From IMG/VR virus record IMGVR_UViG_3300048006_000014, positions 1 to 26,373 of that record: 26,373 nt of DNA; one strand, given 5' to 3'. The notes below the pieces were generated by a model, which ran no database searches, had not been told where the DNA came from, and worked only from the letters and a program-made list of their open reading frames with translations. Below, piece by piece: positions 1 through 26,373 of this stretch; positions within the stretch are counted from its first letter, which is position 1, and the number at the start of each line of letters is the position of its first letter. The translations under genes and the position numbers were made by a program. The DNA is from a virus.

Positions 1-1
1 A

Positions 2-2371
2 TACGGTAGACACGACTGGAGATTTAAAGAACCATCTACTGACCCAAACAAAGTAAAGCGATTTATTGAAAGAATACCTACTGGTGTTGCTGGTGCGATG
101 GATGAAGCACGAACAATATTCTCAACACCTCAACACGTGGCAAAAGGTGCAATTGATTTAGGAACTGGTGGTCTGCTTAATTTAGTAGGAGCTGAAACAA
201 TTGGAGAAGAACAACGTGCAATAGCTGATGCATTTGGTGGTATGGTTAAAGCTACGTTTGAAGATTGGGATAGCTTTAGCAATGCTGTAGCAAATAACCC
301 TGTAGAAGTATTATCTATCATGGCTGGTGGTGGTATGACTACAGCTAAGTTAGCTTCGTTAGCAAACAATACAGCGCTTAAACCAGCTATCAGAAACACA
401 CTATATACTTTGTTAGGTGATGACCCAGTTGATTCAATAATGACTGGTGTATTAAAATCTAATCTAAACCCTAGCCTATCAAACCTAGGTCAAAGCAAAT
501 TACCCATTACTGTTTTTCAAGGTAATGAGAAAGGTGCAATCTTTACAAAGATGGACATGAACAAGATTGGTACTAACTCAGGCACTAAACGTCAGGGTCA
601 TGGTCTATATGTATCAGAAAACAAAGACACCGGTAAAAACTTTGCTAGATATGATTTTGATATGATGAGAGAAGCAAAACTATTATCTGAGATTGAGACT
701 AACACGCCACTTGAAACTAGAATATGGGATGACTTAGCAACAGGTGTTTATCCGGACACAATTCGTAAAGAATTAATGAAGGATGTTAACATTAAGAAAG
801 ACTCAGCACAAATGGCAGAAGCGAATAGAATCCTGAGAGATGTAGAAGATAGATTTGATACTGCTATGAGTCAATTGTATGAAATAGATTTAAGCGATGA
901 AGCTGTATCTCGAATGATACGTAGAGAATTACCATTGACAGGTCAACCGGACAATGTCCAAGCATTGATGCGCCAAAACGGTATGAAAGATACGGATACA
1001 GGTGCAGATTTTTATGACGCATTAACAGAAGAGTTCGCAGATAAAGTAGGTGGGTTTGGTGCTGAAAAAGCGGCTTCTGCTTATTTATACGAAAACGGTA
1101 TACCGGGGTCAAAATTTGTAGATGTAGATGGTAACGAAAGAGCAATGGCTGAAGGAAGAGCTAACCCTAAAGCTAACAATTACGTCTTGTATTCTACTGA
1201 CACCTCAAAGATATTAAAAAGACAAGACATTCCTATTACTGAAAACACAGGTGACAGAATAGGTATTACTTCAACTATTGGTCAAGAAATAGACGCAAGG
1301 TTTGCTACGAGAAAGTCAGATAAGGACAGACTTCAGAAAGGTGTTATGGATGTGCAAACGGAATTACAAGGCACTAACAATATAATTGTCGGTGAACAAA
1401 GTATTGTAAATTCAGAAGGCTATCCTTTTGTAGGCACTATGTCGGATGGTTCTGCTGGTAGTGGAATAATTACAAGTGTTAATGGCGCTAGTGTTGTAGT
1501 TGATGGTAAAGGAGTCAGAAGGACTGGTGGTCAAGAACATATGCTGATACCTGAAAATGTAGACCGAGGTATCTTGTGGGCGTCTGCTAAAGATGCTGTA
1601 GGCAAAATAGCTAAATCAGCTAATCAAGCAAGACAGTTATACAAGAAAGACCCATTGCTATTACCATTTAGTATGTCACCAACAGGTTCAGACTTTAGTA
1701 ATCCCATTACCCAAACAATGCTTAACTCTGCAATCAATGGCTTAGACGCTAAACAGATTGCTATATTAGATGACCTTATACGAACTACATCAAAAGAAAG
1801 TGTTAAGAATTCTAAGGGTGAATTTTATATACGCTCTATTAATAAAAAGTGGCGTGGTACTAATTCAAAGAATCCATTAGAAGGCACAACAGGTTCTGAA
1901 AGAAAAGAGATAGCTCGTATCATTGATGTAAACTTTAGAACAAGTAGAGGTACTAGAGGAAGTGTTGACTATGACATAGGTGGTAAATTAGTCAAAGGTC
2001 AAAACAATGGTGTAGTGTCATATCCTACAGCACGATTAGCAAACGCTGACGAAAAACAATTAAACAAGAAAGAAGGCACACTACAAAATGTTGGGTTACT
2101 TAACATGCAAGAATTGATAGGTAAAGAGAAACCAATAACAGAAGCTTATGACACAGTTATCAAAGGTCAGCCAGTTTCTATATTGCCTGAGAAAGAACGC
2201 AACATTAGTATTCTAGATTTGTTTGACAACACAAAAGCAGATGGTTCGCCAATGACAGCAGAAAACATGACAGATAGTGACTTTAGAAAATTAACTATGC
2301 AAAATCCACCTATTGGTTTAATCACACATGACGTATTAATGAACCTAAGCAAAAGGGGATTGTTAGATTAA
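2..2371 (+). CDS. Large virion-type protein with ART-like polyvalent domain (5' partial)
   Basis: The frame is open from the first complete codon of the window to the stop, giving 789 visible residues; the first in-window ATG (98) lies mid-protein, so the true start is upstream. The early part (about residues 1-120) has the helical, Gly/Ala-rich look of large phage internal virion or ejection proteins. Counting from the ATG at 98, residues about 137-375 look like the ADP-ribosyltransferase-like domain of phage polyvalent proteins: VFQG near 139-142, GHGLYVSENKDTGKNFARY near 167-185, and a late GIPGSK...NNYVLYSTD segment ending near 368. The first motif has Gln where active ARTs usually carry His or Arg, so activity is doubtful. 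The C-terminal half, including LLLPFSMSPTGSDFSNPITQ, is unrecognised. A promoter follows the stop, so this gene probably closes an upstream transcription unit. The ART assignment is pattern recognition, not a search result. Confidence 0.8.
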   Translation, partial: YGRHDWRFKEPSTDPNKVKRFIERIPTGVAGAMDEARTIFSTPQHVAKGAIDLGTGGLLNLVGAETIGEEQRAIADAFGGMVKATFEDWDSFSNAVANNPVEVLSIMAGGGMTTAKLASLANNTALKPAIRNTLYTLLGDDPVDSIMTGVLKSNLNPSLSNLGQSKLPITVFQGNEKGAIFTKMDMNKIGTNSGTKRQGHGLYVSENKDTGKNFARYDFDMMREAKLLSEIETNTPLETRIWDDLATGVYPDTIRKELMKDVNIKKDSAQMAEANRILRDVEDRFDTAMSQLYEIDLSDEAVSRMIRRELPLTGQPDNVQALMRQNGMKDTDTGADFYDALTEEFADKVGGFGAEKAASAYLYENGIPGSKFVDVDGNERAMAEGRANPKANNYVLYSTDTSKILKRQDIPITENTGDRIGITSTIGQEIDARFATRKSDKDRLQKGVMDVQTELQGTNNIIVGEQSIVNSEGYPFVGTMSDGSAGSGIITSVNGASVVVDGKGVRRTGGQEHMLIPENVDRGILWASAKDAVGKIAKSANQARQLYKKDPLLLPFSMSPTGSDFSNPITQTMLNSAINGLDAKQIAILDDLIRTTSKESVKNSKGEFYIRSINKKWRGTNSKNPLEGTTGSERKEIARIIDVNFRTSRGTRGSVDYDIGGKLVKGQNNGVVSYPTARLANADEKQLNKKEGTLQNVGLLNMQELIGKEKPITEAYDTVIKGQPVSILPEKERNISILDLFDNTKADGSPMTAENMTDSDFRKLTMQNPPIGLITHDVLMNLSKRGLLD

Positions 2372-2400
2372 TTGATTACAAAGAAAAGAGATGATATACT
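2372..2400 (+). promoter_or_regulatory. Sigma70-type extended -10 promoter
   Basis: TTGATT (2372-2377) is followed after exactly 17 bases by TATACT (2395-2400), which is preceded by TGA, an extended -10 motif. It fills the 56-base gap after the previous stop, and transcription would start near 2407, just before the AGGAG ribosome site of the gene at 2428. It is the best host-type promoter I found and would drive the long structural operon. Function is inferred from match and spacing only. Confidence 0.6.
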
Positions 2401-2427
2401 TACGCTTAATTAAACAGGAGACACATT

Positions 2428-3201
2428 ATGGCGCACGTTCCCGGACATAATCCAAATGACATGTCGTTTGACCAAATCCTTGCAATGTTAACAGAAAAAT
2501 ATAAGGGGTTAACTGGCGGTGTTATGGAGGGTAACAGAGGCATAGACACTCCAGCAGAACGCGAGTTCTTACAAAATGCAACTAATAGTGATGGTTTTGA
2601 TACTGACGCTGGTTTAATGGATGCAGTAAAGAACTATAAAAATACAAACAGTTATACGTTTGATGTAGATGGTAATACAGAAGGTTATACATTTACTGGT
2701 GATGATTTAAGTAGTGATGCAATTCAAAGAATGCGAGACATGCAAGGTATTACTGCTTACGGACAAGAAGAGCCACTTAACACAATAGGTAATCTAGGAA
2801 TAGGAGCTAGAGGTTTAGACACACCGGCTGAAAGAGAGTTCTTAGCTAATACAATGAACAGAGACCCAGTTTTAATGCCCGGTAGAACACCAACAGTACC
2901 GGATGTAGTACCGGCTGGTATGCACCGAATGCCTGATGGCTCACTAATGAATGACTCTGACATGAATTATGCTGGTACTGGAGAGATGAATCCTAACCCA
3001 ACTGTTGTAGACCGTAATCAATTTAACAGACAATTCGCGGCACTTACTAATGAAGAAAAAGCTAGAGTTGAAATGATGATGTCTCAAATGAATGACCAAC
3101 AAAAAGCAGACTTTGCGGCTGGTCTGACAGGAGCGCCATTAAGTGGTTACGCTGTGCAAGATGAAAGATATGATTACATGAGACGAGGAGGTCGTTTCTA
3201 A
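2428..3201 (+). CDS. Virion-associated protein with two (G)ARG-[LI]-DTPAEREFL motifs
   Basis: A 257-residue protein with no recognised family. The start has a good AGGAG site 8 bases upstream and lies just after the 2372 promoter, making it the first gene of the tail operon. It carries two copies of one motif: RGIDTPAEREFL at residues 37-48 and the longer LGIGARGLDTPAEREFL at 123-139. The longer form recurs in the 508-residue protein at 9023, suggesting a shared binding site or linear motif in two virion components. The middle is polar, and a stretch near 190-235 (Met/Gln/Glu-rich) is likely helical. The C-terminus (RRGGRF) is encoded by the GGAGG ribosome site of the next gene, whose ATG overlaps this stop as TAATG. 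Function unknown; a structural or assembly role is inferred from position. Confidence 0.8.
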   Translation: MAHVPGHNPNDMSFDQILAMLTEKYKGLTGGVMEGNRGIDTPAEREFLQNATNSDGFDTDAGLMDAVKNYKNTNSYTFDVDGNTEGYTFTGDDLSSDAIQRMRDMQGITAYGQEEPLNTIGNLGIGARGLDTPAEREFLANTMNRDPVLMPGRTPTVPDVVPAGMHRMPDGSLMNDSDMNYAGTGEMNPNPTVVDRNQFNRQFAALTNEEKARVEMMMSQMNDQQKADFAAGLTGAPLSGYAVQDERYDYMRRGGRF

Positions 3202-3827
3202 TGGCTTTATCTAATTACACAGAACTCAAAGCGTCTATAGCTGATTTTTTAAACAGAGATGACCTTACAGCAGTAATACCTGACTTCATTACATTAGCTG
3301 AGGCTCAGATAAACAGAGACATTAGACACTTTAAGATGGAAGCAAGGTCTAGTGGTCAACAATCAAGTGGCGATGAGTATATGCAAACTCCTGCTGATTG
3401 GATAGAAACAATAAGATTACATCTCACAGGCACAGGAACTACAGTAGTTAATTTAGTTTCTAGAGATGCTATGGCTGACAAACGTCAAGCTCAAAGTGAT
3501 GCCACAGGAACACCAATAATGTACACACACGCAGATGGACAATTTCAATTGTACCCAACTCCGGGAAACGACACAGATTTTGAGTTGCTTTACTATCAGA
3601 AAGTACCATCCCTTAGTAGTAACTCAGATAACTGGCTTTTGCTAGAAGCACCTGATGTATATCTCTATGGAGCGTTATTACACTCAGCACCTTACTTAGC
3701 AGAAGACCAAAGGGTAGCAGTTTGGGCGCAGATGTATTCTGCCGCAGTTGCTAGATTAAATGAATATTCTGACCAAGCTCGTTATAGTGGGTCAGGATTA
3801 ACACTTAAAGTGAGAGGATTAGTATGA
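3201..3827 (+). CDS. Head-tail adaptor protein (SU10 adaptor-like)
   Basis: A 208-residue protein resembling the adaptor proteins of SU10-like and many marine podoviruses, which form the ring under the portal. The N-terminal segment, LKASIADFLNRDDLTAVIPD followed by FITLAEAQINRDIRHFKME, is the family signature. The middle has the conserved pattern of a Tyr/Pro-rich beta region (DGQFQLYPTPGND, FELLYYQKVP), followed by the helical AWAQM-type C-terminal part. Length is normal for the family. The start overlaps the previous stop by one base, with GGAGG placed ideally upstream, so translation is coupled. The SU10-type capsid and the P22-like portal in this window support the call. A gp4-like or tail-tube role is the main alternative. 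Confidence 0.8.
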   Translation: MALSNYTELKASIADFLNRDDLTAVIPDFITLAEAQINRDIRHFKMEARSSGQQSSGDEYMQTPADWIETIRLHLTGTGTTVVNLVSRDAMADKRQAQSDATGTPIMYTHADGQFQLYPTPGNDTDFELLYYQKVPSLSSNSDNWLLLEAPDVYLYGALLHSAPYLAEDQRVAVWAQMYSAAVARLNEYSDQARYSGSGLTLKVRGLV

Positions 3828-4207
3828 GTTTTTCCAATTATTTAGAAACAGAAATATTAGACCACGTATTTGCAGGTGCGGCTTACACAGCTCCATCTAC
3901 AAAATACTTAGCGTTATTTACAGCAGTAGCAGATGGCGAAGCAGGTTCAGTTACTGAGGTTACTGGTGGTGGTTATGCACGTCAAACAGTTGCATTTACA
4001 ACATCAGGTAACACTACGTCTAATAACGCGGCAGTAGAATTTCCTACAGCTACAGCAAACTATGGAACAGTAACACACGTTGGTGTTTACGATGCTTCAT
4101 CATCAGGTAACTTAATGGCTTATGCGGCACTATCGTCAAACAAGACTATTGAAACTGGTGACGTGTTTCGTGTGCCATCAGGTGATTTAGACATTACACT
4201 TAACTAA
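3824..4207 (+). CDS. Small tail protein, gp80-type tail fibre family
   Basis: A 127-residue beta-rich protein. The pattern of YLALFTA, GGGYARQTVAFTT, a PTATANYGTVTHVGVYDA stretch and a short C-terminal beta segment (GDLDITLN) matches the small phage tail-fibre family typified by mycobacteriophage gp80. These proteins occur beside adaptor and nozzle genes in many phages; their exact place in the particle is not well established. The start overlaps the previous stop as ATGA, with AGAGG just upstream, so translation is coupled. It could instead be a decoration protein. I am fairly sure of the family and less sure of the function. Confidence 0.7.
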   Translation: MSFSNYLETEILDHVFAGAAYTAPSTKYLALFTAVADGEAGSVTEVTGGGYARQTVAFTTSGNTTSNNAAVEFPTATANYGTVTHVGVYDASSSGNLMAYAALSSNKTIETGDVFRVPSGDLDITLN

Positions 4208-4215
4208 TTAAGTAA

Positions 4216-5448
4216 ATGGCTTTTGAGTATGGTGAATCGTATTACGGTTTACGTACATTTGGCTCAAGTTTAGGTGAAGTACAGGATGCTTCAGCTACAG
4301 TAACTGCTACTTCAGGTGCTAATGGTGTAAATTGGATTGTCACAATGGGTGGCGATGCTTCTACGACTGTTACATCTAGTGCCACTTGTAGTGGTGAAGT
4401 AGTCATCATTGAGGAAACAGATACTAGAAACTATGGTGATTGGAACTATGGTGTCGGTGTCTTTAATGGTGGACAAGATGATTTACAGACTGTAGTCACA
4501 GCAACGTCAAGTGCTACAGCAGATGCTAAACGTGTTCGAGTAGCTTCAGCAACTGTAACTGTTAACTCAGGAACAACAGTTGGTGTCAGACGTGTACCTG
4601 AAGGTTCTGCACTTATTAACGGTGCATCAACTACAACAGTAACGACAACTGGCAATGGTGCAAGAGTAAGAACAGGTCAAGCTACATCTACTACTACATC
4701 TAGCATAACTGAAAGTGTGATGCGTGTACGCACAAGTCCACAAACAGCTAATGCAGTTGTTACGTCTACTTCTAATGGTGTGTTTATTATAAGTGCATCA
4801 GCGACTGTTAGCGTTGCATCAACAAGTGCGGCTATATGTAATCGTGTAAGATTTGGCTCAGGTGTACCAACAGCAGTAGCCAGTATTACTGTACTCGGAT
4901 ATGCCACAAGAGGAGGTATCGCATCAACGGGAAGCACTCATACAAACGAGGTGACTGTTGCTAGTGTGAGTGGCTCTAACAAATACTTTATAAATGGTGT
5001 TCAGCAAGAAACAATACAACTTGTTGAAGGTAACACCTATGTATTTAATTACCCATCGGCACATCCATTAAGATTTTCTACTACATCAGATGGTACGCAC
5101 AATAGTGGTACAGACTATACAATAACTCATAACTCATCTACGCAATCAACTATTGTTGTGGCTGTTCCAACACCTGACCTATATTATTATTGTCAACATC
5201 ATGCAGGTATGGGTGGCTCAGCACCAACACCAAACAACTCTACAGTCACAAGCACAGCAACTGAATCCGAGAAAATATTTCAAGGTCATGCAGTTACGCA
5301 ACCTACATCAAGTATTACAGCAACATGCAATAGAGTACAACGTGTCGGTGGTATAGTATCATCAACATCAGGTACAGCTACAATAGGTAGAGAGAAGTGG
5401 GAAACAATTATTAATAACACAGTCACATGGACAGAAATAGCGGCATAA
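4216..5448 (+). CDS. Beta-repeat virion protein with cupredoxin-like copper domain
   Basis: A 410-residue Ser/Thr/Val-rich protein, probably an exposed virion component between the small tail protein and the nozzle-like protein. Residues about 15-235 and 336-400 hold degenerate units of about 20 residues that alternate RVR-type turns with Thr/Ser/Val strands (for example ASATVTV, ATSTTTSS, ASATVSVAS), suggesting a beta-solenoid or stacked beta hairpins. Residues about 240-335 form a different domain that reads as a small cupredoxin: LVEGNTYVFNYPSAHPLRFS, then LYYYCQHHAGMGG. Candidate copper ligands are H283, C326, H329 and M332; the C-x2-H-x2-M spacing equals that of amicyanin. Similar segments are common in marine phage structural proteins. 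There is no clear ribosome site and the gap is only 8 bases, so coupling is likely. Copper binding is inferred. Confidence 0.75.
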   Translation: MAFEYGESYYGLRTFGSSLGEVQDASATVTATSGANGVNWIVTMGGDASTTVTSSATCSGEVVIIEETDTRNYGDWNYGVGVFNGGQDDLQTVVTATSSATADAKRVRVASATVTVNSGTTVGVRRVPEGSALINGASTTTVTTTGNGARVRTGQATSTTTSSITESVMRVRTSPQTANAVVTSTSNGVFIISASATVSVASTSAAICNRVRFGSGVPTAVASITVLGYATRGGIASTGSTHTNEVTVASVSGSNKYFINGVQQETIQLVEGNTYVFNYPSAHPLRFSTTSDGTHNSGTDYTITHNSSTQSTIVVAVPTPDLYYYCQHHAGMGGSAPTPNNSTVTSTATESEKIFQGHAVTQPTSSITATCNRVQRVGGIVSSTSGTATIGREKWETIINNTVTWTEIAA

Positions 5449-5452
5449 GATT

Positions 5453-6931
5453 ATGGCATTAATACCTTTAGACATACCACCGGGTCAATACAGAAACGGT
5501 ACTGACTTCCAAGCATCAAATAGATGGAGAGATGCTAGTTTAGTAAGATGGCATGATGGTTCAATGCGACCTGTTGGTGGATGGACAACAAGAAAAGCTA
5601 GTGCATTTGCATCAGCACCAAGGGCAATGCTTTCATGGCTTGATAACTCAAGTGACTCATATTTAGCAGGTGGCACTTATAACAAATTATATTATGTAAA
5701 TCCTTCACATACAGTATACGATATAACCCCTTCAGGATTGACATCAGGTAACTTAAATGCTTCACTAAATCTTGGTTATGGTGGTGGATTTTATGGTTAT
5801 GGTAATTGGGGTAATGCACCTACTAGCTCAGGTATTTATCAAGAGGCAACAACTTGGTCATTAGATACATGGGGTGAATATCTTATGGCTTGTTCATCTA
5901 AAGATGGCAAGATATATGAGTGGCAATTGAACACAGGAGTTGTTGCACAGGTAGTGGCTAATGCACCAACAGGTAACAAAGGTTTAGTAGTTACAGAAGA
6001 AAGGTTTGTATTTGCACTTGGTGCAGGTGGTAATCCTCGTAAAGTAGCATGGTGTGACCAAGAAAATAATACATCATGGACACCATCGGCTACAAATCAA
6101 GCAGGTGACTTTGAATTGCAGACTGTCGGGCAAATTATGTTAGGGTTACGCATGAGAGGTCGAACACTTATTTTGACAGACAACGATGCACACGTAGCAA
6201 GTTATTCAGGCGCACCATTTGTATATGGTTTTGAAAGAGTGGGTACAGCTTGTGGTGTTGCTTCAAGACGTGGTGCTGTAGCTATTGATGAAGGTGCATT
6301 TTGGATGGGTCGTAAAGGTTTCTTTCAGTTTGATGGCTCAGTAGCTAGTGAAATGCCATGTGAAGTGTCTGATTATGTTTTTGATGACATGAACGTTGCA
6401 CAAATTAGTAAAGTTTACGCTGTACATAATTCACAACATGGTGAAATATGGTGGTTTTATCCATCAGGCACGTCAAATGAAAACGATAGATACGTAGCAC
6501 TTGATTATAAAGAAGGACATTGGACTACTGGTGAATTAGATAGAACAGCAGGAGTTGACCAAGGAGTATTTAGCAATCCAATATGGGCAGATGCTAGTGG
6601 CAATCTTTACAATCAAGAAACAGGTTACACACATGGCTCAACAAAACCATATGCTGAGTCAGGCTCGATTAGTCTTGGTAATGGTGACAACATTATGAAA
6701 GTGACACAGCTCATACCTGATGAAAAAACGCAAGGACAAGTAGAAGTTACGTTTAAGACACGTTTTTATCCTAACGATACTGAGTCTTCACATGGTGCAT
6801 TTACTCTCGGTAATCCTACAGATGTACGCTTTCAGGGTAGACAAGTGCGTATAAAAATACAAGGTACAGGCAATGAAAACTGGAGGTCAGGGGTCATGCG
6901 TATTGAAGCTAATCCGGGAGGTAGACGATGA
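5453..6931 (+). CDS. Tail nozzle / stabilisation-type protein
   Basis: A 492-residue protein of the family annotated in podoviruses as tail nozzle or phage stabilisation protein, which closes the tail tube until DNA release. The N-terminal signature IPPGQYRNGTDFQASNRWRD, followed by SLVRW and RPVGGW (to about residue 44), is characteristic. The rest is a run of beta segments with repeated aromatic/Gly elements (GEYLMACSSKDGKIYEW, EERFVFALGAGGNPRKVAW, GEIWWFYPSG), as expected of a beta-propeller-like fold. Order with the adaptor upstream fits. The C-terminus (PGGRR) is formed by the GGAGG site for the next gene, whose start overlaps as ATGA. Family confidence is good; the exact role is inferred from relatives. 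Confidence 0.7.
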   Translation: MALIPLDIPPGQYRNGTDFQASNRWRDASLVRWHDGSMRPVGGWTTRKASAFASAPRAMLSWLDNSSDSYLAGGTYNKLYYVNPSHTVYDITPSGLTSGNLNASLNLGYGGGFYGYGNWGNAPTSSGIYQEATTWSLDTWGEYLMACSSKDGKIYEWQLNTGVVAQVVANAPTGNKGLVVTEERFVFALGAGGNPRKVAWCDQENNTSWTPSATNQAGDFELQTVGQIMLGLRMRGRTLILTDNDAHVASYSGAPFVYGFERVGTACGVASRRGAVAIDEGAFWMGRKGFFQFDGSVASEMPCEVSDYVFDDMNVAQISKVYAVHNSQHGEIWWFYPSGTSNENDRYVALDYKEGHWTTGELDRTAGVDQGVFSNPIWADASGNLYNQETGYTHGSTKPYAESGSISLGNGDNIMKVTQLIPDEKTQGQVEVTFKTRFYPNDTESSHGAFTLGNPTDVRFQGRQVRIKIQGTGNENWRSGVMRIEANPGGRR

Positions 6932-7143
6932 GTGTACAGACACCTCCACCGCCATTAGGCAAAGATTGGAAACCATGGGGTGAGCGATTAAATACTTTTA
7001 TAACGACTACTAGAAACAAATTACAATTTTATAATTCAGATAGTAAAGCTACACAAGATGGCATTATTATGTGGGATGAAGCTCAGGACTGCCCTGTAGT
7101 TTCTAAAAATGGAGCTTGGATTAGGATAAAATTAGACCCATGA
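6928..7143 (+). CDS. Small tail-associated protein
   Basis: A 71-residue protein with a Pro-rich N-terminus (QTPPPPLGKDWKPWGERLN), a helical middle and a C-terminal element, DGIIMWDEAQDCPVVSKNGA, ending in a short strand. That last element resembles the short beta units (GLIIYNTDT...DGAW type) that end phage fibre and collar proteins. The start overlaps the nozzle gene stop as ATGA, with GGAGG upstream; the stop overlaps the next ATG the same way. A small structural or tail-attachment role is inferred from position. No specific family recognised. Confidence 0.7.
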   Translation: MSVQTPPPPLGKDWKPWGERLNTFITTTRNKLQFYNSDSKATQDGIIMWDEAQDCPVVSKNGAWIRIKLDP

Positions 7144-7517
7144 ATATACAAGAACAACTTATGGCTGGTAAAGAATGGATAGAGTCTGCTTTAAATAAAG
7201 GGGGCGATACTCATGATTTTAAAGACATTGTTGATGGGGTATTAAGTGGTCACATGCAGTTATGGATGGGGTCAAACGGATGTGCAGTAACTGAAATTGT
7301 AGTGTATCCTAATAAGAAAGTGCTACACGTATTCTTAGCAGGTGGTGATAAAGGCTACGGAATTAAACAAATTACTGACATGCATGATAGTGCAATGGCA
7401 TGGGGAAAATTACAAGGCTGTGATGGTATGTCAATAGCCGGAAGAAAAGGATGGAAACGTGTTCTTGAAGCTAAAGGATGGAAAGAACAATTAACAATAT
7501 TAGCAAAGGAGTTTTGA
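7140..7517 (+). CDS. GNAT-like protein of the virion module
   Basis: A 125-residue protein that reads like a short acetyltransferase-fold protein. The core is a beta strand plus strand (TEIVVYPNKKVLHVFLAGGD), a helix (DMHDSAMAWGKLQGCDGMSI) and the C-terminal GRKGWKRVLEAKGWKE element, which resembles the end of GNAT domains (GR.GW.r.l...G). Podoviruses often carry such a protein among the internal virion genes. The acetyl-CoA-binding loop (R/Q-x-x-G-x-G/A) is not evident, so it may be structural rather than catalytic. It overlaps the previous stop (ATGA) and is followed by a well-spaced AAGGAG for the next gene. Confidence 0.6.
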   Translation: MNIQEQLMAGKEWIESALNKGGDTHDFKDIVDGVLSGHMQLWMGSNGCAVTEIVVYPNKKVLHVFLAGGDKGYGIKQITDMHDSAMAWGKLQGCDGMSIAGRKGWKRVLEAKGWKEQLTILAKEF

Positions 7518-7518
7518 C

Positions 7519-8175
7519 ATGAGTTCAGGTGGCGGCGGAAAAGGTGGCGGCAAAAAAACAACTACAGAAACTACAGTTCCTGAGTGGATAAGAGCGCCAG
7601 CAGAAAGAAACCTACAAAGGGCAGAAGCCTTACAACAAATCGAGTATATGCCATATTATGGTGCAGAAGTTGCGGCTTTTAATCCAAATCAAGAGATGGC
7701 ATTTCAAAACAATGCCAATACTGCGGCGGCATTTGGTTTGTTAGCTCCTACAGATGCAATGGCTGGTATGCCTACTCCAACGACATATGACAATGGTATG
7801 ACAGGTTACAGCTCAATACCAATCTACGACCAAGCTAAAAAAGATTTAGCGGCTAACTACGGTGATACTGTAGACGCTTACGATGCGTTATTTGGTAATG
7901 CTGTACCTGCCCTAGTAGCACAACAAACACCGGGCGGTGGAGGAGGCGGAGGAGGAAGTATTAGCGTTGGTGCTAATCCACAACCTGATATTTTGATGGC
8001 TAGTGGTTCACCAAATGGTAGAGGTACTCCCGGTGGCAGGAATCGAGGTTCAGGTGTTTTAGCAGGTAAAACTAATCCAGTTTATCGAAGAAATGTTGTA
8101 GCAGATAGAGCAAAAACAAGCCAAAGAAATTACAATACCTATGGCAAAGGTAAACAATTTTCAGGAGACTACTAA
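7519..8175 (+). CDS. Gly-rich internal virion protein candidate
   Basis: A 218-residue protein with a Gly/Lys/Thr-rich N-terminus (SSGGGGKGGGKKTTTETT), then PEWIRAPAERNLQRAEALQQ and a PYYGAEVAAFNPNQ segment, a combination seen at the start of many podovirus ejection-module proteins. A run of eight Gly near residues 139-146 acts as a linker to a basic, disordered C-terminus (NRGSG, RRNVVADRAKTSQRNY). The AAGGAG site is spaced 7 bases from the ATG. The C-terminal SGDY is formed by the next gene's AGGAG site, with a TAATG junction. Likely co-ejected or structural; function inferred from position and composition. Confidence 0.65.
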   Translation: MSSGGGGKGGGKKTTTETTVPEWIRAPAERNLQRAEALQQIEYMPYYGAEVAAFNPNQEMAFQNNANTAAAFGLLAPTDAMAGMPTPTTYDNGMTGYSSIPIYDQAKKDLAANYGDTVDAYDALFGNAVPALVAQQTPGGGGGGGGSISVGANPQPDILMASGSPNGRGTPGGRNRGSGVLAGKTNPVYRRNVVADRAKTSQRNYNTYGKGKQFSGDY

Positions 8176-9023
8176 TGGCTAATCAAAGACTACCCGGTGG
8201 TCAGACTACCCCACCAAACATAAACAGCCTAGCGGCTCAAGGTATACAAGGTGCAGGATTAGGTTCTGCGGCAGGCATGGCTTACACACCTAGTCAAGTT
8301 AATGTTGCTGGAACTAGTGCAACAGTTACACCACAGACTCTTGCAGGTACAAACATGCAACCTTACATGAATCCATATGAAGATGCTGTAGTTAAGGCTA
8401 ACGAAGCTGACATACTACGTGGCGCACAAATGGGCATGAATAATTTACAAGGTCAAGCTCAAGCCGCAGGTGCATTTGGTGGTAGTAGACATGGTGTAGC
8501 TATGGGTGAGATAGGCAGAGATACTGTTAGTCAATTAGCTCAAGCTTCAGCAGGACTAAGACAAGCAGGATTTCAAAATGCTCAAAACATGGCATTACAA
8601 GATATTGGTAATAACTTTCAAGGACAATTGGCTAATCAGCAAGCTGGTATGGGTGATATATCAAATAGAATGCAAGCAGATTTAGCTAATCAACAAGCTG
8701 GTCTAGCAGGCGCACAACAAAGACTTGGAGCGGCAAACCAGTTAGGACAAGTTGCTAATCTTGGCTTTAACATGGGTCAAACTGTTAACAATAACTTGGC
8801 TATGCAAGGCGCACAACAACAAGCAATGCAACAAGCTTTGTTTGATGCGGCACAACGTCAATTTAGAGGCTACACAGGACAAGGCGCAAACACTCTTGGA
8901 TATGTAAATCAAGCACTTGGACAAACGCCTAATGTTGGTACTACAACTAAACAAGAAACTAAACAGAATGGAATATTTGATTACTTAACTGCAATGAGTA
9001 ATAGCTATACTGGAGGTAACTAA
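8175..9023 (+). CDS. Gln/Ala/Gly-rich internal virion (DNA transfer) protein candidate
   Basis: A 282-residue protein rich in Gln, Ala, Gly and Asn and very poor in charged residues. The segment MNPYEDAVVKANEADILRG, followed by QAQAAGAFGGSRHGV (about residues 65-110), is the family pattern of phage proteins annotated as internal virion or DNA-transfer proteins. The following region repeats QLANQQAGMGDI, DLANQQAGLAGA and QRLGAANQLG at intervals of roughly 20 residues, as in a long amphipathic helix able to enter membranes. The start overlaps the previous stop (TAATG). The C-terminal YTGGN carries the GGAGG site for the next gene. Ejection role inferred. Confidence 0.7.
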   Translation: MANQRLPGGQTTPPNINSLAAQGIQGAGLGSAAGMAYTPSQVNVAGTSATVTPQTLAGTNMQPYMNPYEDAVVKANEADILRGAQMGMNNLQGQAQAAGAFGGSRHGVAMGEIGRDTVSQLAQASAGLRQAGFQNAQNMALQDIGNNFQGQLANQQAGMGDISNRMQADLANQQAGLAGAQQRLGAANQLGQVANLGFNMGQTVNNNLAMQGAQQQAMQQALFDAAQRQFRGYTGQGANTLGYVNQALGQTPNVGTTTKQETKQNGIFDYLTAMSNSYTGGN

Positions 9024-10549
9024 TGTCACTTGGTAATAGAGCTTTAGGCATAATGGGCATGATTGGACTAAGCGGTCTTGCTGATAAAGACGAAGAGCAA
9101 ACTGCACCGCGAGAAGGCGGAAGTGGCATGGGCATGGGTCTTGGCAACGTTATGACTAGCATGAGTAATTCTTTATTTGAAGGAATGAGTCAAGAAGAAG
9201 TCTACAGAATGGGTCAAAGTTTTAACACTTTACGTTTTGAACCTGATGACAGAATGGCGGCTAATTTCGAGGCAAGACTTAACGCCATGGACAAAGAAAA
9301 AAGCGCTACAGCCGCTAGAACAAACGCTGTAAACGCTCTTTTAAACATGAAATCAGACGAATACCCTAATGGAAGAACAGATTTAGCCGCACTTGTTAAA
9401 CAAGGTGTTATGCCCGGTGCAGATGCAATAAAAGAAGCAATTAAAAAGACTAAACCAAGCGCATTACAAGAAAAATTGGCAATATTTAGTGACCCAGCTA
9501 ATCCATATGGCTTAACAGAGACGCAAAAAACACTTGGTATTAATAATGCGTTAGGCGTAGCTGTTACAAAAAGTGATTTACAAGATAAACTCGATATTTA
9601 CAAAAAAATGAGTGATGATGGCACGTTAACACCTGATATGAAAGAGTTATTGGGTATACCAAAACCAGTACAAACAAAGTTTGACCAAGATTGGGCAAAT
9701 TTAACTTTATTTGCTGAACAAAATGGTATGAAGCCGGCTGAATTAGCTGAAAAACAACTCGCTCTTATTACTGGTGTACAACCTAATGATGGCGTAACAG
9801 CCAAAATGCGTGAAATGGATTACAGAGCCGAGCGTGCTGGTTTAGTACCGGGTACAGATGAATATAAAAACTTTTTCAAAAACTTTGGAAGTGGTGAATC
9901 TAACATTGATATTGATATAGATAATTCTGACCCTACTGCGGATGTAAACGCAGATTATTTGAAAAAAATGCAACAATCTTATGCAGATAAAGATTTAGAA
10001 CAAATTGCGGCAGTTGAGTTAGCAGTAAAAAATATTCGTAAAGTTGACCAAGTTCTAAATATATTGAACGCTGAAGGCGCACAAGCAAACTTAGGCTATT
10101 TGTCTGATTTTCATAGTACCGTTGATAGAGTTATGGCTGACCTTGGTTTGTCCAAAGAAGCGGCAAAAAGCGCAACTTATGACCAACGTTTAGAAGCATT
10201 ACTAGGTAGTGATGTATTTGGAATGATTAACATTCTTGGTATTGGTGCTAGAGGATTAGATACACCAGCAGAAAGAGACTTTCTTATTGAAGTTATGACT
10301 GGTACAAGAAAACTAACGCCTGACGCTTTAAAACAAATGACACTTTACAGACGTAAATACTCACGTTTAGTTGTTGAAGAATATCATAAGCGTTTAGAAA
10401 ACGGTTATTATGCCGATGCAAATGCAGTAAGAGAATTACCAAGATATGATTGGGTAAAACCATTACCGGCATATGAGCCTATGAAGTTAGACGAAATAAT
10501 AACAGCGTCAGACAAAGATATTTTAGATATGTACATAACATTTGATTAA
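9023..10549 (+). CDS. Internal virion protein candidate with GIGARGLDTPAERDFL motif
   Basis: A 508-residue protein, mostly predicted helical and charged, with no recognised catalytic motif. Residues 1-45 are Gly/Met-rich (GIMGMIGLSGLADKDEE, GGSGMGMGLGNV), a possible membrane-active N-terminus. Residues about 70-300 are helical. Residues 405-421 read LGIGARGLDTPAERDFL, the same motif as in the 2428 gene, and are followed by a conserved-looking tail (EVMTGTRKLTPDALKQM, then YRRKYSRLVVEEYHKRL). The ejection-module position between two other internal virion candidates suggests co-packaging. The start has an ideal GGAGG and overlaps the previous stop as TAATG; the next gene starts only two bases after this stop. 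Function unknown. Confidence 0.75.
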   Translation: MSLGNRALGIMGMIGLSGLADKDEEQTAPREGGSGMGMGLGNVMTSMSNSLFEGMSQEEVYRMGQSFNTLRFEPDDRMAANFEARLNAMDKEKSATAARTNAVNALLNMKSDEYPNGRTDLAALVKQGVMPGADAIKEAIKKTKPSALQEKLAIFSDPANPYGLTETQKTLGINNALGVAVTKSDLQDKLDIYKKMSDDGTLTPDMKELLGIPKPVQTKFDQDWANLTLFAEQNGMKPAELAEKQLALITGVQPNDGVTAKMREMDYRAERAGLVPGTDEYKNFFKNFGSGESNIDIDIDNSDPTADVNADYLKKMQQSYADKDLEQIAAVELAVKNIRKVDQVLNILNAEGAQANLGYLSDFHSTVDRVMADLGLSKEAAKSATYDQRLEALLGSDVFGMINILGIGARGLDTPAERDFLIEVMTGTRKLTPDALKQMTLYRRKYSRLVVEEYHKRLENGYYADANAVRELPRYDWVKPLPAYEPMKLDEIITASDKDILDMYITFD

Positions 10550-10551
10550 TT

Positions 10552-13101
10552 ATGGCTACTGAAACTAGACAACCTACTTTTGAACAGTTACAACAAGGCA
10601 TAATTAAAGCGCATAATGCTGGAGATACCGCGTCGGCACAACGCATGGCAGAAATACTTAAAGAATTGTATCCGGAAGGTAAGGTTGAGGTTACACCACA
10701 AAATTTGGTTAATGAAGCACAATTTGCATCAGAAGAACTTGGCGATGTTGAAACAGCCGCAGAACAAATTACACAAACAACAAGACCAGCACAAATTGTT
10801 ATAGCTACAGGTGAACCCGGTGAAGTAGTAACCGAAAATCCAAATGGTATTAGAAGTTATGTAAACCAAGAACAAAGAATTGTTACAGATAATCCGGGAG
10901 TCATAGAAGCCGCACTTGCTTATTTTAGTGGTGCAAGTGATTTAAACCCTGTTGAATTACATAACCGTGAAAAAGCAAAATCTAGTTTAACAACAGCAGA
11001 AAAAATTCAAGGTCTAACTGGCAATATGTTACAAGGCGTTTTAGGTACAGGTAGTAGATTAGATGAAACACTTGGCGGTGTAACAGATGGAGTAAATTGG
11101 TTATATCAACAAGCTAACAGGTCTTTTCCATACACACAAGGTGTGTTTGAAAGTGGTGATACATCACCAAATAATAATTTATTACAAACTGGTGATGAAG
11201 CCAAAGCACGTTACAAAGACGTAGATGCGCGATTCGACACAGCTTATCCGGGCGTATCTATGGGCGCTAATTTAACTGGTGCAATTGGTAGTGGTGTAGC
11301 ACTTGGTACAACAAAACCAGCACAAAAATTGTATTCATGGATTAATGGATTACCGACTTGGCAAAAAATTGTTGGAACTATAGGCGCTGGAGGTACAGGA
11401 GGTTTGCTTGAAGGTATTCTATACGGTAGTGGTTTAGATGAGTCTGATAATAATAAATCAGCATATCAAAACGCTAAAGATATGGGTACGTTAGGAATAT
11501 TAACTGGAGCAGGAGGCGCTGTATTACCAATACCATTTATAGCTGGATGGATAAGAATTAGACATGGATTAAAAGATAAATCGGTTGAAGAAATTGGCGA
11601 AATAATGGATATAAGTCCGGAAGCTAGTAATGTAATGCGTACTGTTCTCGACGATACTGGCTCTACTCTAGAAGATATGACAGATAGAATAGCAAAAGCC
11701 GGTAAAGATGGAATGATAGCTGATGCAGATAAGGCTACAGAAGTTATTACAGATGCAGTAGCAACTGCTGGCGGCGGTTCAGCTTCTACTATTGCTAGAA
11801 ATGTTGAAGAAAGAACAACTAGCGCGTTTCAAGATTTAAACAAGTCTATGGATAAAAACATAGCAGAATTGCCGCCTATGAAAGACGCTCCTGAACTTAA
11901 ACAAGACGCTGTTGAATTAGCTAAAGCATCAGCAGAAAAATCTAGACCAAAAAGACAAGCCGCTTACGACAAATCATACAATTTTAATGTAGATTATTTA
12001 TCTGACGCTGGTACACAAATAACACAGTTGTTAGATGAAATAGACCCAGCAATGATGACACAAGTGTTAAAAAACATTAATGGCAGTATTAAAAAAGCTG
12101 GTGGTGACACTACACAACTTGCACTTAAAAAGAGTCTTAATATTGAAGGTAAAGAAGTCATTGAATTAGCTGAATTACCTACAATGAAACAACTTGATTT
12201 TATTAAAAGAGAATTAAGTAGTATTGCTTACGAATCACCGGGTGTTATGAAACCGGGTCAGATAATTCCAGTTAGAAGTAAATCTGCAAATGATGCTCTA
12301 GACCTACGTTACAGATTATCAGAATTGCTAAAAGGTATGAACCCAGCTTACCGTGAGGCAGTCAAATTAGGGCAAGATAAAATAACACGAGAAAATGCGC
12401 TCGATGTGGGTAGCCGCATGATGAGAACCGATGTAACGCCACAAGAAGTAACGCGTTTAATGAAAGAAGCTGGTGAAGCTGAAAAAGAGATGGCAAGGTA
12501 TGGTTTACGTTCTAATCTTGACCAAATGATTTCTAGGATTAAAGGTTCTCCAACAAGACAAATGGACTCTAAACAATTAGACGTTTTATTTAGAGAGTTG
12601 TCAAGTGATGACAATAGAACAATTCTTAAATCAGTATTAGGAACAAAAGAATACAAAAAATTAGTAAAAATGTTAGATAGAGCAGAGACAGCTATTCACT
12701 TTAAGGCAGTTGTAGCAGAAAACTCTAAAACTGGCATCAGATTGCAAACTAACCAAACTATTAATGAAGCCGCCGCACAACCTGTGCGTGACGCATTAGG
12801 AGAAATACAGCCATTTGTAGCTACTAGAGAAGCACTTAAAAGAATAAATCAAAGTAGGTTGTTTACATCAAAACGCAAAAATATGATTATGAAAGACTTA
12901 GCTAATGCTATGACAGGGCAAAAAGGCACAAAGGCTATTGCACAATTAAGAGAAGTTTATAACGCAGTCAGAGATGGAAACACAACGTTAGCACAGATTG
13001 AATATTTAAGTAATTTTCTTGCAACTAGTTTAAATGCAATTCCAATGGCTACTACAATAGGAACTGGTAGAGAAGTACAAGAATTTATATCAGAGGATTA
13101 A
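10552..13101 (+). CDS. Large internal virion / ejection protein candidate
   Basis: An 849-residue protein directly before the portal gene. The N-terminal 40 residues form a short helical repeat-like element (QLQQGIIKAHNAGDTASAQR, then AEILKELYP), common in large phage virion proteins. Residues about 232-335 hold Gly-rich hydrophobic stretches (GANLTGAIGSGVALG, KIVGTIGAGGTGGLLEGILY, GILTGAGGAVLPIPFIAGWI) that could insert in a membrane, as expected of a protein that forms the ejection channel. The remaining 500 residues are long, charged helices with no peptidoglycan-hydrolase motif that I can see. There is no clear ribosome site; it starts two bases after the previous stop and is probably coupled. 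Role inferred from size, position and composition. Confidence 0.7.
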   Translation: MATETRQPTFEQLQQGIIKAHNAGDTASAQRMAEILKELYPEGKVEVTPQNLVNEAQFASEELGDVETAAEQITQTTRPAQIVIATGEPGEVVTENPNGIRSYVNQEQRIVTDNPGVIEAALAYFSGASDLNPVELHNREKAKSSLTTAEKIQGLTGNMLQGVLGTGSRLDETLGGVTDGVNWLYQQANRSFPYTQGVFESGDTSPNNNLLQTGDEAKARYKDVDARFDTAYPGVSMGANLTGAIGSGVALGTTKPAQKLYSWINGLPTWQKIVGTIGAGGTGGLLEGILYGSGLDESDNNKSAYQNAKDMGTLGILTGAGGAVLPIPFIAGWIRIRHGLKDKSVEEIGEIMDISPEASNVMRTVLDDTGSTLEDMTDRIAKAGKDGMIADADKATEVITDAVATAGGGSASTIARNVEERTTSAFQDLNKSMDKNIAELPPMKDAPELKQDAVELAKASAEKSRPKRQAAYDKSYNFNVDYLSDAGTQITQLLDEIDPAMMTQVLKNINGSIKKAGGDTTQLALKKSLNIEGKEVIELAELPTMKQLDFIKRELSSIAYESPGVMKPGQIIPVRSKSANDALDLRYRLSELLKGMNPAYREAVKLGQDKITRENALDVGSRMMRTDVTPQEVTRLMKEAGEAEKEMARYGLRSNLDQMISRIKGSPTRQMDSKQLDVLFRELSSDDNRTILKSVLGTKEYKKLVKMLDRAETAIHFKAVVAENSKTGIRLQTNQTINEAAAQPVRDALGEIQPFVATREALKRINQSRLFTSKRKNMIMKDLANAMTGQKGTKAIAQLREVYNAVRDGNTTLAQIEYLSNFLATSLNAIPMATTIGTGREVQEFISED

Positions 13102-13103
13102 GA

Positions 13104-15191
13104 ATGAAACTGAAAAAGATGACAGATGATGAGGTTCAAGACATAGTTAAAGACGCTTTGAGTGAAGCAACATCTTTTATTGAAAGTGAAATATCTCAAG
13201 ACCGAATTAAATCACAACGTTATTTTGAAGGTGAAGTAGATATAGGACAAGAAGAAGGTCGTTCTAAAATTGTTGCTACTAAAGTACGTGATACTATCAG
13301 AGCAATTAAGCCAAGTTTAATGCGTGTGTTTTTATCCTCAGAAAACCCTGTAGAATTTGTTCCTACTAACCAAGAAGACGTAATAAATGCCGAACAAGCC
13401 ACTAAATACGCACATTGGAAGTTTCAGCAACTGAACGGTTACAATCTTTTAAATGATGCTATACATGATGCATTAGTCAAAAAAACAGGTGTTCTAAAAA
13501 TATGGTGGGAAGACACAACTGATGCAGAAATACGTTCTTACACTAATTTGACTGAAGAAGAACTATCAGCTATTGTTAATGAAGACAATGTAGAAGTTAT
13601 TGAACATACTGCCGAATTAGGCATGATGACTGATGAAACAGGAATACAAACTGAACAAGAAAAACACTCATTAAAAGTCAGTTATCAGAAAAAACAAGGT
13701 GAGCTAAAAATAGAAGGTGTACCACCGGAAGAATTTCTTGTTGACAGAAATGCTAAAAGTGTAAGTGATGCGTACATAGTTGCACACAAAACTGAAATGC
13801 GCGTTAGTGATTTAGTGTCAATGGGATACGATTTTGAAAGAATATCAGAATTATCCGGTTTAAGTTCAGATAGTACATACACAGACACCGAACAATTTGA
13901 ACGTAAAGGCTATGAGCAAGAAGATGAAGACATAACGGACTTGTCAATGAAACAAGTGCAAGTAACTGAAGCTTACATGAAAATTGATAAAGAAGGTACA
14001 GGTGTAGCGATAATGTACAGAGTTCTACTTGCAGGTGGTGAAAGTGAAGTTTTAGAATGTGAACCATATGGTGAAGTACCTTTTGCGGTATTTGAAATTG
14101 ACCCTGAGCCGCATACATTTTTTGGTAGAAGTGTTGCTGATTTAATTATGAATGACCAAGACTCCTCTACTGCTATGCTTAGAGGCATGATGGACAACGT
14201 AGCATTAACAAACTCACCAAGACAAGGTTATGTGCAAGGACAAGTAAATGTTGACGATTTAATGAACAATGAGATAGGTGGTCTAGTAAGAATGAAGTCA
14301 CCACAAGCGCTTGTAGATATTGCAACTCCTTTTGTCGCAGGTCAGGTATTAACTGCGATGCAATACATGGACGATGCGGTAGAAGCTAAATCCGGTGTAA
14401 GCCGAGCGTCTATGGGTCTTGACCCTGATGCCTTACAAAATACCTCAGCTACTGCGGCTCGCCTGCAAGCACAACAAGGTTCGGCGCAAATAGAAGTTAT
14501 GGCTCGAAATATTGCCGAGGGCGGCATGAAACGATTATTTAAGCTCATGCTAGAGCTATTAGTAGAAAATAGCTGTGAAGAGACTATGATGCGTTTACAT
14601 GGACAATTTCTACCTATTGACCCTAGAGTTTGGAATACTGGTATGGATATGACTGTAAATGTCGGTGTTGGCACAGGTCAAGAAGCAGAAAGACAAGCCG
14701 CGCTTAACCAAGCATTACAAATGCAAATGCAAATATGGACTCAATATGGCAATGGTAATGGTTTAGTTACAATGACAGGCATACGCAACACTCTTGGTGA
14801 TATGTTAGCTTTACAAGGTGTTAGAAACGTTGATAGGTATTTCCAGCCTATTAACCCTGAAATTGAACAGCAGTTAATACAAGAACAACAACAAATGGCT
14901 TCTGAAAATCCTGAGCTTACAGAAGCAGATGCATTAGTACAAGCAGAACAATACAAAGCTGATAAGAAAGCCGAAATGGATATGATGAAAATGCAAATAG
15001 AAGCGCAAAAAGCGCTTGCTGTAGATGACAGAGAACGCGATGAATTAGACCAAGAACTAATTATTAAAGCGGCTGAAATTTTAGGTAAATATGGCACATC
15101 AGTAGACACAGCAAAAATTAAAGATGCTCAACAAAAAGCTAGATACCCTGATGAATCACCAGCACAAGCTGTATCAGGAGGTAGATTCTAA
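13104..15191 (+). CDS. Portal protein (P22-like)
   Basis: A 695-residue protein, a normal length for P22-type portals, which form the dodecameric ring for DNA packaging and ejection. The N-terminal part carries the family signature: QRYFEGEVD, then GRSKIVATKVRDTIRAIKPS and LMRVFLSSENPVEFVP (about residues 42-90). A conserved GVLKIWWED strand follows near 150. The middle region with PPEEFLVDRNAKSVSDA and FGRSVADLIMNDQDSSTAML is typical of this clade, as is SGVSRASMGLDPDALQNTSA before the helical stem/wing region. Residues 610-690 form a Gln/Glu/Lys-rich helical barrel. AGAGG lies 7 bases before the ATG. The C-terminal SGGRF is set by the next gene's GGAGG site with TAATG overlap. Scaffold and capsid genes follow in the usual order. 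Confidence 0.9.
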   Translation: MKLKKMTDDEVQDIVKDALSEATSFIESEISQDRIKSQRYFEGEVDIGQEEGRSKIVATKVRDTIRAIKPSLMRVFLSSENPVEFVPTNQEDVINAEQATKYAHWKFQQLNGYNLLNDAIHDALVKKTGVLKIWWEDTTDAEIRSYTNLTEEELSAIVNEDNVEVIEHTAELGMMTDETGIQTEQEKHSLKVSYQKKQGELKIEGVPPEEFLVDRNAKSVSDAYIVAHKTEMRVSDLVSMGYDFERISELSGLSSDSTYTDTEQFERKGYEQEDEDITDLSMKQVQVTEAYMKIDKEGTGVAIMYRVLLAGGESEVLECEPYGEVPFAVFEIDPEPHTFFGRSVADLIMNDQDSSTAMLRGMMDNVALTNSPRQGYVQGQVNVDDLMNNEIGGLVRMKSPQALVDIATPFVAGQVLTAMQYMDDAVEAKSGVSRASMGLDPDALQNTSATAARLQAQQGSAQIEVMARNIAEGGMKRLFKLMLELLVENSCEETMMRLHGQFLPIDPRVWNTGMDMTVNVGVGTGQEAERQAALNQALQMQMQIWTQYGNGNGLVTMTGIRNTLGDMLALQGVRNVDRYFQPINPEIEQQLIQEQQQMASENPELTEADALVQAEQYKADKKAEMDMMKMQIEAQKALAVDDRERDELDQELIIKAAEILGKYGTSVDTAKIKDAQQKARYPDESPAQAVSGGRF

Positions 15192-15433
15192 TGTCTAGCA
15201 AACTTTCAATTGTTGAAAAATCTGCTAGAATGAAGACATTACAGGCTGACGATATGTTTCAGTTAGCCTTAAAAGAAATTACAGACCAGCAAATAGCTGT
15301 TTTTGTAAACGCTGATTCGACAACGGATGAGCGAGAGGAGGCACATAACATGATATGTGCAATTAGAAAGATTGATGATTATTTCGACTCCGTAAAAACG
15401 GATGAAGTAATGCACAATCGCAAACTTAAATAG
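15191..15433 (+). CDS. Small protein between portal and scaffold
   Basis: An 80-residue, charged and probably all-helical protein of unknown function. It begins at a TAATG overlap with the portal stop and has an ideal GGAGG site. A gene of this size between portal and scaffold is usual in podoviruses with this head type, suggesting a small assembly factor, but I recognise no motif. Its stop (TAG) precedes an AGGAG site for the next gene. Confidence 0.75.
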   Translation: MSSKLSIVEKSARMKTLQADDMFQLALKEITDQQIAVFVNADSTTDEREEAHNMICAIRKIDDYFDSVKTDEVMHNRKLK

Positions 15434-15444
15434 GAGACAGCACC

Positions 15445-16455
15445 TTGGCTAACGAGACTGAAACCCCAATAACAGACATAGATACTGCTATGACTAGCAT
15501 GCTTATGCCTGAAGAAACTACAGAAGAGACAATAGAAGAAACTGTAACAGATGAAACTCAGGTAACAGATGATATAGATGCGTCTGCTGATACTGATACA
15601 GATTTAGATATTGACTTGGAAGATAACGCAGAAGAAGAAGTTGAAGAAATTGAAGCTTCTGATACTGAGGATGACGATGACCTAATAGAGGACGCCAGTC
15701 CAAGTGAGCCTTCAATGTATACTGTCAAAGTAGATGGACAGGAACGTGAGGTAACTCTAGAGGACTTAAAGCAAGGCTATAGTGGACAAGAGTACGTCCA
15801 AAAAGGGATGCAAGAGGCATCAGCACAAAAGAAAGAAGCTGAACAAGTCTATGCCGCTCTAAACAATGAACGTGAGCAAATAGCTCAGTTATATAACCAA
15901 CTCCAACAAACTGGTATGCAAGCTCCACCTGTGAAACCATCAAAAGAAGAGTTCGAGTCAGACCCAATTGGGTACATGCAAAAGAACATTGAATTTGAGG
16001 AAGCAAGTGCGGCATATAATAAGCAAATGCAACAACTTCAACAAGTTGCACAACAAAGTAGTGCGGCTCAAGAAAATGCTCAAAAAGCTTATTTACATGA
16101 ACAAATGCAAATACTACAAAAGGAAGTTCCAGCATTTGCTGACCCTAAAAAGGCTGGTAGATTAAAAGAACGTTTGGTTACTACAGGAACAAATCATTAT
16201 GGTTACACTAATGCAGAAATTTCTAATATAACTGATGCAAGAGCTATTAAAGTCTTGCTAGATGCTCAAAGGTATCAAGACATTATTTCCGGTAAGTCAA
16301 AGGCTAAGGTAAAAACTAAGTCTGCGAACCCAGTAATAAAGCCGGGTGCTAAGAGAACTGCTACACCAACTGCAAAAATACGTTCACGCCAAAAGGCAAA
16401 ACTCAAGGATTCAGGCTCAATTGATGATGCTCTGAATTTAATTTTAAATAGTTAA
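15445..16455 (+). CDS. Capsid scaffolding protein
   Basis: A 336-residue protein directly before the major capsid gene, as expected for the scaffold that organises procapsid assembly and then leaves. The start is TTG, chosen because AGGAG lies 8 bases upstream and no ATG is available near the conserved N-terminus. Residues 1-90 are extremely acidic (runs such as EETTEETIEETVTDE and ASDTEDDDDLIEDASPSEP). Residues 92-125 hold a typical YTVKVDGQEREVTLEDLKQG element. Residues 125-215 are a Gln/Ala/Glu-rich coiled coil. The last 60 residues are strongly basic (KAKVKTK, KRTATPTAKIRSRQKAKLK), the end that normally binds the capsid protein. Composition and position agree; no protease domain is visible. 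Confidence 0.85.
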   Translation: MANETETPITDIDTAMTSMLMPEETTEETIEETVTDETQVTDDIDASADTDTDLDIDLEDNAEEEVEEIEASDTEDDDDLIEDASPSEPSMYTVKVDGQEREVTLEDLKQGYSGQEYVQKGMQEASAQKKEAEQVYAALNNEREQIAQLYNQLQQTGMQAPPVKPSKEEFESDPIGYMQKNIEFEEASAAYNKQMQQLQQVAQQSSAAQENAQKAYLHEQMQILQKEVPAFADPKKAGRLKERLVTTGTNHYGYTNAEISNITDARAIKVLLDAQRYQDIISGKSKAKVKTKSANPVIKPGAKRTATPTAKIRSRQKAKLKDSGSIDDALNLILNS

Positions 16456-16467
16456 TGGAGAAATATT

Positions 16468-17427
16468 ATGGCACAACCAGCCAATACATTTGATAGCTAT
16501 GACGTAAAAGGTATTCGTGAGGACTTAGAGAACGTTATTTATGACATCTCTCCTGAAGAAACTCCTTTCTACTCATCGCTAAAGAAGGTGAAAGCAAGTA
16601 ACACATACCACGAGTGGCAAACTGATTCATTACGTTCAAGTGCGGCTAACGCTCACATTGAAGGTGACGATACAGCAGGTGAAGCAAGAACTGCTACTAC
16701 TCGTTTAGGTAATTACACACAAATCTTTAAAAACGCAGTTATCATTCCTGATACTGATGAAGGTTTGGACAAAGCAGGTAGAGCGGCTGAAATGGCTTAC
16801 CAAGTGCTTAAAATTGCTAAAGAGCAAAAGCTAGATATTGAGAAGGCTTTGTTTGATAACAATAAGTACGAAGTAGGTTCAGCTTCTGCGGCTCGTGAAC
16901 TAGCAGGATGTGGTGCATACGTGAAGACTAATGTTGCTAACATTGGTGGTTCAGGTGGTGCAAACCCTACTGGCTCAGTACCGGGTAACACAGCTCGTAC
17001 AGATGGTACAGCTACTGTGTTTTCACAAGCAGACTTTGATACTGTTATGCAAGGTATTTGGGAAGCAGGTGGTAACCCTGATACGGTTTACCTAAGTGCG
17101 TTTCAAATGAACAAGGCACTAGACTTTACAGGTTATAACAACCAACGCTCTCACATTGAAGCGACTAGCAAGACTGTTGTTAAAGCTGTAGACATCTACG
17201 TGACTCCATGGGGAACAGTTGAATTCACACCAAGCAGAGAAAACAGAGGTAGAGATGTTTGGATTATGGATTCAGATATGTGGGCATGTGGTGTTCTTAG
17301 ACCTACTAAGAATACTGAGTTAGCTAAAACTGGTGACTCAACAAAACGTCAAGTGCTTACAGAGTTGACACTTATCTCTAAAAATGAAGCGGCATCAGGA
17401 CTAGTTGCTGATTGTACAACTTCATAA
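16468..17427 (+). CDS. Major capsid protein (SU10 major head protein family)
   Basis: A 319-residue HK97-fold capsid protein of the SU10 type. The N-terminal signature is FDSYDVKGIREDLENVIYDI then SPEETPFYSSL (about residues 9-39), followed by NTYHEWQTDSLRSSAANAHI and EGDDT, as is typical of this family. The DIYVTPWGTVEFTPSRENRG and LTELTLISKNEAASGLV segments near the end are also typical. Length is normal. GGAG is spaced 8 bases from the ATG. Codon use is richer in G+C than in neighbouring genes, as often seen for the most abundant virion protein (21 of 60 bases G+C at 16681-16740). Strong inverted repeats follow the stop and may limit read-through of this highly expressed gene. Confidence 0.92.
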   Translation: MAQPANTFDSYDVKGIREDLENVIYDISPEETPFYSSLKKVKASNTYHEWQTDSLRSSAANAHIEGDDTAGEARTATTRLGNYTQIFKNAVIIPDTDEGLDKAGRAAEMAYQVLKIAKEQKLDIEKALFDNNKYEVGSASAARELAGCGAYVKTNVANIGGSGGANPTGSVPGNTARTDGTATVFSQADFDTVMQGIWEAGGNPDTVYLSAFQMNKALDFTGYNNQRSHIEATSKTVVKAVDIYVTPWGTVEFTPSRENRGRDVWIMDSDMWACGVLRPTKNTELAKTGDSTKRQVLTELTLISKNEAASGLVADCTTS

Positions 17428-17444
17428 TCTGAGGTAAACTATAG

Positions 17445-17475
17445 GTGTGGGGAGTCCTCCTTAATCTCCCCACAC
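17445..17475 (+). terminator. Perfect 10-bp hairpin after the capsid gene
   Basis: GTGTGGGGAG (17445-17454) and CTCCCCACAC (17466-17475) are perfect reverse complements around an 11-base loop. It starts 18 bases after the capsid stop and is unusually GC-rich for this genome. The bases that follow (TTAACG) are not a U-run, so it is not a textbook intrinsic terminator; it may instead be a transcript-stabilising or processing hairpin that keeps capsid mRNA abundant. The position in the longest gap of the window supports a regulatory role; which one is inferred. Confidence 0.7.
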
Positions 17476-17480
17476 TTAAC

Positions 17481-17507
17481 GTGGGAGATTTGAGCTAAGT
17501 TTCCCAC
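17481..17507 (+). promoter_or_regulatory. Second hairpin, able to pair with the first
   Basis: GTGGGA (17481-17486) pairs with TCCCAC (17502-17507); two more pairs extend it inward (one a G-T). The right side continues to CCCACACC (17503-17510), a perfect match to GGTGTGGG (17444-17451), the left side of the first hairpin. The left side GTGGGAG can also pair with CTCCCCAC of the first hairpin. The two structures therefore exclude each other, as in attenuators. A 10-base palindrome, CCAAATTTGG (17509-17518), follows directly. The rest of the 97-base gap shows nothing else certain. Confidence 0.55.
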
Positions 17508-17524
17508 ACCAAATTTGGAATAAT

Positions 17525-17815
17525 ATGAAAATAAAAGAACAAGTACGATACAACCGAAAAGAAGATAAAATAGAAGTTGCACGTACATTTGATAGCCAAC
17601 CTAGCCTAGACAGAGCAGAAGATTTACGTAAGGCAAAAGTTGGTATGACTGGTGAAAATCGTTTAGTAGGCTCTATACCTTTACACATCATGGCTCAATG
17701 GTGCAAGGATGCAGGTGTACAATGGAACGATATTGAAGCTCGTAAAGAAGTTGTCAGAAAGAACATATTAAGTGGAGAGTTTGACAAATTCCGAGTATGG
17801 CAAGGCACATTTTAA
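17525..17815 (+). CDS. Small conserved-type phage protein after the capsid gene
   Basis: A 96-residue protein with a basic N-terminal half (KIKEQVRYNRKEDKIEVART) and a C-terminal half, VGSIPLHIMAQWCKDAGVQW then FDKFRVWQGTF, which I recognise as recurring in marine phages behind capsid genes but cannot name. The ribosome site is weak (GGAA 4-5 bases before the ATG). It is the first gene after the competing hairpins, so its expression is probably separated from that of the capsid gene. A head-completion or accessory structural role is possible; the evidence is position only. Confidence 0.75.
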   Translation: MKIKEQVRYNRKEDKIEVARTFDSQPSLDRAEDLRKAKVGMTGENRLVGSIPLHIMAQWCKDAGVQWNDIEARKEVVRKNILSGEFDKFRVWQGTF

Positions 17816-17827
17816 CGGAGAACACGT

Positions 17828-18754
17828 ATGGCTGATACAACTACTACAACGTTTTCCCTTGTTAAGCCTGAAGTTGGAGCTTCAGCAGATACTTGGGGAA
17901 CAAAACTAAACACAAACTTAGATACACTTGATGATTTACTAGATGGCACTACAGCAGTAAAACCTAATTTAACAGCTAGTCAATGGAAAGTAGGTGGCAC
18001 AGCAGTTACATCAACTGCGGCAGAACTCAACGTTCTTGATGGCATTCCTGCAACGCTAACAGCTACAGAACTTGGTTATGTAGATGGTGTTACAAGTGCA
18101 ATACAAACACAGCTAAACGCTATTACAGCTAATAACTGGGTAACTACAGCAAGAATTAATGCAGATGCAGTTACAGGAGCAAAAATTGCAGACGATGCAA
18201 TTAACTCAGAGCATTACACAGATGGCTCAATTGATACAGCACATATTGCAAATGATGCAGTAACAGCAGATAAACTATCTAATTCACTAGGTGATTTAAG
18301 TGGACACGGTGTTTCAGCAATTGGTTTAGATGCCGGTGATTACATCGGTTGGAGTAACAATGCTCACGTTGGCTTTGTAGTAAATGGTAATGAAGAAATG
18401 CGACTTGAAGCTGATGGTGATTTGCACGTTGATGGTGATGTTATTGCATTCTCAACTACAATCTCAGATGCAACATTAAAGTATGACATTAATCCTATTG
18501 ACCACGCTTTAGACAAAGTAGCTCAACTTACAGGTGTTACTTATAAATACCTTAAAGATGGCATGGAGTCAGCAGGTCTACTAGCACAAGATGTTGAAAA
18601 AGTTATGCCTTGTGCAGTATCAGAAAGAAAATTACCACTTCATACTGGTAACGACAATAAATACAAAACTTTAAACTACGACAATCTACACGCTTTACTG
18701 ATTGAGTCTATTAAGGAGCTTACTGCGAAAGTAGAGAAACTGGAGAAAAAATAA
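17828..18754 (+). CDS. Tail fibre with C-terminal S74 self-cleaving chaperone
   Basis: A 308-residue receptor-binding fibre. Residues 5-40 (FSLVKPEVGASADTWGTKLN) are a common virion-attachment N-terminus. Residues 58-100 hold the fibre repeats AELNVLDGI and TELGYVDGVTSAIQTQLNAI. Residues 105-155 repeat short units such as ADDAINSEHY and ANDAVTADKL, consistent with a trimeric shaft. Residues 213-308 are a peptidase S74 intramolecular chaperone: SDATLKYDI supplies the self-cleavage Ser213 and Lys218, then GLLAQDVEKVMP and LNYDNLHALLIESIKELTAK, ending in a coiled coil. The chaperone folds the trimer and is cut off. GGAG is spaced 7 bases from the ATG. The stop overlaps the next start as TAATG. 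It is short for a fibre, so the mature part would be only about 212 residues. Confidence 0.88.
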   Translation: MADTTTTTFSLVKPEVGASADTWGTKLNTNLDTLDDLLDGTTAVKPNLTASQWKVGGTAVTSTAAELNVLDGIPATLTATELGYVDGVTSAIQTQLNAITANNWVTTARINADAVTGAKIADDAINSEHYTDGSIDTAHIANDAVTADKLSNSLGDLSGHGVSAIGLDAGDYIGWSNNAHVGFVVNGNEEMRLEADGDLHVDGDVIAFSTTISDATLKYDINPIDHALDKVAQLTGVTYKYLKDGMESAGLLAQDVEKVMPCAVSERKLPLHTGNDNKYKTLNYDNLHALLIESIKELTAKVEKLEKK

Positions 18755-19695
18755 TGGCATTACAGGGTAGTGGACAAATTTCACTAAGTGATATACAAAC
18801 TGAATTTGGTGGTTCAAACCCCATAGCAATTAGTGAGTATTATGATGCCGCCTCAGGAATACCATCATCAGGTGAAATACAATTAGCGGCAGATTTTTAT
18901 GGAACTTCTAATTATCAAGCTATTACTACAACCGGTGGCTCAGTAACTACTTCAGGTGATTATAAAATTGTGACGTTTACATCATCAGGAACTTTAGGAT
19001 TTACTGCCGCATCAGGTGCGGCTAGTAACACAGTAGATTATTTAGTAGTTGGTGGTGGTGGAAATGGTGGTTCACACGCAGGAGGCGGTGGCGGTGGAAT
19101 GCGTACTGGCACAGTATCGCCTACAACAGCTAGTTACACTATTACTGTAGGTGGTGGCTCGTCAGATAGCTCTGCTGTAGGCATTACATCACAAGGTGGT
19201 GGAAATGGTGGCGGACAATCAGGTGGCTCAGGTGGCGGTGGCGCACATTCAGGCTCATATGGTTCAGGTAGCTATTATGCAGGTGGACAAGGTGGTGGTT
19301 CAGGAGCATCAGGTCAAGGCACAAATGGTGGAACTGGTGGTGGAAACAACTCATTCGCAGGAGCGGGAGGAGGAGGAAAAGGTCAATCAGGTGGTCATGG
19401 TGGACACAAAACGCATGGATTTGGTCATGACCCTAATGGATACACAGGTGGCACAGGTGGAAATGGACAATCATGGTCAGTAAATAGCACCACATATGCA
19501 GGTGGAGGAGCAGGTGGTTCAACGCATGGTTCTTCTTGGGCGCAAGTTATGTCAGGTGGTTCAGGTGGTGGCGGCAATGGTGCAGTTTCAGGTGGTACAG
19601 GGGGTACAGGGAGTGCAAATCTTGGAGGAGGAGGCGGTTCAAATGCTAATGGTGGTTCAGGCATAGTTATATTAAGATATAAATTCCAAAATTAG
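18754..19695 (+). CDS. Glycine-rich tail adhesin
   Basis: A 313-residue protein whose last two thirds (about residues 96-305) are dominated by Gly, Ser and Asn. Its N-terminus, ISLSDIQTEFGGSNPIAISE, is a pattern seen in phage fibre proteins. VDYLVVGGGGNGGSHAGGGG (from about residue 92) and the closing GGSGIVILRYKF are the marks of the Gly-rich phage domain found at fibre tips. Such tips (T-even gp38 type) can form packed polyglycine-II helices that bind receptors; whether this one does is inference. It is translationally coupled to the S74 fibre gene (TAATG), so the two probably act in one host-recognition structure. Low-complexity GGT/GGA codon runs make it prone to recombination and to misassembly. 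Confidence 0.8.
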   Translation: MALQGSGQISLSDIQTEFGGSNPIAISEYYDAASGIPSSGEIQLAADFYGTSNYQAITTTGGSVTTSGDYKIVTFTSSGTLGFTAASGAASNTVDYLVVGGGGNGGSHAGGGGGGMRTGTVSPTTASYTITVGGGSSDSSAVGITSQGGGNGGGQSGGSGGGGAHSGSYGSGSYYAGGQGGGSGASGQGTNGGTGGGNNSFAGAGGGGKGQSGGHGGHKTHGFGHDPNGYTGGTGGNGQSWSVNSTTYAGGGAGGSTHGSSWAQVMSGGSGGGGNGAVSGGTGGTGSANLGGGGGSNANGGSGIVILRYKFQN

Positions 19696-19706
19696 AGGTA
19701 TATAAA

Positions 19707-20090
19707 ATGGCACATTTTGCAGTATTAGATGAAAATAACACAGTAACTGCTGTGAACGTAATAGCTGATGCAGATTGTCTTGATGGAGAAACTGAATCAG
19801 AAGCTGTTGGTATTGCGTTTTGCGAATCTCTTTGGGGTGCAGGAACTTACAAGCAAACATCGTATAACAATAAAATAAGAAAACAATTTGCAGAAGTAGG
19901 TGGTACATATGACCCTGTTAGAAATGAATTTATAAAAATAAAACCCTATGCTTCTTGGACTTTAAACGCTACTAATGATTGGACAGCACCAATAAATAAA
20001 CCAGACGATGGCAAAATTTACGAATGGAACGAAAGTGCATATCAAGCCGACAACACAAATGGATGGGATGAAATAATCGTACCAACGTAA
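19707..20090 (+). CDS. Small accessory protein of the tail-fibre locus
   Basis: A 127-residue protein beginning MAHFAVLDENNTVTAVNVI, with GIAFCESLWGAGTYKQTSYN, GGTYDPVRNEFI and PYASWTLNATNDWTAPI segments. This layout is a recurrent small protein of marine phages, especially cyanophages, sitting beside fibre genes, without a known function that I can name. Trp/Tyr/Asn-rich strands and alternating aromatic residues suggest a small beta domain. AGAGG lies 8 bases before the ATG. It is the last gene before the oxygenase-halogenase cassette. Virion association is inferred only. Confidence 0.75.
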   Translation: MAHFAVLDENNTVTAVNVIADADCLDGETESEAVGIAFCESLWGAGTYKQTSYNNKIRKQFAEVGGTYDPVRNEFIKIKPYASWTLNATNDWTAPINKPDDGKIYEWNESAYQADNTNGWDEIIVPT

Positions 20091-20111
20091 AGTTATTCAT
20101 ATAGGAGGAAT

Positions 20112-20714
20112 ATGAAATCAACAACAGCAACTATTTCGGAACTTTTTACTGTTCCTATTTATTCTGTAGACTTAGATTTAGATTTAGATAATTTAAGAAA
20201 ATTCTGCAAATACATACAAAATCATGATGCAACTGGTAGAAAGGTTAGTAATTATGGTGGGTATCAATCAAAAGAATTACCATTAAATACTGAAGTATTA
20301 GATGAATTATTGTTAGAAGTGCATAACCATGCAAACTTTTTTGCTAGTAAATTTATAAATGAAGCTGTGCAAAAAGTTGGCAATATGTGGTTTAATGTTA
20401 ATGGTTATAAAGATTTAAACATGCCCCATAACCATCCCGATTCGCATGTATCAGGAGTTGTATATGTAGATACACCAACTAATTGTGGCAAATTATTGTT
20501 TCAACATCCTAATATGGAAACTTTGTCTTATTATGAAGAAGGAGCGAATATTACAAATAGAAATGCTTACAACTCACAGATATGGGAATTTCAACCAAAA
20601 GAAAATAGAATGTTTTTATTTCCTTCATGGGTTATACATAGCGTAAATCAAAATTTAAACAAAACAAAAAAACGATTGTCATTTGCATTTAATACAAAAC
20701 ACCATGAAAGTTAA
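20112..20714 (+). CDS. 2-oxoglutarate/Fe(II) oxygenase-like protein (first)
   Basis: A 200-residue protein of the putative phage 2OG-Fe(II) oxygenase type (2OG-FeII_Oxy_5-like), an enzyme class that hydroxylates proteins or small molecules using iron, oxygen and 2-oxoglutarate. The core is a WFNVNGYKDLNMPHNHPDSH stretch with candidate metal ligands H106 or H108 and D110, then SGVVYVDTP and FLFPSWVIHSVNQN with distal H176, and R188 (KKRLSFAFN) for the 2OG carboxylate. Three parts of the double-stranded beta-helix are thus present. The AGGAGG site sits close to the ATG (3 bases). The halogenase start lies inside this gene's 3' end, so the two are coupled. A TTAGAT triplet repeat codes for LDLDLD near residue 24. 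Substrate unknown. Confidence 0.78.
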   Translation: MKSTTATISELFTVPIYSVDLDLDLDNLRKFCKYIQNHDATGRKVSNYGGYQSKELPLNTEVLDELLLEVHNHANFFASKFINEAVQKVGNMWFNVNGYKDLNMPHNHPDSHVSGVVYVDTPTNCGKLLFQHPNMETLSYYEEGANITNRNAYNSQIWEFQPKENRMFLFPSWVIHSVNQNLNKTKKRLSFAFNTKHHES

Positions 20715-22215
20715 TTCTGTTTGTATTGTTGGTGGTGGTTCTAGTGGATGGATGATGGCACTTGCACTTAACAAAAAACTGCCTAACTTAGATGTAACTT
20801 TAATAGAATCACCTGACACTAAACCAATTGGTGTAGGTGAGTCAACAATACCATATACAGCTAATTTTTTTGTAGATGTTTTAGGTCTAAAAGAAAAAGA
20901 GTGGATGCCTAAATGCAACGCAACATATAAAGCATCAATTAAGTTTAATGACTTCTATAAAAAAGGAGAAACGTTTTATCATCCTTTTTGGACAAGAGAT
21001 GAAGGTACTTACAATGGATATGATTGGGCAATTAAACAATATTTAACGAACCTGAATAAACCTAACAATATAGATTATTACAGCTCAAGTTACATTGCTT
21101 ACCATATGAGCAAACATAATAAATTTGACAGGCTAAATGATGAATTATTTTCATACGCACATCATATGGATGCGAATAAATTTGGTGAATATTGCAAAAC
21201 TAAATTTAAAGGCAAACACATATTATCAAATGTTAAGCATGTTAAAGTTAATGGGTCAACAATTGTGTCAGTTACGATTGACAAAGAAACAATTAAAGCG
21301 GACATGTTTGTAGACTGCACAGGTTTTAAGGCATTGTTAATAGATAAATCATTACATGAGCCTTTTGTATCTTACAAAGATACACTTTTAAACGACACAG
21401 CATTAACTTGTCAAATTAAATATACAAATAAAAAAACACAAATAGAACCTTACACAGACTGTACAGCATTAAGCTCAGGATGGGCATGGAACATTCCTTT
21501 GTGGCATAGAGTAGGCTCAGGATATGTTTTTAGTAGCAAATTTCAGACATTAGAATCAGCAAAAAAAGAATACAAAAAATATTTAAAGAATAGGTTTGGT
21601 GATGACTCACTAAAAAATATTAAATTTAACACTATTAAAATTAAAACAGGAAAATATAAACGTGGGTGGGTAGGTAATTGTTTGTCTTTAACTTTAGCTT
21701 CAGGATTTATAGAGCCTTTAGAATCAACTGGTTTAGCTTTAGCATGTTATCAAATAAAAGAATTTGTAGAAACTATTTCTAATTATGAGTATTCAAGTTT
21801 TAACAAATTATTATATAACAATGAACTCGATAAAACGTACAACGAAATACATAACTTTGTTTTATTACATTATATTAATACAACACGTGAAGATAGTGAA
21901 TATTGGTCTTATTTAAAAAATAATATTGATGTACCTAATTCTGTACATTCATATCTTAACGAAGATGCTAGTAAATCTACATGGTTTCCTGAAAAATCCA
22001 AAGAATGTATTACAATAGGTTTAAACATACCTACAAAATACAAGCCAAGTAAATTAAGTTGGAATAATATTAGACTAGAATCATATACAAAAAAAGACCA
22101 AGCTTTTATATTATATGATTTAAAGTACATAGATGAGCGCAAACAATATTATGAAAACAAAATTAAAGCTATGTTTAATCTAACAGAATATTTAGAAAAT
22201 AATATATACACATAA
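20704..22215 (+). CDS. Flavin-dependent (tryptophan-type) halogenase
   Basis: A 503-residue enzyme of the tryptophan-halogenase family, which uses reduced flavin, oxygen and halide to make a hypohalous acid that a Lys delivers to an electron-rich substrate. I chose the ATG at 20704 because the flavin-binding GGGSSGW (residues 10-16) then falls at its usual N-terminal place; an in-frame ATG at 20683 would add seven residues. The diagnostic motifs are all present: GVGESTIP (43-50), the family catalytic Lys as K76 (CNATYKASIKF), WAWNIP (260-265, the WxWxIP motif) and FIEPLESTGL (335-344) with E340 and the halide-binding T342-G343. Length is near PrnA and RebH (about 530). No flavin reductase is seen nearby, so reduced flavin must come from the host. 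Cyanophages carry relatives (VirX1, an iodinating enzyme). Substrate unknown. Confidence 0.9.
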   Translation: MKVNSVCIVGGGSSGWMMALALNKKLPNLDVTLIESPDTKPIGVGESTIPYTANFFVDVLGLKEKEWMPKCNATYKASIKFNDFYKKGETFYHPFWTRDEGTYNGYDWAIKQYLTNLNKPNNIDYYSSSYIAYHMSKHNKFDRLNDELFSYAHHMDANKFGEYCKTKFKGKHILSNVKHVKVNGSTIVSVTIDKETIKADMFVDCTGFKALLIDKSLHEPFVSYKDTLLNDTALTCQIKYTNKKTQIEPYTDCTALSSGWAWNIPLWHRVGSGYVFSSKFQTLESAKKEYKKYLKNRFGDDSLKNIKFNTIKIKTGKYKRGWVGNCLSLTLASGFIEPLESTGLALACYQIKEFVETISNYEYSSFNKLLYNNELDKTYNEIHNFVLLHYINTTREDSEYWSYLKNNIDVPNSVHSYLNEDASKSTWFPEKSKECITIGLNIPTKYKPSKLSWNNIRLESYTKKDQAFILYDLKYIDERKQYYENKIKAMFNLTEYLENNIYT

Positions 22216-22224
22216 GGAGGTGTA

Positions 22225-22899
22225 ATGATAGACAGAATGTTTGAATTAAGGAGTCCAACGCCTTTATCGCCATATGCAATGAATTATAAATTTCATCTTT
22301 CTAGGTCAATTTGGGATGACGAAAAACAAATAGATACTATTAAAAAATTTTGTTTAAAAAAAGAAAAAGAAATTCTTAAACTACCATACAACAATGATGG
22401 TGGAACAGAATTAGACGATAATGCAGTTACAACAAGATTTGCAAGATATAACTTATTTGATTTTGTAGACGAATGTCCTGAACTTAAAAATCTATGGGAA
22501 GAAATACACAAACATTGGTATGAAAGAATTAAACGTGAAAATACAACTGCTTATAAAACTAAAATAGTTTGTTGGTTTAATGTTTTGCGACAAGGTGAAC
22601 AAATGGCTGACCACAGACATTCTAATAGATTTTCAGCATATTTAAGTGGTAACATACATTTAGACAATTATCACACGCATACAACCTATAGATATTTAGA
22701 TAATTGGATTGAAATAGAAAATATTAAAGGAGGATTAGTAATGTTTCCAAGTCAATTATTACATGGTACTAATAAATATCATGACAAAAATGAACGAGTT
22801 AGTATAGCATTTGATTTGCATCTTACAAATCTTAACGACATAGAAAACGAAGCTCTACAATTTGCTAGTAGAGATTTTTATAGTGAACAGAAAGATTAA
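22225..22899 (+). CDS. 2-oxoglutarate/Fe(II) oxygenase-like protein (second)
   Basis: A 224-residue protein, distinct from the 20112 gene but with the same core layout: IVCWFNVLRQGEQMADHRHS with candidate ligands H130 and H132, a strand YLSGNIHLDN, then GGLVMFPSQLLHGTNKYHDK with distal H180 and ERVSIAFDLHL with R191. The acidic metal ligand is not clear (H-x-H rather than H-x-D), so the iron site may be unusual or inactive. A strong AAGGAGGTG site precedes the ATG. It immediately follows the halogenase, which suggests the three proteins act on one substrate or pathway. The 3' end overlaps the next gene's start. Family call moderate, function inferred. Confidence 0.65.
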   Translation: MIDRMFELRSPTPLSPYAMNYKFHLSRSIWDDEKQIDTIKKFCLKKEKEILKLPYNNDGGTELDDNAVTTRFARYNLFDFVDECPELKNLWEEIHKHWYERIKRENTTAYKTKIVCWFNVLRQGEQMADHRHSNRFSAYLSGNIHLDNYHTHTTYRYLDNWIEIENIKGGLVMFPSQLLHGTNKYHDKNERVSIAFDLHLTNLNDIENEALQFASRDFYSEQKD

Positions 22900-23464
22900 C
22901 AACGCAATAGCATTTGGCATAGTAGCCGCGTTTTGGATTATTCTAGTTATTCCTGTATCTGTTTATGCTGTAGATGAAAGCTCAATTACTCAAAATACAA
23001 CATCTACGGTGACTACATCATCAGATAACACTACTACAGTCAAATCGCCTCCACCAAGTGCCATATCTCCAAACGTAGGTGGTAACAACTCAGACCTTTG
23101 TACAATATCGTCTAGTGGTGCAATGGGTACGCAAATATTTTCATTAAGTCTTGGTGCTACATATACTGAAAAAAATTGCCTGAGACTAAAAAACGCTAAG
23201 ACATTGTATGATTTTGGTATGAAAGTTGCGGCAGTTTCATTACTATGTGCTGACCCTTCCGGCGAAATCCATAGGGCGATGGCTATGGCAGGCACTCCCT
23301 GCCCCTATATGGGAAAAATAGGAAGTGAAGCAACTGCGGCATGGGAAGTCCATACAGAAGACATACCAGTACCAACACGTGAACACGAAAAATCTGCACA
23401 GGAGAAAAGAGATGATGCAATCAAGATTATGGGTGCTATCGCTTCTGCTTTTTTGTTCTTCTAG
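22883..23464 (+). CDS. Secreted protein with four cysteines (cassette gene 1)
   Basis: A 193-residue protein with a GTG start at 22883; an in-frame TTG at 22862 would put extra residues before the signal peptide. Residues 1-29 (basic NRKINN, then a hydrophobic stretch ending VSVYA) form a signal peptide, with cleavage likely after A29. A Thr/Ser/Pro-rich linker follows (residues 33-65), then a compact domain with C73, C99, C122 and C140 (CTISSSGAMGTQIFSLSLG, then CLRLKNAKTLYDFGMKVAAV and AGTPCPYMGKIG). The C-terminus is hydrophobic (MGAIASAFLFF), possibly a membrane anchor. It overlaps the upstream oxygenase gene by 17 bases and the next gene by 53. Similar proteins recur in marine phages; function unknown. 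Confidence 0.7.
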   Translation: MNRKINNAIAFGIVAAFWIILVIPVSVYAVDESSITQNTTSTVTTSSDNTTTVKSPPPSAISPNVGGNNSDLCTISSSGAMGTQIFSLSLGATYTEKNCLRLKNAKTLYDFGMKVAAVSLLCADPSGEIHRAMAMAGTPCPYMGKIGSEATAAWEVHTEDIPVPTREHEKSAQEKRDDAIKIMGAIASAFLFF

Positions 23465-24275
23465 CATACAAGCTTACAGTTTCGGTTACACACCTAACGT
23501 AGCTATTAGTGGTTTAGAATGGACAATGACTCCTACTTATCTTGGTGCTAATGGCATTAATGGTATGGATGTATCAGGTGTCACTTACAAGTACACTCCT
23601 ATAAAAAACAAAGAGGATGACTACGTTGTTACACTTGAAAATGACAAAATAGGTGGTGGTTATGTGTTTCAAGACAAACAAGACTGGTCACAGCGTGAAG
23701 GTGGTATTGAGGTAAGAAGAACTATCGCCTTGCCATATACTCCACTTGCTGTTTTTGGTGATGGTAGATTAAAACAAGAAGGCACAGGCAGTATAGAAAA
23801 TGCAGATGTTAGATACATATACAGATTTGACCCTTGCTTTGACCCACAAAGTGACCCAAACTGTCCGGGATATAAAAAACCTAAACCACCACCATTACCT
23901 GAGATACCTGATTACGATGCTTTGCAAGATGAGTCAGTAGCTATTGCACAGGCTGAAACAGACAGAAAATTGTTAGATGATGAACAAGCTGAAAAAGAAG
24001 AAGAGGAAGAAGAGGAAGAGGAATCTTTAGAATTTATGTTAGCTGATGTTCAAAACGCGTTGACTATAGCTAATGAAATAGCACAGTCAGTCATACTACA
24101 ACAATTAAACAATGTAACTAATTTAACAAACTACTATGTGTCTACGATACCTGACAATTACTACCCTGATGCTGTAGCTTTACAAGGTGGTACGATAGTG
24201 GATAATAGGAGAGCATTAAGGAGCTTATCGCAGGATGCGAGAATGAATGAGATGATAGAGGAGCAATACAAATGA
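23412..24275 (+). CDS. Secreted protein with acidic coiled tail (cassette gene 2)
   Basis: A 287-residue protein. I chose the ATG at 23412 because AGGAG lies 7 bases upstream and a signal peptide (MMQSRLWVLSLLLFCSSSIQ-A) then starts the protein; a longer frame open to 23325 would bury it. The mature part opens with a beta-type domain to about residue 155: DWSQREGGIEVRRTIALPYT, PLAVFGDG, GSIENADVRYIYRFDPCFDP and PNCPGYKKP, with C142 and C151 as the only mature cysteines. A proline-rich hinge, a run of nine Glu (196-204) and a helical end follow. The segment ALPYTPLAVFGDG is recurrent in marine phages, but I know of no function. It overlaps the previous gene by 53 bases and the next by four (ATGA). 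Confidence 0.7.
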   Translation: MMQSRLWVLSLLLFCSSSIQAYSFGYTPNVAISGLEWTMTPTYLGANGINGMDVSGVTYKYTPIKNKEDDYVVTLENDKIGGGYVFQDKQDWSQREGGIEVRRTIALPYTPLAVFGDGRLKQEGTGSIENADVRYIYRFDPCFDPQSDPNCPGYKKPKPPPLPEIPDYDALQDESVAIAQAETDRKLLDDEQAEKEEEEEEEEESLEFMLADVQNALTIANEIAQSVILQQLNNVTNLTNYYVSTIPDNYYPDAVALQGGTIVDNRRALRSLSQDARMNEMIEEQYK

Positions 24276-24769
24276 AAAAACTATTAATCGCACTTAGCTT
24301 CATACTTTGTGCAACACCAATTATAGCCGCAGATATTAATGGCACAGTAGAATCGAGATGCACAGTAGCGACAACTGTCGATGGCAAATATGGCAATCCG
24401 AACGCATATACGCTGACAACAGACCCTGCTAGTAATGGTCAAGTACCTGTAATTCGCTTTGATACAACCCTAGCCAATGCCTATTATGCTCAGGTGTCAT
24501 TCCCTACTAGCTTTAGCTCAAGTCCATCATTGTCTGACAATGTAACGTGGACTGGTGCTGTGTCTGTAAAAGCTACAGGTGCAGATGGCATGAGCGGCTA
24601 TCAGACTGCATCAACAACTACAAATGGTGGTGCAACAAGACAGTACGCACTTAGCGTTGCAGGTAGTGTTTGGCTACAGTCAACGTCAATAGCTGTATAT
24701 GGTGGTAACAGAGCGTTTCCGGGTGGTGCATATAAATCAGTAGTATTAGCTGAATGCGTAGCTCAGTAG
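24272..24769 (+). CDS. Secreted beta-sandwich protein, pilin-like in layout (cassette gene 3)
   Basis: A 165-residue protein with a clear signal peptide (KKLLIALSFILCATPIIA, cleavage after about A19). The mature part is Ser/Thr/Val/Gly-rich with alternating strands and exactly two cysteines, C30 near its N-terminus and C162 near its end (DINGTVESRCTV and VVLAECVAQ), as in a disulfide that ties the two ends of a small beta sandwich. That layout recalls chaperone-usher pilins and spore-coat U domains, but no signature confirms it. GAGGAG lies 8 bases before the ATG, and the start overlaps the previous stop. Relatives occur in marine phages. A pilin-like role is inference. Confidence 0.6.
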   Translation: MKKLLIALSFILCATPIIAADINGTVESRCTVATTVDGKYGNPNAYTLTTDPASNGQVPVIRFDTTLANAYYAQVSFPTSFSSSPSLSDNVTWTGAVSVKATGADGMSGYQTASTTTNGGATRQYALSVAGSVWLQSTSIAVYGGNRAFPGGAYKSVVLAECVAQ

Positions 24770-25128
24770 CACTATGTTTGTTACTGTTTAATTACGCAGT
24801 ACATAGTCACGAGCAAACACCTACATATCCAAAGTGGACAGTTAGTGGAGTTAGTGAAGTAAAGAAGACACAAATCAGGTTGTGGAACTCTCGACCTGAT
24901 ATAGAGTATTATGAGATAGGAGTATTCGATGGGGATTGGCAACCAATACCCTTTGTTACAGCTTATAAGATTCTCCCTGTCGAATACTTGCAAGAAGTTA
25001 AGATTGATATATACATTAGGGAAAGTAACATAGCAGAAGCTAGATATGTCTGTTCTTTATCTAAATTAAGGAGTAACGATGAGAGTCAAACTTTGTTAGC
25101 TACTAGGATATGTTCAAAATTCAAATAA
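24754..25128 (+). CDS. Small secreted protein with two cysteines (cassette gene 4)
   Basis: A 124-residue protein. Residues 1-18 (MRSSVALCLLLFNYAVHS) are a signal peptide. The mature part is rich in beta strands (TQIRLWNSRPDIEYYEIGVF and VKIDIYIRES) and has exactly two cysteines, C100 (RYVCSLSK) and C120 (ATRICSK). The immunoglobulin-like strand pattern beside a pilin-like neighbour makes a periplasmic chaperone-type fold conceivable, but it is much smaller than a PapD chaperone and lacks a recognisable motif. It overlaps the previous gene by 16 bases and the next by 19, with no clear ribosome site, so it depends on coupling. Confidence 0.65.
   Translation: MRSSVALCLLLFNYAVHSHEQTPTYPKWTVSGVSEVKKTQIRLWNSRPDIEYYEIGVFDGDWQPIPFVTAYKILPVEYLQEVKIDIYIRESNIAEARYVCSLSKLRSNDESQTLLATRICSKFK
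25079..25099 (+). CDS. Six-codon mini-ORF with a strong ribosome site
   Basis: AAGGAG (25068-25073) is placed 5 bases before an ATG that encodes MRVKLC and then stops, 10 bases before the ATG of the next secreted gene. It lies inside the 24754 gene in another frame. It may be a ribosome-loading leader that feeds re-initiation at 25110, whose own start has only a poorly spaced AGGA. It could also be a chance match; no sequence evidence beyond spacing. Confidence 0.3.
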   Translation: MRVKLC

Positions 25129-25541
25129 AATGTTTGCTGTTGCTAATGCTTAGTACACAAGTCATAGCTAACAGTAGCACATCCTTAAACCTACAATTAC
25201 CGAGTGGTGGCTCATCTTTTGGTACAGATAGTATTAAAGCAGGTGACTTAGACTGCTCAAACAGCATAGGAGGGTCAACAGTATTTGATGTCGGCATGAC
25301 TGGCATTGTTAATAACGCTGTAACACCTATCATTGGCAAAGAAGACCCAAACAACCCTGAAGCAAAACAAATAGGTGTCTATGCAAGAATTGTTATACCA
25401 CTTGATGCACCAAGAGAACGTATAAACTGTAACACGCTCTATCAACTTGAGCTACAAAGACGTAGGCTAGAGGTTGAAAAGTTGCGCCAAGAAATAGAAC
25501 TGTTAAAATCTATGCAACAAGGAGATGGTTTTGACAACTGA
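25110..25541 (+). CDS. Small secreted protein with helical end (cassette gene 5)
   Basis: A 143-residue protein. Residues 1-20 (basic MFKIQIK, hydrophobic CLLLLMLSTQVIA) are a signal peptide. The mature part has a Gly/Ser-rich beta region, then DCSNSIGGSTVFDVGMTGIV, VYARIVIPLDAPRERINC and a charged C-terminal helix (YQLELQRRRLEVEKLRQEIE) able to form a coiled coil. C49 and C107 are its only mature cysteines. It overlaps the previous gene and carries the next gene's ribosome site in its own 3' end. The last of five secreted proteins in a row; recurrent in marine phages, function unknown to me. Confidence 0.7.
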   Translation: MFKIQIKCLLLLMLSTQVIANSSTSLNLQLPSGGSSFGTDSIKAGDLDCSNSIGGSTVFDVGMTGIVNNAVTPIIGKEDPNNPEAKQIGVYARIVIPLDAPRERINCNTLYQLELQRRRLEVEKLRQEIELLKSMQQGDGFDN

Positions 25542-26001
25542 TTTAGGTGAAAAGGTAGCAGAAATAGAAGGCTTGGTCGATAAACGACTAAAGCTAGGAA
25601 GTTTAAGGTTTACATACACTCAGTTAGTAGGTGCATTTGCTCTGCTTTCTACGATTGTGGGTTCACTCTATGGAGGGTTCTTAATGTATCAAAAAGTTGA
25701 AGGAATCGCAAATTTGGACTTAGGAGCAATACAGGCATCTATGGAGGCTACGTCAGCAGATGTACTTAGAGTAGAAGAAGTAGCTAAAGAAATTAAGGTA
25801 GAACTTAAAGAAGACCTTGCTAGATTACGCACAGCACAATATAATCTTGAGAATAGGATTGATTCTAAACTTCAATCTATAGATGTACGCATTACTACAA
25901 TGGACAATAAGCTTGATAAATTTGACATACAGTTAGACGATACAGAAGAGAAACTAATGAAGCGAATACAGCAGTCATTAGACAACCCACTAAGTAACTG
26001 A
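25531..26001 (+). CDS. Membrane-anchored coiled-coil protein
   Basis: A 156-residue protein. The TTG at 25531 is preferred: GGAG (25521-25524) is spaced 6 bases from it, whereas it touches the in-frame ATG at 25525. One transmembrane helix (YTQLVGAFALLSTIVGSLYG then GFLMYQ, near residues 28-52) is followed by about 100 residues of charged heptad-like helix (EVAKEIKVELKEDLARLRTA, DSKLQSIDVRITTMDNKLDK). A short N-terminal helix lies before the membrane helix. The topology resembles an inner-membrane spanin or a holin accessory protein, but no catalytic or family motif is seen. It is placed between the secreted cassette and small membrane genes, compatible with a lysis or envelope role. Function inferred. 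Confidence 0.7.
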   Translation: MTTDLGEKVAEIEGLVDKRLKLGSLRFTYTQLVGAFALLSTIVGSLYGGFLMYQKVEGIANLDLGAIQASMEATSADVLRVEEVAKEIKVELKEDLARLRTAQYNLENRIDSKLQSIDVRITTMDNKLDKFDIQLDDTEEKLMKRIQQSLDNPLSN

Positions 26002-26017
26002 TAACATAGGAGATATT

Positions 26018-26062
26018 ATGCCAAAACGCGGAAGAAAAAAACCACCAGTAAAGAGGTACTGA
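26018..26062 (+). CDS. 14-residue basic micropeptide
   Basis: A 14-codon reading frame, MPKRGRKKPPVKRY, preceded by a strong AGGAG site spaced 6 bases, in the short space between two membrane-protein genes. Its TGA overlaps the next ATG (TGATG), and its last codons contain the AGAGG ribosome site of that gene. Seven of 14 residues are Lys or Arg. It is below usual gene-length cut-offs and would normally be missed. It may be a real peptide or a coupling device that loads ribosomes for the next gene; the strong site and the exact overlap argue that it is translated. Confidence 0.65.
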   Translation: MPKRGRKKPPVKRY

Positions 26063-26250
26063 TGACAGCAAAACAACAAGCACAGCTCGATAGACACGAG
26101 AAACAGATTGCCGACCTTTATAAAGACGTAAGAGAAATAAAGAACATGAACTTAAAATTTATGTCTATGGGTAAAGGATTATTAATAGGCTTTGCGGTTA
26201 TGGTAGCGGCTGATATTGGTATTGGCGAAATAATTATGAAACTTTTATGA
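26062..26250 (+). CDS. Small coiled-coil membrane protein, holin-like topology
   Basis: A 62-residue protein with a charged N-terminal helix (KQQAQLDRHEKQIADLYKDV then REIKN) and one C-terminal transmembrane helix (MGKGLLIGFAVMVAADIGIG). That layout, helix first and membrane segment last, resembles XhlA-type haemolysin/holin proteins, but it is short and no conserved motif proves it. Translation is coupled to the micropeptide (TGATG) and to the next gene (ATGA). No endolysin is visible in this window, so the lysis assignment stays open. Confidence 0.65.
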   Translation: MTAKQQAQLDRHEKQIADLYKDVREIKNMNLKFMSMGKGLLIGFAVMVAADIGIGEIIMKLL

Positions 26251-26373
26251 TTGCTTTTCTTACAAACATAGCACCGATAGGCTTAGGCTTCATTGCTAAA
26301 TTGTATGCACTCAAGAGTCAAGCGGCTTCTGACCAACAGAAGCTAATGATAGAAAATTTACAAGCTCGTAACG
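26247..26373 (+). CDS. Small membrane protein (3' partial)
   Basis: The ATG at 26247 overlaps the previous stop (ATGA) and the frame stays open to the right edge, showing 42 residues. It opens with a hydrophobic segment (MIAFLTNIAPIGLGFIAKLY) followed by a polar helix (ALKSQAASDQQKLMIENLQA). One membrane helix and a cytosolic or periplasmic coiled segment are likely. It continues the run of small membrane proteins; function unknown. Confidence 0.6.
   Translation, partial: MIAFLTNIAPIGLGFIAKLYALKSQAASDQQKLMIENLQARN

Follow-up and report, generated by a model that had tools for sequence, protein, structure and literature searches.

Flavin-dependent halogenases (FDHs) of viruses and 2-oxoglutarate (2OG) oxygenase genes of cyanophages are already known, with published roles that are metabolic, DNA-repair or antibiotic. 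Since about 2010, cyanophage halogenases and the many cyanophage 2OG oxygenases have been listed among metabolic genes whose purpose is unknown, and the literature has proposed antibiotic, DNA-repair and nitrogen-sensing roles for them. Among the closest described relatives are VirX1 and the cyanophage prnA halogenases (Syn10, 6qgm, phrog_2928). VirX1 prefers iodination. It uses K79 as the catalytic lysine and has a large, accessible active site, and no biosynthetic cluster is listed for it (PMC8407142). A second group of related systems comprises the tail tips of T2, S16 and PP01 (gp38) and of Pam3 (gp24 with its chaperone gp25). In Pam3 gp24 and T2-type gp38, Gly-rich domains bear the receptor-recognition loops or tips, and the Pam3 chaperone shields these loops while the tail assembles (PMC9608196, PMC12892980). 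We found no account of enzymes modifying gp38/Pam3-type tips. In phage virion modification and in the glycosylation loci of bacterial adhesins and flagellins, the tailoring enzymes are encoded beside the surface protein that they modify. Glycosylation loci attach sugars, whereas cassettes of the type described here would halogenate, hydroxylate and sometimes sulfate.

The window analysed is an entire IMG/VR virus record of 26,373 bases, probably a fragment, in which PHROGs matched a portal and a major capsid protein. The capsid protein of one backbone relative (L066) matches SU10_MCP. An oxygenase-halogenase-oxygenase cassette with tight or overlapping starts at 20112-22899 had been claimed by the sequence-only reading, and the ORFs, the coordinates and the PF13759/PF04820/PF13759 assignments were all verified (Table 1). 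The halogenase ATG (20704) overlaps the gene of protein A by 11 bp, and protein B, which has a GGAGG-type ribosome site, starts 9 bp past the halogenase stop. The longest halogenase ORF begins at a TTG (20683), and the ATG is the likely start. The fibre, adhesin and companion genes lie upstream of the enzymes with short gaps or overlaps, the adhesin gene beginning at the final base of the fibre gene; the names fibre and adhesin are assigned from homology and context. No convincing promoter or terminator signal was found, the counts being at or below the shuffled expectation, and no Rfam RNA was detected. Downstream of the cassette are genes whose products have secretion-type N termini.

Table 1. 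Features of the tail-tip region and the enzyme cassette in the window.
Feature	Position	Strand	Evidence
S74 tail fibre (C-terminal peptidase/chaperone domain)	17828..18754	+	PF13884 E 2.5e-15; many PHROG tail-fibre families, best E 4.6e-32
Gly-rich probable receptor-binding adhesin	18754..19695	+	PF21722 Gly_rich_2 E 8.9e-5; phrog_2295 E 4.5e-30
phrog_7759 companion protein (MAHFAxLDxxN...)	19707..20090	+	phrog_7759 E 2.3e-37
2OG/Fe(II)-oxygenase-like protein A, 200 aa	20112..20714	+	PF13759 E 1.8e-21
Flavin-dependent halogenase, 503 aa	20704..22215	+	PF04820 E 1.7e-101; phrog_2928 E 8.9e-119
2OG/Fe(II)-oxygenase-like protein B, 224 aa	22225..22899	+	PF13759 E 7.8e-12; phrog_81 E 9.1e-20
Exchangeable island	20010..22884	.	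DNA homology to backbone relatives ends/restarts at borders; GC

Inspection of the halogenase revealed intact FDH motifs, comprising GxGxxG (GGGSSG at 10), GVGEST, ATYK with K76, GWAWNIP at 259 and EPLEST with E340. K76 and E340, which we take by motif to be the counterparts of PrnA K79 and E346, are invariant across 16 aligned viral sequences. The gene identity and catalytic motifs are thereby established at the level of sequence, and the gene is a flavin-dependent halogenase; halogenation with FADH2, O2 and halide is itself inferred. The top PDB match is VirX1 (6qgm, E 1.4e-82). VirX1 and the cyanophage prnA enzymes share with the window halogenase the same motifs and the same viral FDH clade, and VirX1 likewise lies behind Gly-rich adhesin genes and a companion, beside 2OG genes. 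However, the two enzymes are only 33% identical, and VirX1 comes from a T4-like cyanophage whereas the phage of the window has an SU10-like capsid protein. A quick maximum-likelihood tree places VirX1 together with the window halogenase in a 48-row clade at 100 SH-aLRT (47 viral sequences and one Myxococcota MAG), and the other 29 sampled cellular halogenases lie outside it. The window halogenase forms a trio of its own with L092 and L093 (60% identical, 100% support).

Neither protein A nor protein B contains the HxD/E...H metal triad. Both show HxH...H...R instead, with the distal Arg for 2OG kept; the putative ligands are H106, H108 and H176 plus R188 in protein A, and H130, H132 and H180 plus R191 in protein B. 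HxH, with His at the third metal position where the HxD/E-type oxygenases have Asp or Glu, was found in 138 of the 148 PF13759-like family members of these loci, and the other (sister) oxygenase families of the cassettes retain HxD/E...H...R. Because of this replacement, "2OG hydroxylase" is a homology-based name, and metal use and reaction are inferred. The AlphaFold2 model of protein A (pLDDT 93.6) adopts a double-stranded beta-helix fold, common to PF13759 oxygenases (TIGR02466-like; 3bvc, 2rg4) and prolyl hydroxylases (PPHD, PHD2, vCPH). Of the solved folds, 3bvc and 2rg4, both uncharacterised, come nearest (Z 22; 22.3 for 3bvc), followed at Z of about 17 by prolyl hydroxylases, namely P4H with EF-Tu, PHD2 (Z 17.4) and a viral collagen prolyl hydroxylase. 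The small-molecule enzyme SnoN ties with these (Z 17.0), and therefore the fold cannot separate protein from small-molecule hydroxylases. The fold membership of protein B rests on PF13759 only.

The genes preceding the cassette follow the arrangement of the T2/S16/PP01 gp38 and Pam3 gp24-gp25 systems, with a tail fibre, a Gly-rich adhesin-like gene and a small possible chaperone. The adhesin is 32% Gly and scores 23.0 bits against PF21722, slightly below the cut-off of 24.3. It meets the gp38/Pam3-type criterion of Gly-rich motifs in the C-terminal half and a gene adjoining the S74 tail fibre, and its only PDB profile matches are Pam3 tail-fibre chains, weak ones (E 0.18-0.20) over the Gly-rich part. 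In contrast to the described tips, its fold is unconfirmed, since the AlphaFold2 model was poor (pLDDT 39) and was discarded, giving no support to a polyglycine II lattice. The adhesin is probably a receptor-binding protein. The companion family phrog_7759 is found between adhesin and enzymes elsewhere too, and c0 or c3 proteins fill that slot in other phages. A comparison of c0 and phrog_7759 with the PDB matched nothing meaningful, so the companion is called a chaperone from its position and by analogy with Pam3 gp25; on that footing we propose that it may act as a tip chaperone or cap.

To place the cassette on its backbone, 80 IMG/VR relatives were retrieved using the capsid protein. The enzyme genes are poorer in GC (0.286-0.290) than the DNA immediately before them (0.365-0.469) or after them (0.39-0.44). 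Nucleotide alignments with L032 and L034 reach 19994 and 20010, respectively, and both restart at 22884; those with L014 and L039 restart at 22889, the end of protein B. Homology to the relatives thus extends into the small companion gene preceding the cassette, and other enzymes lie between the break points. Judged by DNA homology and composition, the borders are established and the three enzyme genes are one exchangeable island. In the same slot L014 carries five 2OG genes, L033 and L039 a sulfotransferase plus a 2OG gene, L032 a JmjC-like gene plus DUF6445 (the JmjC genes being cluster mates of a JmjC_2 protein), and L080 an Asp/Asn beta-hydroxylase. The JmjC, Asp/Asn hydroxylase and sulfotransferase families include modifiers of proteins or peptides. 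L044 and L049 carry a halogenase there, on a branch of the viral tree different from that of the window halogenase (98% and 100% SH-aLRT), indicating that different halogenases have landed in one slot. In L044 the adhesin and halogenase ORFs overlap by 12 bp; in L049 a gap of 28 bp separates them, and no 2OG gene was found nearby. An obligate trio of genes was considered and rejected, as relatives have a halogenase alone, oxygenases alone, or 1-10 oxygenases. For the same reason a common substrate for all three enzymes remains possible but is not required, given the lone halogenase of L049 and the many relatives with oxygenases only.

Neither the halogenase nor protein A, used alone as a query against IMG/VR, gave any match, and an alignment query yielded 80 viral halogenase loci. 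Together with isolate phages and the backbone relatives these made 102 halogenases at 90% dereplication. Linkage was counted over the 61 dereplicated viral halogenases having at least 5.5 kb upstream, a Gly-rich ORF being defined as at least 18% Gly and at least 100 aa. A Gly-rich adhesin-like ORF lies on the same strand within about 6 kb upstream of 38 of the 61, a 2OG gene within 3 kb of 52, and a companion (phrog_7759, c0 or c3) in 36 of these loci. Of the 23 without a same-strand Gly-rich ORF within 6 kb upstream, three have one nearby on the opposite strand. The Gly-rich ORFs number 112 upstream on the same strand versus 20 elsewhere. Around 70 cellular halogenases, HMM searches gave 2OG matches in only 4 loci and neither an adhesin nor a companion in any (0/70 each), a control that is somewhat favourable because viral members had served to train the HMMs. 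In complete cyanophage genomes (152-200 kb), a Gly_rich_2 domain lies 471-710 bp from the halogenase in 8 of 9, where a rotation null expects 0.46 genomes (P ~3e-10). As the genomes are related to one another, their independence is overstated by this P value; recurrence across differing backbones, companion families and halogenase branches is the stronger evidence. Wide linkage to Gly-rich adhesin-like genes is established at the level of sequence. The sequence-only reading had offered co-occurrence in other marine phages as a check on its proposal and independent occurrence without linkage as its refutation; the former was borne out by these counts, and the latter was not met.

The linkage bears on whether the enzymes act on a host metabolite or signal, for example by halogenation of free tryptophan or modulation of 2-oxoglutarate, the tail position then being an accessory-gene hotspot only. 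This is the published view, in which prnA serves in antibiotic protection and the 2OG genes in 2OG/NtcA modulation, DNA repair and host reprogramming (PMC2984593, PMC3037559, PMC9964418, PMC9602691), and it is consistent with the halogenation of many small aromatics by VirX1 (PMC8407142) and with the 2OG genes present elsewhere in cyanophage genomes, outside the cassette. However, a hotspot alone leaves unexplained the adhesin-adjacent position across backbones, companion families and halogenase branches and the two direct adhesin-halogenase pairs of L044 and L049, and the linkage is absent from cellular halogenases. The absence of a nearby biosynthetic core gene, noted earlier, also holds for the ORFs of the record scanned with Pfam and PHROGs, among which no NRPS, PKS, RiPP or prn-type core gene and no flavin reductase was recognised, with the reservation that the record is probably a fragment. 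We therefore regard a metabolic substrate as unlikely, yet deserving to be kept in view. Between a host metabolite or signal and a virion protein, which had been left as alternatives, the linkage in viral but not cellular halogenases favours the virion protein and the Gly-rich adhesin in particular, and no chemical modification has been shown.

A virion protein other than the adhesin, such as the S74 fibre, the companion or another tail part, could also be the substrate. The companion is present at more than half of the halogenase loci, and in L023, L024, L030, L047 and L083 a fibre that is not Gly-rich is followed by a companion and then directly by 2OG genes. Within the backbone group, a 2OG or other tailoring enzyme occurs in 15 of 18 Gly loci versus 5 of 8 non-Gly loci (Fisher p 0.33), an association that is not significant since collar-type fibres also carry 2OG genes. 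Against this alternative, no companion was recognised in L044 or L049, where the halogenase comes directly after the adhesin, and all three dereplicated halogenase-bearing backbone relatives have a Gly-rich adhesin, although that difference is not significant either (3/18 vs 0/8). Another virion substrate thus appears improbable to us. A further possibility is that the phage alters the surface of its host (receptor, LPS or outer-membrane protein) late in infection, and so prevents superinfection or keeps its progeny from re-adsorbing. This would fit the secretion-type N termini encoded downstream and a cassette adjoining the receptor-binding module, with which it could, by inference, be exchanged along with receptor specificity, but we give it very little credence, as inspection by eye revealed no obvious export signal in the three enzymes, features that would target them to the surface were not seen, and chemistry that depends on FAD or on Fe and 2OG requires cytoplasmic cofactors.

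The role of Gly-rich tips, the enzyme families found in the slot and the active site of VirX1 point towards a tip protein that is modified once it has been made. Our proposal, a probable though far from settled reading, is that the three genes constitute an exchangeable cassette which tailors the receptor-binding tip post-translationally. Synthesis of the tail fibre and of the Gly-rich adhesin would come first, with the small companion as their probable chaperone. The halogenase would then form hypohalous acid from reduced FAD (probably supplied by a host reductase), O2 and halide, which K76 would hand on to an electron-rich side chain of the tip (Trp, Tyr or His), and both 2OG-type enzymes may oxidise side chains in that tip protein or in its partner. 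Altered chemistry of the exposed loops would change receptor binding or stability, and phages would exchange the enzyme set at this locus. The replacement of that set by other families is observed; the choice of the adhesin as substrate, the side chains that are modified, the consequence for binding and a single substrate for the three enzymes are inferred. The composition of the adhesins does not point to a residue. Trp and Tyr are not raised in adhesins with a downstream halogenase (p 0.67 each), and the rise in His and Cys (p 0.01 and 0.005) is not counted as support because it is confounded by lineage and rests on only 12 negatives.

The genes add new members to known families, and the cassette with its proposed job is a new form of phage self-modification; no earlier proposal of tip tailoring or of linkage to Gly-rich tips was found in the open-licence literature. 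Recurrence of the arrangement in many unrelated marine phages suggests that these phages chemically modify the protein by which they themselves attach, and the linkage offers the Gly-rich tail tip as a specific and testable substrate for the entire enzyme set including VirX1. If this is true, host recognition by marine phages partly depends on halogenated or hydroxylated residues hidden from sequence, which bears on host-range prediction, on annotation of "auxiliary metabolic genes" and on the discovery of protein-halogenating biocatalysts. The general form of the proposal is that several marine phage lineages rewrite their own Gly-rich tips with swappable peptidyl halogenases, 2OG-type oxygenases, JmjC proteins and sulfotransferases, that VirX1-type halogenases modify tail adhesins, and that hosts are recognised via non-coded residues; it is put forward tentatively, with our doubts slightly outweighing our confidence. 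VirX1 (6qgm) itself corresponds to L003:8001-9593 and lies behind two tandem Gly-rich genes, a c0 companion and a second halogenase.

A three-histidine metal site, HxH...H in place of HxD/E...H, was found in 138 of the 148 PF13759-like members (loci L002-L171), including both such proteins of the window, whereas the remaining oxygenase families of the same cassettes keep the canonical site. Mixed in among the halogenases and oxygenases are proteins of 230-290 aa without a Pfam match, family c12, frequently in tandem copies, which are possibly another tailoring enzyme.

The slot behind the Gly-rich adhesin, the probable receptor-binding tip, is filled by sulfotransferase-like genes in L033, L039, L086, L119, L163 and L171; the PHROG family they match, phrog_27463, is of unknown function. 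Their position in this slot suggests that the tips of these phages are sulfated. The 2OG genes are also present in backbone relatives in which a collar-like tip, carrying many HTH/HSH repeats at the fibre end, replaces the Gly-rich adhesin. Therefore, enzymatic tailoring may not be confined to Gly-rich tips.

On some large phage contigs there are 3-5 genes for halogenases, either consecutive or interspersed with 2OG genes. Divergent forms of about 400 aa occur among them and may lack part of the fold. The viral halogenase clade includes one cellular-labelled member, on the Myxococcota MAG contig L172, which may stem from a prophage or from a virus included by binning.

Downstream of the cassette lies a series of small proteins, d1-d7, with hydrophobic or secretion-type N termini. 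They are kept throughout the backbone group and most belong to no known family; in L049 the entire d2-d7 block is inverted relative to the window.

Locations of the features in the window and the comparison loci
Feature	Location	Family
PF13759-like proteins with HxH...H site	window 20112-20714, 22225-22899	PF13759
Sulfotransferase-like genes	L033:13700-14467, L039:13567, L086:13905	PF13469/PF00685, phrog_27463
Collar-like tip with 2OG genes	L023, L024, L027, L030, L047, L082-L087	
Multiple halogenases	L106, L108, L112, L136, L159	
c12 proteins	L007:9610-10476; also L106, L108, L112, L130, L152	c12
Small proteins d1-d7	window 22862-26250	
Inverted d2-d7 block	L049:7356-14346 (vs window 22967-26373)

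Follow-up and report, generated by a model that had tools for sequence, protein, structure and literature searches.

A putative late export cassette of two modules in marine-bacterial and Vibrio phages, with a candidate pilin-like subunit and its chaperone

Results

Gene block and predicted export

The best explanation for five adjacent genes (g1 to g5) in the window, that is, the whole 26,373-nucleotide stretch analysed from IMG/VR record IMGVR_UViG_3300048006_000014, is a late-expressed export cassette built from two modules, in which g4 probably works like a chaperone of the chaperone-usher type. We regard the chances of the whole explanation, comprising the two-module late export cassette, a subunit-chaperone pair formed by g3 and g4 and a change of the envelope, as evenly balanced. 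The genes concerned are listed below.

g1, 22883-23464, plus strand: exported protein of 193 aa with a GTG start, a signal peptide of about 29 aa and invariant cysteines 73, 99, 122 and 140
g2, 23412-24275, plus strand: exported protein of 287 aa with a cysteine pair (142/151) in its N-terminal part
g3, 24272-24769, plus strand: exported protein of 165 aa, putative pilin-like subunit with a predicted all-beta fold, Cys 30 and Cys 162 and an N-terminal extension (DINGTVESRC)
g4, 24754-25128, plus strand: exported protein of 124 aa, putative single-domain PapD-like chaperone with Cys 100 and Cys 120
g5, 25110-25541, plus strand: exported protein of 143 aa with Cys 49 and Cys 107 and a heptad-like stretch at the C-terminus
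g6, 25525-26001, plus strand: membrane-anchored coiled-coil protein without cysteine
g7, 26062-26250, plus strand: small coiled-coil protein with a single C-terminal transmembrane segment
Holin-like membrane gene, 5' part, 26247-26373, plus strand: cut by the window end and similar to the gene at the same place in relatives

Neighbouring genes within the block overlap by 53, 4, 16 and 19 nt, which supports the proposal of the initial annotation that they are made together, and the block overlaps both the preceding and the following gene by 17 nt. In g2, the part carrying the cysteine pair is followed by a proline-rich and acidic linker and a conserved C-terminal end (MNEMIEEQYK). PHROG families of unknown function were matched by g1 (phrog_20531, E = 1e-14), g3 (phrog_25895) and g5 (phrog_37374); g4 matched no PHROG family at a meaningful E-value, and NCBIfam gave no meaningful match.

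Signal peptides were assessed by rules (a basic n-region, a hydrophobic core and small residues at -3 and -1). All five genes passed, in agreement with the run of five signal peptides first noticed, and of the other 25 genes of the window one passed, scoring weakly; the pass rate among internal segments was 1.8%. Almost every complete homologue passed as well (for g4, 65 of 66 unique ones), and failures were mostly truncated or mis-started frames. The even numbers of mature cysteines reported earlier for g1 to g5 (4, 2, 2, 2 and 2) were confirmed; given the cysteine rate in the rest of the window, the probability that all five counts are even and at least two is approximately 2.6e-5. These counts held without exception in 48, 46, 46, 44 and 37 unique homologues, respectively, with each cysteine kept and no further one gained in the mature region, so that a search for relatives with single unpaired cysteines returned none, whereas cysteines within the signal peptides were variable. 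All four cysteines of g1 are kept even in relatives from Pelagibacter and Roseobacter phages at 28-41% identity, and Vibrio phages retain both cysteines of g3, of g4 and of g5. The overlapping g4 start codon partly dictates Cys 162 of g3, but this residue is also present at loci with little or no g3/g4 overlap (L068, L131 and L153). A lipobox, absent from the g3 of the window, occurs in 12 of 67 g3 homologues and would give those mature proteins one extra, lipid-bearing cysteine. With signal peptides and cysteine pairs conserved across homologues, the earlier prediction of export and disulfide pairing stands, and g1 to g5 are very probably disulfide-paired periplasmic proteins.

g4 as a candidate PapD-like chaperone

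In its AlphaFold model (pLDDT 91), g4 is similar to the N-terminal domain of pilus chaperones of the PapD type, and a PapD-like fold is likely. Its Foldseek list is headed by the chaperones DraB, FaeE, FimC and Caf1M (best E-value 1.2e-4 for DraB, probability 1.00), and VIA-align superposed 94-100 of 106 residues on FimC, Caf1M, SafB and PapD-type chaperones with Z of about 10 (10.2-10.7) and rmsd of 2.5-3.6, major sperm protein and a glycosidase Ig domain matching at similar Z. Like PapD-type chaperones (FimC, DraB, FaeE, Caf1M and CsuC), g4 has a signal peptide and the predicted N-domain fold and adjoins a subunit-like gene. The 101-column alignment with chaperones ends AKLRLYWP / SRIKLYYRP, a G1-end motif in which the Vibrio homologues resemble the chaperones, and the basic residue at the C-terminal G1 end (CSKFK, AKLRL; compare PapD Lys112) is kept in nearly all homologues. 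On the other hand, the mature protein of about 106 aa corresponds to one Ig-like domain rather than two, PF00345 (PapD_N) was not matched by g4 at E ≤ 1 in six records, the position of the subunit-anchoring PapD Arg8 holds Arg only in D96a-type Vibrio homologues and Tyr or Ile elsewhere, and no usher or adhesin gene accompanies g4.

Cys 100 (F1) and Cys 120 (G1) lie on the last two strands; in the model they are residues 82 and 102, facing each other on the last hairpin (strands 80-88 and 95-104). A disulfide between F1 and G1 is a hallmark of FGL chaperones (PMC4133393), with which g4 would share the predicted bond, but the F1-G1 loop of g4 is short, unlike theirs. Single-domain chaperones of archaic (SCPU) systems in Rhodobacteraceae (e.g., L165:1010-1447, about 147 aa) likewise consist of one domain, stand beside a subunit gene and have their last loop flanked by a cysteine on either side. 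They differ in that they belong to bacterial genomes, retain the PTR motif, adjoin a larger gene and have little sequence similarity to g4.

g3 as a candidate pilin-like subunit

The g3 model (pLDDT 90.5, with the N-terminal 10 residues loose) resembles chaperone-usher pilins more weakly than the g4 model resembles chaperones. The Foldseek top matches were CfaB, the PapG pilin domain and FimG, at weak scores (E-values from 4e-3 to 4e-2, TM of about 0.45). Ig-like folds followed close behind the pilins in the Foldseek and VIA lists, including integrins, AP2 mu2 and staphylococcal adhesins, a likeness that we read as generic Ig-like similarity. With chaperone-usher pilins (CfaB, FimG and the PapG pilin domain; SCPU/CsuA-B), g3 shares a predicted all-beta fold, a cysteine near each end and a hydrophobic-x-Gly-x-hydrophobic stretch ahead of the first cysteine; the motif [IVF]-x-[GST]-x-[VIL]-x-S-x-C was found in 66 of 67 homologues. 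It differs from them in its weak structural score, in the lack of a Pfam pilin match, in having some lipoprotein members and in having no export pore. A structural search with g3 among viral models gave nothing convincing.

Proposed pairing of g3 and g4

Profile comparisons were scored against 200 column shuffles, and the counts given are the shuffles reaching the observed score. For the E. coli K-12 set, these were 1 of 200 for g4 against chaperones and 2 of 200 for g3 against pilins, compared with 171 and 109 of 200 for the swapped pairs. The Rhodobacteraceae set gave 1 and 1 of 200 for the correct pairs and 110 and 193 of 200 for the swapped ones. In absolute terms, the underlying probabilities of these profile matches are small (1-5%), and the similarity of g3 to K-12 pilins and SCPU subunits is weak. 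When a Vibrio-only g4 profile was compared with chaperones, no signal emerged (140 of 200 shuffles), so the chaperone match depends on the combined alignment, and a search of solved structures with the g3 and g4 profiles returned chance matches only. The order of subunit followed by chaperone (g3, then g4) is that of the K-12 fim, sfm, elf and yra operons.

Two readings of this evidence were considered. It is somewhat probable that g3 and g4 are a subunit and its chaperone. Alternatively, they could be unrelated generic Ig-like periplasmic proteins with another envelope role, their likeness to pilus components being a chance one among common beta-sandwiches; the missing sequence-family match, the weak TM of g3 and the similar scores of other Ig-like folds would agree with this. 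We consider it unlikely, given that the correct partner families matched and swapped ones did not in two independent sets, and given the gene order shared with the K-12 operons.

Usher genes (PF00577) were found in none of 13 phage records, of which that of the window is a fragment, whereas those of the Vibrio phages are either long or complete; the E. coli control was positive. Accordingly, g4 is not classed as a member of the chaperone-usher family, and a surface fibre formed by the usual route is unlikely.

Two modules and their distribution

Module 1 (g1-g2) is found again in Pelagibacter and Roseobacter phages, there together with a coiled-coil protein that has a membrane anchor, and the g1 family is also common to spring-water phages. 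Similar proteins to g6, which follows the block in most relatives, accompany g1-g2 in pelagiphages. Module 2 consists of g3, g4 and an obligate companion, g5: g4 comes after g3 in 71 of 71 loci and is followed by g5 in 65 of 65. Vibrio phages carry g3-g4-g5 without g1-g2, with two large genes lacking signal peptides on one side, a holin/endolysin on the other and a lipoprotein gene after g5. The five adjacent genes, initially regarded as a set, are therefore all predicted to be exported but represent two separately travelling modules, not one five-protein system.

The set is common: one scan of viral contigs recovered 312 relatives of g4, and relatives of the set were found in 179 Vibrio phage records. 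In the records examined they are annotated as hypothetical, with Vibrio g4 and g5 partly mis-annotated or unannotated. Searches with divergent g3 and g4 found no cultured phage with the whole g1-g5 block. The single g3 match in bacterial genomes came from a phage contig that binning had assigned to a Rhodobacteraceae assembly, and a pattern scan of bacterial genomes found no g5 relatives.

Discussion

In the most likely scenario, g3 is folded by g4 at a late stage of infection, in the periplasm of the host, and the products alter the envelope. Both proteins would reach the periplasm through their signal peptides, where their cysteine pairs would close. The last strand of g4, stiffened by the bond to its neighbour, might then complete the fold of g3 until hand-over to an envelope partner, which could be g5, another g3, g1/g2 or a host outer-membrane protein. 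The sequences and models themselves give the export signals, the conserved cysteines, the constant g3-g4-g5 linkage, the predicted folds and the lack of an usher; that g3 binds g4, that it is then handed over and what the cassette is for are inferred. As no usher is present, release of g3 from the cell in the form of a pilus is not expected, and transfer to one of these envelope partners is more likely. It is conceivable, at somewhat under even chances, that in lytic marine-bacterial and Vibrio phages a self-contained, usher-less chaperone-subunit pair builds a disulfide-stabilised structure late in infection, either within the periplasm or at the inward-facing side of the outer membrane. If g3 and g4 are a true subunit and chaperone, phages would have turned the principle of pilus assembly to their own ends, usher-free. 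No description of a phage-encoded chaperone-pilin pair and no proteome work on these phages were found in the literature searched, where absence proves little, and no paper there dealt with donor-strand chaperoning in phage biology.

The initial annotation offered a surface structure, envelope remodelling, a block to superinfection and delivery at lysis as roles and chose none; the predicted g3 and g4 folds give content to one of these, with the qualification that the usual fibre is improbable. The role that we tentatively prefer, though at clearly less than even chances, is a block to re-adsorption or superinfection, in which the outer membrane would be altered late in infection and sister or rival phages would fail to bind or inject. 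The lipobox in a minority of g3 homologues fits an envelope target. In T5, the periplasmic phage lipoprotein Llp, whose gene adjoins that of the receptor-binding protein, blocks the receptor from inside (PMC9586334). Llp and Cor of T1, both superinfection-exclusion lipoproteins, are small exported phage proteins as here; g3 to g5, whose blocking role is putative, differ in forming a set of larger cysteine-paired proteins, with a lipobox in only a minority of g3 members. On the other hand, the cassette occurs at approximately 70% identity in phages whose portal proteins differ strongly, which argues against a block that is specific to a receptor and linked to a single tail fibre.

The main rival is an accessory lysis cassette, whose exported proteins would either weaken the outer membrane or tether it and, together with g6, g7 and the holin, complete or time lysis. 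Gene neighbourhoods speak for it: the block adjoins holin-like genes in the window group, Vibrio phages have g3-g5 upstream of a holin and an M15 endolysin, and in Mosig g1-g2 stand with a TM-coil protein beside a holin. The Mosig gene equivalent to the one at 26247-26373 carries GTA_holin_3TM. The holin of Vibrio phage pVp-1 is of the T4 T type, and in T4 the timing of lysis is governed by RI, which resides in the periplasm and whose signal peptide is cleaved (PMC8385771). Nevertheless, neither an enzyme nor a spanin pair was recognised in the block, pairs of a pilin-like subunit and a dedicated chaperone are not known as components of lysis, and in HTVC202P g1-g2 lie beside terminase and portal genes, with no holin annotated in the stretch examined. 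Compared with a two-component spanin, g6 has the inner-membrane coil form, but the window block has no recognised lipoprotein gene; the Vibrio module has one after g5. On balance a lysis role is less likely than not, and slightly less likely than the envelope block.

A virion coat or a released surface structure is improbable; here g3 would polymerise through strand exchange, covering virions or the debris left by lysis, or would exit by way of a host usher. Its predicted pilin-like fold and N-terminal extension, the position of the window-group block after tail-fibre genes and the archaic pilus subunits present in a minority of genomes (9 of 149) sampled from the family to which the Rhodobacteraceae bin belongs would suit such a structure, but the phage records lack an usher, virions are assembled in the cytoplasm, apart from exported protein, and the lipobox-bearing g3 homologues appear lipid-anchored. 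Curli (csg) genes were also set aside, there being no Pfam match in that direction, as were anti-phage and counter-defence families, for which PADLOC gave no meaningful match. Cultured phages of the laboratory strain Vibrio campbellii BB120, such as Achelous and Morian, carry g3-g5, which makes the function of this module directly testable.

Gene neighbourhood of the exported block

The window, a 26-kb virus record, belongs to a marine, podovirus-like phage. Its portal, scaffold and major head proteins are recognisable, as is a tail fibre carrying an S74 chaperone domain; among annotated portals, the closest comes from Octadecabacter virus DB2 (44% identity). The tail genes are followed by a variable insert, the block g1-g5, two short genes for membrane coiled-coil proteins and the first part of a holin-like gene:

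20112-22899: variable insert between tail genes and g1 (2OG-Fe(II) oxygenase, tryptophan halogenase, 2OG-Fe(II) oxygenase)
22883-23464: g1
23412-24275: g2
24272-24769: g3, candidate pilin-like subunit
24754-25128: g4, candidate PapD-like chaperone
25110-25541: g5, companion of g3-g4
25525-26001: g6, membrane-anchored coiled-coil protein
26062-26250: g7, small coiled-coil protein with a transmembrane segment

The oxygenase/halogenase/oxygenase set is absent or replaced by other genes in most relatives. In a near relative (L012), a DUF1353 protein (10841-11338) follows the holin-like gene, and no endolysin was recognised beside these genes. Elsewhere in the window, one predicted protein contains two copies of the peptide GxRG[IL]DTPAER and another contains a single copy (2428-3201 and 9023-10549), which looks like the copying of a short motif among the virion genes.

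Signal peptides and paired cysteines

The initial annotation had placed five genes for secreted proteins here, with even numbers of mature cysteines, and our analysis recovered the genes, their signal peptides and the cysteine counts. A rule-based signal-peptide test was passed at the start of all five genes, and by only one of the 25 other window genes, with a weak score. Neighbouring genes overlap by 53, 4, 16 and 19 nt; the 53 shared bases at 23412-23464 are read in two frames, giving the hydrophobic end of g1 in one and the g2 signal peptide in the other. The mature proteins contain 4, 2, 2, 2 and 2 cysteines, and g6 contains none. Given the 0.45 cysteines per 100 residues of the other window genes, all five counts would be even and non-zero with a probability of about 2.6e-5. 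Conservation among homologues is a stronger test than this calculation: the mature cysteines are invariably 4, 2, 2, 2 and 2, in identical columns, in 48, 46, 46, 44 and 37 unique homologues of g1-g5, which are related sequences and not independent events. Signal-peptide cysteines, unlike the mature ones, vary. The homologue set reaches down to ~40% identity, and to 20-30% with Pelagibacter, Roseobacter and Vibrio phages included. We consider the proposed disulfide bonding sound.

A mobile cassette of two modules

Synteny was compared across 78 distinct loci, drawn from viral contigs plus one misbinned contig; g3 is present in 77 of them. Wherever the locus left room, g4 followed g3 (71/71) and g5 followed g4 (65/65). 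The gene g2 lies ahead of g3 in 59 of 63 loci and g1 in 46 of 50, every exception being a Vibrio phage. The five genes annotated as consecutive form a contiguous block in the window; this block consists of two modules, g1-g2 and g3-g4-g5, the latter recurring without g1 and g2 in Vibrio phages. Because the block is 60-80% identical between phages whose portal or head protein may be only 20-35% identical, the cassette moves between phage lineages. A contig of a Rhodobacteraceae assembly (L153, Water_Bin34), evidently phage DNA, carries a complete g1-g6 cassette.

Relatives of g1 were found in Pelagibacter phages HTVC115P, HTVC202P, HTVC023P, HTVC033P, Baldr and Mosig, and in roseophages CRP-207 and CRP-810. 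Three of these phages (HTVC115P, HTVC202P and Mosig) encode, next after g1, a larger protein that looks exported and has an acidic or proline-rich stretch, and after it a g6-like transmembrane coiled-coil protein.

The g3-g4-g5 module occurs in Vibrio phages of T5-like, 83-kb and 60-kb types (179 records for both g4 and g5), with two large genes that lack signal peptides on one side and, where recognised, a holin and an M15 endolysin on the other. The 15-base overlap of the g3 end and g4 start, ATGCGTAGCTCAGTA, is shared base for base by the window and Vibrio phage Morian, indicating that the start of Morian gp143 is probably annotated too far downstream and that Morian g5 is unannotated. The annotated g4 is too short or missed in Morian (L078, 5654-6351) and 1.205.O (L143, ~4965-5370); reading frames overlapping their neighbours recover full signal peptides in both phages.

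A probable chaperone-subunit pair

The most interesting part of the block is g3-g4, a probable phage-borne, usher-less chaperone-subunit pair. Since the Vibrio g4 sequence (LTLSPMRV... to AKLRLYWP) suggested a PapD-like N-domain, we built models of both proteins from alignments that combined window and locus sequences. The first Foldseek matches of the g4 model (pLDDT 91) were the pilus chaperones DraB, FaeE, FimC, Caf1M, CupB2 and PapD (E from 1.2e-4, probability 1.00), with a VIA-align Z of ~10 over nearly the whole protein. For the g3 model (pLDDT 90.5), CfaB, the PapG pilin domain and FimG were near the top, with weaker scores than those of g4.

Ig-like folds are common, and a second, sequence-based test was therefore applied, comparing g3 and g4 profiles with Escherichia coli K-12 chaperone and pilin profiles against 200 column shuffles. 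The observed score was reached by 1/200 (g4/chaperones) and 2/200 (g3/pilins) shuffles for the expected pairs, and by 171/200 and 109/200 for the swapped pairs, which did not stand out. The pattern recurred with subunits and chaperones of Rhodobacteraceae genomes, at 1/200 and 1/200 (expected) and 110/200 and 193/200 (swapped). As absolute scores were low, these results support the fold and do not prove descent.

Individual features pointed both ways. An F1-G1 disulfide marks FGL chaperones (PMC4133393); in the model, the g4 cysteines occupy opposing positions of the final hairpin, but the loop is short. Where PapD-type chaperones have a conserved G1 lysine, g4 ends, with a basic residue in nearly all homologues. 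The PapD arginine is missing from most members, g4 has one domain, and the PapD_N model did not match it. Half-size chaperones are not unheard of, since archaic pilus loci of Rhodobacteraceae also encode single-domain chaperones that have two cysteines; those of the SCPU loci L164-L168 (~147 aa, C-terminal RHSVPLCF) have one cysteine on each side of the last loop. In 66 of 67 g3 homologues, the motif [IVF]-x-[GST]-x-[VIL]-x-S-x-C leads up to the first cysteine, resembling the stretch ahead of the first cysteine in pilins. An usher was found in none of 13 phage records, long Vibrio phage records among them. On these features, we do not file g4 as a member of a chaperone-usher system, although it probably works like a chaperone of one.

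Possible role of the cassette

Both g3 and g4 would be exported by Sec, their disulfides would close in the periplasm and g4 would then hold g3; with no usher, the product is expected to remain in the envelope. A precedent among phages is Llp of T5: this small protein of the periplasm, located at the outer membrane and encoded beside the receptor-binding protein, blocks the receptor from inside (PMC9586334). By this analogy, we tentatively prefer a block of re-adsorption or superinfection, itself less likely than not. Given the gene neighbourhood of the block, a contribution to lysis is almost as probable. Phages with unrelated portals share the cassette, a point against a block directed at a single receptor. 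Some of the Vibrio phages with the g3-g4-g5 module grow on a laboratory strain.

Of 67 g3 homologues, 12 carry a lipobox, with Ser or Ala as the next residue:

L054, L057, L059, L066, L067, L070, L071, L121, L125, L126, L127, L132: LTGC or LAGC, then Ser (Ala in L121), ahead of the pilin-like part

Judged from this motif, g3 may be an outer-membrane lipoprotein in that clade.
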